Part shown: piece after piece, positions 1 to 64,000 of the stretch
Position numbering within the stretch: position 1 is the stretch's first letter
Layout of the letters: every line of letters begins with the position of its first letter
Assembly (NCBI GenBank): GCA_030432235.1
Contig: JAUIHT010000003.1
Coordinates: 62,001 to 126,000, forward strand
Origin: Verrucomicrobiia bacterium
GTDB lineage: Bacteria > Verrucomicrobiota > Verrucomicrobiia > Opitutales > Cerasicoccaceae
Direction of reading: 5' to 3'
DNA: 64,000 bases
Position numbers and translations under genes: made by a program
The notes under the pieces: generated by a model
What the model was told of the DNA's origin: nothing
The model's input: the letters and a program-made list of their open reading frames with translations, nothing else
Database searches by the model: none

Positions 1-509
1 GTGGGGAAGCTCTCCAGAGCCCAGGCTGCCGCGTTTTCGATGTCCGCCTCGGTCGCAAAGCGCACACTGAAGGGCCAGGGGGAGGAGTTACGCCACAACC
101 GGCTGCCATTTTCCCCACTGATCACATACACATCCAGACTGGCCACCTGTTGGGTCACCGGGATGTTGTCGTCCGTGTAAACCGAGCCGGGATTACGCAA
201 GATTTCGGGATTGTTCTGTGTGGAAATCATCCACTGCGTATTGACGATGAAATCCGGGGATTCCGTGGCTGCCACCCGCCGATAGCCTTTATCCGTAAGC
301 TGCTCGCTGACAGCATTTACCGTAAGCTGCTTCATGTCCTCCGGAGCCAGGGCAATCAGGTTGTACGCGCCGTTGGGAGGGGTCACGGAAAAGGTCTGCA
401 ACGGCGAGATATTCGCGTCGGACATCGGCGTACCTCCGACCTGCAGGGTTTTACATCCGCTCAAGGCCAGGACACAGAGAAGGGAATAAAGGAGATTTCT
501 AACGTTCAT
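1..509 (-). CDS. DUF4136-like lipoprotein (partial, 3' end off the window)
   Basis: The minus-strand frame starts at ATG 509-507 and stays open to the window edge, so the C-terminus is missing. The first 20 residues form a lipoprotein signal with lipobox LSGC, so the mature protein should be anchored by a lipidated Cys at an outer face of a membrane. After it come the spaced blocks (F.V.PP, then a K-G-Y followed by P-D-F-I-V) typical of DUF4136 lipoproteins, whose function is unknown. It is divergent from the DUF1800 gene, and a perfect 12-bp palindrome lies between them. Family assignment is from pattern recognition only. Confidence 0.7.
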   Translation of the reverse strand, partial: MNVRNLLYSLLCVLALSGCKTLQVGGTPMSDANISPLQTFSVTPPNGAYNLIALAPEDMKQLTVNAVSEQLTDKGYRRVAATESPDFIVNTQWMISTQNNPEILRNPGSVYTDDNIPVTQQVASLDVYVISGENGSRLWRNSSPWPFSVRFATEADIENAAAWALESFP

Positions 510-554
510 GGGGACAAGACTGATTGAATAAAGTTGAATAGTTACATAGATTTG

Positions 555-566
555 AATAACGTTATT
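555..566. promoter_or_regulatory. 12-bp perfect palindrome between divergent genes
   Basis: AATAACGTTATT reads the same on both strands. It lies 46 bp upstream of the lipoprotein start and upstream of the DUF1800 gene, a position suited to a dimeric repressor or activator site. No regulator is identified. Confidence 0.35.
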
Positions 567-643
567 GTTCAGGATTGCAACCTTATCCGCCTAGAGCGGT
601 TTCACTTCCAGACGTGTCTTTGACTTCCGACAACCTGACCCCG

Positions 644-2104
644 ATGCAAGCCTGGGCGCCACTGAGCCCACGGCAGTGGAATGAAGCGCATGCACGCCAT
701 CTACTGCGGCGCATCGGCTTCAGCGCTACTCCGGGAGCGGTGGATGATGCCATGCAACGGGGCCTGCACGGCACTATTGAGTATTATTTCGGCAAAACAC
801 GACCCTTCCCCATCCCGCACCGGGTCCAACGCGAAGTCACGGAGTTGCCCAAGCTCCGACAGGAAATCCGCACAGCCAAGGACGAGGAGAAAAGGCGTAT
901 GCTGCGACGGGACGAGCGTACGCTCAGCAGCAGCAGCTATCAGGACTTCGCCATTTCCTGGCTGAGCTTCGCCCGCGAGCAGGAAAATTCACCGCAGGAA
1001 AAGTACGTCATGTTCCTGCAGGACATCTTCGTCGTCAGCCGGGAGAAAATCAAGCCCGCCGCCTATCTTTACCAGCATCAGAATCTTCTGCGCCGCGAGG
1101 GCTTCGGGGCCTACCCCGATCTGACCAAGTCCGTCAGCCGGTCCCCGGCCATGATTAACTACCTGGACCTGCACCGCAGCAGCAAGAAATCCCCCAACGA
1201 GAATTTCGCCCGCGAGCTCTTCGAGCTCTTCACTCTCGGCGAGGGCAACTACACCGAGCAGGACATCAAGCAGGCCGCCCGCGCCTTTACCGGTTACCGA
1301 GCCCGCGGAAGCCGATTCATCTTCGACAAAAACGCCTTCGACGGCACCCCCAAGACCGTCTTCGGGCGCACCGGCAACTGGAACGGCGACCAGGTCATCG
1401 ACATCGTCTACGACCAGCCTGCGGCCGCGACCTTCGTCCCGCGCGAGTTCCTCAAGTTCTACCTGGCCGAGGAGCCCCTGCCCGAGCCCTATCTGGAGCA
1501 GTTGGGTCGGCTTTGGGCCTCCAAGGGCTACGACATGCACTTCCTCATCGAGACGGTCTTTACCAGCCGCATGTTTTACCAGCCGGAGTATCAGGGCAAC
1601 TTGATCAAGAGCCCCATCCACTATTACATCGGCCTCTGCCAGGACCTGCGGCTCGACGTCATCCCCTTCCCCACCCGTGTCCTCGGCTCGCTCCGCGGCA
1701 TGGGCCAGGTTTTCCAGACCCCGCCCAACGTGCGCGGCTGGGTCGGCGGCAAGCACTGGATCAACACCACCACGCTGGCCGCGCGCAGGCAATTGGCCCA
1801 GACACTGTTCAACCCCATCGACGAGGAAAAACTCAACGCCGACGACTTCGTCGAGTTGCAGGCCGCCCGGGCCGAGGACCGCGCGGACTTCGTCGTCACC
1901 GAAGAGCGACTCAGCGGCCTTCAGGATAAATCGCCGGAATACATCTCCGAGCACTTCTGCCGCTATTTCCTGCCCGCCTCGCCCCCCGACGCCTTCCGCG
2001 ACACCTTGGCGCGCTACCTCAAGAGCAAGGAGAAGGACTACGTCGAGGGTATCAAGGAAATCACCGTGGCCGTCCTGCAATCCCCCCAATATCAACTCAG
2101 CTAA
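644..2104 (+). CDS. DUF1800 family protein
   Basis: The N-terminus (PLSPRQW followed by ARHLLRRIGF) and the central NENFARELFELFTLG block are hallmarks of DUF1800, a large family of unknown function often encoded beside DUF1501 proteins. I chose ATG 644 because the family similarity begins right after it; TTG 575 would add 23 residues with no visible family features and places the start 8 bp from a palindrome. No signal peptide is obvious. The next gene starts 9 bp after the stop, so the two are probably one operon. The pair is common in Planctomycetota and Verrucomicrobiota, and its biochemical role is not known. Confidence 0.88.
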   Translation: MQAWAPLSPRQWNEAHARHLLRRIGFSATPGAVDDAMQRGLHGTIEYYFGKTRPFPIPHRVQREVTELPKLRQEIRTAKDEEKRRMLRRDERTLSSSSYQDFAISWLSFAREQENSPQEKYVMFLQDIFVVSREKIKPAAYLYQHQNLLRREGFGAYPDLTKSVSRSPAMINYLDLHRSSKKSPNENFARELFELFTLGEGNYTEQDIKQAARAFTGYRARGSRFIFDKNAFDGTPKTVFGRTGNWNGDQVIDIVYDQPAAATFVPREFLKFYLAEEPLPEPYLEQLGRLWASKGYDMHFLIETVFTSRMFYQPEYQGNLIKSPIHYYIGLCQDLRLDVIPFPTRVLGSLRGMGQVFQTPPNVRGWVGGKHWINTTTLAARRQLAQTLFNPIDEEKLNADDFVELQAARAEDRADFVVTEERLSGLQDKSPEYISEHFCRYFLPASPPDAFRDTLARYLKSKEKDYVEGIKEITVAVLQSPQYQLS

Positions 2105-2113
2105 ATTTCCGCC

Positions 2114-3352
<1,239 letters not shown>

Positions 3353-3354
3353 GC

Positions 3355-3447
3355 ATGCCATTGGAACTGACCCGCCTTGAGGCTCGAACCCTCTGCACGC
3401 TCGCATTGCTCTGGGGTCTTGGCATGGCCGTGTACCTGCTGGCATAG
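3355..3447 (+). CDS. possible 30-residue membrane peptide
   Basis: An ATG two bases after the DUF1501 stop opens a 30-codon frame that begins MPLELTRLEART and ends in about 18 mostly hydrophobic residues, enough for one membrane helix. The position suits translational coupling to the upstream gene. No Shine-Dalgarno is visible and no family is recognised; it could be a chance frame. Confidence 0.3.
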   Translation: MPLELTRLEARTLCTLALLWGLGMAVYLLA

Positions 3448-3487
3448 AGCTTGCACTCTTTGTTCTGTGCTTTTCGACTAAGGGCCG

Positions 3488-4471
3488 TTGAAAATCCTCG
3501 CCCTCAAGTTCAAGTACCTCGGTGACGTCGTGGTCATGGTGCCGGCCCTGCGCGCGTTGCGGGCTCAGTACCCCGAGGCCGAGCTACACGTGTTGGTGGC
3601 CGCCGAGGCTGCCCCACTGCTCAAGGACCTGAGCTGGATTGACAAAATCTGGCCGCTGAAACGTGACCGCGGCAAGGCACGGCTCTCCGAGACCATGCCT
3701 ATCATCAAGGAACTGCGCGCCGAACGCTTCGACCGCTCCGTGGACTTCGTGGGCAACGACCGCGGCGCGCTCCTGAGCCGTCTCATCGGGGCGGACATCC
3801 GCCTGGGCCTGCGCCCGCAGACCGGCAGTGGCGCGCGCCGCCTCTGCTACACCGAAACCATTGAGGAGCTCGACACCACCCGGCACGAGGTCGTGCGCGA
3901 CTACTACGTCCTCACCCCCTGGGGTGTACCGCCGCCCGCCAATTGGGAGCTGGAGCTGGCCAAACCCGCTACTCCCTCGACTCTGCCGGGAGGCACGATT
4001 CTTTGTCACCTTTCCACCAGCCAACGTAAAAAGGAGTTGAAACCCGAGACCTGGGCCGCCATCGGCCAAAGCCTCAGCGCTTCCGGCCACCCCGTGCGTT
4101 TCAGCGCCGGCCCCACTGAACGCGAGCAGGCCCTCCTCGCGGATCTGAAAACAACCTGGCCCGACGCGCAAATCCTTCCCGCCAGCGCATCCCTGACCGA
4201 CTTCATGGCGCTGGTCGCGGGCGCGCGGCTTTTCGTTTCGCCGGACACCGCGCCGCTACACATCGCCGCCGGGCTCGGCGTGCACACGCTCGGACTTTTT
4301 GGGCCCACCTCCGCCAGCCGTTGGGCACCGCCCGGTGACAAGCATCACGCCCTCAGCGGCGCGCTTTGCCCCTGCTCCGGCCACCTGGAGCAGTGCGCCC
4401 AAACCAACCGCTGCATCGATGCGATCCGCAGTGAAACCGTCCTGAAAAAAATCGAGGAGGTGCTGGCATGA
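3488..4471 (+). CDS. glycosyltransferase family 9 (LPS heptosyltransferase-like)
   Basis: The N-terminus (MKILALKFKYLGDVV..VPALRALR) and the C-terminal SPDTAPLHIAAGLG...LGLFGPT segment at about residues 247-270 are diagnostic of GT9 ADP-heptose:LPS heptosyltransferases. Such enzymes add heptose to the lipopolysaccharide core on the cytoplasmic face. TTG at 3488 fits the family N-terminus exactly and is preceded by a weak AGGG. The gene overlaps the next glycosyltransferase by 4 bp (ATGA), so this is the first gene of a three-gene sugar-transfer operon. The actual donor and acceptor cannot be read from sequence. Confidence 0.9.
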   Translation: MKILALKFKYLGDVVVMVPALRALRAQYPEAELHVLVAAEAAPLLKDLSWIDKIWPLKRDRGKARLSETMPIIKELRAERFDRSVDFVGNDRGALLSRLIGADIRLGLRPQTGSGARRLCYTETIEELDTTRHEVVRDYYVLTPWGVPPPANWELELAKPATPSTLPGGTILCHLSTSQRKKELKPETWAAIGQSLSASGHPVRFSAGPTEREQALLADLKTTWPDAQILPASASLTDFMALVAGARLFVSPDTAPLHIAAGLGVHTLGLFGPTSASRWAPPGDKHHALSGALCPCSGHLEQCAQTNRCIDAIRSETVLKKIEEVLA

Positions 4472-5268
4472 GCGACCCGGCAAAACTCCCGCTGTCCCTG
4501 GCCATCATCGCTCATAACGAAGCGGCCAACCTGCGCCGCTGCCTGGAAAGCGCCGCCCCCCTGGCCAGCGAGATCGTCGTGGTGCTCAACGACAGCACCG
4601 ACGGCACCGAGGCCATCGCACGGGAGTTCGGCGCGACTATTTTTCACGAAACCTGGCACGGCCACCGCGACCAGAAAAACATCGCGCTCGACAAGACCAC
4701 CCAACCGTGGGTCCTCGCTATCGACGCCGACGAGGAGCTTTCGCCCAAACTCATTCAGAGCATCCGCGAGTTTGTCTCCAAGGATGGCGAAGGCCACGAC
4801 GGCGCGGAGTTTCCCCGTAAGGTCTGGTACCTTGGGCGCTGGATAAAACACGGCGACTGGTATCCGGACTGGAGCCTGCGCCTCATCCGCTGCGGCAAAG
4901 GCCGCTGGACAGGCAGCCGCGAGCACGACAAGATGGTGGTCGACGGCACCGTCAAGCGCCTCGACGGCGACCTACATCACTACTCCTTCCGGGACATGGA
5001 CCACCAGCTTTCCAAAATCCCCTATTTTGCGGATATCTACCTCGCCCGCATGCTCGATCGCGGCGAAAAATGGAACGCCCCCTCCGTCATCTTTCGCAGC
5101 CTCTGGCGCTTTTTCCGCGCCTATTTCATCCGGCTTGGCATCCTCGACGGCTTTCCTGGGTTCTACATCGCCTGGTTTCAGGCATTTTCGACCTTCTACC
5201 GCCACGCCAAGCTCTACGAGCATCAGGAGAAGGATCGCCGTCCCGAGGACTCCCCCGACGATGGTTAA
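4468..5268 (+). CDS. glycosyltransferase family 2 (WaaE/KdtX-like)
   Basis: This GT2 protein starts with the beta-strand and nucleotide-binding residues LAIIAHNEAANL, followed by VVLNDSTDGTEAIA and the metal-binding DxD region as IDADEEL at about residues 90-96. The RDQKN block and the spacing match the LPS-core beta-1,4-glucosyltransferase (WaaE/KdtX) subfamily. It overlaps the upstream GT9 gene by 4 bp and the downstream GT4 gene by 8 bp, which implies coupled translation. A role in lipid A-core assembly is inferred from the family and neighbours. Confidence 0.9.
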   Translation: MSDPAKLPLSLAIIAHNEAANLRRCLESAAPLASEIVVVLNDSTDGTEAIAREFGATIFHETWHGHRDQKNIALDKTTQPWVLAIDADEELSPKLIQSIREFVSKDGEGHDGAEFPRKVWYLGRWIKHGDWYPDWSLRLIRCGKGRWTGSREHDKMVVDGTVKRLDGDLHHYSFRDMDHQLSKIPYFADIYLARMLDRGEKWNAPSVIFRSLWRFFRAYFIRLGILDGFPGFYIAWFQAFSTFYRHAKLYEHQEKDRRPEDSPDDG

Positions 5269-6397
5269 CCCCCGGCATATCCTCGTTTTCGAGCCCCGCA
5301 CCGAAGGCCACCACCCCAAGTGGGCCGGCCTTGTGGCCAACGCCCTGCACGCCGCCGGTATGCACGCCAGCCTCGCCGTGGGCGACCCCGACAAGGTGCG
5401 TCCTTACCTCGGCGAAGGCTGCGCATTGGCTTTTGAAACACTGCCGGACGTCAAGGGCCTCGACGAACTTGCCGCCGCCGAAAAACTCCTGAAAACGACC
5501 GGCGCCAACGAGGTCTTCTGGACGTCGCTGGACAATTTCACCTCCGCCCTGCTACGCCGGGCCGCGCTCGGCGGCAAGCCACCCATCGGGCTGCGCGGGA
5601 AAATCTCCGGCGTCTACCACCGCCCGCGCCCGCTCGACCCAAGCCAGGAAGGCTTTAACAATACGCTGAAGCGCAGGGGCTTTACCAAACTGCACCAGGG
5701 ACGCTGGTGGGGACGCATCGCCCTGCTCGACCCGGTTGTGGCCCAGGCCGCGCCCCAGGATTTCCCCGGGCTGCGTGTGGGGCTCGTGCCCGACCCCGCC
5801 GACTTCCCCTCCCTGCCCGACCGCGCTCAGGCCCGTGCCGCGCTCGGCGTTTCGGAGGGCAAAATCGCCCTGCTGCACTTCGGCGTCTACGCCGAGCGCA
5901 AGGGTCTCGCTCTGCTCCTCGACGCCCTTGAGGCCTGCCCCGCCAAAGACAGATTTTTCCTCCTGCGCGCCGGCAAGGTTCCCGAGCCCGCGCCGGACGA
6001 GCTCCAGCGCGTCCATGCCCTGGCCGAAGCCGGGCAGGCACTGTCATTGGATGAGTTCGTCGATACCGGGACCGAGGCGCGGCTCTACGTGGCGGCGGAT
6101 ATCGTCACGCTGCCTTACCTGGGGCATTACGGCTCCGCCAATCTACTCAGCGCCGCCACTGCGGCCGGGCGACCCATCCTGGCCAGCAATCATCACCTGG
6201 TCGGACGCTTGGTGGAGGAGAATAACCTTGGCTGGACTTTTAAAGATGAAGATGTCCCGGACTTGGCGAAAGCACTGGAGCGTATCGCGCGCAAGACTCC
6301 CGAAGCCTTCGCTTCCGTCCAGGAGAGGCTGCGCACCTACGCCACCACCTGCGACCACGCCGCCTTCGGCCAGGCCATCACGGCCTTGTGGCAGTAG
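5261..6397 (+). CDS. glycosyltransferase family 1/4 (GT-B fold)
   Basis: The likely start is ATG 5261, 8 bp inside the end of the preceding GT2 gene; a longer frame back to 5027 is merely an open reading frame over that gene. The 378-residue product begins RHILVFEPRTEGHHPKW and has the C-terminal GT-B nucleotide-sugar region LLHFGVYAERKGL...LLLDALE and LPYLGHYGSANLLSAATAAGRPI. These are typical of GT4-like transferases. It closes the operon of three sugar transferases. The acceptor is unknown, most likely an LPS core or other surface glycan. Confidence 0.82.
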   Translation: MVNPRHILVFEPRTEGHHPKWAGLVANALHAAGMHASLAVGDPDKVRPYLGEGCALAFETLPDVKGLDELAAAEKLLKTTGANEVFWTSLDNFTSALLRRAALGGKPPIGLRGKISGVYHRPRPLDPSQEGFNNTLKRRGFTKLHQGRWWGRIALLDPVVAQAAPQDFPGLRVGLVPDPADFPSLPDRAQARAALGVSEGKIALLHFGVYAERKGLALLLDALEACPAKDRFFLLRAGKVPEPAPDELQRVHALAEAGQALSLDEFVDTGTEARLYVAADIVTLPYLGHYGSANLLSAATAAGRPILASNHHLVGRLVEENNLGWTFKDEDVPDLAKALERIARKTPEAFASVQERLRTYATTCDHAAFGQAITALWQ

Positions 6398-6404
6398 GAA
6401 GCCG

Positions 6405-7913
6405 TTATGGGTTCGCAGGTGGATTCTCCGGCGTACTCATATCGACCGCGCCGGTGTAGAGCCACTGCCAGTCCCATTCGCCCGGACTCAGCTCATAATA
6501 GAAAAAGCCGTCCAAGCCGCTGCCGCTGAACATCCAGCCCCGCGAAGGATTGCCAGCATGGTAAAACCAAACCTCCTCGTCCGACGTGGTACCCTCGTAA
6601 ATGTACATCCAGCCCAGCTCGAAGTTGTACACCCAAGGCATGCTCCCGACATAGGCGAAGCCAAACCATGAAGAATAGGAAAAGCCCGGAGAGTACTCCT
6701 CATAATCAGCGCCAAAGGCGGTGCTAGCCAATTCCAAATCTGGCTCGGATTCCTCAACGGCACCCTTATCTTCAGTATTCGAGTCAGGCTCGTCAGTTTC
6801 CGGAGTCTTGGTTTTTTCAGTCTCGGCCTCTGGTTCAACGACACGCACGACAAACTCCATACGTTGCTCATTCCTCCGGTTTTTCGCTACCAGAACCAGA
6901 GGATATTCACCCGTACTCTCCGGCACGCCTCGAATAAAGATAAACTTCTGCCCGAATTCGTCCACTTCCCAATATTCGAATTCCACGCCTTCTGGGAGCT
7001 CCCCTTCGTAGGTCAGCGAGAAATTATAGTCCTCATCGGCACGTCCACTAAGATAGAAAATGCCCTGCAAATGCTCACCCACATCTACGGTGAACTCCTC
7101 GCTGACATATTGCATGACAAGCTCCGTCGGCAGCACCTCAAGGGTTAGATTACGCTCAGCCGAAATATCGCCTTGCTCGACCTTGAGTCTTATTTTGTAG
7201 GTGCCCGGCTCGTTGATCCGGCCCTTAAAGGAGATTCTATTATTATCCAGTTTGCGAATCTCAAGCCCTTCGGGCCCTTCCAGAAGTGTCCAAGTAATCG
7301 TTTCCGTTTCCTCTCTTTCTTCGGCCAACACATCCAGATACTCCTGATAGAGCTCGAGCATGCCGAAGACCATTTCTTCAGTAGCTCCACCGGGAAAATC
7401 ATCCGTTGTCGCAAAATAGCCACGATAGAAAGGCAGCAACACGTCGAAGCGCTGAAGCAGATTATTTTCCTCTGGCAGTTGGTTGCCATAGACCCAGACG
7501 AGGGCGGACCAGAAGCCCTGTGTTAAGTCTGGCTCGAAAGCGGTTAAGGTCGTCATGGCCTCGCCGTAATCCTCAAAAAAGCGATCAGCCGGATGGGCCA
7601 GGGCATTCACATTCGCCGAAATCGTAATGGTTTCACCAAGATAGCTGTTTTCTTCCTCAGTGTCGTCGCCAACAACAACTAATTCACCGCCAGGAAGTTC
7701 GATCGAAAGCGCACCACCCGTAAAAGTATAGTCTTTCAAGTCCTGATAATCGAAATCCTCTCCTACCCAGACAGTGCCGATGAATTCATTGCCGACTATG
7801 TTCGGACCTGAAGGTTGAGTAACTTCGAGGGAGCTACCACTACTCGCCTGCCCCGCCAAAGAGGCGAGGCCCAACAGGGTGCCTAGAGCCGTTATCTGGA
7901 AAAAAGCTTTCAT
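6405..7913 (-). CDS. secreted Ig-like/putative-Ig repeat protein
   Basis: The protein has an N-terminal signal peptide (MKAFFQITALGTLLGLASLAGQA). The middle holds two putative-Ig (He_PIG-like) repeats, one around the GPEGLEIRKL...GTYKIRLKVEQGD segment and one around LPEGVEFEYW...STGEYPLVLVAKN. An acidic, Pro/Thr/Glu-rich linker follows. The C-terminus is rich in Trp, Tyr and Gly, with repeated blocks such as WFGFAYVG, PWVYNFELGWMYIYEG and WFYHAGNPSRGWMF; tails of this kind recur in secreted Opitutia proteins. I chose the second Met (7913) because the signal peptide begins there. It is convergent with the GT4 gene. A surface or adhesive role is possible, but no function is assigned. Confidence 0.75.
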   Translation of the reverse strand: MKAFFQITALGTLLGLASLAGQASSGSSLEVTQPSGPNIVGNEFIGTVWVGEDFDYQDLKDYTFTGGALSIELPGGELVVVGDDTEEENSYLGETITISANVNALAHPADRFFEDYGEAMTTLTAFEPDLTQGFWSALVWVYGNQLPEENNLLQRFDVLLPFYRGYFATTDDFPGGATEEMVFGMLELYQEYLDVLAEEREETETITWTLLEGPEGLEIRKLDNNRISFKGRINEPGTYKIRLKVEQGDISAERNLTLEVLPTELVMQYVSEEFTVDVGEHLQGIFYLSGRADEDYNFSLTYEGELPEGVEFEYWEVDEFGQKFIFIRGVPESTGEYPLVLVAKNRRNEQRMEFVVRVVEPEAETEKTKTPETDEPDSNTEDKGAVEESEPDLELASTAFGADYEEYSPGFSYSSWFGFAYVGSMPWVYNFELGWMYIYEGTTSDEEVWFYHAGNPSRGWMFSGSGLDGFFYYELSPGEWDWQWLYTGAVDMSTPENPPANP

Positions 7914-7954
7914 GGTATACATGGGAAAATGGCTGAAAAGAATGGCGTTGGCGC

Positions 7955-8920
7955 TTACTCCATCATCCCGGTCAAAGCGTGGAGATAATTTGAGTACATA
8001 CTCAGGATGGAGAAGACGAGGAATCCGGCAACCAGTAAAAACAGGATGGTTGGATATACAATGGCGGCTAATGTCATCCGGGTATTGGCCTTTTCCTGAA
8101 ATTGCCGCCCTAGGCGCAAGAGGTTCTGGTCAAGCTGGCCACTGCGCGCGCCGGCTTGGTACATGGCAACGAAGTCCGGCGGAAAACAACTGTGGCGTTT
8201 GAGTTCCGGTCCCGGGTCTTGCTCGCGCACCAGGACAGCATCGAGCGCGCGGGTGGCCTTGGACAGGGCGGGATCGTGGGCCACGGCGGCAGCGCCCTGC
8301 CAGGACTTACGGATGGGTGTGCCGGCGTCGAGGAAGGTCCCGAGGGCATAGGAGAAGTCCGCCAGCGCCTGGGACTTGCTGTAGCCGCGCAGGATGGGGA
8401 TGCAGCGGATGAGGCGCGGCAGCAGAGGGCTGTCCGTCTTGGCCAGGAAGATGATGAGGCCGATAATCCCCCACAGCGGCAGGAGCATCCCGGCCACCTG
8501 CCCGAGGTAGGCGGCGGTGTTCCACTGGAAGCCTTTTTCGAAGTCGATCATGCCCACAACCGGGGTAATGAGCACCCCGAAGTGGAATATCCCCAGCGGG
8601 TACAGCAGGCTGAGAATGCCCTTGAGCTGGTTGGCGCCCACCCGCGAGTGGCGCTCGGCCAGGTTGCTAAATGTCTGCGGCAGGCGACCCGTACGGGCGG
8701 CGGCTGAGATGAAAAGCCGGTCCTGCCGCGGCAGCCAGCGCGGCGCGCCCCGCAACACGTCATCCAGGGGCATGCCGGACTGGATTTGCCGCGAGAGCGC
8801 GATACGGTCGGCCTGCGACGGCCCGGCGGCCAGCTCGATGGCCCCGGCCAGTGGCACTCCAGACTCCAGCGTCTGCGCAATCTGCTGATACCACGAGGCG
8901 AGGGTTTTGTGGGAGGCCAT
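7955..8920 (-). CDS. type II secretion system F family protein (GspF/PilC-like)
   Basis: The sequence shows the two-domain T2SS-F pattern: an N-terminal LASWYQQIAQTLESGVPLAGAIELAAG repeat block, membrane helices at roughly residues 115-185, a second F-domain (ALADFSYALGTFLDAGTPIRKSW) and a C-terminal helix (IVYPTILFLLVAGFLVFSIL). F proteins are inner-membrane platform components of type II secretion or type IV pilus machines. I start at ATG 8920; the 18 extra residues to 8974 would be encoded by the adjacent tandem-repeat element and are unlikely to be real. No other secretion gene is nearby, so the gene stands alone here. Confidence 0.85.
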   Translation of the reverse strand: MASHKTLASWYQQIAQTLESGVPLAGAIELAAGPSQADRIALSRQIQSGMPLDDVLRGAPRWLPRQDRLFISAAARTGRLPQTFSNLAERHSRVGANQLKGILSLLYPLGIFHFGVLITPVVGMIDFEKGFQWNTAAYLGQVAGMLLPLWGIIGLIIFLAKTDSPLLPRLIRCIPILRGYSKSQALADFSYALGTFLDAGTPIRKSWQGAAAVAHDPALSKATRALDAVLVREQDPGPELKRHSCFPPDFVAMYQAGARSGQLDQNLLRLGRQFQEKANTRMTLAAIVYPTILFLLVAGFLVFSILSMYSNYLHALTGMME

Positions 8921-8933
8921 CTCGGGAAAGTTA

Positions 8934-9057
8934 AGAGCTAAAAGCAGAAAGCATAAAGCAAATAGAAGATTCACCTTCGACCTCCATATTCACGAGACGA
9001 TTGGACTCCCTGTCCTATTTTTTGGCTTTCAGCTTTCAGCTTTCAGCTTTTAGCTCT
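8934..9057. repeat. long inverted repeat made of 7-bp tandem units
   Basis: The left arm (8934-8965) and right arm (9015-9057) are reverse complements with a few mismatches. The right arm is a run of heptamers of the form GCTTTCA repeated three times and then GCTTTTA; the left arm has AGC-based heptamers. It fills the space between the divergent gspF-like gene and aroA and could form a long hairpin in either transcript. Confidence 0.75.
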
Positions 9058-9065
9058 CTCCCTTT

Positions 9066-10403
9066 ATGCAAGACCCCCTGCCCATCCGGCCCTTCACGCA
9101 ACCCGTCTCGGGGTCGGTGACGTTGCCCGGCTCCAAGAGCATCACCAACCGCGCCCTGCTGATGGCCGCCCTGTGCGAACGACCCATCACACTGACCGGT
9201 GCGCTCTTCAGTGAGGACACCGAGATCATGTCTGACTCGCTACGGCGGCTGGGGTTCACCGTGGAAGCCGATAGCGAAAAAAAGACCATCCGTGTCGAGG
9301 GCCGCGGAGGAGACATTCCCAACGCCAAGGCCGAGCTCTACGTGGGAAACGCCGGAACCGCCGCGCGCTTCCTCGCGGCCATGCTCTGCCTCAAGGAAGG
9401 CGGAGAATACCACCTCGACGGCTCCGAGGCCATGCGCAAGCGCCCCATGCGCGGCTTGCTCGACGCCCTGGTCCGGCATAACGCAGCGGAGGTCACCTAC
9501 CACGAAAAGGAAGGCTTTTTTCCTTTTACCTTAAAAACCAAAGGCCTGCACGGCGGCGTCCTGGAGGTCGATGCCACCGCCAGCAGCCAAATATTGTCGG
9601 CGTTGTTGATGGTTGCGCCGTTGGCGAAAGAGGCACTTCGGGTAAAGTTGGAAGGGTATACCGTATCAATTCCATTTGTTGAAATGACGTTGTTGATGAG
9701 ACGTCAATTTGATGCAACTGGAGGGAGAGTCGGAGCGGGAGAGTACACCACCGATTCGTTTGGCTATAATTACAAAGGAAACTCTTATCCGATTGAACCG
9801 GATGCAACCGCAGCCAGCTATTTTTTAATGCTGCCATGGGTTGTTGGCGGCCAGCTGACCGTTCCCGGATTTGCGAATGTTTCATTGCAGGGAGACAGAT
9901 GGTTTGTTCGAGTGGTAGAAAAATTGGGAGCACGATTTCAACGTGCAGAATTAGACCAACATATTGAGTATCCCGATCCGACCCATGGTGGTTTTCAAGA
10001 AAACTTCAACGCCATCTCGGACACCTTCCTGACGCTTGCGGCAGTGGCGCCGTTGCTGAAGAGCGAGCTAAAGATTACAGGCATTGCGCACACACGTTTT
10101 CAGGAGACCGACCGCGTCCTGGCCATGGCGACCGAGTTGAAAAAGCTGGGCCAAGGCGTCACCTTTGACGATGACTCACTGACGGTGCAGCCGGCCCTCG
10201 ACGCCATGCGCGCACTAACGGCAGACAAGCCCGTGGAAATCGACACCTATCACGACCACCGCGTCGCGATGTCCTTCGGCATCCTGGGCTGCTACGATCT
10301 CCACGGCGACGGACGTCCCTGGCTGGCCATCCGCAATCCCTGTTGCTGCGCCAAGACCTTCCCCAACTTCTTCGAAGTTTTAGACGGACTGCGGGGCGCT
10401 TAA
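9066..10403 (+). CDS. aroA: 3-phosphoshikimate 1-carboxyvinyltransferase (EPSP synthase)
   Basis: AroA condenses shikimate-3-phosphate with PEP in the shikimate pathway. The sequence has LPGSKSITNRALLMAAL near residue 20, GNAGTAARF near 95, RFQETDRV and DTYHDHRVAMSFG near the C-terminus, covering the substrate-binding Lys/Ser/Arg and catalytic acidic residues. The 445-residue length is normal. Oddly, the stretch from about 9585 to 10005 has a clearly lower GC content and different codon choice from both ends of the same gene, although the reading frame is intact. The 3' end overlaps the convergent DUF2254 gene by 4 bp. Confidence 0.96.
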   Translation: MQDPLPIRPFTQPVSGSVTLPGSKSITNRALLMAALCERPITLTGALFSEDTEIMSDSLRRLGFTVEADSEKKTIRVEGRGGDIPNAKAELYVGNAGTAARFLAAMLCLKEGGEYHLDGSEAMRKRPMRGLLDALVRHNAAEVTYHEKEGFFPFTLKTKGLHGGVLEVDATASSQILSALLMVAPLAKEALRVKLEGYTVSIPFVEMTLLMRRQFDATGGRVGAGEYTTDSFGYNYKGNSYPIEPDATAASYFLMLPWVVGGQLTVPGFANVSLQGDRWFVRVVEKLGARFQRAELDQHIEYPDPTHGGFQENFNAISDTFLTLAAVAPLLKSELKITGIAHTRFQETDRVLAMATELKKLGQGVTFDDDSLTVQPALDAMRALTADKPVEIDTYHDHRVAMSFGILGCYDLHGDGRPWLAIRNPCCCAKTFPNFFEVLDGLRGA

Positions 10404-11701
10404 GCGGATTCCAGCGCTTCCATTACTGGTGACACTTTCTTCCGGTCATCATCCGAGACCATCGTTTCCTGGCTCTTCCGGTGAAGCTCACGGGCAAAAT
10501 CAAGAACCTCGGCTTTGCGGCGCGGCTGCTGTCCCAGGCATTCGGCGACTTCGCGCAGACCACCCAACAGCTTGCATACGATAGTGACATCGTTTCGTCC
10601 GTAATGATGTATCTGCTGGTAGGCCTGCCTCAGCAAAGAATCGAATTGGAACGCTTTAGCCACGATGCGCAGTTGTCCGTCATCATCCATGCGCTGTACA
10701 GACGGCCACTTGCGCCCGGCCAACTGACGAATCGATGAAGTAAGATAGTCCAAACACTCGGCTGCCGTGTGCGGGTCGTTAATTCCCGGCGAGAGTGCGC
10801 GCACGGCGATTTCCTCAAGCAAACGAATGGGGTACCGCACATCCTGAGCCGCCGTGGGGAAGGTCCCAATCAGAAGGCAACGGTACAACTGCCGTTGGAT
10901 TTCCTCACCGGGCTGCTTGCCGTTAACCACTTCGATCAGGGCCGCATCCTCCAGGACAAAGTCTCCGGGCAGCACGGCCAGCTTCAGCACCAAGTCCTCG
11001 CTCACCGCCAGCCGGAGCAGCTCCTCTTCATCGATGGACTGGATGTAGCCTGCCCGGTCGGATTGTATCGTCGCGGAAACCTCGTTGAGGTCGGCATCCG
11101 GCTCGGCCTCGTCCTCTGGCTCCTGTCCCAGGCCTTCTGGAAAAAGCCCGTCGATGGACTGGGACAAATCCTGATAAACCCGGCGAATGATCGACTGCAC
11201 CTGGATTTCCGAAGACACATGATGCACGAAGTAAATAAGCAGCCCGATGCATGCGAGGGCGAACAGCACGGCACAGAACACCGAAAGCTGCAGTTGGTTA
11301 TCCGAGCCGCTCGCGCTGATGCTTTTAAGCGTCACGACACTGTAGATGAAACAGCCGGCAAAGCACCCGGTGACCACCTGGCTGGGCCGGTCTTCGATGA
11401 AGTTGCGCACCAGCCGCGGCCCATACTGTTGGGAGGCCAGCGTCAGCACCACGACCATGGTCGAAAGAATAACACCCAGGACGGTGATCGCCGATCCTGC
11501 GATGGTGGACAGCAGGGAGCGCGCTCCCTCCGGGCTGCTGGTCAGAGCCCAGGACAACGCCGGCACCGAGTCCAGACCCAGATAGCTGTCTAGCCAGTTA
11601 AGGATCGACGTGGCAAATAAAGCCAGCAGCGAAAAGACCGCCGGGATAAACCAAAAGGACTGGAGTATCTTCTGCTGTAGGAATTTGAGCAGGCTATTCA
11701 T
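10400..11701 (-). CDS. DUF2254 family membrane protein
   Basis: The N-terminal 165 residues contain about four hydrophobic helices, including FWFIPAVFSLLALFATSIL and the LLSTIAGSAITVLGVILSTMVVVLTLAS..YGPRL block diagnostic of DUF2254. The C-terminal half is soluble and includes GDFVL...RCLLIGTFPTAAQDVRYPIRLLEEIAVRALSPGINDP, the conserved core of the family. DUF2254 proteins are inner-membrane proteins of unknown function. It lies 14 bp downstream of queF on the same strand and may be cotranscribed with it. Confidence 0.88.
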   Translation of the reverse strand: MNSLLKFLQQKILQSFWFIPAVFSLLALFATSILNWLDSYLGLDSVPALSWALTSSPEGARSLLSTIAGSAITVLGVILSTMVVVLTLASQQYGPRLVRNFIEDRPSQVVTGCFAGCFIYSVVTLKSISASGSDNQLQLSVFCAVLFALACIGLLIYFVHHVSSEIQVQSIIRRVYQDLSQSIDGLFPEGLGQEPEDEAEPDADLNEVSATIQSDRAGYIQSIDEEELLRLAVSEDLVLKLAVLPGDFVLEDAALIEVVNGKQPGEEIQRQLYRCLLIGTFPTAAQDVRYPIRLLEEIAVRALSPGINDPHTAAECLDYLTSSIRQLAGRKWPSVQRMDDDGQLRIVAKAFQFDSLLRQAYQQIHHYGRNDVTIVCKLLGGLREVAECLGQQPRRKAEVLDFARELHRKSQETMVSDDDRKKVSPVMEALESA

Positions 11702-11715
11702 TCAAGAGGGGTTGC

Positions 11716-12090
11716 CTACTCCGCAAATGGCTTGGGCATGGGGCCGGCGTAACCTTCCTTGATGTAGTCGGCCTGGCAATTGGAGCGGATGCCGCCGCGG
11801 CCCTTCCAAATCGTTTCCAGCCGCAGGAAGCGCGGCTTGAGCAGCGCGGTGAGGTCGTCGCAGAGAGTGTTGGTGACGGCCTCGAAGTAGATACCGCGAT
11901 TGCGGAAGCTTTGCAGGTAGAGCTTGTAGGACTTCAGCTCGCAGCAGATTTCGTCCGGTACGTAGGTTAGCACGACCGTGCCGAAATCCGGGTGGCCAGT
12001 CACGGGGCAGACCGATGTGAACTCCTCCGCGATGTGCTGAATGACGTAATCGCGCTGAGGGGCGGGATTGGGAAAGGTATCGATATCCAT
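11716..12090 (-). CDS. queF: NADPH-dependent 7-cyano-7-deazaguanine reductase (QueF)
   Basis: QueF reduces preQ0 to preQ1 in queuosine biosynthesis. The nucleophilic Cys sits in TSVCPVTGHPDFG, and the NADPH/substrate segment appears as ELKSYKLYLQSFRNRGIYFE; FLRLETIWKGRGGI ends the fold. The 124-residue form starting at ATG 12090 (MDIDTFPNPAP) matches the short unimodular QueF type; the frame can be extended by 14 residues, but that part has no family match. A later pathway gene, queG, lies at 27.6 kb. I looked for a preQ1 riboswitch upstream and did not find its consensus. Confidence 0.95.
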   Translation of the reverse strand: MDIDTFPNPAPQRDYVIQHIAEEFTSVCPVTGHPDFGTVVLTYVPDEICCELKSYKLYLQSFRNRGIYFEAVTNTLCDDLTALLKPRFLRLETIWKGRGGIRSNCQADYIKEGYAGPMPKPFAE

Positions 12091-12182
12091 TGGGAAGTAG
12101 AAAAACCGCCCACGCAAAAAAAGTCCACCCAAGAGAAAGTTTGGTGTCAGGAATGCCAGGCCAGCGCGTCGAAAAGGATATC

Positions 12183-12257
12183 ATGGAAATTGCAATCATC
12201 ACCATCGGTGTCTGTCTGGTCGCCAGCTTCGTCTTCACGTGCTGCCCGGCCCGGTAG
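12183..12257 (+). CDS. 24-residue membrane peptide, paralogue of the 12476-12601 peptide
   Basis: An ATG with a good AAGGA 4-5 bp upstream opens a 24-codon frame: one hydrophobic helix (MEIAIITIGVCLVASFVF) ending in a Cys-Cys-Pro-Ala-Arg tail. A second short frame 219 bp downstream encodes a closely similar helix. The shared pattern is AIITIG-x-CL-x-A-x-x-VF, and codons differ at many third positions while amino acids are kept, which points to selection on the peptide. A hairpin terminator follows 21 bp after the stop. No known family is recognised. Confidence 0.6.
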   Translation: MEIAIITIGVCLVASFVFTCCPAR

Positions 12258-12278
12258 CCTCCAGAACCTGACTACGAA

Positions 12279-12306
12279 AACGCACGGCACAACCGGGCGT
12301 TTTTTT
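12279..12306 (+). terminator. Rho-independent terminator after the 24-residue peptide gene
   Basis: AACGC-A-CGG and CCG-G-GCGTT form a stem with one mismatch and a CACAA loop, followed by a run of seven T residues. It would end the transcript of the tiny gene at 12183-12257. Confidence 0.7.
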
Positions 12307-12439
12307 GTGAGTGAGTAAACGGCGTGCCAATTCAACAGCCTAAGGCATCAGGGGCATGCAGGTGAGGCAGCTGGCCCGGCCCCTTTTTGGGGGGTTGGCC
12401 CCCGGTCATGTCAAAAGGTTTTAAAAGGCGTCCATCCGG

Positions 12440-12468
12440 CGGGCAATTGCCCGTGATGTGACTATAAT
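12440..12468 (+). promoter_or_regulatory. palindromic operator next to a TATAAT box
   Basis: A perfect 14-bp palindrome, CGGGCAATTGCCCG (12440-12453), is followed 9 bp later by a perfect TATAAT (12463-12468). The palindrome covers the place where a -35 element would lie, and no good -35 is visible, so regulator-dependent transcription is plausible. Initiation 7-8 bp after the box would fall on the start codon at 12476, suggesting an almost leaderless transcript. Confidence 0.45.
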
Positions 12469-12475
12469 ATGAGGC

Positions 12476-12601
12476 ATGATAGTCGCCATAATCACCATTG
12501 GAGCCTGCCTGACGGCCTGCTTGGTATTCGCCCTGTGGCCTGATACTGGTGATCACGCTTTGCCCTTGCTCAAAGGACGTAAAAGCGTGATACACAAGTA
12601 A
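12476..12601 (+). CDS. 41-residue membrane peptide, paralogue of the 12183-12257 peptide
   Basis: The frame starts MIVAIITIGACLTACLVFALW, a single hydrophobic helix closely matching the 24-residue peptide upstream, then has a polar basic tail (KGRKSVIHK). An in-frame stop just upstream fixes the start at 12476. The stop overlaps the start of the FmdB-like gene by one base (TAATG), so translation of the two is probably coupled. It sits just behind a TATAAT box and a 14-bp palindrome. Function unknown; a small membrane regulator or anchor partner is one guess. Confidence 0.6.
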   Translation: MIVAIITIGACLTACLVFALWPDTGDHALPLLKGRKSVIHK

Positions 12602-12906
12602 TGCCCATATACGTCTATCAAGTCGTACAGGAAGACGGCTCGGAGGGAGAAGTCTTCGAGGTGGAGCAGCCCATGAGCGATCCGCCTTTGCAGCACCATC
12701 CGCACACCGGCGAGGTCGTGCGACGCGTTTACCAGCCGCCCAACCTCAGCACCCGCTACGGCGGTGAAGGGACCGCCAAAAGCAAGCTGGAGAATAAAAA
12801 CGTCGAGAAGGCCGGCTTTACCAAATACGAAAAAGACAAGCTGACCGGAAAATACCACCGCGTGGCCGGGCGCGACAAGCGCGCCCCGGATGTACTGCAA
12901 CCTTGA
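12601..12906 (+). CDS. FmdB-like small protein lacking the zinc-ribbon cysteines
   Basis: The protein begins MPIYVYQVV and has FEVEQPMSDPPL...EVVRRVYQPPN, the outline of FmdB-type zinc-ribbon proteins (usual start MPIYEYRC..CG). Here neither CxxC pair is present; the second is replaced by HHPHTG. It therefore probably does not bind zinc in the usual way. The second half is charged and Lys-rich. The gene is coupled to the upstream tiny membrane peptide and precedes the pseudokinase fusion by 40 bp. Role unknown. Confidence 0.7.
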   Translation: MPIYVYQVVQEDGSEGEVFEVEQPMSDPPLQHHPHTGEVVRRVYQPPNLSTRYGGEGTAKSKLENKNVEKAGFTKYEKDKLTGKYHRVAGRDKRAPDVLQP

Positions 12907-12946
12907 GTTTACCGACCAATAGTCTGCTATTATTGCTGAGTAGTTG

Positions 12947-15900
12947 ATGAGCGACGACGCCCAATCCGCCCCCAAACCACCGCCCGGGCGCGCCTACGAG
13001 GTGCTGACTCCCGGGGAGAAGTTCGGCGACTACCAAATCCTCAAATGCCTGTCCTATGACCTGATGGGCAGCTTTTACCGCGTGCGCCGCGCACGCGAAA
13101 GCGAGGAGCGCACCATCTTCGTCCTGCCGCCCCTGGTCGGCGGCGACATGCAGTTCCGCCAGCGCTTCACCGAAACCACCGAAAAGCTCAAGGAGTTCGA
13201 GCATCCCGGCATTTTCTCCGTACGTGACACGGAAATGGTGAAGGAGCGCTACACCATCTTTTCGGACGACTTTTCCGGCCAAAACATGGCCGACTACCTG
13301 GAAACGCGCGCGCTCGAAGCGGCCAAGAAAACCGCGCGCAAGCAACCCGAGACCGACGAACTGCTGGCCGACCAACCCTTTGGCCTGCCCGCCGACGAGG
13401 TCCGCGAGATTCTCCAGCAGGTACTCGACGCGCTCAAGTACGCACACGACAACAAGGTTCTCCACCTCAACCTCAACCCCACCAACATCCTCCGGGCCCA
13501 CGACGGCAGTGTAAAAATAACCGGTCTGGGGCTGATGACTATGGCGGGCAAGCAGCTCTTCGAGTCGCTCGTCTCGGCGGGCATCCCGCCCATCTCACTC
13601 GGGCCGCGCCGCATCCGCATCAACACCGTCGATATCCTTTCGCCTGAGGTTCGCCTGGGCAAACCCGGCGACCATCGCTCGGACATCTACGCCCTCGGCC
13701 TGACCACATACTGGATGCTCACCGGGCGCAAGCCAGCCTACGATTACAAGCCGCCTTCGGAATACGTCGAGGACCTCGCCCCCGGCTGGGACATGCTCGT
13801 GGCCAAGTGCCTGGAGCGCGACCCGGACAAACGTTATCAGAGCGCCGGCGCCGTCCTGCGGGACCTCAGCCGCCTGGACGAGCTGCACCTGCGCCCCGTC
13901 CCCGAAGAGGCCGGCACCCGTGAAACCAAGACCGTCTTTCGCCACATCGACTTCATCCCCGTGCCCAGGGGTATCCAGGCACGCGGCATCATCTTCGCCC
14001 GGGCCTTCCGCCTCGGCATCATCGGGCTCTTCGGCGTCGTGCTGGCCTTCATTGCAGCCTCCTTTTACAAACTCGTCTTCGAGGAGGACGGAGGGGGAGG
14101 CGCCGTCGTTGCGGTCAAGGCTCCCGAGGGGAAGACACCGCGCCTGCTGATCAACATCTCCCCGGAAAACGCCAGCCTGCGATTCCCCAAGGAGGAGTTG
14201 AACTTCATTACCCGTGACGGCGAGCTGCGCCTGAACGTCCTGCCCGGCAGCTACCGCATCGAAGTAGTCTCGCCGCAGCACATCACCGAGAAGCAGCTCA
14301 TCCAAATCACCGACGAGCCGCAGACCCTCGACATCAGCCTCAAGCCGGACTGGGCCACCGTCGAAATTGTCACCACCCCCGGGGCAAACGGCGTCGCCAT
14401 CGACAAGAACGGCGTCCGCTACGAGCTCGGCATCGCCGATGCGGCGGGTAAGCTGCGCGTGGCCCAGCGCCTCTACGCCGGAGCCTATCAGCTCAACCTC
14501 AGCCGTCCCGGCTACCGGCCACTGTCGGTGGACGATTTCGACGTCAGCGGCGGCGAGGAAGTGAACCAGGTGGAATACCCCCTGGAGCCCATCCCCGGTA
14601 CTTTGCGCGTGCGTTCGGAGCCTCAGGGCGCGAACGTCATCCTCGACGGTAAAGTGCTGGGCCAGAGCAACCTAACCGTGGAAAACCTCCCCGTGCTGGA
14701 AGAGTTCATGATCACTTTGCGCAAGCCCGGCTATCGCGACAAGATACTGGCCGTCACCCTGCAGCCCAACACCCGCACCCCGCTGGACTTCGGCACCTTG
14801 GAACGCGAGCATGGGTCCATTATCCCCGCGCTGACTTTTGAGGGACAACCCGCCACCCCGGAATTGCTCGAAGACGTGCAGTTCGTGGTCGAAACCGTCA
14901 GCACCACCGGCACCGACAAGAAGGGCTACAACGGCGCTTCTCTCGATCCGCATGACCCCATCCTGGCGGACGTTCCCGCAGGCAAGGTCACCCTCACGGT
15001 CAAGCACCCGGAGTACGTCACCCTGGAGCGCACCTTCCAGCTTCCCGACAACGCCAAGCTCTCACTGCCGCTGGACCTGGCGACCAAGCCCGGCACCATC
15101 GTACTCTCGCCCCACCCCACCGGCCTTCCGCTGACGCTTACCGTCAACGGGCGCAGCCGCGAGGTCGGCGAGTCCATGCAGTTCGCAGTCAAACCCGGCG
15201 AGACCTACGAATTGGTCCTCGAAGCCCCGGACTACCTGCCCGTCAAGCGCAGCATCCAACTGCGTCCCAACGAGCGCCTGACCTGGGACGCCACCCTGCA
15301 ACCCGTTCCCGGACCGGACAAGGGCAAGCCCTATCTGGTGCCCTACGTGGGCGCGAAACTTGTCTGGATTCCTGAAGGCTCCTTCACCATGGGCAGTCCG
15401 GTCGAGGAAGCCTCCCGCCTGCCCGAGGAAGGCCCGCAGACCCGCGTCACGCTGACCAAGCCCTTCTGGATGAGTGCACACGAAATTTCTCAAGCACAGT
15501 ACAAGTCCGTCATGAAGGCCAACCCTTCCCGCTTCACTGGCGACGAGAAGCCGGTCGACTCGGTCACCTTCCAGGATCCCCTGAAGTTCTGTGCCGCCAT
15601 CAATGCCCGCGAACAAAAGGCCGGGCGCATCCCCGCCGGGTACGAGTACCGCCTCCCCACGGAGGCCGAGTGGGAATACGCCGCCCGCGCCGGCTCCAAC
15701 ACGCCTTTCCACTGGGGCGCTACCGCCGCCGGCGGTCAGGAGGGCAACTTCAAGGGCGAGTACCCCCGCGACTTTACCTCCAGCACCATCAACGACGACA
15801 GCAGCTACGGCAGCAAAAACGTCGGCAGCTACGCGCCCAATGCCTTCGGCCTTTACGACATGCACGGCAATGTCCGCGAGTGGTGTCTGGACTACTACAA

Positions 15901-16102
15901 TGCCCGCCTGCCCGGCGGCAGCGAAAGCGACTGGGTCCAAATGAACAAGAACTCGCGGCGCGTCACCCGGGGTGGCGGCTGGGAGAACTTCGCCATCCAC
16001 AGCCGTGCGGCCACCCGCGGTGAAGGCCAGCGCGAAACCACGCCGTCCTCCGCCACCGGCTTCCGCCTGGTCCTCGGTCCCAAGATTGCCATGCCCAACT
16101 AA
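12947..16102 (+). CDS. pseudokinase-PEGA-FGE/sulfatase-modifying-factor fusion membrane protein
   Basis: Residues 20-320 follow a bacterial Ser/Thr kinase layout (GEKFGDYQIL, then SPEVRLGKPGDHRSDIYALGLTTYWMLTG), but the catalytic HRD is HLN (near residue 173), the DFG is GLG and the beta-3 Lys is absent, so it is probably a pseudokinase. One membrane helix lies near 350-375. PEGA-type beta domains fill about 390-800 (for example LRVRSEPQGANVILDG). The C-terminal 250 residues are an FGE/SUMF1-type domain (VWIPEGSFTMGSP, RLPTEAEWEYAARAG, NAFGLYDMHGNVREW, GFRLV) without the active-site cysteines of true formylglycine enzymes. The predicted topology puts the kinase-like part inside and the FGE domain outside. 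I start at ATG 12947, one codon after TTG 12944. Confidence 0.85.
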   Translation: MSDDAQSAPKPPPGRAYEVLTPGEKFGDYQILKCLSYDLMGSFYRVRRARESEERTIFVLPPLVGGDMQFRQRFTETTEKLKEFEHPGIFSVRDTEMVKERYTIFSDDFSGQNMADYLETRALEAAKKTARKQPETDELLADQPFGLPADEVREILQQVLDALKYAHDNKVLHLNLNPTNILRAHDGSVKITGLGLMTMAGKQLFESLVSAGIPPISLGPRRIRINTVDILSPEVRLGKPGDHRSDIYALGLTTYWMLTGRKPAYDYKPPSEYVEDLAPGWDMLVAKCLERDPDKRYQSAGAVLRDLSRLDELHLRPVPEEAGTRETKTVFRHIDFIPVPRGIQARGIIFARAFRLGIIGLFGVVLAFIAASFYKLVFEEDGGGGAVVAVKAPEGKTPRLLINISPENASLRFPKEELNFITRDGELRLNVLPGSYRIEVVSPQHITEKQLIQITDEPQTLDISLKPDWATVEIVTTPGANGVAIDKNGVRYELGIADAAGKLRVAQRLYAGAYQLNLSRPGYRPLSVDDFDVSGGEEVNQVEYPLEPIPGTLRVRSEPQGANVILDGKVLGQSNLTVENLPVLEEFMITLRKPGYRDKILAVTLQPNTRTPLDFGTLEREHGSIIPALTFEGQPATPELLEDVQFVVETVSTTGTDKKGYNGASLDPHDPILADVPAGKVTLTVKHPEYVTLERTFQLPDNAKLSLPLDLATKPGTIVLSPHPTGLPLTLTVNGRSREVGESMQFAVKPGETYELVLEAPDYLPVKRSIQLRPNERLTWDATLQPVPGPDKGKPYLVPYVGAKLVWIPEGSFTMGSPVEEASRLPEEGPQTRVTLTKPFWMSAHEISQAQYKSVMKANPSRFTGDEKPVDSVTFQDPLKFCAAINAREQKAGRIPAGYEYRLPTEAEWEYAARAGSNTPFHWGATAAGGQEGNFKGEYPRDFTSSTINDDSSYGSKNVGSYAPNAFGLYDMHGNVREWCLDYYNARLPGGSESDWVQMNKNSRRVTRGGGWENFAIHSRAATRGEGQRETTPSSATGFRLVLGPKIAMPN

Positions 16103-16107
16103 CGCCT

Positions 16108-16818
16108 GTGAACGCAGCCCGCTGGCCCTTCCTCTATGCCCTCCTCGTGCTGGTCGCCCTGGAGGCAGTCTACATGGCGGGAACGCGCTGGATCATGGGT
16201 ATGGGCAATCCCGACAACATCGGAATCGAGCTCGCGCGCACTCTGCTGCGGCTGGTCTCCGCCGGAGCGGTCTGGGGCATCCTCGGCGGAATCCTGGAAA
16301 AGCCACGTGCGGGCCGCTGGAAGCTCAATGCCTGGTGGTTGTTGCCCCCACTCGCCATCGCCGCCTGTTTCTGCGTACCCGTGCTCAGCGGCGATTGGAA
16401 CCTGCCCGCAGGCGAAACCCGTTTGGTCTTTGCCCTGACCAGCCTGGTTGTCGGCATGCGTGAGGAGCTGGTTTACCGCGGAGTCCTGCAAACGCTGCTG
16501 GAGAAAAAGCTCGGGCTGGCTTGGGCCATTGTGATCACAACAATCTGCTTCGCGTTTTACCATTACGGCGCGCAGCCTTGGAGCGTTTTCACCGTCACAC
16601 AGTACATCGCCTTCGGAATTATCTTCGGATTACTCTACGCACGCACCCGCAGCCTCTGGCTGGTCATTTGGGTGCATACGATTTACGACGCCATCTACTG
16701 TTACACGCCTTTGCGGGAGTATCCATGGGAGCCGATACGCACCATTCCGATTCTGGCTGCGGCCACGCTCATGATTGTGACTTGGTACATTTTTGGCCGA
16801 CGAAAGGTATCTGCCTGA
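16108..16818 (+). CDS. CPBP family intramembrane metalloprotease
   Basis: This 236-residue multi-helix membrane protein carries the CPBP/Abi signature: REELVYRGVL (EExxxR), FAFYHYG (FxxxH) and WVHTIYD (Hx3-4D), the residues that bind the metal in this family. Related proteins process prenylated substrates or act as membrane proteases, and some are bacteriocin immunity factors. GTG 16108 lies 5 bp after the pseudokinase fusion stop, so the two are likely one operon. The 3' end overlaps the convergent DoxX-like gene by 50 bp. Confidence 0.87.
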   Translation: MNAARWPFLYALLVLVALEAVYMAGTRWIMGMGNPDNIGIELARTLLRLVSAGAVWGILGGILEKPRAGRWKLNAWWLLPPLAIAACFCVPVLSGDWNLPAGETRLVFALTSLVVGMREELVYRGVLQTLLEKKLGLAWAIVITTICFAFYHYGAQPWSVFTVTQYIAFGIIFGLLYARTRSLWLVIWVHTIYDAIYCYTPLREYPWEPIRTIPILAAATLMIVTWYIFGRRKVSA

Positions 16819-17206
16819 AGCGCAGCGCAATCACGATAGCGCAACTGACAAACACCGCCACCGCCAAACCAAAAAGCTCGCCGCCGTCGCTCTTGCCATC
16901 CACCACGATCTCGATACCGAGCGGCCCGAGGTGCGCGCCGATGGCTCCGAGGATGACGCCCAGGCCCAGCACCGCACCGGCCCAGGCAAAGCGTGGCCAG
17001 AACAGCAGGATGGCGGCGATCAGCTCAGCCACACCGGCGCCATAACGGCCCCATGGCTCCACGCCGAGCTTGCTGAAGATGTACACGGATTCCGGGGCGC
17101 CGGTGAACTTGAAGAAAAGCGTCTGCAGCAGGATGACCGCGGCAATCACTTGAAAGATCCAGCTCGCAATCGCAGCCGGTTTTGAGAGTTGAGCAGAATG
17201 ATTCAT
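16769..17206 (-). CDS. DoxX-like membrane protein
   Basis: Four hydrophobic segments with the DoxX pattern are visible: WIFQVIAAVILLQTLFFKFTG, a short polar loop with FSKLGVEPWGRYGAGVAELIAAILLF, then WAGAVLGLGVILGAIGAHL and a last helix. DoxX-type proteins are small integral membrane proteins, some linked to redox or thiosulfate metabolism; no specific role is indicated here. I start at ATG 17206 (MNHSAQL) because the upstream extension has no membrane or family character. Its 3' end overlaps the CPBP gene on the other strand. Confidence 0.75.
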   Translation of the reverse strand: MNHSAQLSKPAAIASWIFQVIAAVILLQTLFFKFTGAPESVYIFSKLGVEPWGRYGAGVAELIAAILLFWPRFAWAGAVLGLGVILGAIGAHLGPLGIEIVVDGKSDGGELFGLAVAVFVSCAIVIALRFRQIPFVGQKCTKSQS

Positions 17207-17345
17207 ACGGTGGGGTGAGACGCCTCGTTTGTGAATTCCTTTCACACCAGTTGCGAAAAAAATAATTCGCAAGGAATCCGTCAACCAGCCGTCTGAAACC
17301 ATAGCATATGCTTCTCACTCATTTAAACCGACTCTATTTGAAACT

Positions 17346-17846
17346 ATGAAAATCCATCCGATATTTGTTTGCCTGTTTATACTGTTTTCCTCCGCCATCC
17401 ATGCCCAGGACTCCGCCCTCTCTGCCGAGCAACGCCTGGCCGACTTCGATTTGGAAAAAGGCGGCTTGGCTGTGCATGGCTACGACCCGGTGTCCTATTT
17501 TGAAAACGGCCCGCAGAAGGGCAGCAAGTCTATCACGACAACCTTCAAGGGCGTCACCTATCGCTTCTCCAGCGAGGAAAACAAACAGAAGTTTATCGCC
17601 GACCCTTCCAAATACGAGCCTGCCTATGGAGGTTGGTGCGCCTGGGCCATGCTCGACGGCGACAAGACCGAGCCCGACCCGAAAACCTACAAGATCGTCG
17701 ATGGCCGGCTCTTCCTTTACTACAATGGCTTCTTCGGCAACACCCTCAAGATGTGGAACGAGAAGGCCGCCAAGGAAAGCGGCGACGCCCCCCTGGCCAC
17801 CAAAGCCGATACCGAATGGGCGAAGATCGTAAAGGATAATGGGTGA
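17346..17846 (+). CDS. secreted YHS domain protein
   Basis: A signal peptide (MKIHPIFVCLFILFSSAIHAQ) precedes a YHS-type core: GLAVHGYDPVSYF, GVTYRFSSEENKQKFIADPSKYEPAYGGWCAWAM. YHS domains are found in metal-binding and copper-related proteins, and secreted forms like this are common in Bacteroidetes and Verrucomicrobia. The single Cys in GGWCAWAM is the probable metal ligand. It is followed by an inverted-repeat spacer. Function beyond a periplasmic metal-related role is a guess. Confidence 0.82.
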   Translation: MKIHPIFVCLFILFSSAIHAQDSALSAEQRLADFDLEKGGLAVHGYDPVSYFENGPQKGSKSITTTFKGVTYRFSSEENKQKFIADPSKYEPAYGGWCAWAMLDGDKTEPDPKTYKIVDGRLFLYYNGFFGNTLKMWNEKAAKESGDAPLATKADTEWAKIVKDNG

Positions 17847-17936
17847 CAGAGAGAACAAGAGACGGGGAGGTACTTTGCGAAGCATGAAACCGTCCCCCTA
17901 TCACCCTTTCTCCCCATCTCCGTTTCTCCCTACCCC
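17841..17936. repeat. inverted repeat of short purine/pyrimidine tandem motifs
   Basis: The left arm (17841-17870, purine-rich) and the right arm (about 17906-17936, pyrimidine-rich) are imperfect reverse complements; about 16 of 21 positions match over the best part. It overlaps the last codons of the YHS gene. It resembles in style the other tandem-motif hairpins in this window, although heptamers are less regular here. Confidence 0.5.
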
Positions 17937-17980
17937 TAAAAAGCGTTCGCCATCCGGTCATGCTTTGCTAGGCCTATAGG

Positions 17981-19228
17981 GTGAACCCGAATCCCATAGC
18001 GCGACAGACGCCGGCCGAGCCTCGCTCGGAGATTGCCCGGTTGACTTACCGCTATGAGTGTCTGCGTGCGCCCTTGCACGGCTTTGCCGAGGCGGGCTGG
18101 ATTACCTTCGGGCTGCTTATCGCCATCCGCGTTTTTGAGGCTCCAGACATCTGGAAGGCGGCCATCGCCAGCGCGGGATTCCTTGGCCTGCTGCTCAACA
18201 GTCTTTCGCTGACGGTAGCCGGTCGCACAGGATGGCGCACGACCTCCGTGGTGGCGCTCTACATGGCCTGCACGGGACTGTGTCTGCTGCTTTCGGCGGC
18301 GGCGGTCAACCTCGGCATGTTCCTGGCCGCCTTCCTCCTGGCACACATCATTTTCACCCAGCAGCCCTCGCACATGATCATGGTCTACTCGCGCAATTAC
18401 GCTCCGCGCGAACGTGGCCATCGCCTCTCGACCGTCATGCTGATTGCCGCGGGCGGCGGCATGGCCTTCTCCTTTGTCGGCGGCAAGGTGCTGGACTGGC
18501 GACTGGGGCTGTGGCCGGCCATCATCGGCATCATGGGAGGGGCCTGCCTGCTCAACGCCCTCATCGTACGCATGGTGCCTTCCGAGCCGATGACCCGCGA
18601 AACCGCCGGCAACCCCTTCCGCAACCTCAGCCTGATGTGGCAGGACAAGCTCTTCGGCTTCATGTTGACAGCCTGGATGCTCCTGGGCTTCGGCAACCTG
18701 ATGATGATTCCGCTACGCGTGGAATACCTGGCCAACCCCCAGTACGGCATCAACGCCAGCAACGAAACCGTGGCGCTGCTGACCTTTATCCTGCCCTCCA
18801 TCGTGCGCATGGCCAGCACCAAGGTCTGGGGTGCGCTGTTTGACCGCATGCACTTCATTCCCTGGCGCCTGTGCGTCAACTTTTGCTTCCTCGCCAGCAT
18901 CCTCCTGTTCTTCAACACCACCTCGCTGGTCTGGCTGGCGGTCGCCTCCGCCCTCGACGGCCTGGGGCGCGGCGGCGGCCTCATCGCCTGGAACCTCTGG
19001 GTCACCAAGGTTGCCCCGCCGGACAAGGTGTCGGCCTACATGAGCGTCCACACCGCCATGACCGGCCTGCGCGGCACGGTGGCACCCTTCGTCGGCTTCT
19101 GGCTCATCCTGCATGCCGACCCCAGCCTCACCAGCTACTTCTCCGCCACACTCATCCTCATCTCCTTCGGCATGTTCGTGACCATACGCCGCCACCCACG
19201 CTTCAGCGACGAAAGTCTGACGGGGTGA
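17981..19228 (+). CDS. MFS-type transporter
   Basis: The 415-residue protein has about ten to twelve hydrophobic helices and an MFS-like loop (GRTGWRT after the second helix region, and APRERGHRLSTVMLIAAGGGMAF near the middle). The second half includes LTAWMLLGFGNLMMIPLRVEYLA and ASALDGLGRGGGLIAWNLWVTKVAPPDKVSAYMSVH, typical of permeases. The substrate is not evident. The start at GTG 17981 is the first plausible start after the inverted-repeat spacer. It is followed by another inverted repeat and then thiL. Confidence 0.8.
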   Translation: MNPNPIARQTPAEPRSEIARLTYRYECLRAPLHGFAEAGWITFGLLIAIRVFEAPDIWKAAIASAGFLGLLLNSLSLTVAGRTGWRTTSVVALYMACTGLCLLLSAAAVNLGMFLAAFLLAHIIFTQQPSHMIMVYSRNYAPRERGHRLSTVMLIAAGGGMAFSFVGGKVLDWRLGLWPAIIGIMGGACLLNALIVRMVPSEPMTRETAGNPFRNLSLMWQDKLFGFMLTAWMLLGFGNLMMIPLRVEYLANPQYGINASNETVALLTFILPSIVRMASTKVWGALFDRMHFIPWRLCVNFCFLASILLFFNTTSLVWLAVASALDGLGRGGGLIAWNLWVTKVAPPDKVSAYMSVHTAMTGLRGTVAPFVGFWLILHADPSLTSYFSATLILISFGMFVTIRRHPRFSDESLTG

Positions 19229-19235
19229 AAAACTT

Positions 19236-19302
19236 TTAACAGGAAGGTTGGAAAAAGAAACGCGATAAATAGCCTTTCCGCTCTTCCCGGTCTTCCTGTT
19301 AA
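19236..19302. repeat. inverted repeat between the MFS gene and thiL
   Basis: TTAACAGGAAG at 19236-19246 is matched perfectly by CTTCCTGTTAA ending at 19302; the next inner bases pair imperfectly. A CTTCC-type motif recurs inside the right arm. The element ends 3 bp before the thiL start codon, so it would lie in the 5' leader of thiL. Confidence 0.6.
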
Positions 19303-19305
19303 ATA

Positions 19306-20295
19306 ATGCGCATGGCCAAGCCTCTCCTGTTCGGCGAAGATAAAAACACCGTAGCGACGGTGCGGGAGGTGGCGTTGATTGAAAAAATCCGCCTCTGGCT
19401 GGGCGAAGTCGCCCCGGCCTGTCCCGAGGGCATGGGGGACGACACCGCGGCGGTCGACCCCGGCCCAGGTAGGCTCCTACTGGGCATGGACCCCGTCGTC
19501 TACGGGCGGCACTTCGACGACAACGCCACCCCCGAGGCCGTGGGCGCGAAGCTGCTCAAGCGCAACCTCAGCGACATCGCCGCGATGGGTGGCATACCCG
19601 ACCACGCCCTGCTTGGGCTCGTCCTCAGCGGTGACGTTTCCCTCGTCTGGCTGGAGGGCTTTGTGCGAGGCTTGAAAGAATGCGCCCAACGCTACGGCGT
19701 GAAAATAGTCGGCGGAGATATCGCCCAAGGCCCGGACAAAAGCTTCATCGCGCAGTTGAGCCTTACCGGCCACGCCGCCCGCCCCGTGCCACGTCTCGGC
19801 GGACAAATCGGCGACACGCTCTGGGTCACCGGACAGCTTGGTGGCAGCCTAGCCGGATGGCATCTGGATTTCGTCCCGCGCCTGCCCGAAGGCCAATGGC
19901 TCGCCGCCCAACCCGGCCTGCGCGGCATGATCGATGTCACCGACGGCCTTGCCGCCGACCTGCCCAAGCTCCTCCCGCCCGCCAGTGTGGCCATGCTCGA
20001 TCTGGACAAGATTCCCGTTAGCGACGCCGCGCAAAAAGCAGCCGCAACCAGCAGCCAAAACGCCCTAGACCACGCCCTGGGCGACGGGGAGGATTACGAG
20101 CTGGCCTTCGTGCTGGACAAAGACACCAACGCGTTGGCCTTCGTCGCCCAATGGAAGGACGCCACCGCGCTACCCCTTTCTTGTATCGGCCGCATCGAGC
20201 GCCAGCCGGAGGGCATCGCTGAACATACCCTCCTCGACGCCGCCACCGGACAGCCAATCGCCGGCCCAGGCGGCTACGAGCACTTCAAAGCGTAG
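19306..20295 (+). CDS. thiL: thiamine-monophosphate kinase
   Basis: ThiL phosphorylates thiamine monophosphate to thiamine diphosphate, the last step of cofactor synthesis. The sequence shows GMGDDTAAV, GRHFDDNATPEAVGAKLLKRNLSDIAAMGG and KIVGGDIAQ, the AIR-synthase-like ATP and metal binding motifs (acidic D residues), then VTGQLGGSLAG and GEDYEL. At 329 residues the length is normal. Two ATGs are possible (19306 and 19312). An inverted repeat abuts the start, and after the stop comes the 21-bp repeat array. Confidence 0.93.
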   Translation: MRMAKPLLFGEDKNTVATVREVALIEKIRLWLGEVAPACPEGMGDDTAAVDPGPGRLLLGMDPVVYGRHFDDNATPEAVGAKLLKRNLSDIAAMGGIPDHALLGLVLSGDVSLVWLEGFVRGLKECAQRYGVKIVGGDIAQGPDKSFIAQLSLTGHAARPVPRLGGQIGDTLWVTGQLGGSLAGWHLDFVPRLPEGQWLAAQPGLRGMIDVTDGLAADLPKLLPPASVAMLDLDKIPVSDAAQKAAATSSQNALDHALGDGEDYELAFVLDKDTNALAFVAQWKDATALPLSCIGRIERQPEGIAEHTLLDAATGQPIAGPGGYEHFKA

Positions 20296-20306
20296 CTGGC
20301 CGCGCC

Positions 20307-20594
20307 TGAATCGGCTCTATGTTGGTCTGAAGTTGCTCTACCTTGCTCTGAGTCAGCCCTGACAAGCCTTGAAGTTACTCTATTGAGGCCTGAAGCTGCC
20401 CTATGTTGCCTTGAAGGAGCCCAATATTGCTCTGAAGCTTAACTTCAAAGCGGGATAGGGCAGATTCAAGGCAGGGTAGAGCTACTTCAATCCTCGCTAG
20501 GGGAACGTCAAAGCTACATAGAGAGCATTCAGCGAAAAACAGGGAAGCTTTAGCCCAACATACGGCCCCTTCAGGGCCATATAGGGCAAATCCA
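20307..20594. repeat. array of degenerate 21-bp units: about 6.4 direct, then about 7.3 inverted
   Basis: From 20307 the sequence divides into consecutive 21-bp units starting TGAA (20307, 20328, 20349, 20370, 20391, 20412, partial at 20433). At 20441 the orientation flips: units ending in TTCA or a close variant follow (20448, 20469, 20490, 20511, 20532, 20553, 20574), and their reverse complements fit the same consensus, roughly TGAAGNTGCCCTATGTTGCNC. The two halves form one large imperfect inverted repeat that fills most of the 330-bp space between thiL and proA. No spacer variation of CRISPR type is present. Confidence 0.85.
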
Positions 20595-20625
20595 AACCCC
20601 GCCAGGCGTCACTCGCGCCTCGCCC

Positions 20626-21900
20626 CTATCGCACCTGACCGGTACCGGTGATGACGAACTTGTAGGTGCAGAGCTCGCGCAGGCCCATGGGGCCCCGGGC
20701 GTGGAGGCGGTCGGTGGAGATGCCGATCTCCGCCCCGAAGCCGAACTCGAAGCCGTCGGTGAAACGCGTCGAGGCGTTCCAGTATACCGTGGCGGAGTCC
20801 ACCCCGGCAAAGAACTTCTTCGCGGCGGCCTCGTCGGTCGTGACGATGGCGTCGGAGTGGCCACTGCCGTACTTGTTGATATTGGCGATACCATCCTCGA
20901 GCGAATCGACCACCTTGACCGCGAGGATGTAGTCCAAAAATTCCGCGTAGAAGTCGTCCTCGGTCGCGGGCACGGTATCTACATCCTTGAGGAAGGAATC
21001 GGCTACCGGGTCGACGCGCAGCTCGACGTTTTTCTCCGCCAGAGCTTTTGCCAAACGGGGCAGAAGCGTGGATGCGACGTCCTTGTGAACGAACAAATTC
21101 TCGGCCGCGTTGCAGACGCTGACGCGCTGGGTCTTGGCGTTGACCACGATGGACTCGGCCAGATCCGCATCGGCGGCCTTGTCCACGTAGACGGAGCAGA
21201 CGCCGGTGTAGTGTTTGATGACGGGGATGCGGCTGTTCTCCGCGACGAAGCGGATGAGGCTCTCGCCGCCGCGCGGGATGATGCAGTGCACGAGGTCGTC
21301 GAGCTTGAGCAGGGCGTTGAGCGCCCAGCGGTCGGTGGTGGGGATGATTTGAACCGCACCGTCGGAAATGCCATTTTTCTCCAAGGCCTGCGCGATGAGC
21401 CCGGCCAGCGCGGTGTTGGTGTGAAAGGCTTCCTTGCCCCCGCGCAGGATGGCGGCGTTGCCGCTCTTGAGGCAGAGCACCGCGCAGTCGATGGTGACGT
21501 TCGGGCGCGATTCGAAGATGATGCCGACGACGCCGATGGGCACACGGACCTTTTCAATGAGCAGGCCGTTGGGCCGCTCAATGGTTTCGAGGACGGCCCC
21601 GACGGGGTCTTCCAGCGCGGCCACCTCGCGTACACCCTGCGCCATCTTGGCGATGCGCTCCGGCGTGAAGGTCAGGCGCTCCACCATGGGCCCGGCCAGG
21701 TCCAGCGCGTGAGCGGCAGCGAGGTCCTTGGAGTTCTCCGTCAGCAGCGCGGCGGTGTGCTCCTCAAGCAGGTCCGCCAGCGTCAGCAGGGCGGCGTTCT
21801 TCTGCGCGTCGGTCAGCGTGGCCAGGGTAAAGGAAGCCTCCCGCGCACGCTGGGCGATGCCGGTGACGAGCTCCTCGATTTTGTCCGGGGTCGTTTCCAT
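20626..21900 (-). CDS. proA: gamma-glutamyl phosphate reductase
   Basis: ProA makes glutamate-5-semialdehyde in proline synthesis. The aldehyde-dehydrogenase-like fold is clear: [47 protein letters not shown], the catalytic Cys region [15 protein letters not shown], and [10 protein letters not shown]. The [14 protein letters not shown] start at 21900 gives 424 residues, the usual size; the frame runs 34 codons further upstream without similarity. proB is not in the window. A terminator for the upstream SDR gene lies between the two, so proA probably has its own promoter. Confidence 0.95.
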
Positions 21901-21951
21901 GAAAAGGTCTATTAAGCCATAGATTCGCGCGGATGAAACGCTGAATTTTTC

Positions 21952-21979
21952 AAAAAAAGAGACCCGGTCATTCCGGGCC
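21952..21979 (-). terminator. Rho-independent terminator after the SDR gene
   Basis: On the minus strand GGCCCGG-AATGA-CCGGGTC forms a 7-bp stem (one G-U) followed after two bases by a seven-T run. It lies between the SDR stop at 22009 and the proA start at 21900. Confidence 0.75.
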
Positions 21980-22008
21980 TCCTGCAAAAATACGGCGGGC
22001 AAGCCCCC

Positions 22009-22752
22009 TCAGCCGACCTCCATCACCGGCTCGACCACGTTCTTGGCGAAACTGGCGTAGCCCTCACCCATCTGGCGTGAGAGCACGTCAGTATAGACGT
22101 GGAACTCGCCGCTGGCCAGGGCCTCGACGATGGCGTCGGCCACCTGCGAGGGTGGTTCGGCGATTTCCTCGAGCCCGGCTTCGACGCCCATATCCGTCAT
22201 GATGGGTCCCGGATGCACACTGATGACGAGCGTGCTCTGCCCCTCAAGGGCTACCTTCAGATCCTGCGTGATGGAATAGCTGGCTGCCTTGCTGGCGGAA
22301 TAGAGGTTGGAGAAATTCTTTAGCGAGGCCACGGAGTTAATTTGTACGAAGGCGCCCCCGCCGTTGGCCGCCAGGATGGGCCCAAAGGCGCGCGCTACGT
22401 AAATCAACCCGTAGACGTTGACACCAAACTGGTACTCGATGGCCTCCTCCCAACCGTCGTCGAGGGCAGCGGTGTGCTTGAAGACACCGGCGTTGTTGAC
22501 CACCACCTGCACGTCTCCGGTGACTTTGGCCGCCGCTGACACGCTTTCCGCGTCGGCGATGTCCATGGCGACGGGCACGACCTTGTCACCGTACTGATCG
22601 ACCAGCGGCTGGGCGCTGGCGGGATTGCGTACGGCGGCGTAAACCTTGGTGGCTCCATTGGCGATAAAACCTTCGACGATGGCTTTACCGATGCCGCGAT
22701 TGGCACCGGTGACGAGGGCGATTTTGCCCTGAATTGGATAAGTTAGGCTCAT
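22009..22752 (-). CDS. short-chain dehydrogenase/reductase
   Basis: This 247-residue SDR has the Rossmann TGANRGIG motif near residue 16, NNAG near 87 and the catalytic YSASK with an upstream Ser in INSVAS. It therefore uses NAD(P)H for an oxidoreduction whose substrate is not evident. It lies directly downstream of the two PfkB kinases on the same strand (48 bp gap), so it may be cotranscribed with them, and it is followed by a terminator. Confidence 0.9.
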   Translation of the reverse strand: MSLTYPIQGKIALVTGANRGIGKAIVEGFIANGATKVYAAVRNPASAQPLVDQYGDKVVPVAMDIADAESVSAAAKVTGDVQVVVNNAGVFKHTAALDDGWEEAIEYQFGVNVYGLIYVARAFGPILAANGGGAFVQINSVASLKNFSNLYSASKAASYSITQDLKVALEGQSTLVISVHPGPIMTDMGVEAGLEEIAEPPSQVADAIVEALASGEFHVYTDVLSRQMGEGYASFAKNVVEPVMEVG

Positions 22753-22800
22753 GATAATACGATTGTTTGAGATGACTTCGTCGTAACCAACGAAGACTCC

Positions 22801-23712
22801 TTACAATCGCAAGAGCCCGCGACGCTTTTCCAATTCCTCCGGCGTCACCGCCAGCAGGCGATTCGAGGAAAAGTCCTCCACCGTAAAGCTGGCCAAAGCC
22901 GCCCCCCACGTCATCGCGTCCTTAATGGCGGCGAAGCTCGCCTCGCCAGCCCTCGCCAGGCAGCCGAGGATGGCGCCGCCGTAGGTGTCGCCCGCACCGG
23001 TAGGATCGCGCAACGTCTCAGCCTGACAGACGGAGAGGTCAAAAGTGCCTTCGGGGTGCACCAGCAGGCTGCCGTCGCCTCCGCGCTTGACGATGACCGC
23101 GCCCGCCCCCTCGGCGATAAGCGCGTGCCCGGCCTTTATCCCGTCCCGCTCGCCGGTAAGCAGGAGCGCCTCCTCGTCATTGACCAAGAGCAGGCCGCAG
23201 CGCTTCACCAGCGTCGATACAGCCTCGCGCTCCTCGCGAATCCAGAAGTCGATGGTGTCCAGCATCACGAAACAATCCGGCGATAACTGGTCCAACGCGG
23301 CCACTTGCAGGCGCGGCTCGAAGTTGCAAAGCATGGCGAAGCGCGCGTCGCGTGCGGCCTCGGGGATATCCGGATGGAAATCCACCAGCGCGTTGAGCTC
23401 GAGCCCGGTGGTTTCGCGCGTGGCGAAGCCCTCCCCATAGCGCGCGGCCCAGGCAAAGGTAAGTTTATCCGGCGAGGTAAACAGCCCGTCCAGGCCGACA
23501 CTCCGCTCCTTTAGGATCGCGCGGTGCCTTTCGGTAAAATCGTAGCCCACCGCCGCCACCAGCTCCACCGGGGCAAAGAACGAAGCCGCCAATGCGCCAA
23601 ACCAGGCCGAGCCGCCAAGGAGGTTTTCGTGACGCCCCTCCGGTGTCTCGATGGTGTCAAAACCGACGGTGCCGATGACCAGCGCGGTGGAAGCTGTCGG
23701 TGGCACGGCCAT
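22801..23712 (-). CDS. PfkB family carbohydrate/nucleoside kinase
   Basis: The protein starts TALVIGTVGFDTIETPEGR and has the PfkB features LLGGSAWFGALAAS (substrate-binding Gly-rich segment), a central VNDEEALLLTG, and the C-terminal DPTGAGDTYGGAILG anion-hole motif with catalytic Asp. The phosphate acceptor is uncertain; members that pair with an adenosine-kinase-like PfkB protein exist in this phylum. It starts 3 bp after the stop of the upstream PfkB gene, so the two are one transcription unit. Confidence 0.9.
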   Translation of the reverse strand: MAVPPTASTALVIGTVGFDTIETPEGRHENLLGGSAWFGALAASFFAPVELVAAVGYDFTERHRAILKERSVGLDGLFTSPDKLTFAWAARYGEGFATRETTGLELNALVDFHPDIPEAARDARFAMLCNFEPRLQVAALDQLSPDCFVMLDTIDFWIREEREAVSTLVKRCGLLLVNDEEALLLTGERDGIKAGHALIAEGAGAVIVKRGGDGSLLVHPEGTFDLSVCQAETLRDPTGAGDTYGGAILGCLARAGEASFAAIKDAMTWGAALASFTVEDFSSNRLLAVTPEELEKRRGLLRL

Positions 23713-23715
23713 CGT

Positions 23716-24696
23716 TTACAGAGAAGCTGAAATCTCCGCCCAACGATCCGTCGACAAGGCTGCGCCGACAACTTGGACGACCTCCGCGCCGAGGCGGGAG
23801 CCCAGCGCGCCGCACTTGTCCAGCGGCCAACCTTGCAGCCAGCCATAGAGGAAGCCGCCCGCCCACAGATCGCCCGCGCCGGTGGTATCGACCGGCTGGG
23901 TAACGATCAGCGGCTCGATACGGGTCAGGCCCCCGTTACCGGCAACGTACGCACCTTTCGGCCCGACCTTGACAGCGGCAATCGAGCAGAGCTCACCAAG
24001 CTTTTTCGCCATGCCTTCATAGTCGTCACCCATGCCAAGGAAGCTGTTGGCCTCCTCCTCGTTGGCGAAGACCATGTCCACATATTCGCGCAGCAGGTCT
24101 TCAAGCACGTCCTTACAGGCATTGACCACCTCGAAGGAGGCCAGGTCGATGCTGACGGTGCAACCGGCCTCCTTGGCGGACTTGAGCACCTTGAGCATCA
24201 GGTCGCGGTTGAATAAAATATAGCCCTCGATATGGGCATGCTGGCAGCCGGCGAAATCAGCCGTGCTGACCTCATCGGGGGAAAGCGTCATGGCCGCGCC
24301 GAGATTGGTGCGCATGGTGCGCTCGGAGTCCGGCGTGATGAGCGACAGGCAGCGGCCGTTGGCCACCGTGCCGACCTTGAAGCGGCTACCGTCCCCGCCC
24401 AGGGCCATGAAACGGTCCTTGTAGAACTCCCCGCCGATGTCGTTGCCAATCTTGCCAAGGAACGTGGTAGGCAGGCCGAGCCGGGCCACGGCCACAGCGG
24501 TGTTACCCGCGGAGCCACCCGGAGCCTCCGCCAGGGAATCCAGTCGGGCCATCATGGCCGCCAGGTTCTCGGCGTCGACCAACTCCATGCCGCCTTTGGC
24601 GCCACCAACTGACTGTACGAAAGCGTCGTTCACCCGTGCGAGGGAATCCACGATAGGCGAACCCACGCCTATTAATTTCCATTTTGCATCACTCAT
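23716..24696 (-). CDS. PfkB family kinase, adenosine kinase-like
   Basis: The 326-residue product from ATG 24696 (MSDAKWKLIGVGSPIVDSLARV) has GGSAGNTAVAVARLG near residue 60, the central VFANEEEANSFLG and the C-terminal VDTTGAGDLWAGGFLYG with catalytic Asp. The N-terminal layout and lengths resemble the adenosine kinase branch of PfkB, though sugar kinases remain possible. An upstream extension of 12 codons (to 24732) has no similarity. It is the first of two tandem PfkB genes followed by an SDR gene. Confidence 0.88.
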   Translation of the reverse strand: MSDAKWKLIGVGSPIVDSLARVNDAFVQSVGGAKGGMELVDAENLAAMMARLDSLAEAPGGSAGNTAVAVARLGLPTTFLGKIGNDIGGEFYKDRFMALGGDGSRFKVGTVANGRCLSLITPDSERTMRTNLGAAMTLSPDEVSTADFAGCQHAHIEGYILFNRDLMLKVLKSAKEAGCTVSIDLASFEVVNACKDVLEDLLREYVDMVFANEEEANSFLGMGDDYEGMAKKLGELCSIAAVKVGPKGAYVAGNGGLTRIEPLIVTQPVDTTGAGDLWAGGFLYGWLQGWPLDKCGALGSRLGAEVVQVVGAALSTDRWAEISASL

Positions 24697-24748
24697 AATA
24701 AATTCAAGGTTCCCGTCTGAAAACAAAACCACAACGGCGGGTTCGATT

Positions 24749-25132
24749 CTAATTAGTAACCGAAAAAGTGGTCACCAGCAAAGGGCTATCATCCACTTCG
24801 ACAACCGCACTGTAATCACCGGGGATTTCAAACTTCAGATTCTTTATTTCGTTGATCAAATGGATTCTGTGCAAGGGGCTTTGCGACTCGAAAGGGCGCT
24901 CGATCTGCATAATGGGAGGCTCCGTCGGCAGGCTTAATGAAATCTTAACTGTGTGCTGACCCACGGCAACATCCGTCAGGACCAGGAACCAGAACATTTG
25001 CGGGTGCACCACGGGGAAATTACGCCCGCGAATGCTGGAAAAGATACCCATCAGGTAGTACTTCCCCGAACCATGGTCGAGGTGCACACCGTCACAGGTA
25101 ACAAAGGAAAGAAGTAAGGGCTGGCTTGTCAT
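24749..25132 (-). CDS. DUF6941-like protein
   Basis: The start MTSQPLLLSFVTCDGVHLDHGSGKYYLMGIF resembles DUF6941 proteins, which begin with a beta strand and a C-D pair followed by a GK..L.G.F block. The rest is beta-rich (FWFLVLTDVAVGQHTVKISL, KNLKFEIPGDYSAVVEVDD) with no membrane helix. Function is unknown. I start at 25132 rather than 25189 because the shorter form begins at the family N-terminus. Its stop lies 52 bp from the start of the adenosine-kinase-like gene. Confidence 0.6.
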   Translation of the reverse strand: MTSQPLLLSFVTCDGVHLDHGSGKYYLMGIFSSIRGRNFPVVHPQMFWFLVLTDVAVGQHTVKISLSLPTEPPIMQIERPFESQSPLHRIHLINEIKNLKFEIPGDYSAVVEVDDSPLLVTTFSVTN

Positions 25133-25215
25133 CAAAAGGCGAGACTGTGGCGCAAGCCCGCAGGTCTGGCAACAGTGAATACCATACACCCTTCGCCCCT
25201 CGAACCGGACGCATC

Positions 25216-25253
25216 AAAAAAAGCGGCCCCGCATCACAAAGATACGGGGCCGC
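25216..25253 (-). terminator. strong Rho-independent terminator
   Basis: On the minus strand GCGGCCCCG and CGGGGCCGC form a 9-bp perfect GC stem with a 13-nt loop, followed by a seven-T run. It ends the transcript of the coiled-coil DNA-binding gene at 25270-25659. Confidence 0.85.
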
Positions 25254-25269
25254 CTGTGAAAAATCCTTC

Positions 25270-25659
25270 TTATTTGAGCTTGTCGTAACCGCCCTTGTTG
25301 ATCTTGGCGACGACGAGATAGCTAATGCCCATCTTCTTGGAGACGGCATTGACCGAGCCGAGGGACTTGATCTCAGCCTTCACCTGATCGCGCAGCTCAG
25401 GCGTAATCTTGGTGCGCTTGCGGCGACCGCCAGCAGGCTTGCGGCCGGGCTTCTTACCCCCAAGGCGCAGACCATAATGCGCAACCAGAGCCTCAACGAG
25501 CTTGCGAGGAGATTCATATCCGCTCTTTTTGTAGAGGGCTTCCAACTCTGCCTTGGCAGCCTTTTGCTTCTTTGCAGCGTCCAGCAGCTCTTTCTTGATT
25601 TTAGCGAGTTCTGCTTCGCGCTTTTCGATTTGTTTAATCTCTTTACTGATTTCGGACAT
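25270..25659 (-). CDS. small basic coiled-coil DNA-binding protein (nucleoid-associated candidate)
   Basis: The 129-residue product from ATG 25659 has three parts: a charged coiled coil over residues 1-50, a Gly/Lys/Arg-rich segment GGKKPGRKPAGGRRKR that resembles an AT-hook near residues 70-90, and a C-terminal helix-turn-helix-like end (TPELRDQVKAEI...VNAVSKKMGISYLVVAKI). The order oligomerisation-AT hook-HTH recalls H-NS-type or other nucleoid-associated proteins, but I recognise no exact family. It has its own strong terminator. Confidence 0.65.
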   Translation of the reverse strand: MSEISKEIKQIEKREAELAKIKKELLDAAKKQKAAKAELEALYKKSGYESPRKLVEALVAHYGLRLGGKKPGRKPAGGRRKRTKITPELRDQVKAEIKSLGSVNAVSKKMGISYLVVAKINKGGYDKLK

Positions 25660-25735
25660 AGCGTTGTATTTTAGGTTATGTTCAAACGTCCAATAAGGCA
25701 TCATATCCTATTAATGACAAGATAAAAAAACCTAT

Positions 25736-27586
25736 CTATACGCTATGTGTTTCTTCAATTTCATCTAGTAATAAAGTCACCTGACAGTTCTTTGGATCGT
25801 CGGACATTGGTTTTACAACGCAGGGCAACGTTTTAAACAGATTCAGCATAGGCTTGTTATCATTAGCCACCATAGCCCAGAGACGAGTCAACCCGCGCCG
25901 CCTCGCAATCTCCACCATGCGGGCAAAAAGCAGCCGCCCCATGCCGTGACGGCGCTTGCTCTCACGCACGACAAAGGCGCACTCGGCGCTCTCCCCATCG
26001 TCCTCGAGGAAGTACCGCCCGATGGCGTGCAGGCGCTGCATGGGGCCGCGCATCTCGAAGATGCCCAGAGCCAGATCGCGCTCCTGATTGACCCCGGTCA
26101 GCTCGTGCGCGCGCACTCCGGACATACTGGTGACGCGGTAGCCGTAGCGGCGCTGGATCGTGTCAGAAGTGTGCGAATAGAAAAACTCCTGCAGGCGGCG
26201 CTCGTCGGAGGGGTGCAATGGCCGCAAAACGTAGGACTCGCCCGCGAGGGTGACCTTCTGGAATTCCACGCCGCCGATTTCCCGGGTTGGCCGGGGGATG
26301 AGACGCTCGTAGGGCGCGATCAGCTTGCGCTCACGGGCATCGCGCAGGAGGCCCTCGCGAAACTTCGGGTGCGCCACCTGGATCAACTCCAGTACTCGCT
26401 CGCGAATGCTGCGCCCGCGCAGGGTGGCGATGCCGTACTCGGTCACGACAAAGTGTACATCCGCGCGGCTGCAAACGACCCCCGCGCCATCACTCAGAAG
26501 CGAAACGATGCGGGAGGTCACCCCACCCTCGGCGGTGGAGGGCAACGCCAGTATGGGCAGCCCACCGTTGCTCATGGCCGCGCCACGGGTGAAGTCGATC
26601 AGGCCGCCAACACCACTGTAAAACTTACCCCGCACGGTGTCGGCCGCGGCCTGCCCGGTAACGTCCACCTCGACCGCACTGTTGATCGACACCATGTGCG
26701 GATGCTGGGCGATGACCGCGATGTTGTTCGTATAATCCGTGGGCTGGAAACTCATCTGGTAGTTGCCATCGACAAAATCATACAGGGCCTGCGAACCCCG
26801 GGCAAAAGAAGCCACGCTCAAGCCGGTGTTGATGGGCTTGCGGCTGTTGTCGAGCGCGCCGCATTTCATCAGGTCCATGGCGCCGTCGCTGAAAAGCTCC
26901 GAGTGGAAGCCGAGGTGCTTGTGCCCACGCAACGCCTGACACACGCTGTCCGGGACGTTCCCGACGCCGAGCTGGAGCGTCGCGCCGTCCTCCACCAACT
27001 GGGCGACGTACCGGGCAATTTTGCGGGTAACCTCGTCCTCACCTTCGGAGCGCCATTCGGGCAGCTCCTCGTCGGCCTCAAGGAAGAAATCGATGTTTTC
27101 GACATGCACCTCGCACTTGCCCATGGTCCGAGGCATGCGCTTATTGATCTGCGCCACGATGGTGCGTGCGCTCTGCACGGCGGACCGCACGACGTCCACA
27201 CTGACCCCCAGCGAGCACAGCCCGTGATCGTCCGGCGGCGACACCATGATAAGCGCCGCATCCAGCGGCATGACGCCACGCCGGAATAGTGAGGGAATCT
27301 CGCTGAGGAAACACGGCGTATAGTCGGCCTCGCCTTCGTTGACCGGCCCACGCAGGTCGGGATTAAGGAAGAAGGCATTGGTGCGGAAGGTATCCAGGGC
27401 GTCTCTCTCCACCCAGGGCGTGGGACCGAGAGTCGTTATTTGCACCAGCTCGATATCCTGCAAGGCACGCTTGTTTTGCAACATGTGGCGCATCAACGCC
27501 TGCGGGCAGGCTGCCCCCGAACCAATAAACACGCGCCCGCCGGGAGGCGCGATCACCGGCCAGTGTCTGGGCTCAAGGGGCAACAT
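25736..27586 (-). CDS. acetyl-CoA hydrolase/transferase-GNAT fusion
   Basis: Residues 1-430 are a class I CoA-transferase of the acetyl-CoA hydrolase/4-hydroxybutyrate CoA-transferase type: RVFIGSGAACPQAL, VSPPDDHGLCSLGVSVD, the catalytic Glu in INSAVEVDVTGQ and GVGGLIDFTRGAAMSNGG. Residues 450-605 are a GNAT acetyltransferase (YVLRPLHPSDERRLQEFFYSHT, VRESKRRHGMGRLLFARMVEIARRRGL). Such fusions are known and may couple acyl-CoA handling to protein or small-molecule acetylation. It is divergent from queG; no pathway neighbours show the acyl group used. Confidence 0.88.
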   Translation of the reverse strand: MLPLEPRHWPVIAPPGGRVFIGSGAACPQALMRHMLQNKRALQDIELVQITTLGPTPWVERDALDTFRTNAFFLNPDLRGPVNEGEADYTPCFLSEIPSLFRRGVMPLDAALIMVSPPDDHGLCSLGVSVDVVRSAVQSARTIVAQINKRMPRTMGKCEVHVENIDFFLEADEELPEWRSEGEDEVTRKIARYVAQLVEDGATLQLGVGNVPDSVCQALRGHKHLGFHSELFSDGAMDLMKCGALDNSRKPINTGLSVASFARGSQALYDFVDGNYQMSFQPTDYTNNIAVIAQHPHMVSINSAVEVDVTGQAAADTVRGKFYSGVGGLIDFTRGAAMSNGGLPILALPSTAEGGVTSRIVSLLSDGAGVVCSRADVHFVVTEYGIATLRGRSIRERVLELIQVAHPKFREGLLRDARERKLIAPYERLIPRPTREIGGVEFQKVTLAGESYVLRPLHPSDERRLQEFFYSHTSDTIQRRYGYRVTSMSGVRAHELTGVNQERDLALGIFEMRGPMQRLHAIGRYFLEDDGESAECAFVVRESKRRHGMGRLLFARMVEIARRRGLTRLWAMVANDNKPMLNLFKTLPCVVKPMSDDPKNCQVTLLLDEIEETHSV

Positions 27587-27646
27587 TTGCTAATAGTGTT
27601 TTTCAGTTGGCCAGGAAAGGCAACTCGGGAAAGGATACATTAGCCG

Positions 27647-28663
27647 ATGATCGCGAATCATAAGCAACGCTTGCAACTGGAGGCCCTGGCAACGGAGCTG
27701 GGCTTCGAGGCCTTCGGCGTCGCGCCGGTGGAGGTGCCTTTGCGCCGCGAGTACTACGAGCAGTGGATCGCCCGCGGGGAGCACGGCGGGATGTCCTGGC
27801 TGGCCCGCAACAACGACCGCCGTCTGCATCCGGAGAACGCCCTGCCGGAGGCACGGTCCATCCTCTGCGTCGGGCTCAACTACTACCAGCCGGAGCCGGA
27901 ACGCCGCGGCCGCATCGCGAAGTACGCCCTGGGCAAGGATTACCACAAGGTCATTTTGAAAAAGCTGAAGACGCTCTGTGCGCACATGCGGGAAAACTAC
28001 GGCAGCGACCAGCGGCCTTACGTCGACACCGGCCCGGTGCTGGAGAAACCCATTGCGGCCTACGCCGGGCTCGGCTGGCAGGGCAAGAGCACCATCCTGT
28101 TAAACAAAACCCATGGCACCTGGCTCTTCCTCGGCACCATTTTTACCACCCTGGAGCTGCCGCCGGACAAACCCGCCGCCGATCACTGTGGCTCCTGCAC
28201 CCGCTGCTCCGACGCCTGCCCGACCAATGCCATCACCGGACCCTACCAGCTCGATGCCCGCCGCTGCATCTCCTACCTCACCATTGAGCACAAGGGCAGC
28301 ATCCCGGTCGAATTCAGAAAGGCCATCGGCGACCGCCTCTTCGGCTGTGACGAGTGCCTCGACGTCTGCCCCTGGAATCGGTTCGCGCAGACCACCCGCG
28401 AAGCAAAGTTCGCCCCCCTGCCCCACCCGGACGTCGTCGAGAGCCTTTCCTTAACACAGGACGCGTTTGATCAAAAATTCGCCGGGACGCCCATCCGCCG
28501 CCTCGGGCTGTCGAGATGGAAACGAAACGCCTGCGTCGTCCTCGGCAACACCGGTACGGCGGAGGACCTCCCACTCCTAAAAGAAGCCGCCGCCTCTGAC
28601 GACCCCCTCGTGGCTGAACACGCCCAGTGGGCCGTGGAAGAGATAGAATCACGACAACTCTGA
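27647..28663 (+). CDS. queG: epoxyqueuosine reductase (QueG)
   Basis: QueG reduces epoxyqueuosine in tRNA to queuosine using cobalamin and two [4Fe-4S] clusters. The clusters are visible as CGSCTRCSDACP and CDECLDVCPW; the N-terminal FGVAPVEVP, the SWLARN and YVDTGPVLEKPIAAYAGLGWQGKSTILLN blocks are also typical. The C-terminus contains a short HEAT-like repeat (AEDLPLLKEAAASDDPLVAEHAQWAVEEI). The length of 338 residues is normal. queF lies 15 kb away, so queuosine genes are dispersed. Confidence 0.95.
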   Translation: MIANHKQRLQLEALATELGFEAFGVAPVEVPLRREYYEQWIARGEHGGMSWLARNNDRRLHPENALPEARSILCVGLNYYQPEPERRGRIAKYALGKDYHKVILKKLKTLCAHMRENYGSDQRPYVDTGPVLEKPIAAYAGLGWQGKSTILLNKTHGTWLFLGTIFTTLELPPDKPAADHCGSCTRCSDACPTNAITGPYQLDARRCISYLTIEHKGSIPVEFRKAIGDRLFGCDECLDVCPWNRFAQTTREAKFAPLPHPDVVESLSLTQDAFDQKFAGTPIRRLGLSRWKRNACVVLGNTGTAEDLPLLKEAAASDDPLVAEHAQWAVEEIESRQL

Positions 28664-28669
28664 AAAAAG

Positions 28670-28698
28670 TTGATATTCCCAGGTCGGGTACTTATAAA
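28670..28698 (+). promoter_or_regulatory. sigma70-type promoter for the first PEP-CTERM gene
   Basis: TTGATA at 28670-28675 and TATAAA at 28693-28698 are separated by 17 bp. The expected start would be about 45 bp upstream of the GTG at 28751. Confidence 0.55.
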
Positions 28699-28750
28699 AT
28701 AGTTCATTGGCGTCAACGGAGCATGCCTACTCCCAACCACTTCTATCTCT

Positions 28751-29356
28751 GTGAAAATAAAAACCATACTACTCACTGTCGCAGCCAGCAGTCTGTTCCT
28801 CGCGCAAGCAGCCCTTGGGGTCGTCAATGTGACTTTCACCGGCGGCGGAGGCTCCCCTGTCAGCTTCACATTGCCCGAGATTAGCTGGGAAATCACCAAC
28901 TCGGCGGGCTTCAACGGCGCGACCACTTTTGGAATCGGCGTAGATGTCAATCAAACCCCGGAAAACGCTACTTCGGGAGCAAGTATTGGCGGTAATCCCA
29001 GCGCGTGGTCCAGTACGGGCGCCACCACCTTTCCCGGCACTGCTTCGAGCAGCTTTTTTCGCAACAATGACTTCGGCGGGGCCAACGACGGCGGCATCAT
29101 CTGGTTCGGCATGCTCAGCAACCAGGCCGCCGTAAACGGGGAAATCATCACCTACGCCGGTGGCACGCTCAGCAGCGGCAATCTGGTGCCTTACACTTAT
29201 ACCGATGGCGCCTATGACGTCTATCTTATCAGTATCATCAGCGGACAGGCAGTCACCGCGCCTGGAGTGGCCGTGCCCGAGCCCGGAGCCTGCGCCGCGC
29301 TTTTCGGTATCGGCGTGCTGGGGCTCGCCGCTTGGCGCAGAAAAGTTACCAAGTAG
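28751..29356 (+). CDS. PEP-CTERM protein (paralogue 1)
   Basis: The 201-residue protein has an N-terminal signal peptide (MKIKTILLTVAASSLFLAQAALG, GTG start) and the C-terminal sorting region [24 protein letters not shown]: a PEP motif, a hydrophobic helix and a basic tail. Such tails are recognised by exosortase, which is not in this window. After the signal peptide comes VNVTFTGGGGSPVSF, similar to the GG.G(T/S)P(L/V) start of the proteins at 29531 and 41188. Between is a Ser/Thr/Gly/Asn-rich, probably beta-rich body. A surface-exposed or matrix role is inferred from the family. Confidence 0.88.
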   Translation: MKIKTILLTVAASSLFLAQAALGVVNVTFTGGGGSPVSFTLPEISWEITNSAGFNGATTFGIGVDVNQTPENATSGASIGGNPSAWSSTGATTFPGTASSSFFRNNDFGGANDGGIIWFGMLSNQAAVNGEIITYAGGTLSSGNLVPYTYTDGAYDVYLISIISGQAVTAPGVAVPEPGACAALFGIGVLGLAAWRRKVTK

Positions 29357-29530
29357 CCAAGCAGAAGGCGCGCTTTATCATCATAGCGTGCTTGCTGACG
29401 TTGTTCGGCAAAATGCGGGCCATGCACCACTCATGATAAGAAAATAGGTGGAGTAGCACGCCAGGCGGCTTTGGGTTGACGTTCCGACGTTAATCATTAA
29501 TCTACTTACGCAGTACTTGACTGCCCTCCT

Positions 29531-30103
29531 ATGAAAATCAAAGCGCTTTTGCTCTCGGCCGTATGCGCGGTCTCTATTAATATTAGTCACGCCGCCATCG
29601 AGCTCAGTGTAAGCGGTGGAATCGGCACACCACTGACGATCGATATCGTGCAGGGTGACACCTTTACCAGCATCAATTCCAACAGCGGCGACTTCGGCTT
29701 ACTGTTTAAAGATTTCTGGAATAATACCCAATCGTCTTTCGACAACACTTCCACCACGAATACCCTGACCATGACAACGGCAACTGGCCCCTACTCAACC
29801 GGTGCCTTTATTGGCTTTGGTTTCACTGCCAATGACCTCGTCCTGGGCTTTACCGGTACCACCATAAACATCGGAGAGATGCTGACACTCGGCCCGGGTA
29901 CACGAACCACGACGAACAATCTTTCCTTGGACTACACTTCGGTAAATCCCACGGGCGACGTCCTTATTTTTGGCGATACTTTCAACGTCGTATCCGATAC
30001 CCTCACCTGGACAGCCGTCCCCGAGCCCGCGACCACCGCCACACTCTTCGGCCTGGGCATGCTGGGACTGGTCATCTGGCGCAGGACTAAGCGCGCAGCG
30101 TGA
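29531..30103 (+). CDS. PEP-CTERM protein (paralogue 2)
   Basis: A signal peptide (MKIKALLLSAVCAVSINISHA) leads to IELSVSGGIGTPLTIDIV, closely matching the start of the 41188 protein and similar to paralogue 1. The C-terminus is VPEPATTATLFGLGMLGLVIWRRTKR, a PEP-CTERM sorting tail. The body is rich in Thr, Ser and Gly and lacks Cys. It is the middle one of three consecutive PEP-CTERM genes and lies 174 bp after the first, so probably has its own promoter. Confidence 0.88.
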   Translation: MKIKALLLSAVCAVSINISHAAIELSVSGGIGTPLTIDIVQGDTFTSINSNSGDFGLLFKDFWNNTQSSFDNTSTTNTLTMTTATGPYSTGAFIGFGFTANDLVLGFTGTTINIGEMLTLGPGTRTTTNNLSLDYTSVNPTGDVLIFGDTFNVVSDTLTWTAVPEPATTATLFGLGMLGLVIWRRTKRAA

Positions 30104-30178
30104 GGCAGAAAAAAGGATTCGAAGCTTGTCCGTCCGGGCAGGATGGCTAAGCTTAAACGCCTAACTGCTATTTACCAT

Positions 30179-30745
30179 ATGGGATTCTTTAAACGCTTAC
30201 TCGCCACTGCTATCCTGGGTTCGTCCATTGCCTCTGCCGCGATGGAGGTGAGCCTCAACAATAATATACTCACCTTCACCTTTTTGCCGGAGCAATCTGC
30301 GCCGCTGGACCCGGGAGCGGCCTACTACACATCCAGCGACACGGGCAGCCTTCACTTCATTACCTGGACGGGTGGCGACGCGGGCGGCCTTTCCGTGAAC
30401 CTCCCGGTCATTTCCAATACCTTCATCGACAACACCGGAACGGCTGTGGCCGACGGACGCGTGCGGACACTACGCCTCGGCAGCGACAGCGTGGTTCTCG
30501 GCTTTGGCAACACCTTGACGGACTTTACCATCGCAGGCGGTAGCCTGACCCTTGATGCAACCGGGCGCGGCCTTGTCCTGCCGGAGGAAACCGTCTTCGG
30601 GTTCCTCGATGGCTCCAGCTACACCCCGGGCACGACCGGCACCACCGGCGAGCTCATCCCCGTCCCCGAGCCCTCAACCTACGCCGCCCTTTTCGGGCTG
30701 GGCGCGCTGGGGCTAGCCGCTTGGCGGCGGAAGTCAAAAGCCTGA
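30179..30745 (+). CDS. PEP-CTERM protein (paralogue 3)
   Basis: From ATG 30179 the product starts with [26 protein letters not shown] (signal peptide) and ends in [27 protein letters not shown], a PEP-CTERM tail. An upstream ATG at 30143 would add 12 residues. The body is different from paralogues 1 and 2. The last codons (for Lys-Ser-Lys-Ala and stop) are inside the left arm of the 7-bp tandem inverted repeat that follows, so the repeat has reached into the gene end. Confidence 0.82.
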
Positions 30746-30836
30746 AGTCGAAAGCTTACTGTAACAACAAGCCGTGGCCTCAACGCTACGGCTTTTTCTT
30801 TTGGCTTTCGACTTTCGACTTTAGGCTTTTGACTCC
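30729..30836. repeat. long inverted repeat made of 7-bp tandem units
   Basis: The left arm (30729-30755) and right arm (about 30803-30836) are reverse complements with a single mismatch and one indel over about 26 bp. The right arm reads as heptamers CTTTCGA, CTTTCGA, CTTTAGG, CTTTTGA; the left as AAGTCAA, AAGCCTG, AAGTCGA. It lies between the third PEP-CTERM gene and polX, and encloses a smaller hairpin terminator. Confidence 0.8.
30769..30799 (+). terminator. hairpin terminator inside the 30729-30836 inverted repeat
   Basis: AAGCCGT (30769-30775) pairs with ACGGCTT (30788-30794), followed by T-rich sequence (TTTTCTTTT). It would end transcription of the PEP-CTERM cluster. Confidence 0.6.
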
Positions 30837-30840
30837 GTGT

Positions 30841-32637
30841 ATGGACAAAGCTGGCATCGTCGACATTCTGGAAAGCATCGCAGAGCTCTTGGAGCTGAAA
30901 GGCGAGAACCCCTTCAAGATTCGCGCCTACAGCAACGGCGCCCGCGCCCTGGAGTCACTGGAGAAGGACCTCGGCGAGGTCATCGCGGCGGGCGAGCTGG
31001 GGGAGGTCAAAGGCATCGGCAAAGCCCTCGTGGACAAGATCACCACGCTCTACGAGACCGACGAGCTGGAGTTTTACACCAAGCTGAAAGCCTCCGTCCC
31101 GGAGGGCATGATTGCCCTGCTGGACATCCCCGGGCTCGGCCCGAAGAAAATCAAAAAGCTCCACGACACACTGGGCGTCGAGAGCATTGAGTCCCTGCAA
31201 GCTGCCTGCGAGTCCGGCAAGGTCGCCGAGCTGGACGGCTTTGGCAAAAAGACCGCCGACAACATTCTGCGCGGCATCGCCAACCGTGAGGCCTACGCCG
31301 CCCGCCACCGCTGGTGGGATGCCCACGAAGCCGCCGTGCCCATCCTCGAAGGATTGCGTAAACTCAAGGAAGTCGAGCAGGCCGAGGCGGGCGGTAGCCT
31401 CCGCCGCGGCATGGAAACCGTCGGCGATCTGGACTTCCTCGTCGCCTCCACCACCCCCGGCCCCATCATGGACTGGTTCACGTCCCAGGAGGGCGTGCGG
31501 GAGGTCACGGCCAAAGGCGAAACGAAGTCCAGCGTACGCCTCGACGACGGCCTGCAGGCCGACCTGCGCGTGGTGCCGCCGGAGCAGTTCTTCTTCGCCC
31601 TACACCACTTCACCGGCAGCAAGGACCACAACGTCCGCATGCGCCAGCGCGCCCTTGAGCGCGGCTTATCGTTGTCGGAATGGGGACTTTTTAAAACGCA
31701 GAACGATGAACGCAGAACGCAGAAAAAAGATGGCGAGGAGGAAAAGAAACCCCGTCAGGTCAATCCACATGGTGATGAAAAGCCCGTGGTGGATGCCAAG
31801 AGCGAGGCGGACATTTTTAAAGCATTAGACCTTCGTTACATCCCGCCTGAGTTGCGCGAGGACCGGGGCGAAATCGAAGCCGCCGAGCAGGGCGAGTTGC
31901 CCGAGCTAGTCACCGACGAAGACATCTTTGGCGTCTTCCACAACCACACTACCGCCTCCGACGGGCGCGCCACGCTCGACGAGATGACGCAGGCCGCGCA
32001 GGACCTCGGCTTCGAGTACCTCGGCATCGCCGACCACTCCAAGGCCAGCTTCCAAGCCAGTGGACTCGATGAGGAGCGCCTGGCCGCACAGATCGAAAAA
32101 ATTCGCGCCCTTAACGACTCGGGCAAGTTCACCTGCCGCGTCCTGGCCGGCAGCGAGGTCGATATCCTGAAAGACGGCACGCTGGACTTCGACGACGGCG
32201 TTTTGAAGACCCTCGACTACTGCGTGGTGTCCGTCCACAACGCCTTTTCCCTGAGCGAGGATGACATGACCAAGCGCATCATCAAGGCGCTCGAACACGA
32301 GCATGTCACCATGCTCGGTCACCTGACCGGTCGGCTCCTGCTGCAGCGCGAGCCCTACGCGGTCAACATCCCCAAGGTCATCGACGCCGCCCTGGCCAAC
32401 GGCAAAATCATCGAACTGAATGCCTCTCCCTGGCGCCTGGATATGGACTGGCGCTTCTGGAAGAAAGCCGCCGAGCGCGGCCTGCTCTGCGCCATCAACC
32501 CCGACGCCCACGCCACCGACCAGTTGAAATACTACCGCGCCGGAGTCCTCACCGCCCGCAAAGGCTGGCTAACGAAAGACAACATCCTCAACTGCCGGAA
32601 GCTGGCGAGCGTGCTGGAGTATCTCGGGCTGGGCTAG
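30841..32637 (+). CDS. polX: DNA polymerase X/PHP family protein with a heptamer-encoded insert
   Basis: The 598-residue protein starts [37 protein letters not shown] and has helix-hairpin-helix motifs ([28 protein letters not shown]), the nucleotidyltransferase [19 protein letters not shown] with its DxD metal ligands, and a C-terminal PHP phosphoesterase domain ([17 protein letters not shown]). Such PolX proteins act in gap-filling DNA repair. Between polymerase and PHP domains, near residue 285-300, a 35-bp run of AACGCAG-type heptamers encodes a polar insert that is not part of the family pattern. A longer frame back to 30721 is a continuation through the repeat and is not used. Confidence 0.9.
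31695..31729. repeat. heptamer tandem repeat inside polX
   Basis: Five units of 7 bp in a row: AACGCAG, AACGATG, AACGCAG, AACGCAG, AAAAAAG. The frame stays open across it. It has the same 7-bp period as the intergenic inverted repeats at 8.9 and 30.7 kb. Confidence 0.8.
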
Positions 32638-32754
32638 AAGTGTGAAAGTAAAGAAACGGCGTAATAGCCCTCTTGCATCGGCACCAAGAAAAACCACATC
32701 TCCAAGCCTTCTAAAGGCTTGCGCAAACTGAAAATGGATACGATATAAGGCATT

Positions 32755-33774
32755 ATGTCTGGCGACTTGCCAAATACTACTGATTGGCTGCCGAAAAAAA
32801 CCTCCGATAGCATTGCGAAGGTTTTTCTGAATACCTGCAAAAATGTAGAGAAGGAACTACTGCTGAGACGCGCCTATGAAATGGAGTCTGGCGTTACCCC
32901 ATTCGACTCGGGTATTGCGTTTGAAGAAATCTTCAGGGAAGCCCTCAGTAAATTGCTCCCTAAACGCTACACGATTGCCTGTGGCACAGTGAATGATTCC
33001 AAAGGGTTTACCGCCGGAGACTGCGATGTCCTAATCTTTAATGACCTTTGGTTTTCAAAGGTGAAGGATTCTTTGGTTAAAGACTCTCGAAAAGTTATCT
33101 ACCCAATCGAAGGCATCTATGCGGTAGGTGAAGTAAAGCAGACACTGGGTAAACGCACTCTGGATCAAGCGATGGAAAAACTAGTCACTTGTCATCGCCT
33201 CCATCGCCCAAGAACAATGATGGATCGTACAGTAGAAAATCGAGAAGGCTCCAACTGCACACATGGATTGAGCAACCCGCTTTACTCGTTTGTATTTGCT
33301 GGTGGATTGGAGAAAGGAACGAGTATGGATGACTTAGTAGATCGTTTTGTCCACACCAATAGGTTGTTGAAGCGACTGGAAGTAATAAGATGCTTTTGTA
33401 TCTTAAACGAAGGCTGTCTTTATTGGAGTTGGTTTGATAGCGACGCAAGAGAGCTACGACCTGCATTATTCATGTTAGAAGACCTTTATGATGCTATAGT
33501 TCCTAGCTATGCGGTTCATAATGAACGCAACCCAGCTTTTCTGAGTCTTGTGATGAATCTTTTCTTGCACCTATATAAATCCGTCCTGGCACCAGAAGAT
33601 TGGGCAGTTAGCTATTCCTACAGCAGAGATAACCCACCCGACATAAAGGTTCCCAAAAGCCAAGAGCACTTACTTCCTCCAGATAAAGATTGGCTGGACC
33701 ATTTATCACGCCCTTGTGAACAAAAACATAGCATAAAAACCCGGGATAATGAGTTTATTCCTTGGCAACCATGA
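32755..33774 (+). CDS. DUF6602-like protein (nuclease-fold candidate)
   Basis: The first half resembles DUF6602: FEEIFREALSKLLPKRYTIACGTVND followed by DCDVLIFNDLWF and YPIEGIYAVGEVKQTL, where the spaced D and E-x-K residues fit a PD-(D/E)xK nuclease core. The rest is not recognised. At 339 residues it is the first of three tightly linked genes with AT-rich composition (one 60-bp stretch is 40% GC, against about 65% in the sdh genes). It overlaps the TcmP-like gene by 4 bp. A restriction-like or defence role is inferred from the fold and context only. Confidence 0.65.
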   Translation: MSGDLPNTTDWLPKKTSDSIAKVFLNTCKNVEKELLLRRAYEMESGVTPFDSGIAFEEIFREALSKLLPKRYTIACGTVNDSKGFTAGDCDVLIFNDLWFSKVKDSLVKDSRKVIYPIEGIYAVGEVKQTLGKRTLDQAMEKLVTCHRLHRPRTMMDRTVENREGSNCTHGLSNPLYSFVFAGGLEKGTSMDDLVDRFVHTNRLLKRLEVIRCFCILNEGCLYWSWFDSDARELRPALFMLEDLYDAIVPSYAVHNERNPAFLSLVMNLFLHLYKSVLAPEDWAVSYSYSRDNPPDIKVPKSQEHLLPPDKDWLDHLSRPCEQKHSIKTRDNEFIPWQP

Positions 33775-34625
33775 AGTACGTTACCCTACCTTCAGCTAGA
33801 ACTATTCCGTGGAAAGGAACGGTTTCTACTCTTGATGGATTACCCGTTCGGGAAAGCGGAGAGTATATCGACCAAAAACATAGTCGCCTTGAATATTACT
33901 CCAACATGTTCGCAGGCGGCATGAAAAACAAATGGCCAAACCGCGTATATTTGGAGCTATATGCAGGCCCTGGGCGCTGTAAAATTCGAGAAACTGGTAA
34001 AGAAGAGGTCGGTTCTCCACTTAAAGTTCTAGATCTTAATTTTACGCGATTTATATTTGTCGAGCGCGAAGAAGCACATGCCCAAGCTCTAGCTAAACGG
34101 ATAGAGAATCACCCAAGAGTTGAGGACGTAGAGATTTGGAATGGAGATAACTTCCAGGCTCTCGACCAAATTTCAATTCCTTCAACAAGGACACTTACCT
34201 TTAGCTTTGTCGACCCGACTGGTCTTGTGGAAATTAATCTGATAAAAAAACTAAAGCAAATTGCTGTTAAAGGCGACGTACTCATCAATTTGATGGACTC
34301 AATGGGCATAAAAATGAACTGGCACTATTATCGCAAATCGATCGGTTCGAATTGTAAACTGACACGTCTTCTCGGCTCAGACGAGTGGAAGGAATTCAGA
34401 GATCTAGACAGTCAGCAGGCAAACGCCAAGATACAAGAGTTGTTTAGAGCCAAGCTCGAAGCTTTAGGCTATTTGACTGAGGAATATAATGTTCCCGTCA
34501 TGATGAATGGCAACAATCAGCTTTATCGGTTAGTCTTTGCCGCAGGAGATCAATTGGGCATAAAATTCTGGCGTGCTGCAGTAAAAGGCACTACTCCTCA
34601 GACTGATTTTTTCGATCAACTATGA
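33771..34625 (+). CDS. three-Cys-motif partner protein TcmP-like
   Basis: The region HSRLEYYSNMFAGGMKNKWPNRVYLELYAGPGRCKI and the following FIFVEREEAHAQALAKRI, IWNGDNFQAL, LTFSFVDPTGL match the three-Cys-motif partner family, which has a methyltransferase-like nucleotide-binding core (LELYAGPG as the Gly-rich loop) of unproven activity. Its known partners carry three conserved Cys residues, as the next gene does. ATG 33771 overlaps the previous stop (ATGA); TTG 33762 is another possible start. It is coupled to the radical SAM gene by a second ATGA. Confidence 0.75.
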   Translation: MKYVTLPSARTIPWKGTVSTLDGLPVRESGEYIDQKHSRLEYYSNMFAGGMKNKWPNRVYLELYAGPGRCKIRETGKEEVGSPLKVLDLNFTRFIFVEREEAHAQALAKRIENHPRVEDVEIWNGDNFQALDQISIPSTRTLTFSFVDPTGLVEINLIKKLKQIAVKGDVLINLMDSMGIKMNWHYYRKSIGSNCKLTRLLGSDEWKEFRDLDSQQANAKIQELFRAKLEALGYLTEEYNVPVMMNGNNQLYRLVFAAGDQLGIKFWRAAVKGTTPQTDFFDQL

Positions 34626-35539
34626 CACCGATCAACAAATCTGCCTTATGGAAGAAGCGCCTGGGTGACTGGGTACTGAATCCGTACGTAGGCTGTGAGC
34701 ATGGCTGCAAGCATTGCTATTGCCCGGCCATGCCCGGTGTTAAATTCAGCAACCATGGCCGCACACAGGAAGAATGGGGCGCATACCTGTATCCGAAAGA
34801 TAATTTAGTGGCTTCCTTGCGGGAGCAACTGCGCAACTTTACTCCAGATAAAGCGAATGTAACCCGCTGGGGCGACGGTTGGTTGTTGATGTCATTTTTG
34901 ACCGATTGCTACACCCCCGCAGAGGCAAAACTCGGCTTAACACGTGAATGCCTGAAGCTCATCCTCGAAGCAGGCCATAAGGTTCGACTACAAACACGAT
35001 CACCGCTTATCGAGCGGGACTTTGATATTTTGAGGGCCCACCGTGACCAAGTGCTCGTTGGAACATCGCTTCCCTACCTGAGTGACAAGCTTGCACGTGT
35101 CTTGGAGCCGCGGGCACCATCGCCAAAGCGTCGCTTAAGAATGCTAGAGAAAGCTGTAGACGAAGGACTCGAAGTTTACGTAGCTATCGCACCGTTTATG
35201 CCTTTCCACGATCGCAAGGAAGTGGACAAAGTCCACGAAGTTATTCGACCCCTGCAACCACGGGAGGTATTCTGCGAAGTGCTGAATCCGAAAGGTAAAA
35301 ATATTGAGATGATGCGGTCAGCGCTAAAAGCGACCTATCCAGCACATTATGTGAGACTCAATAATTACACTCTCGAATACTGGGCAAAGTTTACATTCAA
35401 AGTGCTCAATTATGGAGTAAAAGAAGTAAATCGCTTCATTCCTTGGCCGGATACACAACAACTGTGGCGAAAGCACCTCCAAGCTGCACAGGTAAAATTT
35501 CTGGAATCATATCTTCCCGAAGAATTGCGTACTGTGTAA
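34622..35539 (+). CDS. radical SAM protein (SplB-like), partner of TcmP
   Basis: The radical SAM cluster motif CxxxCxxC is present as GCEHGCKHCYCP near residues 24-35, preceded by LNPYVG, the SPL/COG1533 arrangement. The core continues as LLMSFLTDCYTPAE, RLQTRSPL and VLVGTSLPY. The family includes spore photoproduct lyase, a DNA thymine-acting enzyme, but other substrates occur. It is translationally coupled to the TcmP-like gene (ATGA overlap). The probable pairing of this Cys-rich protein with TcmP supports a joint modification reaction. The target is unknown. Confidence 0.78.
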   Translation: MTPINKSALWKKRLGDWVLNPYVGCEHGCKHCYCPAMPGVKFSNHGRTQEEWGAYLYPKDNLVASLREQLRNFTPDKANVTRWGDGWLLMSFLTDCYTPAEAKLGLTRECLKLILEAGHKVRLQTRSPLIERDFDILRAHRDQVLVGTSLPYLSDKLARVLEPRAPSPKRRLRMLEKAVDEGLEVYVAIAPFMPFHDRKEVDKVHEVIRPLQPREVFCEVLNPKGKNIEMMRSALKATYPAHYVRLNNYTLEYWAKFTFKVLNYGVKEVNRFIPWPDTQQLWRKHLQAAQVKFLESYLPEELRTV

Positions 35540-35816
35540 TTTACAGGCCATTCGTTGGGCTTAACAAAACGGATGATTCCACGGGACAATTGGTCAGTTC
35601 CACGGAGCGAAAGGCAGATTGATCCACGCAGAAGGCCCGACAAGCACGCTTAATCTTAGCCATGCCACCGGCTAATAGTTAGGCCGGATTCCGCCTAGCA
35701 GACGCAGAGGTGCTTATTTATACTGGACAGCCGCCGCAGCATTACGAAAAGTTATAGACGGTGCCCGGCCTTTGGCCGCGCCAAACCCTCTGACTTAACC
35801 TGATTTTTCCTGACTT

Positions 35817-36602
35817 ATGAGCGACGTTCCAAAAGTCGTGATTCCCTCGCTGGCGAAAAAATACCTGATGGCTGGAAGCGGCCTGGTATTAGTACTCTTT
35901 GTACTCGGCCACATGCTGGGGAACCTGCAGTTCTTCCTCGGGCCGGAGGTCATCAACGCCTACGCCTACCATTTGCATCACTTGCCCGGGCATCCGGTCA
36001 CGCTGTGGATCATCCGGCTCATCCTGCTGACCTGCCTGGTGGTACACGTGTGGATGGCCGTCCTGCTGACCATCGAGAACAAGCACGCCCGCGGTAACGA
36101 CAGCTACGCGCAGAAGCACAGCAACGTCGCCTCCTACGCCGCCCGCACCATGCCGGTGACCGGCGTCGTGCTGCTGCTCTTCATCATTTTGCACATCCTG
36201 CAGTTCACCACCCGCGTGGTGCCGGAGGATTACAACGCCACCATCGGCGAGGCCCCCATCGAAGTCGCCCACGTGCAGATCGAGTTCTTCGACGTCTTCG
36301 CCATGATGGTGAAGGGCTTCTCCGACCCGCTCTTCGCGGGCATCTACATCATCGCCGTCGGGCTGCTCTGCATGCACCTCAGCCACGGCGTCAGCAGTAT
36401 GTTCCAGAGCATCGGCTGGCGCAACGAAATCTGGCGTAAGCGCCTGCACTGCATCGCGCTGCTGTACGGCTGGGTTGTTTTCCTGGGCTTCGCCGCCATA
36501 CCGTTCTCCGTCCTGGCCTTCGGCCACGGCAAGGAATACCTGGCCGACAAGGAAGCGCAATGGGCCGCCGCGCCGGCCGTCACCACCGAAATTTCCCACT
36601 AG
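35817..36602 (+). CDS. sdhC: succinate dehydrogenase cytochrome b subunit
   Basis: The single membrane subunit of a type B succinate dehydrogenase/fumarate reductase (b558 family): five hydrophobic helices with heme-ligand histidines in VLGHMLGNLQFF, HHLPGHPVTLW, VHVWMAVLLT, LFIILHILQF and LCMHLSHGVSSMFQS. It transfers electrons from the Fe-S subunit to the quinone pool. It begins the sdhCAB operon and is 12 bp from sdhA. The 277-bp upstream space holds a small hairpin near 35680 and a TATACT box at 35719; I see no gene in it. Confidence 0.93.
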   Translation: MSDVPKVVIPSLAKKYLMAGSGLVLVLFVLGHMLGNLQFFLGPEVINAYAYHLHHLPGHPVTLWIIRLILLTCLVVHVWMAVLLTIENKHARGNDSYAQKHSNVASYAARTMPVTGVVLLLFIILHILQFTTRVVPEDYNATIGEAPIEVAHVQIEFFDVFAMMVKGFSDPLFAGIYIIAVGLLCMHLSHGVSSMFQSIGWRNEIWRKRLHCIALLYGWVVFLGFAAIPFSVLAFGHGKEYLADKEAQWAAAPAVTTEISH

Positions 36603-36614
36603 GAGGCATTTGAC

Positions 36615-38582
<1,968 letters not shown>

Positions 38583-38603
38583 TTTGCCACACAGAGATTT
38601 GTC

Positions 38604-39365
38604 ATGAAGCTAAATCTAAGAGTTTGGAGACAGCAGAGCCACGAAAGCCCCGGCGGCTTCGGCGATTACACCCTTTCCGATGTCTCGGAGGATTCCTCCT
38701 TCCTTGAGATGCTCGACATCCTCAACGAGGAGCTGATCGAGAAAGGCGAGGAGCCCGTGGCCTTCGACCACGACTGCCGCGAGGGCATCTGCGGTATGTG
38801 TTCGCTGATTATCAACGGTAACGCCCACGGCCCGGAAACGGCGACCACAGTCTGCCAGCTCCACATGCGGCACTTCAGCGACGGTGACACCATCACCATC
38901 GAGCCCTGGCGCGCCCGTGCTTTCCCGGTGATCAAGGACCTCATCGTCGACCGCACCGCCTTCGACAACATCGTCCAGGCCGGCGGCTTCATCACCGCCC
39001 GCACCGGCAGCGCGCCCGACGCCAACGAGATTCCCATTCCCAAGCCCATCGCCGACAAGGCCATGGACGCCGCCGCCTGCATCGGCTGTGGCGCCTGTGT
39101 GGCAGCCTGCCCCAACGGCGCGGCCATGCTCTTCACCTCGGCCAAGTGCAGCCAGCTCAACATGCTGCCTCAGGGCCAGGGCGAAAAGGACAACCGCGTC
39201 CTCAAGATGGTCGCCGCCATGGACGACAACGGCTTCGGTAACTGCACCAACTACGGTGAGTGCCAGGCGGTCTGCCCGAAGGAAATCACGCTGGACTTCA
39301 TCGCCAAGATGAACCGCGATTACGCCACCGCCAAGATTCACAAGTTCTTCGGAGCCGCCAGCTAA
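38604..39365 (+). CDS. sdhB: succinate dehydrogenase iron-sulfur subunit
   Basis: Three Fe-S clusters are visible: the plant-type [2Fe-2S] ligands in [11 protein letters not shown] with a later Cys, the [4Fe-4S] motif [12 protein letters not shown], and a [15 protein letters not shown] region for the third cluster. The 253-residue length fits the type B subunit. It passes electrons from SdhA to the heme/quinone site in SdhC and is the last gene of the operon, followed 22 bp later by a strong hairpin terminator. Confidence 0.95.
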
Positions 39366-39386
39366 CGTAACAAGCACGGCTTTTTC

Positions 39387-39411
39387 AGGCTGCCTTCGGG
39401 CAGCCTTTTTT
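39387..39411 (+). terminator. Rho-independent terminator after sdhB
   Basis: AGGCTGCC-TTCG-GGCAGCCT is a perfect 8-bp stem with a stable UUCG tetraloop, followed by a T run. It should end the sdhCAB transcript. Confidence 0.92.
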
Positions 39412-39452
39412 GTGTCCACATAAAAACTTCTCGAAAAAGGGAGTTGCGCTGA

Positions 39453-39517
39453 CCGGGTGCTTTCCCAAAAACAATAGACCCGGGCGGAAAAGGCTTTTTC
39501 GTCCGGTTTTTATTTTT
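39453..39517 (+). promoter_or_regulatory. hairpin terminator/possible attenuator upstream of pyrG
   Basis: CCGGGCGGAAAA (39480-39491) pairs over 12 positions (two G-U) with TTTTTCGTCCGG (39495-39506) across a GGC loop, and is followed by TTTTTATTTTT. A second element, CCGGGT at 39453-39458, is complementary to ACCCGG at 39478-39483, which overlaps the first stem; the two pairings exclude each other. The hairpin ends 25 bp before pyrG and 70 bp after a complete sdhB terminator, so regulation of pyrG is likelier than backup termination. This is a structural inference only. Confidence 0.6.
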
Positions 39518-39531
39518 ACTACTTTCATACC

Positions 39532-41181
39532 ATGGCAGAGGAGGCAAAGCAGCGCCCTAAAAAATACATATTCGTAACCGGCGGGGTCGTCAGCTCGCTG
39601 GGAAAGGGCCTGACCGCCGCCGCCCTCGGCGCCTTGCTGGAACAACGCGGGCTCACTTGCCGCCTCCAGAAGTTCGACCCCTACCTGAACGTCGACCCGG
39701 GCACGATGAATCCCTTCCAGCATGGCGAGGTGTACGTCCTCGACGACGGGGCGGAGACCGACCTCGACCTGGGCCACTACGAGCGCTTTACCAGCGGCAG
39801 CCTCTCCCGCTTCAACAACCTGACCAGCGGCCAGGTCTACGAGTCCATCATCCAAAAAGAGCGCCGGGGCGAGTTTCTCGGCAAGACCGTGCAGGTCATC
39901 CCGCACGTCACCGACGAAATCCAGAAGCGCATCTTTGAGGCCAGTGACGACGTCGACGTGCTCATCACGGAGATCGGTGGAACCGTCGGAGACATCGAGG
40001 GCCTGCCCTTCCTGGAAGCCCTCCGTCAATTTTCCCTCAAAGTGGGCCGCGAAAACGCGCTTTTCATCCACTGCACGCTCATCCCGTACCTGAAGGCCGC
40101 CGGAGAGCTCAAGACGAAGCCCTCGCAGCAGTCCGTGGCCAAGCTCCGCGAAATCGGCATCCAGCCGGACATTCTGGTCTGCCGCACCGAGCAGCCGGTC
40201 AGCCAGGAAATCCGCGAGAAGCTCAGCCTCTTCTGCAACATCCCGGTCAAGGCCGTCATCGAGGAGATGGATGTGGAAACCTCCATCTACGAACTCCCTC
40301 TGGCCCTGGCCCAGGAAAACCTCGACGATCTGGTGGTCGACCACCTGCGCCTGGACGCCCCGGACAGCGACATGCACGTCTGGAAAAGCGTCGTGCGCCG
40401 CCTGAAGTACCCGGCTGGCCGCGTCGACATCGGTGTGGTCGGCAAGTACATCGAGCTGCAGGACGCCTACAAGAGCGTTTACGAAAGCCTGACCCATGGC
40501 GGCATCTCGAACGACTGCGGCATCAACATCGTACGCATCGACAGTGAGGCCATCGAGGAGGACGGCGCCGAGGCTCACCTCAAGGGCCTGGACGGCATTT
40601 GCGTGCCAGGCGGCTTTGGCGGACGCGGTATCGAGGGTAAAATCGCAGCCGCTCAATATGCCCGGGAGAAGATGCTGCCTTACTTCGGCCTCTGCCTGGG
40701 CATGCAAATCCTTGTCATTGAGTACGCCCGCAACGTCGCCGGCTACCCCAATGCCAACAGCACCGAATTTGCCGAAGACTGCGAGACACCCGTCATCGAC
40801 CTCATGCCCGACCAGCGCGGCGTGACCGACAAGGGCGCAACCATGCGCCTGGGCTCCTGGCCCTGCGAGCTCTTACCCGAGACCCTCTCCTGGCAGGCCT
40901 ACGCACAGAAGCGCAACGCCCCCGGCGGCGAGTTCCTCATCTACGAGCGCCACCGCCATCGCTACGAGTTTAACAACGACTTCCGTGACATCCTGACCCG
41001 TAGCGGCCTGCGCATCGGAGGGGTCAACCCCGAGCGCAATCTGGTAGAAATCTCAGAAGTGGTGGACCACCCCTGGATGCTCGGCGTGCAGTTCCACCCC
41101 GAGTTCAAGAGCAAGCCCAACGATGCGCATCCGCTCTTCGCCGCCTTCATCAAGGCGGCCATGGCAAAACGCAAAGGCTAA
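39532..41181 (+). CDS. pyrG: CTP synthase
   Basis: PyrG aminates UTP to CTP. The synthase domain starts with [26 protein letters not shown], the nucleotide-binding site, and [42 protein letters not shown]. The C-terminal glutaminase has [13 protein letters not shown], the nucleophile Cys in [18 protein letters not shown] and the His/Glu pair in [12 protein letters not shown]. The 549-residue length is normal. A terminator-like hairpin lies just upstream. It is convergent with the fourth PEP-CTERM gene, with 6 bp between the two stops. Confidence 0.97.
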
Positions 41182-41187
41182 CAACGG

Positions 41188-41778
41188 TTAAGCCCGCCGG
41201 CGGCGAACCACGAAAAACGCCACGGCGGCCAAGGCCAGGGCGGCCCAAGAAGGCTCCGGCACGTTGGAGGCCTCGTCGCTGATGATGTTACCGGCGGAAT
41301 CGATCATGAAAACGCTGAACGGCGTATCGGTTACATTTGGCACCGCCAGCAAAAAGTTCTCCGGGGTCGCCGAGCCGTCAGCCGAGGTCCGTGTGCCGGC
41401 GCGCAGTTTCATGTTGGCGGTGGTGGTGGGCTCATCGCCCAGGCCCCACACCAACTGTAAATTGGTCAAAAGATGATTGTCCGCATTCGAAAAACCAAAA
41501 ATCCCCGTGCCGGAAGTCGTTCCGCCACTATTGCCCCAGCCCGCAGTCCCTCCATGGAAGTGGACTTCATTGGTACTATTGCCGCTAAAGGCATCCTGAA
41601 TTACAATACCGTAACCGGTCGTGAGGCCCGTTGTGACATTGGAGAAATAGAGCGTCTCCGGGAAAGTCACCGTCAGCGGCGTACCGTTGCCGCCGGAAAT
41701 GGATAGATTGACGGCAGCGTGCCCAGGCAGAAGGCCCGCCAAAAGAAACAAAAGCAGTGGAAGCAGGTGTGTTCGCAT
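41188..41778 (-). CDS. PEP-CTERM protein (paralogue 4)
   Basis: From ATG 41778 the product begins with the signal peptide MRTHLLPLLLFLLAGLLPGHA, then VNLSISGGNGTPLTVTFPE, which parallels the start of the proteins at 28751 and 29531. The C-terminus is VPEPSWAALALAAVAFFVVRRRR, a PEP-CTERM-like sorting tail ending in Arg residues. The frame extends upstream to 41862, but that part lacks signal-peptide features. It is convergent with pyrG and divergent from the histidine kinase. Confidence 0.82.
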   Translation of the reverse strand: MRTHLLPLLLFLLAGLLPGHAAVNLSISGGNGTPLTVTFPETLYFSNVTTGLTTGYGIVIQDAFSGNSTNEVHFHGGTAGWGNSGGTTSGTGIFGFSNADNHLLTNLQLVWGLGDEPTTTANMKLRAGTRTSADGSATPENFLLAVPNVTDTPFSVFMIDSAGNIISDEASNVPEPSWAALALAAVAFFVVRRRRA

Positions 41779-41839
41779 GAGAAACCCATAAGCTTTTTTT
41801 ATTCTGGTTAAAAGCATAATCGCTTGTCGCCAAGTTATC

Positions 41840-41876
41840 GAAAAGCAGATCGTGATTGGCAAACCGCCTGCTTTTC
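41840..41876. promoter_or_regulatory. 9-bp inverted repeat between divergent genes
   Basis: GAAAAGCAG (41840-41848) is perfectly matched by CTGCTTTTC (41868-41876), 19 bp apart, just upstream of the histidine kinase gene. It may be an operator or a leader hairpin; no regulator is known. Confidence 0.35.
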
Positions 41877-41888
41877 ATCTAGGGTATT

Positions 41889-44059
<2,171 letters not shown>

Positions 44060-44063
<4 letters not shown>

Positions 44064-45232
44064 GGCGCCACCGCACCCCAGTGCTGATCGGCAAAGTCCA
44101 GGTAACGGGCCCAATCGTACTCGGTCAGGCTGTGCTCCCCGGTTTTGATATGATAACCGATACTGCCATCGGCCACGGGTGAATCCAAAGGTGGCATCCC
44201 TTCAGCCTCCAAGCCCGGCATGCCGTACAAATCGTACACCGGACTGGCATGAACACAGGAGAGAAATTCGCCTTCCGGGTCCGCCCAGGCGTCTTCGCTC
44301 GAACTGGCGACATAGACCGGTCGCGGAGCCATGAGCGCGATCAGCATGTGCTGATCCACCGGCAGCTCATCCTCGCGATCATTGAACCCCTTGTAATTCT
44401 CGCAAAACCAATGCGGGAAATTCTCGTTGATCACTCGGACACTCTCGCCCTGCTTGCGGCGGGCCAATGCCGCCCCGGTGCAACCTGAGTTATTGCTGAC
44501 CGCCATCGCGAAACGCTCGTCTTCCGCCGCCGCCCAGAGCGCCGCTTTACCGCCCCGCGAATGCCCGATGACGGCAATGCGGGATGCATCAATGTCGCTG
44601 TCCGTCTCCAAGTAGTCCAAGGCGCGACTGGCACCCCAGGCCCAGGCAGCAATGGCGCCCCACGCATCCGGTGCGCGCTCTCCGGACGGATCGAAGATGC
44701 CGTGGACGCCGTTCTGGAAACCATCGTGCTCATCTGGGTCCGCATCGGAGTAGTGAAAGGCGGCGCCCACGTAACCGCGCCGGACTATCTCCTCCGCCGG
44801 CCAGAACTCGGACTTTGTTTCCCGGGTGGGGTCGATATGACGACGTGAACGATTGCAAATAAACAGGAACCCCGGCACGGGCTTCTCCACGTGGTTGGGG
44901 ATGAAGAGCACCAAATGAATGACGCCCTCACCACCGGGACCGGAAAAATGGATGTCCACCAGTTTGCGCGTGGCCGCGCCGTCCATCGCCTGCGGGTCGA
45001 CGTCGTGAACAGCGAAGCTCATGTCCTCCGGCCGCCCTACCGGCGCACGCCCGTAAACATTTTCCCGGAACAACTCCAAGACCTCCGGACGACGCGCCTG
45101 CTCCCAGTCACGGCTGTCCGTGACCGGCTCCCCGGATTGGGTGACCAATAATTTTGGCAAGTCCATGGATTCGCCGGCGCGCAGGGCACAAGCCGCTATG
45201 AAAAGGGTAACAACTAGAACTACGTACCTCAC
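44060..45232 (-). CDS. CE15-like glucuronoyl esterase (alpha/beta-hydrolase)
   Basis: A signal peptide (MRYVVLVVTLFIAACALRAG) is followed by an alpha/beta-hydrolase. The nucleophile Ser lies in VIGHSRGGKAALWAAA (GHSRGGK), with APRPVYVASSSEDAWADPEGEFLS and a C-terminal His in GYHIKTGEHSLT, the arrangement seen in CE15 4-O-methyl-glucuronoyl methylesterases and related acetylxylan esterases. Such enzymes cut ester links in plant or algal polysaccharide. The gene lies 18 bp after ovoA on the same strand. Exact activity is uncertain; the periplasmic location is inferred from the signal. Confidence 0.78.
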
Positions 45233-45250
45233 GTTGGAGGGAAAGCTACG

Positions 45251-47389
45251 TCAAAGCTTTTTCCAAAAGGTCACCTCGGTCAGGAAGTGCTCGAAGCGAC
45301 GGGCATTTCCGCGCAGTGCGAAAGGCAGGCTGACTGGCTCGCCCTCTTCCGTGAAGTGCTCGCCGAGGATGGCCTGCAGGGAGTCACGGGTAAAGACGGA
45401 CTCGCCGGTGGCGTCCTTGAAACCGCCGAGCCAGTGCGCCCTGTCCGTGTGCTCCGCCGACCAGTCGTTGGTGCAGGCGATCACCAGAAGCCCACCAGAG
45501 TTGAGCCGCTCGTGCACGGACTGGAGGAAATTCGCCGGCTGGTAGGAACGCTCCAGGAGGTTGTTGACCAGAATCAGATCGTAGCCCTTGTAGAGCTCCT
45601 TCATATTGGAGAGGTCGGCCTGAAGGAACTCCACCTTGGCGCGGGAGGCGTCGAGCCCGAGGTCCTTCAAGTGGCTCTGGCGATACTCGACGAGTTCGCC
45701 TTCAAGCGGAATCTCCCACTGCGTATAGCCCTTGTCGACCATCTCGACGCCGATGCGGATGGTGCGGGCGGTCGGGTCGATGGCGGTTACCTTGTCGAAG
45801 CCGACGGCCAGTTCGAAAGCACTGCGTCCGGTTTTGCAGCCCAGCTCCAGGGCGGCCCCGCGCGGCTTATCGGCCATGCGGTCGAGGCAGATCTGCGCTA
45901 TCTTCTCGGCGTAGTTGTCGAGCCCGAGGGCATCCGGGCCGTAATGGGCCTCACAATACGGGACGACATCGGGGTCGGTCTCGTAGCGGTCGTCGACGAT
46001 GACCACCTCGGCCTCGCTCTCGATGTAGCGGAAGCCGGCGTGCTGGTAAAAGTGGCGGCGGAAGGCATAGCGTGAATCGCGCGTGGCCTCGTTCCCGGTG
46101 GATATCCAGGAGCCGCCCTTGATGAGGTTGTGCTTGGTGTCGAAGGTCGGCGTGGAGAAATCATCGTAGAGCGGATGCACGGCGAAGCCCGGGAAGCCCG
46201 CGATGGGCGTCTCGGTGTGCTGCCAGACGTTGCCCATGACGTCGTAGAAGCCAGCACCGAAAGCGAAGGTATCCACTGGCACGGACGAAGCCGCGACCTC
46301 GAGGTTGAGGTTGCCCGGAGCTTTTGTCCAGGCAGTCACATCGGGTGTACCGGAGACATCCAGCAGGCGGTACCACTCGGCTTCAGTGGGGAGGCGAACC
46401 GGCTGGCCGGTCTTGGCGGCCTTCCAGTTGCAGAAGGCTTTCGCCTCAAGATTGTTGACTTCCACCGGCCAGGACCAGGGCATGTCGATTTCCTCAATCA
46501 TGCAGCGCAGGCGGTAGTTGCCCGCTTCGTCCTTGAGCCAAAAGCGCGGCATACCGCGAGCTTCGTAGGTGGCCCAGTTCCAGCCCTCGTCGGTCCAATA
46601 GTCGCGGGTCGTGTAGCCACCATCCTCGATGAACTCCAGATACTCGCGATTGCTGACCAGGAACTTCGACGCCTTGAACTCGGTGACGTCCACCTCGTGC
46701 TCGCCGTATTCGTTATCCCAGCCGTAGAGCGGAGAGTCCGCGGGCTTGCCGAGCTTGACCGTCGCCCCGGCAACCGGGATGAGCTCGTTGGCGGGCGCCT
46801 CGTGGTCCTCGGGACAAACGCACCAGGCCGGATGTGTTTTCAGCATGGACAACGGTAGGTGCCGGATGAGCACCGAGGAGGTTTCCAAATGAATACGCTC
46901 GTGCTCGATGCCCATCATGATGACCCAGAACGGGCTGTCCCAACCGATGGGCAGGCTGATATCCGCCTCGCTGATGAGCTGGTCGATGGCTTCGCGGGCC
47001 TTGGCGCGGTACTGCTTGACACGCTCGACGGTAGGCCAGTCGTAGTGAGCCTCGTTGAGATCGTCCCAGCTCATCTCGTCGACGCCAACGGCGCACATGC
47101 GCTCCAGCTCGGGGTCGAGGCGCTTGGGCAGGTATTTGCCCAACACGAGCTTGTTGATGAAAAAGACGGCGGTATGGCCGTAATAGAAAATCAGCGGATG
47201 CCGCAACGGGTCAGCACGCTGGTAGTAAGCCTCGTCCGAGGCCATGACCTCGAAGAGCTGTTCGTAAACGTCAAAAGTCTGGTGGAAATAGCTGCGGATT
47301 TCCTCCCGCTTGGCTTCGGGGTCGTTGCCATTGAGGACAACGGTCAGTGGAGAGGCAATATCATCAAGGGCTAGGCTGGCAGTACTCAT
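45251..47389 (-). CDS. ovoA: 5-histidylcysteine sulfoxide synthase/methyltransferase (OvoA)
   Basis: Three domains appear in order: a DinB-like iron-binding N-terminus (LRHPLIFYYGHTAVFFINKLVLG and GIEHERIHLETSSVLIRHLP, with the His residues that hold iron), an FGE/sulfatase-type middle (ASKFLVSNREYLEFIEDGGYTTRDYW ... FYDVMGNVWQHTETPIAGF) and a C-terminal SAM methyltransferase (ALELGCKTGRSAFELA, then DLILVNNLLERSY). This is the OvoA layout that makes and N-methylates 5-histidylcysteine for ovothiol A. I start at ATG 47389 (MSTASLALDD). The CE15-like gene follows in the same direction. No ovoB lyase is visible. Confidence 0.9.
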   Translation of the reverse strand: MSTASLALDDIASPLTVVLNGNDPEAKREEIRSYFHQTFDVYEQLFEVMASDEAYYQRADPLRHPLIFYYGHTAVFFINKLVLGKYLPKRLDPELERMCAVGVDEMSWDDLNEAHYDWPTVERVKQYRAKAREAIDQLISEADISLPIGWDSPFWVIMMGIEHERIHLETSSVLIRHLPLSMLKTHPAWCVCPEDHEAPANELIPVAGATVKLGKPADSPLYGWDNEYGEHEVDVTEFKASKFLVSNREYLEFIEDGGYTTRDYWTDEGWNWATYEARGMPRFWLKDEAGNYRLRCMIEEIDMPWSWPVEVNNLEAKAFCNWKAAKTGQPVRLPTEAEWYRLLDVSGTPDVTAWTKAPGNLNLEVAASSVPVDTFAFGAGFYDVMGNVWQHTETPIAGFPGFAVHPLYDDFSTPTFDTKHNLIKGGSWISTGNEATRDSRYAFRRHFYQHAGFRYIESEAEVVIVDDRYETDPDVVPYCEAHYGPDALGLDNYAEKIAQICLDRMADKPRGAALELGCKTGRSAFELAVGFDKVTAIDPTARTIRIGVEMVDKGYTQWEIPLEGELVEYRQSHLKDLGLDASRAKVEFLQADLSNMKELYKGYDLILVNNLLERSYQPANFLQSVHERLNSGGLLVIACTNDWSAEHTDRAHWLGGFKDATGESVFTRDSLQAILGEHFTEEGEPVSLPFALRGNARRFEHFLTEVTFWKKL

Positions 47390-47474
47390 TGCGAAAAGGT
47401 TCGAGGTTAGGTTGAAGACCATTGCCTAAGTCGTACGAGCACGCAAATGCTTACGCGCTTTTTTCATCCGGAGA

Positions 47475-47503
47475 CAAAAAAGCCCGGGCGGCAAACCCGG
47501 GCT
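47475..47503 (-). terminator. Rho-independent terminator after ftsH
   Basis: On the minus strand AGCCCGGG and CCCGGGCT form an 8-bp stem with a 7-nt loop (TTTGCCG), followed by a T run. It ends the serS-tilS-ftsH operon. Confidence 0.9.
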
Positions 47504-47527
47504 GAAAAGTATCGGCTCAAACGCAGC

Positions 47528-49636
47528 TTAGGCCGGCATTCCTGCCGGGGCGGCACTGGGGCCAAGACCCTCGCCTTCGTCCTCGCTCTTGGAGGGCTTT
47601 TTCTTGGGCTTCTTTTCTTCGGCGGTGGGCTCGTCCGGCTTCGGGAAATTGGTGATAACGGGCGAACGGATTTCCCCAAACTCAAGAATCTCGTCGACGT
47701 GCTTGCCATCAATGGTTTCGTGCTCAAGGAGGGCCTCGGCAATTTTTTCCAGAGCTTCGCGGTGCTCAACAATCATCTGCTGGGCACGCTTGTACTGGCT
47801 GTCGATGATCTTATGGATTTCCGCATCAATCTGACGCGCGGTTTCCTCAGAGTAATTCTGGTTGCGGGTGATTTCGCGGGCCAGGAAGATGTGATCCTGG
47901 TTTTCGCCAAAGGCGACCGGACCAAGCTCGCTCATGCCCCAGTCGCACACCATGTGGCGGGCAATGTTGGTAGCCTGCTTGATGTCGCTGGAAGCGCCGT
48001 TGCTGAAATCACCGGTCTCGACCTCCTCGCCAATGCGACCGCCCATGGCCATGCAAATGTGGTTGAGCAGATCGTTCTTGGAGTGGCCCAAAATATCCTT
48101 GGTCGGCGTGTTCATGGTCATACCGAGGGCACGTCCACGCGGAATGATGGTGACCTTGTGAAGCTGCATCTTGCGGTCCTTGAGGAGGGCCTGGATGATA
48201 GCGTGGCCGGCCTCGTGATAGGCGGTCATGCGCTTGTCTTCGTCGTCCATCAGCTTACGGCGCTCGCGACCGTAAGCAATTTTGTCACGAGCCTCTTCGA
48301 TGTCAGCAGGGCCGACTTCGGACTTGTTGTAACGCGCGGCGATGAGCGCGGCCTCGTTCAGGAGGTTGGCCAAATCCGCGCCTGAAAAGCCCGGTGTGGA
48401 ACGCGCCACGCGAACCAGATCGACGTCCTTGCCCATCTTGATCTTCTTGGCGTGAACCTTGAGGATTTCCTCGCGGCCGTTAAGGTCAGGCAGGTCGATG
48501 ACGATCTGGCGGTCAAAGCGACCGGGGCGCAACAGCGCGCTATCGAGCACGTCGGGGCGATTGGTCGCGGCAATGATGATGATGCCTTCGTGGCCATCGA
48601 AACCGTCCATCTCCACGAGGAGCGAATTCAAGGTCTGCTCGCGCTCGTCATTACCGCCGCCCAGGCCGGCGCCACGCTGGCGACCGACGGCATCGATTTC
48701 GTCGATAAAGATAATGCAGGGGGCGTTCTTCCGGCCCTGTTCAAACATGTCGCGGACGCGTGCGGCGCCGACGCCGACGAACATTTCCACGAAGTCCGAA
48801 CCACTGATGCTGAAGAAGGGCACGTCGGCCTCGCCCGCCACGGCTTTGGCCAGGAGAGTCTTACCGGTACCGGGAGGGCCCACCATGAGCACACCCTTGG
48901 GCACGCGACCGCCGATGCGCTGGAACTTTTTCGGGTCCTTGAGGAACTCGACGACCTCGGAGACTTCCTCCTTGGCCTCGTCGCAACCGGCCACCTGGGT
49001 GAAGGTCACGCGTTCCTTGTCACGGGTGAGCAGCTTGGCGCGGCTCTTGCCGAAACTCATCGCGCCTTTGCCCGCCATGCGAAGCTGGCGTACGAAGAGG
49101 AAATACAACAGCCCGATGATGAGCAGGAAGGGCAGCAGGCTGAGGAGGATTTCCATCATCAGCGTGCTGGCCGGCTTCTCGATGACCTGGTATTCGTTGG
49201 ACGGGTCGGTCAGTGAATTGTAGCGCTCCTCGGTCAGAATGCCGGAAGACTGAAAAGTGAGGGTCTTCGACACGTCCGGCTTGGCAGCCTCGGCGGATTC
49301 GCCTTCTTTGGCACCAGCCTCCTTGGCGTCGCCCTCCGTAGCCACTTTGGCGGAGTAATCGGGATTCTCATACTCACCCCAGACACTGAACCAGCTTGAG
49401 CCGCCGGAGGGGTCGGACTTAATGTAAAGCTTCTCCAGCTTGCCGTCAGTGGCCCACTGCAGTACTTGGTTGATAGGAACCTGCTTGGCCCCGGTCTGCT
49501 GGCCGGGGAAGGCCGACCACAGCACGAGAATGGCAGCCAGCAAGGCCACCCAAATGATCAAAACCTTGGGCTGAAAGCGGTCGGGCGGGGTACCGCGATT
49601 GTTCGGCCCCTGCTTCGGATTTTCTTCGTCGCTCAT
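47528..49636 (-). CDS. ftsH: ATP-dependent zinc metalloprotease FtsH
   Basis: Membrane-anchored AAA+ protease that degrades misassembled membrane and short-lived proteins. Two N-terminal helices enclose a periplasmic region that includes an Ala/Glu-rich stretch (near residues 90-115) unusual in length. The AAA domain has [13 protein letters not shown] (Walker A), [12 protein letters not shown] (Walker B), the [24 protein letters not shown], and the metalloprotease HEAGH near residue 455. The 702-residue size is a little long. It is the last gene of the operon, 24 bp after tilS. Confidence 0.96.
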
Positions 49637-49660
49637 TAGATAAGGAGGTATAAAGATCGC

Positions 49661-51088
49661 TTAGACGGCGCGATAAGTCAACCAAAGAGCCGACTCCGTG
49701 CCATCTTGAACTCGGTGTGATTCCGCTGGGGCAAATCCGGGGATCCAGACCAGCTCGTCGCCCCAGAAGACAAGCGGCAAGCGCTTTCGTTCCGCAGGGG
49801 GGATTTTTGCATCGGTAAAAATATCCTGAACTTTACGCGTGCCCGGCGCACCAAGGGGCCGGTAGCGGTCGCCCGGCTCCCACGAGCGGGCCCAAAGCTC
49901 GTTCGGCAATATCTCACCGACGGCCAGGTAGCACTCGCAGGTAGGGTCGATTTGACCGGCGGAAATTTTCTTGGACAATAAATCGTCCAACCGGACCCGC
50001 TTCACGCTCAGGACCCCGCCGGGCAGCTCCACTTCGCCATCCACGGACAACGAACAGACGGGCCAGGCACCCGGTTCACCCTCCTCAGGAATCAAGCGTG
50101 CTTCCGCGGAGGACACCGCGACTCGCCGCCCGGATGCAAGCGTGATGATTGTCGCTTCGTCTTCCCCCGAGGCCGTCAGCAACGCCTCCATCTGGACACG
50201 CTCCGGCGTGATGCCCTGCTCGGCCAGCCAGGCATAAAAAGCGCGCCGGAGCACGGCATTCGGCAGCTGGCGCAGGGGAGGCATTTCCAGAGCCGGACCG
50301 GCAAAGCCCTTCGGAAACAACTCCCGCACCAGCAAATCAAGCGCCTGTGCGTCTTCGGCCAACAGCTCCCGGCTGAGCGCCGCGCCAACGGAGGGCTCGC
50401 GCCCGGTGGCTTCGCGCAGGGCGGGCACGACGTCGTGGCGGATGCGGTTGCGCAGAAAGTCGCCGGTGTCGTTGCTGGCGTCCTCCCGCCAGGGGATTCC
50501 TAATCGGGTAAGCGCCTCGCGAATTTCTTTCCGCCCTACCCCCAGCAAGGGCCGTAAAAAAGTGAGGCCGTCACCATGCCGACTGACTTCTGCCGGCGCG
50601 GCCAGCCCCTCCATGCCACTGCCCCGGCACAAGCGCATGAGTTGGGTTTCCAGAATATCATCGCGTTGGTGCCCCTGCAGGATGATGTCGCAACCACTTT
50701 CCCGAAAGAAGGCCAGGCGCTCCTCACGCAAATCCGCCTCGCTGGCGGCCGCGTCCGGGGTACGTTCCGAGTAGCCCACTTGGCAGGCAAACCACAAGCC
50801 CTCAGCCAATTCGCGGACAAAAGCCTCGTCGCCGTCGGAAGCCTCACCGCGCCGCCGGTGATTGAAGTGCAAGACAGTCAGCCGCTCGCGTAACTCCGGC
50901 AGATTCGCCCAGGCCAGCAGTGCCAGGCAGACCGAATCCGCGCCCCCGGAGACGGCCAAGCCGACGGACTCGATTTTCCCTGCCAACGGCTCTCTATCTT
51001 GCGATAGCGAAAAGCGGCAAGATGCCGCTTCCACGAATGTCTCCGCCAGCCGCTCAGCCAACCCGGTCCAATTTGGGCTGGAACTCAT
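49661..51088 (-). CDS. tilS: tRNA(Ile)-lysidine synthase
   Basis: TilS converts the wobble C of tRNA-Ile to lysidine. The PP-loop SGGADSVCLALLAW lies near residue 48, followed by LTVLHFNHRRRGEASDGDEAFV, ILQGHQRDDILETQLMRLCRG and GIPWREDASNDTGDFLRNRIRHDVVPAL. The 475-residue size fits. The start overlaps the upstream nucleotidyltransferase gene by 4 bp (ATGA). The usual tilS-ftsH neighbourhood is preserved downstream. Confidence 0.94.
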   Translation of the reverse strand: MSSSPNWTGLAERLAETFVEAASCRFSLSQDREPLAGKIESVGLAVSGGADSVCLALLAWANLPELRERLTVLHFNHRRRGEASDGDEAFVRELAEGLWFACQVGYSERTPDAAASEADLREERLAFFRESGCDIILQGHQRDDILETQLMRLCRGSGMEGLAAPAEVSRHGDGLTFLRPLLGVGRKEIREALTRLGIPWREDASNDTGDFLRNRIRHDVVPALREATGREPSVGAALSRELLAEDAQALDLLVRELFPKGFAGPALEMPPLRQLPNAVLRRAFYAWLAEQGITPERVQMEALLTASGEDEATIITLASGRRVAVSSAEARLIPEEGEPGAWPVCSLSVDGEVELPGGVLSVKRVRLDDLLSKKISAGQIDPTCECYLAVGEILPNELWARSWEPGDRYRPLGAPGTRKVQDIFTDAKIPPAERKRLPLVFWGDELVWIPGFAPAESHRVQDGTESALWLTYRAV

Positions 51089-51675
51089 CGGGCAAATTTC
51101 TCGATATCCTGTCGCAGGCGGGTGAGAATCTCCGGCTGCTCCTTCAGCTCCACGAGGGGCGTGAGTTCCTCGAAGATTTGGTCAAAATTCAACTTTTTGC
51201 CCTGCTTGATCAGTACGCCTTCGATGTCTTTCCAATCATGAGCGCGGCTCGCAAAGGCCTTCATCACGATTAAGTCCTCCGCCGAGCAAGTTTTTACCTC
51301 AACGCCGGGACTCCAGAAGAATTTCGAGGAACGTTTCACCAAATGATGTTCGAAATCCAGCATACCGAACGAAATATCCACGGACGCTCCTTCTTTCGGA
51401 TGGAGCAGCAAAACACGGCGCTCCAGAGCAAAAGTAACCGGGTCCTCAATGCGTGCCGGAAAACGCTCCAACAAAGCTTCGATGACCGGTTCTTCTTTTC
51501 CAGGAACGACCAGCACGACCAAATCGGCATCCAGCGTCACCCGTTGCCTGCCCCAACGATTGATGGCAATGCCTCCGATGAAACAAAATGGCCAGCCTTG
51601 TTCCTCGCAAAAAACTTGAACGGCAAGGGCTGAGGCGAAAACGCCACTCAACGATTCTTCGCTTTCTTGAACCAT
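51085..51675 (-). CDS. nucleotidyltransferase-fold protein (AbiEii/toxin-like)
   Basis: The 196-residue protein has CFIGGIAINRWGRQRVTLDADLVVLV, where the GG and DxD pattern is that of minimal nucleotidyltransferases of the AbiEii/DUF6036 toxin type. The C-terminal half (EDLIVMKAFASRAHDWKDIEGVLIKQGK) matches that group too. Members act as toxins that modify tRNA or other RNA when free of an antitoxin. Here it overlaps by 28 bp the end of a small gene upstream and by 4 bp tilS downstream. Toxic activity is inferred only. Confidence 0.75.
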   Translation of the reverse strand: MVQESEESLSGVFASALAVQVFCEEQGWPFCFIGGIAINRWGRQRVTLDADLVVLVVPGKEEPVIEALLERFPARIEDPVTFALERRVLLLHPKEGASVDISFGMLDFEHHLVKRSSKFFWSPGVEVKTCSAEDLIVMKAFASRAHDWKDIEGVLIKQGKKLNFDQIFEELTPLVELKEQPEILTRLRQDIEKFAR

Positions 51676-51872
51676 GATTGCATTTCCACAAGTCCCGAAC
51701 TGCGATATTCCGATTCAGGCCGCCAGCCCATGGGCCCCTTAAACAAATCAAGCCTGGCTTGCATGGCCTCTTCCTCGGTCTGACGCCGCAGTTCATCACG
51801 CTGGATTTCCGCGATGGCTTCGTAGCCGCGAATGCGGAGTTGCACAGCTTCTTTAGGCGTCAATTTCTGCAT
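51648..51872 (-). CDS. small antitoxin-like protein
   Basis: A 74-residue protein, MQKLTPKEAVQLRIRGYEAIAEIQRDELRRQTEEEAMQARLDLF..., mainly charged and predicted helical. It sits directly before the nucleotidyltransferase gene and overlaps it by 28 bp, the layout of a toxin-antitoxin pair with the small gene first. No antitoxin family is recognised by motif. It lies 39 bp after serS. Confidence 0.6.
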   Translation of the reverse strand: MQKLTPKEAVQLRIRGYEAIAEIQRDELRRQTEEEAMQARLDLFKGPMGWRPESEYRSSGLVEMQSWFKKAKNR

Positions 51873-51911
51873 GGATAACAGTGTAGCCGCGCGGCAGCCG
51901 AAAGCAAAGCC

Positions 51912-53186
51912 TCAAAGCGGCCCGAGGCTCGTGCCGCCGAACCACTTTTCGAGGCAGTCGGGGACTTTCACGGTACCGTCTTCCTGGAGGTTGTTTTCCA
52001 ATAAGGCCGCCAACACGCGCGGCACGGCCAGGCCGGAGCCATTCAGCGTATGCACGATCTCGGCTTTGCCACCGCCCGATGGGCGGTAGCGGATGCCGGC
52101 GCGGCGCGCCTGGAAATCGGTGAAGTTCGAGCAACTTGAGACCTCGAGCCAGCGCTTCTGACCGGCAGCCCAGACCTCGAGGTCGTACTGCTTGGCGTGG
52201 GGGAAGCCGATGTCGCCCGTGCACATGAGGAGCACACGGTAGGGCAACCCGAGCTTTTGCAGGATGCCCTCGGCGTCGGTGCGAAGTTTTTCCAGTTCGT
52301 CGAAGCTGTTCTCCGGATGCGTCCACTTGACCAGCTCGACCTTGTCGAATTGGTGCAGGCGATTGAGCCCGCGCACGTGCTTGCCCCAGCTCCCGGCTTC
52401 ACGGCGGAAGCACGGCGTATAGCCGCAGCGGTAAACCGGCAGCTCCTTTTCGTCGAAGGTGTGGTCGCGGAAGTAATTCGTCACCGGCACCTCGGCGGTC
52501 GGTATCATGTAAAAGTCCTCGCCCGGGATGTGGTACATCTGCCCCTCCTTGTCCGGGAGCTGTCCGGTGGCGGTGGCGCTGGCGGCATTGACCATGAGCG
52601 GGGCCAGCACCTCGGTGTAACCGTTCTGGCGTGCCTCCTCCAAAAAGAAGCTGATAAGGGCGCGGACCAGACGGGCCACATCGCCGACGTAAAACGGGAA
52701 ACCCGCGCCGGTGGCGACGACGCCACGCTCGAAGTCGATACCACGCTCGAAACCGGGGATGTCCCAGTGCGGCACAGCGCTGGGCGAGCAGGCATTGGCA
52801 TCGCCCCACTCCGCTGCGACGACATTTTCGTCCTCGGTCTTGCCCACCGGCACGCTTTCGTGCGGGAGATTGGGAATGGCCAGCACGAGCGCCTTCCACT
52901 CCTCGTCGAGTTTGCTGGCTTCTTCGTCGAGAGCCTTGACCTCGTCGGCCATGGCCTTCATGGCCTTGAGCTTCTCCTGAAACTCGGGCGACTTCTTGTC
53001 CTTGAACGCGCTGACTTCCTTACCGGCGGCTTTTTGCGCGGCCCGGGCGGACTCGGCCTTGGTCACGGCCTCGCGGCGCTTGGCGTCGAGCGCGAGCACG
53101 GGTTCGAGGTCGACCGCGAATTTCTTCTTGGCGATGGCAGTGCGGAGCCCTTCCGGGTCCTCGCGTAACAAGCGGATGTCGATCAT
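51912..53186 (-). CDS. serS: seryl-tRNA synthetase
   Basis: Charges tRNA-Ser. The N-terminal antiparallel coiled-coil arm is visible over residues 25-100, then the class II motifs: the dimer interface motif 1, motif 2 CFRREAGSWGKHVRGLNRLHQFDKVELV, and motif 3 with GSGLAVPRVLAALLENNL. VSSCSNFTDFQARRAGIRYR is a diagnostic block. It is 424 residues, the usual length, and heads the minus-strand operon with the toxin-like pair, tilS and ftsH. Confidence 0.96.
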   Translation of the reverse strand: MIDIRLLREDPEGLRTAIAKKKFAVDLEPVLALDAKRREAVTKAESARAAQKAAGKEVSAFKDKKSPEFQEKLKAMKAMADEVKALDEEASKLDEEWKALVLAIPNLPHESVPVGKTEDENVVAAEWGDANACSPSAVPHWDIPGFERGIDFERGVVATGAGFPFYVGDVARLVRALISFFLEEARQNGYTEVLAPLMVNAASATATGQLPDKEGQMYHIPGEDFYMIPTAEVPVTNYFRDHTFDEKELPVYRCGYTPCFRREAGSWGKHVRGLNRLHQFDKVELVKWTHPENSFDELEKLRTDAEGILQKLGLPYRVLLMCTGDIGFPHAKQYDLEVWAAGQKRWLEVSSCSNFTDFQARRAGIRYRPSGGGKAEIVHTLNGSGLAVPRVLAALLENNLQEDGTVKVPDCLEKWFGGTSLGPL

Positions 53187-53261
53187 GGCTGCGAAAAAAG
53201 GAGCCTAGCAAAAAGACCCGCGGGCCAGTCCGCAAGCCGGGAATGGCAGACAATGCGTTGC

Positions 53262-53320
53262 TAACGCACGACCTGGGGCTGCGCGCCCCAGACCTGCGGT
53301 GCGTGACCGCACGGGACAAT
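53262..53320. repeat. GC-rich hairpin plus 23-bp repeated motif (copy 1)
   Basis: The spacer between serS and the GT9 gene holds the hairpin CTGGGGC...GCCCCAG (about 53272-53291), then a 23-bp motif at 53298-53320 that recurs, with 21 of 23 bases identical, at 61363-61385. The motif contains a small GTGCG/CGCAC hairpin. Confidence 0.6.
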
Positions 53321-54366
53321 CAGGAATCGTTCAACTCCATCACGCACTCAACCACGCGTTCGGGAGCGAGCTGACGCAGGTCACCGTGCGGGGCGACGAG
53401 GACGCGATGCCGCTCGCTGTTGAGCGGATACGGGCCGTAGCGCTCCGGGTCGGTAGGGCCGAAGCAGGCCACGACGGGCCGTTGCAACGCCGCCGCCAGG
53501 TGCATGGGGCCACTGTCGTTACACACCACCACGGAAGCGGCGTTGAGTAACGGCACCAAGTCGAGCAGCGTGGTATTGCCGGAGAGGTCGAGAAAACGAT
53601 TCGCGGGCAGCGCGGGCGCGCCGTCCTTTTTTGAGTCCGCCCAGATGACGCACAGGTCCTGATCGCCCACCAGCCGCTGGGCCAGCTCTTCGAATGCCGG
53701 CCAGACCTTTTCCTTGCGACGACTGCCGGGGAAAAGCACCACCGGGGAAAAGCGCCCGTCCTTCCCGGTGAGCGTCTGCGCCGCGGCGGCCACCACCCCG
53801 GAGGCTTTGGCATCGTCAAACTCCAACCGCTCCGGCAGCTCTCGGGTCAGCCCCAGCGGCGGCAAAAATTCCCGCAGGATATCCACTGCATGCGCATGAT
53901 ACCCGGCCGCCTGCCCTCCGGAAGGGTCCGCCTTGCCCTCCATGTCGAGCGCCTCGGGTGGCGGCGTTGGATGCTCGGCGAACCTCGCGGGCAGCGGCAC
54001 GGTCCGGCCATAGGCCAGGCCGGAAAGCTCCCGCGCGTCGGTGCGGCCCAGCTTGTGGGCCTTCGGGCAGTTGGCCGAGCGGGTCATGACACCGCTGCGG
54101 GCCAGCCCCTGCATATCCAGCACCCAATCGAAGCGGCGCGATTTAAGCTCGGACAACAGCCGGCGGAAAGCCGCCAGCCCGCCCTTGCGCTCGAAGACGA
54201 GCACCTCGTCCACCGTCCGACAGGCCTTGACCAACGGCGCGAAAGCGTCCGCCGCCACCCAGGTGAGGCGTGCCCCGGGCATTTGCGCGCGGATAGACTC
54301 CGCCACGAGCAGCCCATGGACGATGTCCCCGAAGGACGAAGGCTTGATGATCAGGATTTCCGGCAC
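53320..54366 (-). CDS. glycosyltransferase family 9 (heptosyltransferase-like)
   Basis: The N-terminus PEILIIKPSSFGDIVHGLLVAESI and the C-terminal VVCNDSGPMHLAAALQRPVVACFGPTDPERYGPY are GT9 signatures, with VVLFPGSRRKEKVWP as the donor-binding segment. It is a second LPS-type heptosyltransferase in the window, separate from the 3.5-6.4 kb operon. GTG 54366 gives the family N-terminus; a GTG at 54396 would add ten residues. It stands alone, divergent from the STAS gene. Confidence 0.88.
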   Translation of the reverse strand: MPEILIIKPSSFGDIVHGLLVAESIRAQMPGARLTWVAADAFAPLVKACRTVDEVLVFERKGGLAAFRRLLSELKSRRFDWVLDMQGLARSGVMTRSANCPKAHKLGRTDARELSGLAYGRTVPLPARFAEHPTPPPEALDMEGKADPSGGQAAGYHAHAVDILREFLPPLGLTRELPERLEFDDAKASGVVAAAAQTLTGKDGRFSPVVLFPGSRRKEKVWPAFEELAQRLVGDQDLCVIWADSKKDGAPALPANRFLDLSGNTTLLDLVPLLNAASVVVCNDSGPMHLAAALQRPVVACFGPTDPERYGPYPLNSERHRVLVAPHGDLRQLAPERVVECVMELNDS

Positions 54367-54489
54367 GGTAACGGTTCTAAGAATATGCGCCCCCACGGAC
54401 AGCCAAAAAGCACACGGAGTTCTGCTGGCTTGACTCCGCCCGGCGCAATCTCCCCAATAGCGACCATTCTCACCTAATCAACCACTGCC

Positions 54490-54798
54490 ATGTCCGCCGA
54501 TATAGTCCAAATTCAGTCAGGAGACGACACCTTGCTTTGCGCCTTTCTCGGGCCGATGAACGCCGAGCGCTGCAACCAGGTCCAGGATGACCTTGTCAAA
54601 GCCATCGAGGAATCCGGCCTGCCGGTCGTCTTCGACATGAAAGAGGTGCAGTTCGCTGCCTCGTCCTTCCTGCGTATCGTACTGACGGTGAACAAAAAGG
54701 TCGGGCGCGAGAAATTCAAGGTGGTCAATGTCGACCCCAACGTGAAGAAGGTCTTCAAGATGTCCGGCATCTGGGACGCCCTCAAGCTGGGCGACTAA
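54490..54798 (+). CDS. STAS domain protein (anti-sigma factor antagonist-like)
   Basis: The 102-residue STAS domain has the strand-helix pattern IVQIQSGDDTLLCAFLGPMNAERC...VVFDMKEVQFAASSFLRIVL; the Ser pair in AASSFLR is at the phosphorylatable position of SpoIIAA-like proteins. Such proteins switch partners with serine kinases in stress or sigma-factor regulation. No sigma factor or kinase is nearby. Confidence 0.85.
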   Translation: MSADIVQIQSGDDTLLCAFLGPMNAERCNQVQDDLVKAIEESGLPVVFDMKEVQFAASSFLRIVLTVNKKVGREKFKVVNVDPNVKKVFKMSGIWDALKLGD

Positions 54799-54829
54799 AC
54801 GCACCTCCGCCGAGGCAAATACCCGCAGG

Positions 54830-54944
54830 CTTATTGAGACTGAGATTTGTTTGCGCCTTATTGAGAAAAAAATGAGATGAGGCCTTGAAAACAAGGACTT
54901 ATGGCCTATGGTATCCGTACCAACAGATTCTTAATCTCAATAAG
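54830..54944. repeat. repeated CTTATTGAGA element around the small Cys gene
   Basis: CTTATTGAGA occurs twice directly (54830-54839 and 54857-54866), once inverted (54935-54944), and a nine-base inverted copy lies at 55224-55232. Two copies lie upstream of the small Cys-rich gene, in promoter-like position. They may be binding sites of a regulator. Confidence 0.5.
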
Positions 54945-54956
54945 AAAGCATCCAAC

Positions 54957-55154
54957 ATGAGTACTGATACCAAAACCGCCACCGATACCTGCGCAGCCTG
55001 CACCTACTGGAATGCCGAATCCTCCGGCAAGGGAGAATGCCGCCGTCAGCCTCCTCAGGCTATCAGCTTCAAGGTCGGCGAAGACGTTCGCTTCGAAACG
55101 AAGTTCCCCGTCACATCCGCAAGTGACTGGTGCGGCGAATTCGCGGCGAAATAA
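54957..55154 (+). CDS. small four-cysteine protein
   Basis: The 65-residue protein from ATG 54957 has CAACTYW near residue 12, GECRRQPP in the middle and DWCGEF at the end, the pattern of a widespread small family with four cysteines that may hold a metal or iron-sulfur cluster. There is no signal peptide. Its promoter region has repeated TTATTGAGA elements, and a strong terminator follows the stop. Function unknown. Confidence 0.7.
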   Translation: MSTDTKTATDTCAACTYWNAESSGKGECRRQPPQAISFKVGEDVRFETKFPVTSASDWCGEFAAK

Positions 55155-55174
55155 GCGGGAATTATTTTCACATC

Positions 55175-55201
55175 AAGGGAGGGCGTAAACCCTCCTTTTT
55201 T
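55175..55201 (+). terminator. Rho-independent terminator after the small Cys protein
   Basis: GGAGGG-CGTAAA-CCCTCC makes a 6-bp stem with extra A-T pairs, followed by a T run. Confidence 0.85.
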
Positions 55202-55249
55202 GAAGATTCTTATTGCAATTGCGTCTCAATAACTTCATTGTCTCGCCCC

Positions 55250-55645
55250 ATGTATACGGCGGCAGAGATCGATGCGGCTCTCGGGGCCATAACGAAAGAA
55301 TATCGTTATGCAGCCAACGATGTGCTCGATTTGCGTGAAGCCGCCCTTGAGCGCAACGACCCCGGTTTGTGCATGCAGTGCTACTTCAAGATTTACGGGG
55401 CCAGCACACGCCGCGATCCCGAAGCCCTGAAACCGCTGCGTGACTGGCTGGAAACCCACGTCGAAATCGTGGCGCGCGATCACTATGCTAGGGAGCTGGA
55501 GCGCCTGCCCCTCCAACTGGAAACGGACAGCCTGGAGGCGTTCTGCCACGAGATGATGACAGAGTTCCGCGACAATCGCGCCTATCATCACACGCCCAAC
55601 ATCGAGCTCACCTTCCAGTTCAAGGACCTTCCTGAGGTCGCTTGA
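55250..55645 (+). CDS. hypothetical protein (131 residues)
   Basis: From ATG 55250 the product starts MYTAAEIDAALGAITKEYRYAANDVLDLREAALERNDPG and ends FQFKDLPEVA. It is charged, probably helical, with two Cys in LCMQCYF. I recognise no family. It lies 95 bp after the small Cys gene and is convergent with prmC (3 bp between stops). An upstream extension to 55130 runs through a terminator and is not used. Confidence 0.55.
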   Translation: MYTAAEIDAALGAITKEYRYAANDVLDLREAALERNDPGLCMQCYFKIYGASTRRDPEALKPLRDWLETHVEIVARDHYARELERLPLQLETDSLEAFCHEMMTEFRDNRAYHHTPNIELTFQFKDLPEVA

Positions 55646-55648
55646 GTT

Positions 55649-56497
55649 TCACGCCTGAGCGAAAAAGTACCGCGGCCGCCGGCTGTCGTCCTGCTCCCCG
55701 TAGAATTCGCCATAGCCTGCCAGCCGGGCTGCTTCTTCAAGAGAGGAAAGCTGGACAATACCGGTCTCCAGCGCCAGCAAACCGCCGGGGTTAAGATACT
55801 CAACGGCTGCACTCAGAATGGCCCGGAGGTCGTCGGCCCCATCTTCGCCATCACCGACCAGCGCCCCGTGCGGCTCATGCTCACGCACCTCCGCCTGGGC
55901 ACTGCCCCACTCCGCCTCGGTCAGGTAGGGCGGATTGGACACGATAAGGTCAAAGCGCTGTCCGTCCACCGCGGCAAACCAGTCGGACTCGGCAAACGCC
56001 ACCCGGTCGGCCATACCACAGGCCTCGGCATTTTCCTGCGCGAGGGAAAGCGCCTCTGCGGAGGCGTCCACCGCAGTCACCTTGGCTTCGGGGAAAGCCT
56101 GTGCCAGGGCCAAGGCCAACGCGCCCGTGCCAGTGCCGAGATCGAGAATCGACGCCGGCAGGCTGCCCTTGAGGCGCTCGATGAGCCGTGCGGCCAGCTC
56201 CTCGGTCTCCGGTCGCGGGATGAGCGCGCGGCGATCGCACTTCAGACGCAGGTCGCAAAATTCCGCATGGCCCAGAATGTACTGCAGCGGCTCGTGCTTG
56301 CCCCGGCGCACCACGAGCGGGCGGATGGCGTCGCGCTCGGGATCCGTCATGGGCCGCTCGAACATCAGGTACAGGTCCAGCCGCTTGCAGCCGAGGACCT
56401 CTGCAAAGAGCAGCTCGGCGTTGAGACGGGCTTTATCCACCCCCTTGGCCGCCAGAAAGTCGGCGGATTTCTTTAAAAGCTCGATCAGAGATTCCAT
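55649..56497 (-). CDS. prmC: release factor glutamine methyltransferase
   Basis: PrmC methylates the GGQ glutamine of release factors. The SAM fold has ILDLGTGTGALALALAQAFPEAKVTAVD and the signature SNPPYLTEAEW (NPPY). The N-terminal helical domain starts at ATG 56497 (MESLIELLKKSADF) and gives 282 residues, the usual size; the frame extends upstream to 56719 without similarity. It is divergent from the anti-sigma-like gene. Confidence 0.94.
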   Translation of the reverse strand: MESLIELLKKSADFLAAKGVDKARLNAELLFAEVLGCKRLDLYLMFERPMTDPERDAIRPLVVRRGKHEPLQYILGHAEFCDLRLKCDRRALIPRPETEELAARLIERLKGSLPASILDLGTGTGALALALAQAFPEAKVTAVDASAEALSLAQENAEACGMADRVAFAESDWFAAVDGQRFDLIVSNPPYLTEAEWGSAQAEVREHEPHGALVGDGEDGADDLRAILSAAVEYLNPGGLLALETGIVQLSSLEEAARLAGYGEFYGEQDDSRRPRYFFAQA

Positions 56498-56573
56498 GAA
56501 TGTTAAAAAGCGCTTTACCTGACGAAAGGATTGTCGAGGATAATACGACGAAAGTAATACGTGGAGATTCACC

Positions 56574-56861
56574 GTGCTTGTTAAGTTTTTCAACTGGTTT
56601 TCGAAGCACTTCCTCTGTTGCCGGGAAGCGGCCCGGCTGATCTCGGAATCCTGCGAGCGGCCGCTGAGCTTTACGGAGCGGGCAAAGCTGCGCATACTGG
56701 CCTTCATGTGCCCGTACACGGCCCGTTACAAAAAACAAATCGACCTCCTGCACGAGCATGCCGGTCAGTGCGGCGAGGGTGTGCCGGAAAAAGTGCAGGG
56801 CGCCTGCATGAGCGACGAGTGCAAACAACGTCTGAAAGAAAAGCTCGCCGGTGGCGCTTGA
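56574..56861 (+). CDS. small anti-sigma/zinc-finger-like protein
   Basis: The 95-residue product (GTG start) has CREAARLISESCERPLSFTERAKLRILAFMCPYTARYKKQI, which resembles the N-terminus of zf-HC2 anti-sigma factors (C..A..L.SE..DRPLS..ER..L..HL..CP.C). One of the usual zinc ligands in the second half (C-x2-C) is replaced by C-P-Y-T, so zinc binding is doubtful. No membrane helix follows. It precedes DsbD by 59 bp. Confidence 0.6.
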   Translation: MLVKFFNWFSKHFLCCREAARLISESCERPLSFTERAKLRILAFMCPYTARYKKQIDLLHEHAGQCGEGVPEKVQGACMSDECKQRLKEKLAGGA

Positions 56862-56920
56862 GATATCCTTGGGAACCAAACAGGGTGTAAGGTGGTACTA
56901 ATAACTGCGACCCATTCACC

Positions 56921-59092
56921 ATGCGCCTTTCCCGACTCACGATTCTTCTAGTCCTCCTTTTGCCCTGGACGCTGTGGGGGCAATTGAACTTCGCCAAGCA
57001 CACCCAGGCGGAGCTGGTGGCCAATGTGGAAAGCATCCAGCCCGGCCAACCCTTCTGGATGGCCCTACGGCTCACCATGGACGAGCACTGGCACACCTAC
57101 TGGGTCAATCCCGGAGATGCCGGCCTGAAAACCACCTTGTCCTGGGAAGAGCTCCCCGAAGGCTTCAAAGCGGGAGAGTTCCACTGGCCCACGCCCAAGC
57201 GCTACCTGCAGGAAGACATCATGAACTACGTCTACGAGGGCGAGGTCTTCCTCATGTTTGAGATGACGCCCCCCAAGGACCTCCAGCCCGGCACAAAGGT
57301 CACCTTTAAGGCCCGCGCGGACTGGCTGGAGTGCGATCCCTCCATGTGCGTGCCCGGCGGCGCCGACGTCAGCCTGGCCTTGCCGGTGCAAACCGGCAAA
57401 CCCACGCCCAGCACGTGGGCGAACGCCTTTGAAAAAGCGCAGCAAAACTGGCCGCAGGATTTAACGGGAAGTTGGAGTGTCTCCGCCATGATGGTGGACG
57501 GGAACTACCTGCTGGCCTTCGATCCCAAGGAAGGCGCCAGCGGTGACATCGGCGAGGTTTACTACTTCGACCAAAACGCGCTCATCACCCCGAGCGCCCC
57601 GCAACCCCTGACAAAGACGGACCGCGGCTACGCGCTCCACTTGGAAAAGAATACTTTTTTTGACGGGGACGACAAACACCTCCAAGGCGTGCTCAAGACC
57701 AGCAAAAGCTGGCTGGCCGACCAGGAGATCGACGGCATGGCGGTCGATGTGACCATCGGCAAGTCCAGCACGGGCTCGATCACAGTCACCGCTACCGCAG
57801 CCACCCCCGCATCCGCCGAGCGCGGCACGCCATTGCTGGGCCTGCTCGGTCTGGCCTTCCTCGGCGGCTTGATTCTGAACCTCATGCCCTGCGTCTTCCC
57901 GGTGCTGGGGCTGAAGATCATGGGCTTCGTCAACCAGGCCGGAGAAGATCACGGCAAAGTCGTGGCGCACGGGCTGGTCTTTACCGCCGGGGTACTGGTC
58001 AGCTTCTGGGTGCTGGCGGGCATCCTTATCGGCCTGCGCGCGGGCGGTGAAGAGCTCGGCTGGGGCTTCCAACTGCAATCGCCGGGCTTCGTGCTGGCGC
58101 TGACGGTTATCCTGCTGGTCTTCGGCCTGAACATGAGCGGCCTCTTTGAAATCGGTACCTCCGCGGTGGGCGTCGGCAGCCAACTCACGGCGAAGAGCGG
58201 ACTGAGCGGCAGCTTCTTTTCCGGCGTGCTGGCGACGGTCGTGGCTACCCCCTGCGCCGCGCCCTTCCTCGCGCCTGCCCTCGGGGCCGCCCTGACCCTG
58301 CCCGCGGCAAAATCGCTGGCCGTCTTCACCACCATCGGTATCGGGCTGGCCCTGCCCTACCTGCTGCTGTCGGCCTTTCCGCAACTGATCAAAGCCCTGC
58401 CCAAGCCCGGCGCGTGGATGGAAACTTTTAAGCAAGCCATGGCCTTCCTGCTGTACGGAACGGTCGTCTACCTGCTCTGGGTGTTGGCCGGGCAGTTGGA
58501 ACCGACGCTCCTGCTAGGCGTCCTCTTCGGGCTCGTCGCCATCGCCTGCGCCTGCTGGATTTACGGGCGCTGGGCCGCGCCTCACCGCAAGCCCGGCACG
58601 CAGTGGGCCGCCCGCGTGGTGGCATTGCTGTTTTTCGTCGCGCCGCTGGCCTACGCCTACAACGGCATTGCCGAACAGCAGCGCCAGGCTGAGCTGAAAG
58701 CCAAAATCGCCTCCGGGGAGGCCAAGCAGGACTTCCTCATCTGGGAGCCCTGGTCCGAGGAGAAAGTCAAGGAGCTCCGCGAGGCCGGACGCTATGTCTA
58801 CATCGACTTCACCGCGCGCTGGTGCGCTACCTGTCAGGTCAACAAGAAGGCCTACAACAGCCCCGCGGTCATCGACGCATTTTTGGCTAACGACGTCGCG
58901 CTGCTCAAGGCCGACTGGACCAATCACGACCCGGCCATCACGCGTGCCCTCGCCGGCTATGGACGCTCCGCCGTGCCCTTCAACCTCCTCTACGCCCCCG
59001 GCAAAGACGAGCCCATCGTGATGCCCGAAATCTTCGGCGCGGGCGCAGTCCTCGACACCCTCAAGGAAGCTGGAGCAAAGGTGGGCGGATAA
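56921..59092 (+). CDS. thiol:disulfide interchange protein DsbD/ScsB-like
   Basis: A signal peptide precedes an N-terminal periplasmic domain with DEHWHTYWVNPGDAGL, WLECDPSMCVPG, then a membrane core of about eight helices including LGGLILNLMPCVFPVLGLKIMGFVNQ and ATPCAAPFLAPALGAAL with the redox Cys, and a C-terminal thioredoxin domain with YIDFTARWCATCQVNKK (WCxxC). The order matches the DsbD/ScsB family, which moves electrons from cytoplasmic thioredoxin to periplasmic acceptors. The 723-residue length is normal. Confidence 0.93.
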   Translation: MRLSRLTILLVLLLPWTLWGQLNFAKHTQAELVANVESIQPGQPFWMALRLTMDEHWHTYWVNPGDAGLKTTLSWEELPEGFKAGEFHWPTPKRYLQEDIMNYVYEGEVFLMFEMTPPKDLQPGTKVTFKARADWLECDPSMCVPGGADVSLALPVQTGKPTPSTWANAFEKAQQNWPQDLTGSWSVSAMMVDGNYLLAFDPKEGASGDIGEVYYFDQNALITPSAPQPLTKTDRGYALHLEKNTFFDGDDKHLQGVLKTSKSWLADQEIDGMAVDVTIGKSSTGSITVTATAATPASAERGTPLLGLLGLAFLGGLILNLMPCVFPVLGLKIMGFVNQAGEDHGKVVAHGLVFTAGVLVSFWVLAGILIGLRAGGEELGWGFQLQSPGFVLALTVILLVFGLNMSGLFEIGTSAVGVGSQLTAKSGLSGSFFSGVLATVVATPCAAPFLAPALGAALTLPAAKSLAVFTTIGIGLALPYLLLSAFPQLIKALPKPGAWMETFKQAMAFLLYGTVVYLLWVLAGQLEPTLLLGVLFGLVAIACACWIYGRWAAPHRKPGTQWAARVVALLFFVAPLAYAYNGIAEQQRQAELKAKIASGEAKQDFLIWEPWSEEKVKELREAGRYVYIDFTARWCATCQVNKKAYNSPAVIDAFLANDVALLKADWTNHDPAITRALAGYGRSAVPFNLLYAPGKDEPIVMPEIFGAGAVLDTLKEAGAKVGG

Positions 59093-59146
59093 GGGGGGAA
59101 GTCAAACCTTGCCAATGTCCGGCAATCGTTGACAATTCATAGCACT

Positions 59147-60187
59147 ATGAAGCATCGCCGTCGTATTGTCGCGACAAGCGTTTTCCTCGTATTGCTTGGA
59201 GCCTTTTTGTTTTGGTTACGAAAAGACGATGATGAAATTCGCCACTCCATTGACATCGACAGTTATTCTCCAGTCACTACCCAAGGAGTTAAAAATTATC
59301 AGCGCCTCTTGGAGCTGACCCAACAGGATGTCAAGCGGCCCCAGAATCTTTCCAGCAAAGCATTGCGGCAAGCACAGCATGAAGGAGGGGAAGCCTACCG
59401 CGTCTGGCTCCTCGCCAACAGACTGGCGATTGAAGAAAATTACCGAGCCGTGCAAACTCAAGTCGAGATACTGGCAAGCCTGGCTGAAGTCGGCCCGATC
59501 GAAGACAATACCTCCAGTCTCAAAGATGACATCATCCAGTTTTCCTACCTAAGGAATCTGTGCTACTCGCTGGAAAAACAACTGGAACTCGCCTCGGTGG
59601 ATGACTCCGCTCAACTCCCCTTCGAGCAGGCGCTGGCGGTATATAAGGTGCTCTGCGAACTGCAAACGAACAGCCGAGTCATTGTCCATCAAATGATCTG
59701 CACAGTATTGATGAGGCGTTTGCAGAGCGGGTTTGAAGCCGTTTTGCCAGTCCTATCTTACGCACAAAAGCAAGCACTGCTAAAAGTCCTGGAACAACCC
59801 ATCGACTTCGTTGGCGCAGTAGATAAATCAGTGTTTTCTGAATACGCCATCGCCGCCAACGACTACGAAGATTTCGATTTGGAACGCCGTGGCGGCTTGA
59901 TTCCTTTCGTTTTTCTACGTAACCGGACGCTAAATTTCTACGGCGATCATGTGGCAAAAATCAGCGACTTGGCACATCAGCAAGCATGGGACGAGATTCG
60001 CTTCACCAACAATCAAATCGAGGAAGAACTGTTAGGCTTTCAGGTTAAAAACTTTGGCGGCAAACTCTACCTTGCCATGGCTATCCCGGCCATGGGAGGC
60101 ATTTATCAACAGGCCTATGAGTGTGGCCTGGAGCGAAATCATCTCCGGAGCTCTGTAGCAAAAAGCCTGACCAGCTTAACCAACTGA
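59147..60187 (+). CDS. hypothetical membrane-anchored protein
   Basis: The 346-residue product from ATG 59147 has one N-terminal hydrophobic helix (RRIVATSVFLVLLGAFLFWL) after a basic start, so it probably is anchored with the rest outside. The remainder is helical and polar with no family motif I recognise. GC content is visibly lower than in the flanking DsbD and methyltransferase genes, which suggests a different origin. The next gene starts immediately after its stop. Confidence 0.6.
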   Translation: MKHRRRIVATSVFLVLLGAFLFWLRKDDDEIRHSIDIDSYSPVTTQGVKNYQRLLELTQQDVKRPQNLSSKALRQAQHEGGEAYRVWLLANRLAIEENYRAVQTQVEILASLAEVGPIEDNTSSLKDDIIQFSYLRNLCYSLEKQLELASVDDSAQLPFEQALAVYKVLCELQTNSRVIVHQMICTVLMRRLQSGFEAVLPVLSYAQKQALLKVLEQPIDFVGAVDKSVFSEYAIAANDYEDFDLERRGGLIPFVFLRNRTLNFYGDHVAKISDLAHQQAWDEIRFTNNQIEEELLGFQVKNFGGKLYLAMAIPAMGGIYQQAYECGLERNHLRSSVAKSLTSLTN

Positions 60188-60946
60188 ATGGAATACGTCG
60201 AATACTTCCGCAAGTTCCCGGACGCTTACGCCAAGGTAGTGGGCGGGTTTGACCGGAAGCGCACGCTGACTGCCTACCTGCTGGAAAGCGGCGTACTCGA
60301 CGGCGCAGCGTCGGTGCTGTCCATCGGACCCGGCGACGGCGCGGTGGAGGTCGAGCTGATGCGAAAAAGCAACCTGCACCTGGGCTTCGTGGAACCGTCG
60401 AAGCTTTTCTACGATCAATGCCTCGCGGGCATAAAGGCGGCGGGGTTTGAGGAGCGCATCACAGAGGCATGTAACGCGTCCTTTCAGGATTACGAATCGT
60501 CTGAAAGCTACGATGTCGTGCTCTCGCTTTTTTCCTGGTTCGCGCTGGGGTTTGACCGTGACATGCTGGAGAAAGCGCTACGCTGCGTAAAGCCCGGCGG
60601 GCGGTTGCTCATTTGCATCCAGGCCGAGTCCAGCCCGTCAACCCTCATCTCCGCCGCGAGCCGCTCCGACGGTATCAGCCTGACCTCGGAGGCCCTTTCC
60701 CGCTGGGCCAGTGAAGAAGGCTTTGCGCACCGCTATGAGGTGTACCACGGGCTCGTCCCGGCCGAGCAATACCTGGATGACGGCGGGCTGACCGAGGCCG
60801 GGCGCGATTTGGTGTCCTTCATCTCCGCCACCCTTTGGGAGGATATCCCCAGCGCTTTAAAACAGACCGCCCTCAAGGCCATGCAAGACGCCAACGACGG
60901 CACCCATATCGACTTGGCCGGTGGCTGTCTGATCTTCGACGCGTAA
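60188..60946 (+). CDS. class I SAM-dependent methyltransferase
   Basis: The Rossmann glycine-rich motif SVLSIGPGDGAVEVEL is near residue 43, followed by FVEPSKLFYDQ (acidic residue binding SAM), YDVVLSLFSWFALGF and LRCVKPGGRLLI (motif post-II). The 252-residue protein is a small-molecule methyltransferase of unknown substrate. It begins directly after the upstream stop (TGAATG), so the two genes may be coupled. Confidence 0.82.
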   Translation: MEYVEYFRKFPDAYAKVVGGFDRKRTLTAYLLESGVLDGAASVLSIGPGDGAVEVELMRKSNLHLGFVEPSKLFYDQCLAGIKAAGFEERITEACNASFQDYESSESYDVVLSLFSWFALGFDRDMLEKALRCVKPGGRLLICIQAESSPSTLISAASRSDGISLTSEALSRWASEEGFAHRYEVYHGLVPAEQYLDDGGLTEAGRDLVSFISATLWEDIPSALKQTALKAMQDANDGTHIDLAGGCLIFDA

Positions 60947-60967
60947 GGCGGTTTGAGACGTTTTATT

Positions 60968-61039
60968 TTGACCACGGATTACACGGATGGACACGGATTT
61001 TTTCCTCGTATCCGCGTTATCCGTGTAATCCGTGGTCAA
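60968..61039. repeat. long inverted repeat of CCGTG-type tandem motifs
   Basis: The left arm (60968-60997) and right arm (61011-61039) match as reverse complements over at least 21 consecutive bases (61019-61039 on the right). The arms contain tandem ACACGGAT-type units with a period near 10. It fills the start of the spacer after the methyltransferase gene. Confidence 0.8.
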
Positions 61040-61143
61040 TTTTATATTCATGCGTATTGAAACGGTTTTCTGTAATTTTTATGGTGAGCAAAGCCCCAAT
61101 GTAGCCAACGCATCGATTTAATCCAACCGAGCCAGCGCAACTA

Positions 61144-61171
61144 TTGACGCGACAAAATATTATGATATAAT
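61144..61171 (+). promoter_or_regulatory. strong sigma70-type promoter in the spacer
   Basis: TTGACG at 61144-61149 and a perfect TATAAT at 61166-61171 are 16 bp apart. No protein gene of note follows on this strand for 300 bp; the expected transcript begins near 61178. Confidence 0.65.
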
Positions 61172-61177
61172 CGCGTC

Positions 61178-61345
61178 CATGAAAGCAGTTTTTCCGCCCA
61201 GGCCACCTTAGCCCGGCCCCGGCTCACCGAAACGCGATGCTTGGATCGTGCGCCGGTTGCGTCCACCCGTCCTGCCCAGGAGCGCAGAGCGGGAGCCTAC
61301 TTCAAACGCGACGCAGCCCCGGACACCTTCGAAGCATCGCCGGAC
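61178..61345 (+). ncRNA. candidate structured RNA downstream of a strong promoter
   Basis: The transcript from the promoter at 61144-61171 would fold into a rod: GCGATGCTT (61234-61242) with AAGCATCGC (61332-61340), an internal loop of about 10 and 9 nt, CCGG with CCGG, TGCGTC (61258-61263) with GACGCA (61310-61315), and an apical CCCG/CGGG plus CTGC/GCAG hairpin. No known RNA class (RNase P, tmRNA, SRP) matches. A ten-codon frame begins at 61179, so a leader peptide is also possible. The 3' end is not defined, as no T-run follows. Confidence 0.4.
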
Positions 61346-61362
61346 GGCTGTTCTTTGAAAGA

Positions 61363-61402
61363 GGTGCGTGGCCGCACAGGACAATGAGGGGGCAAGGCCC
61401 CC
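61363..61402. repeat. repeated 23-bp motif (copy 2) plus GC hairpin
   Basis: 61363-61385 repeats the motif at 53298-53320 with 21 of 23 identical bases. It is followed by a GGGGGC/GCCCCC hairpin at about 61388-61402. The spacer 61403-61481 shows further small hairpins but no gene. Confidence 0.6.
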
Positions 61403-61481
61403 TACGCTACTGCGTAGCTACCCCCGATGGGGTACAGCTCCATTGAGATGCAGGGCATCTCGGCTCTAAGGCCCCACCTGC

Positions 61482-61856
61482 CTAGCTGAAGATGAGCGTT
61501 GCGCACTTGAGCCCGAGCCAGACCGCGATCAGGGTCAGCACCAGGTTGAGTACGGTGTTGGCCGCGGCGGGCCAGTAGTCCCCGGCGTTGATGAGCGAAA
61601 GCGTTTGGTAGCTGAACGTCGAAAAAGTCGTCAGCGCTCCGCAGAAGCCGGTGGTCAGCAGTATACGCAGATGCGGATGAACCTGCAGGTGAGTCGCTTC
61701 CAGCCCGAAGACGAAGCCGATGATGAAGGACCCGACGACATTGACGATCAACGTCGCCCAGGGAAACTCCGCCGGAATCCACACGCCCACTGCCGCCCGC
61801 AGGACCGCGCCGACGGCGCCGCCAAAGGCAATAGCCAGTATCTGCAAGGCGTTCAT
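61482..61856 (-). CDS. crcB: fluoride ion channel (CrcB/FluC)
   Basis: The 124-residue membrane protein has the FluC pattern: GGAVGAVLRAAVG, TLIVNVVGSFIIGFVFG, TTGFCGALTTFSTFSYQT and a last helix. FluC dimers export fluoride. It lies 57 bp after the amidase gene on the same strand. I saw no fluoride riboswitch in the 57-bp gap upstream. Confidence 0.92.
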   Translation of the reverse strand: MNALQILAIAFGGAVGAVLRAAVGVWIPAEFPWATLIVNVVGSFIIGFVFGLEATHLQVHPHLRILLTTGFCGALTTFSTFSYQTLSLINAGDYWPAAANTVLNLVLTLIAVWLGLKCATLIFS

Positions 61857-61912
61857 GAGTGCAGCCTAATCGAGCGTCTTGCCCTGCGAAAAGGCCAATC
61901 TTGCCCGTGGGA

Positions 61913-62932
61913 TCATTTCCCCCGCACGCGGTTGAGCGTCTTCTGGTAGGTCAGGACGCCGGCGGTGATGGCGTTGGCCAGCTTGTCGCGATAGGCCGCG
62001 CTACCGACGTTGCGCCCCTCGGTGGGATTGGTGACAAAGCCGCCCTCGATCAGCACTGCCGGGCAGTTTACCTCCCGCAAGACCACAAAGCGCGCGCGCT
62101 TCATGCCGCGATCATCGGCCCCGGTAAACTTCAGCATCTCATTCTGGATGTAGAAGGCCGCCAGCGCGTTCCAGGGATCGTTTTTGTTGCCGGGATAGTC
62201 GCGCTTGTCCGCCGCGGTCAGATTGACACGATTGGAGGACGGCTGTCCCTGCGGCGTCATGGCGAAGGTCTCGATGCCGTGAACCGAGGGCGTACCGACG
62301 GCGTTGAAATGCAGGCTGAGGAAGAGATCGGCCCCGATGCGATTGGCGTAAGCCGCGCGGTCCTCCAGCGGGATGAACTTGTCCGTCGTACGCGTGAGGG
62401 TAACCTTGTAGCCGAGGGCTTCGAGGCGCTTCTCCAGACGCTTGGCCAGGTCGAGGGTGAGGTTCTTCTCGTAGAGGCCGAGCTTGGGATTCTGCGCGCC
62501 GGGGTCCTTGCCACCGTGCCCGGGGTCGATGACGATATGGTACAGTTTCGAGGCGCTGTCTTTGTAGACCTGCGGTGCGAGGATGGGCAGGATGGTCTTG
62601 TTGTAGTCCAGCTCACTGGTGAACAGCTCGCCTTTGTTCGAGGCCACCGGGTTGCCCAGCCCGATTTCGCGACCGTTGAGCGTGAAGTCCTGCTCGTGGA
62701 TGGTGAAGCGCATCGTGGTCCACTCGCTGTACAGCTCCGCCGTTTTGCCCTTTTTCACCCAGCGAAAATCCTGCCCGAGACGCTTGGCCACCTCCCCGAG
62801 GCTGACGTAGGCGTTGCCGTTGAGCTGGCGCGTGATAGCCGCGCAGGGCAAAGCGCCTGCGAAGAGCAGCAGTAGGGTCAACCAGACGAGTGCGAACCGC
62901 TCAGGTGGAACTTTCCGGTGCAGGCTCCTCAT
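61913..62932 (-). CDS. N-acetylmuramoyl-L-alanine amidase
   Basis: A signal-like N-terminus ([20 protein letters not shown]) precedes a copper-amine-oxidase-N-like domain ([13 protein letters not shown]..., residues 40-110) and the amidase_3 domain: [14 protein letters not shown] with zinc-binding His, [15 protein letters not shown], and [14 protein letters not shown] with catalytic Glu. It cleaves peptidoglycan cross-bridge side chains during cell division. It overlaps the end of infC by 32 bp and precedes crcB, so the three genes form a minus-strand operon. Confidence 0.92.
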
Positions 62933-63506
62933 CGTCCAAAGTCCACTTGAGGCGCCGTTTGTTGGCCGGCAGGGGCGACACCGTCATGGTGATGTTACGG
63001 CCGGCCAGACGCGGCTCGTTATCCGGATGAGCGATGTGGTCGAGGTCCACCACGGCGCGGCGGATAACCTCGAAGCCAAGGTCGGTGTGCTCCATTTCGC
63101 GGCCGCGGAACATCAGCGTCAGCTTGACCTTGGAGCCCTTGTCGAGGAACTCCTCGGCGTGGCGGATCTTGGTCATGTAGTCGTGCTGGTCCACACGGAC
63201 GCGGAACTTGACCTCCTTCAGCTTCTGCTGGTGATGGTCCTTATCCTTGTCCTTCTTGCTCTGCTCGTACTTGTACTTGCCGTAGTCGAGGATGCGGCAG
63301 ACCGGCGGCCGGGCGTTGGGCGAAATCTCGAGCAGATCGAGACCGGCTTCCTTGGCCAGTTGCAGGGCATCACGCGTCTGCATGACGCCCAGGTTACGGC
63401 CATCCGGTGCGATCACACGGATTTCCGGCACGCGTATGCGCTCGTTCTTTCTTGGACCGCGATCATAGTTGCGGCGACCCCTTCCTGAAAATGGATGCTT
63501 TCCCAT
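62901..63506 (-). CDS. infC: translation initiation factor IF-3
   Basis: The IF-3 N-domain has [62 protein letters not shown] and the C-domain has [45 protein letters not shown], both diagnostic. The C-terminal tail is acidic. At 201 residues it is slightly long because of the N-terminal basic extension. rpmI and rplT are not next to it here, unlike the common infC arrangement. Confidence 0.96.
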
Positions 63507-63652
63507 TCAGGCTACGGGACGGTTTACGGCAAAGGCGCTGAGCGCCAGACTGTGAGAGCAGGATGTAATACCCATAAAAATAATCGATACCAAGTTAGGC
63601 GGAATGCCCGGGGGTTTCAACCCTTTTTCTGACTTCTCTGATTCGGCCCATT

Positions 63653-64000
63653 TTAACGCGCTCCCTGGCCTGAAAGCACCACCGGAATGGTCCGCAGGAG
63701 GATGCGCACATCCAGCCAGAGGCTCCAGCGGTCAATGTACTCCAGATCCAGACGCACCCACTCGGCGAAATCCGGTATCTCGCTGCGACCGGAAACCTGC
63801 CACAGGCCGGTCAGACCGGGCAGGACGCTCAACCGGCGGCGGTCACGGAAGCGGGCGAAACGCGCCGTCTCGTAGACCGGTAACGGGCGCGGCCCGACCA
63901 GGCTCATCTCGCCCCGCAGGACGTTCCAGAGCTGCGGCAACTCGTCCAGGCTGTAGCGGCGCAGGAAGCGCCCGACACGGGTCACGCGCGGGTCGTCCTC
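63653..64000 (-). CDS. sugar transferase, polyprenyl glycosylphosphotransferase (partial)
   Basis: The visible C-terminal part (RFLRRYSLDELPQLWNVLRGEMSLVGPRPLP and RRRLSVLPGLTGLWQVSGRS...LEYIDRWSLWLDVRILLRTI) is the core of bacterial sugar transferases such as WcaJ/PglC-type enzymes that load a sugar phosphate onto undecaprenyl phosphate. The frame continues beyond position 64000, so the N-terminus is missing. It is the start of an exopolysaccharide or O-antigen step, on the basis of the family. Confidence 0.88.
   Translation of the reverse strand, partial: EDDPRVTRVGRFLRRYSLDELPQLWNVLRGEMSLVGPRPLPVYETARFARFRDRRRLSVLPGLTGLWQVSGRSEIPDFAEWVRLDLEYIDRWSLWLDVRILLRTIPVVLSGQGAR

Follow-up and report, generated by a model that had tools for sequence, protein, structure and literature searches.

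Operon layout and base composition

In the window, the whole 64,000-nucleotide stretch of DNA analysed here, three co-directional genes, called A, B and C, occupy a site with polX and sdhC as neighbours. The features of this site were as follows.

32755..33774, + strand: gene A, predicted DUF6602 / divergent NucC-family PD-(D/E)xK nuclease, 339 aa
33771..34625, + strand: gene B, TcmP (three-Cys-motif partner protein), 284 aa counted from the ATG
34622..35539, + strand: gene C, SPL/PA0069-like radical SAM enzyme, 305 aa, CxxxCxxC at C25/C29/C32
33771..33774, + strand: A/B stop-start overlap, ATGA
34622..34625, + strand: B/C stop-start overlap, ATGA
32638..35816, no strand: low-GC segment between polX and sdhC, probably horizontally acquired, ends approximate

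The A/B junction reads ...CCATGAAG and the B/C junction ...CTATGACA. Both are exact four-base ATGA overlaps at the positions given in an earlier note on this DNA (33771/33774 and 34622/34625), and the three genes are probably translationally coupled through them. The GC contents of genes A, B and C were 0.440, 0.429 and 0.490 (GC3 of 0.43, 0.40 and 0.50), against 0.61-0.65 (GC3 of 0.82-0.90) for the flanking polX, sdh and pyrG genes. At a GC content of 0.454 the 2,785-bp operon was the lowest of the 64-kb window, in which other stretches of 2,785 bp had a mean of 0.604 (sd 0.021, minimum 0.553). The lower GC content claimed in the earlier note was therefore found, at 45% versus 60%; its figures of 40% versus 65% came from 60-bp samples and did not hold.

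Neither a mobility gene nor a tRNA was found at the operon ends among the neighbouring genes or by tRNA search, and searches for repeats and tRNAs marking the operon boundary gave none. Comparison of the insertion site with relatives made no empty site visible, since each relative examined has a different region upstream of sdhC. In nine other genomes of the family the gene B TcmP had no close relative (E<=1e-6), and those Cerasicoccaceae genomes listed in the class sample lacked DUF6602. Taken together, the foreign composition, the lack of a close TcmP relative and the lack of DUF6602 in the family make it likely, on sequence grounds, that the operon was horizontally acquired. Elsewhere in the window, at positions 28751-30745, three tandem small proteins carry a C-terminal VPEP...WRR(K/R), resembling the sorting tails of PEP-CTERM proteins.

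Gene A encodes a predicted NucC-family nuclease

The gene A product matched DUF6602 (PF20247) at 2e-18 and, in a phmmer search, the Serratia and E. coli NucC structures at 6.7e-11; the NucC models of PADLOC matched as well, and on these matches DUF6602 is the NucC family. Its predicted structure had a pLDDT of 66 overall, with most of the core at 80-93. A Foldseek search with this model reached an E value of 1.8e-12, and all 14 PDB matches with E<=0.001 were NucC. Residues R71, D91, E126 and K128 are kept as the equivalents of NucC R53, D73, E104 and K106. The D, E and K that had been read as PD-(D/E)xK-like are thus in place, and structure prediction gives the NucC nuclease fold. On this model the protein is a divergent NucC homologue and a predicted PD-(D/E)xK nuclease; the earlier note had recognized the nuclease but had missed both the NucC homology and a changed threonine of the cA3 pocket.

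That change is at L278, which stands where E. coli NucC has the cA3-contacting T226. Lau and colleagues are said to have described, in 2020, the roles of R53 and T226 in the NucC cA3 pocket. In a tree of 33 DUF6602 proteins gene A formed a long branch that falls outside the clade of CBASS NucC proteins (support 86/92), and in all 14 members of that clade both R53 and T226 were kept. No cyclase, HORMA, TRIP13 or Cas10 gene was found beside the operon, no match to a SMODS cyclase was found in the whole genome, and a search of the genome, run without a positive control, found no homologue of the cyclase from one of the CBASS loci described below (L030). A CBASS reading of the operon was rejected, no cyclase having come up in these searches and the pocket threonine being changed. 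Loss of the T226 equivalent and the lack of an adjacent cyclase also make control of the nuclease by its operon partners or its substrate likelier than control by cA3.

DUF6602 adjoins a CBASS cyclase at L008 and L030. Outside CBASS, a 544-aa DUF6602 protein (L034, 4900-6531) was found between methylase and ResIII genes in a type III restriction locus. Scans of viral sequences with gene A alone and with gene B alone gave no matches, and a literature search on DUF6602 and DUF5131 found no paper.

Gene B encodes a TcmP protein with a predicted methyltransferase fold

The gene B product matched the TcmP family TIGR04474 at 4.5e-29 and 102 bits (curated cut-off 53), and its predicted structure (pLDDT 93) is a class I SAM methyltransferase fold, so its earlier assignment as a TcmP with a methyltransferase-like core was upheld. 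The best Foldseek match of the model was RlmJ (E 1.4e-8), and VIA-align gave Z scores of 14-15 for Trm1 and RlmJ, a level at which many methyltransferases tie. By its model, then, gene B encodes a class I SAM methyltransferase fold that is nearest to RlmJ/Trm1. In the glycine-rich motif I of TcmP, G66 is invariant and G68 nearly so. Motif IV reads DPTG in gene B and DPFG in the TcmP consensus, and the D/N-P-P-Y/F/W of N6A/N4C amino-methyltransferases was not seen; base methylation by TcmP consequently stays putative. No paper giving a function to TcmP or to its radical SAM partner was found in a literature search.

Gene C encodes a radical SAM enzyme

The gene C product matched Radical_SAM (PF04055) at 7e-14, with C25, C29 and C32 forming the CxxxCxxC motif. 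The best curated models were those of the PA0069 family (4e-34) and of the radical SAM mobile pair B, all below cut-off, which corrects the earlier assignment to the SplB type. An identity as a mobile-pair-B enzyme (TIGR04470) was set aside, the score being far below cut-off. Against Gp37/Gp68 (DUF5131, PF07505) gene C scored 12.2 bits and did not reach the gathering score of 28.9. In an alignment of the gene C subfamily (A5), which contains no SPL, no cysteine outside the cluster, as would be expected for the hydrogen donor of an SPL, was invariant. Gene C is described as SPL-like, its identity as an SPL being putative.

A solo relative of gene C (60% identity) was observed without TcmP on a 47.5-kb phage contig (L048, 4983-5942; IMG/VR UViG_3300043503_000001), where its neighbours are a DnaB helicase, a DNA transposition protein and a DNA methyltransferase. 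Solo relatives (58%) were also seen in Limisphaerales (L057/L058). Counter-defence or a separate phage use is possible for the solo phage gene.

The B-C pair is conserved and the trio is not

A genome-wide scan with gene C yielded 77 loci, in which gene B was then sought with an iterated TcmP profile. Gene B adjoined gene C in 60 of the 77, from Verrucomicrobiota, cyanobacteria and haloarchaea. By this count the pair is real, in agreement with the earlier statement that TcmP pairs with a Cys-motif partner; judged from gene neighbourhoods, its conservation is robust and extends over several bacterial phyla and the haloarchaea. At the haloarchaeal loci L010, L051, L063 and L069 a single TcmP gene is accompanied by two distinct radical SAM genes lying next to each other.

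None of the 77 gene C loci contained gene A, and no TcmP lay beside DUF6602 among about 36 other DUF6602 loci; at the 18 class-level DUF6602 loci L198-L215, about 1.5 kb of flank was covered. The exact A-B-C trio was likewise found at none of about 80 other TcmP loci, and 23 TcmP loci from an even phylum sample, further to the 77 gene C loci, did not have it. With no gene A at B-C loci and no TcmP at other DUF6602 loci, the trio has to date been seen in this genome alone. The conserved three-gene association across genomes, whose absence the earlier note had itself named as counting against its reading, was therefore not borne out: among the loci examined, DUF6602 lies next to TcmP only here.

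Many TcmP-radical SAM pairs, above all those of cyanobacteria, have no recognised nuclease adjoining. In many filamentous cyanobacteria the pair is solitary, and at L090 it is next to a murF-like gene. The basic function of the pair therefore need not be defence.

Nuclease and defence genes adjoin related pairs

The nearest orthologues of gene C (66-68% identity) come from Verrucomicrobia assemblies, with TcmP overlapping gene C or adjoining it directly upstream. At L053, L054 and L056 the pair is flanked by gyrB and gyrA, and the cargo gene that follows gene C downstream is another one each time: HSDR_N at L053, GmrSD_N/HNH at L056, and a protein without family assignment at L054. HEPN genes overlap TcmP upstream at L053 and L054 (Pfam), and L056 has a similar open reading frame. 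An HNH_2 nuclease lies directly upstream of the pair at L118; the same MAG also has, downstream of the pair at L059, a Vsr-like gene (a weak match, below cut-off); and at L055 no recognised nuclease was found within the stretch examined. The gyrB-gyrA interval, holding the pair and variable nuclease-like cargo in several Verrucomicrobia, resembles a hotspot where defence genes integrate.

The closest TcmP to gene B, at 45% identity, is that of L180, which has as neighbours a LexA-like repressor, a second TcmP-like gene, a Gp37/68-type radical SAM gene, a PLD-SNF2 helicase and an Eco57I-type methylase. Eco57I-type genes adjoin TcmP at L172 and L175 of the even phylum sample as well as at L180, and HsdR adjoins it at L161, L166 and L168 of that sample. 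Further neighbours of TcmP in that sample are DUF1156 (L173), NACHT/nSTAND proteins (L164, L167) and Abi_2 (L160), and DarT adjoins it at L175. A putative transcription unit listed for S. meliloti combines a TcmP gene with hna, a gene of phage defence (PMC12445080). LexA-like repressors, combining an S24 peptidase with a LexA DNA-binding domain, were found at three TcmP-radical SAM loci (L123, 4034-4678; L164, 10194-10832; L180, 4669-5286), which suggests damage-linked control.

With all queries, restriction-modification homologues were present at 6 of 23 TcmP loci and at 3 of 33 control loci from the same genomes (one-sided p = 0.09). The three control matches were all to helicase queries and would disappear if helicase-only queries were dropped, but that choice would be post hoc. 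The enrichment, short of significance, is weak support for a link and does not prove it. The earlier proposal of a modification pair with a nuclease survives in part: the pairs repeatedly adjoin nucleases or restriction genes, but the nuclease changes from locus to locus and the trio is not conserved.

Discussion

We give roughly even chances to the reading that the operon was gained by horizontal transfer as a cassette against invaders, in which a conserved TcmP-radical SAM core is combined with a replaceable nuclease, here a divergent member of the NucC family. Such a mobile core with a swappable nuclease is probably restriction-like and aimed at invading nucleic acid. We infer the enzyme activities, the target and the defence role of the operon as follows. 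TcmP would bind SAM as well as a nucleic acid, and its radical SAM partner would act on the target of TcmP, so that the pair might modify DNA or RNA, or read or reverse a lesion on it. The nuclease might cut nucleic acid that lacks or carries the mark, or might be set free once the pair encounters nucleic acid of an invader; its operon partners or its substrate are more likely than cA3 to govern it. Caution on the defence reading is warranted because many cyanobacteria have the pair on its own and a relative of gene C (60% identity) occurs solo on a phage contig.

A broader proposal is offered tentatively and is, in our view, less probable: TcmP and its radical SAM partner may be the modification or sensing module of an undescribed immune class that recruits interchangeable nucleases, with the NucC-type nuclease working here without cyclic-oligonucleotide signalling. 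Many genomes have annotated genes for TcmP and its radical SAM partner, and the pattern of one core with many nucleases makes their function testable. If the proposal is true, the NucC fold has escaped cA3 control and an annotation as DUF6602 or NucC means more.

Among the alternatives, the one that survives best is that TcmP and the radical SAM enzyme are a nucleic-acid repair or RNA-modification pair outside defence and that the upstream nuclease is a chance neighbour. We consider this rather unlikely. It would suit a widespread pair that is often solitary in filamentous cyanobacteria and has a murF-like neighbour at L090, the LexA-like repressors adjoining three loci, the resemblance of TcmP to rRNA and tRNA methyltransferases, and the solo relative of gene C (60%) carried by a phage; a chance neighbour would not be expected to share an ATGA overlap and a foreign composition with the pair, and different nucleases adjoin the nearest relatives. 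It is also unlikely that the operon confers signal-gated abortive infection, with a NucC-like suicide effector answering to a small molecule from the TcmP-radical SAM pair or from a cyclase elsewhere. NucC homologues in the DUF6602 family serve as effectors of CBASS or type III systems and are activated by cA3, gene A keeps the R53 equivalent, and DUF6602 lies beside a CBASS cyclase at L008 and L030, but the T226 position, threonine throughout the 14-member CBASS NucC clade, is leucine in gene A, and the searches for cyclase genes (SMODS in the genome; the L030 homologue, without positive control) and for cyclase, HORMA, TRIP13 and Cas10 genes beside the operon were negative. Most improbable is an addiction cassette in which the nuclease is the toxin and B-C the antidote, keeping a mobile element with no anti-phage role, which would account for a single foreign cassette in the chromosome and for nine other family genomes without a close relative of its TcmP, but has against it the absence of a mobility gene or tRNA beside the operon and the many genomes with the pair and no recognised nuclease.

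Among known systems, NucC, an effector of CBASS and type III CRISPR, shares with the gene A product the PD-(D/E)xK fold over nearly its full length, the catalytic D, E and K, and the R53 equivalent. Gene A differs in having only 19-20% identity by structural alignment, in its long branch outside the CBASS clade, in the change of T226 to Leu, in a C-terminal extension and in the lack of an adjacent cyclase. The CD-NTase gene that stands next to the effector in CBASS was not seen here, the operon neighbours being polX and sdhC. Spore photoproduct lyase and PA0069-type enzymes share the CxxxCxxC radical SAM core with gene C, which falls below all family cut-offs and whose subfamily alignment (A5) shows no invariant cysteine outside the cluster. 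Restriction-modification loci with DUF6602 or TcmP (type III at L034; type I at L161, L166 and L168; IIG-like at L172, L175 and L180) place a methyltransferase-fold protein beside a nuclease, as here, whereas the window operon is without a classical DNA methyltransferase or specificity subunit. Gene B matches the model of PDC-M41A, a phage-defence candidate in PADLOC, at 2e-13; that system is a candidate only, and the match covers one component, with the nuclease outside it. TcmP genes with a radical SAM or Gp37/Gp68 partner are a known counterpart of the core, gene B scoring about twice the family cut-off with its partner gene adjoining. Unlike those pairs, the pair in the window has a NucC-like nuclease gene overlapping it, an arrangement that none of the other loci searched showed.
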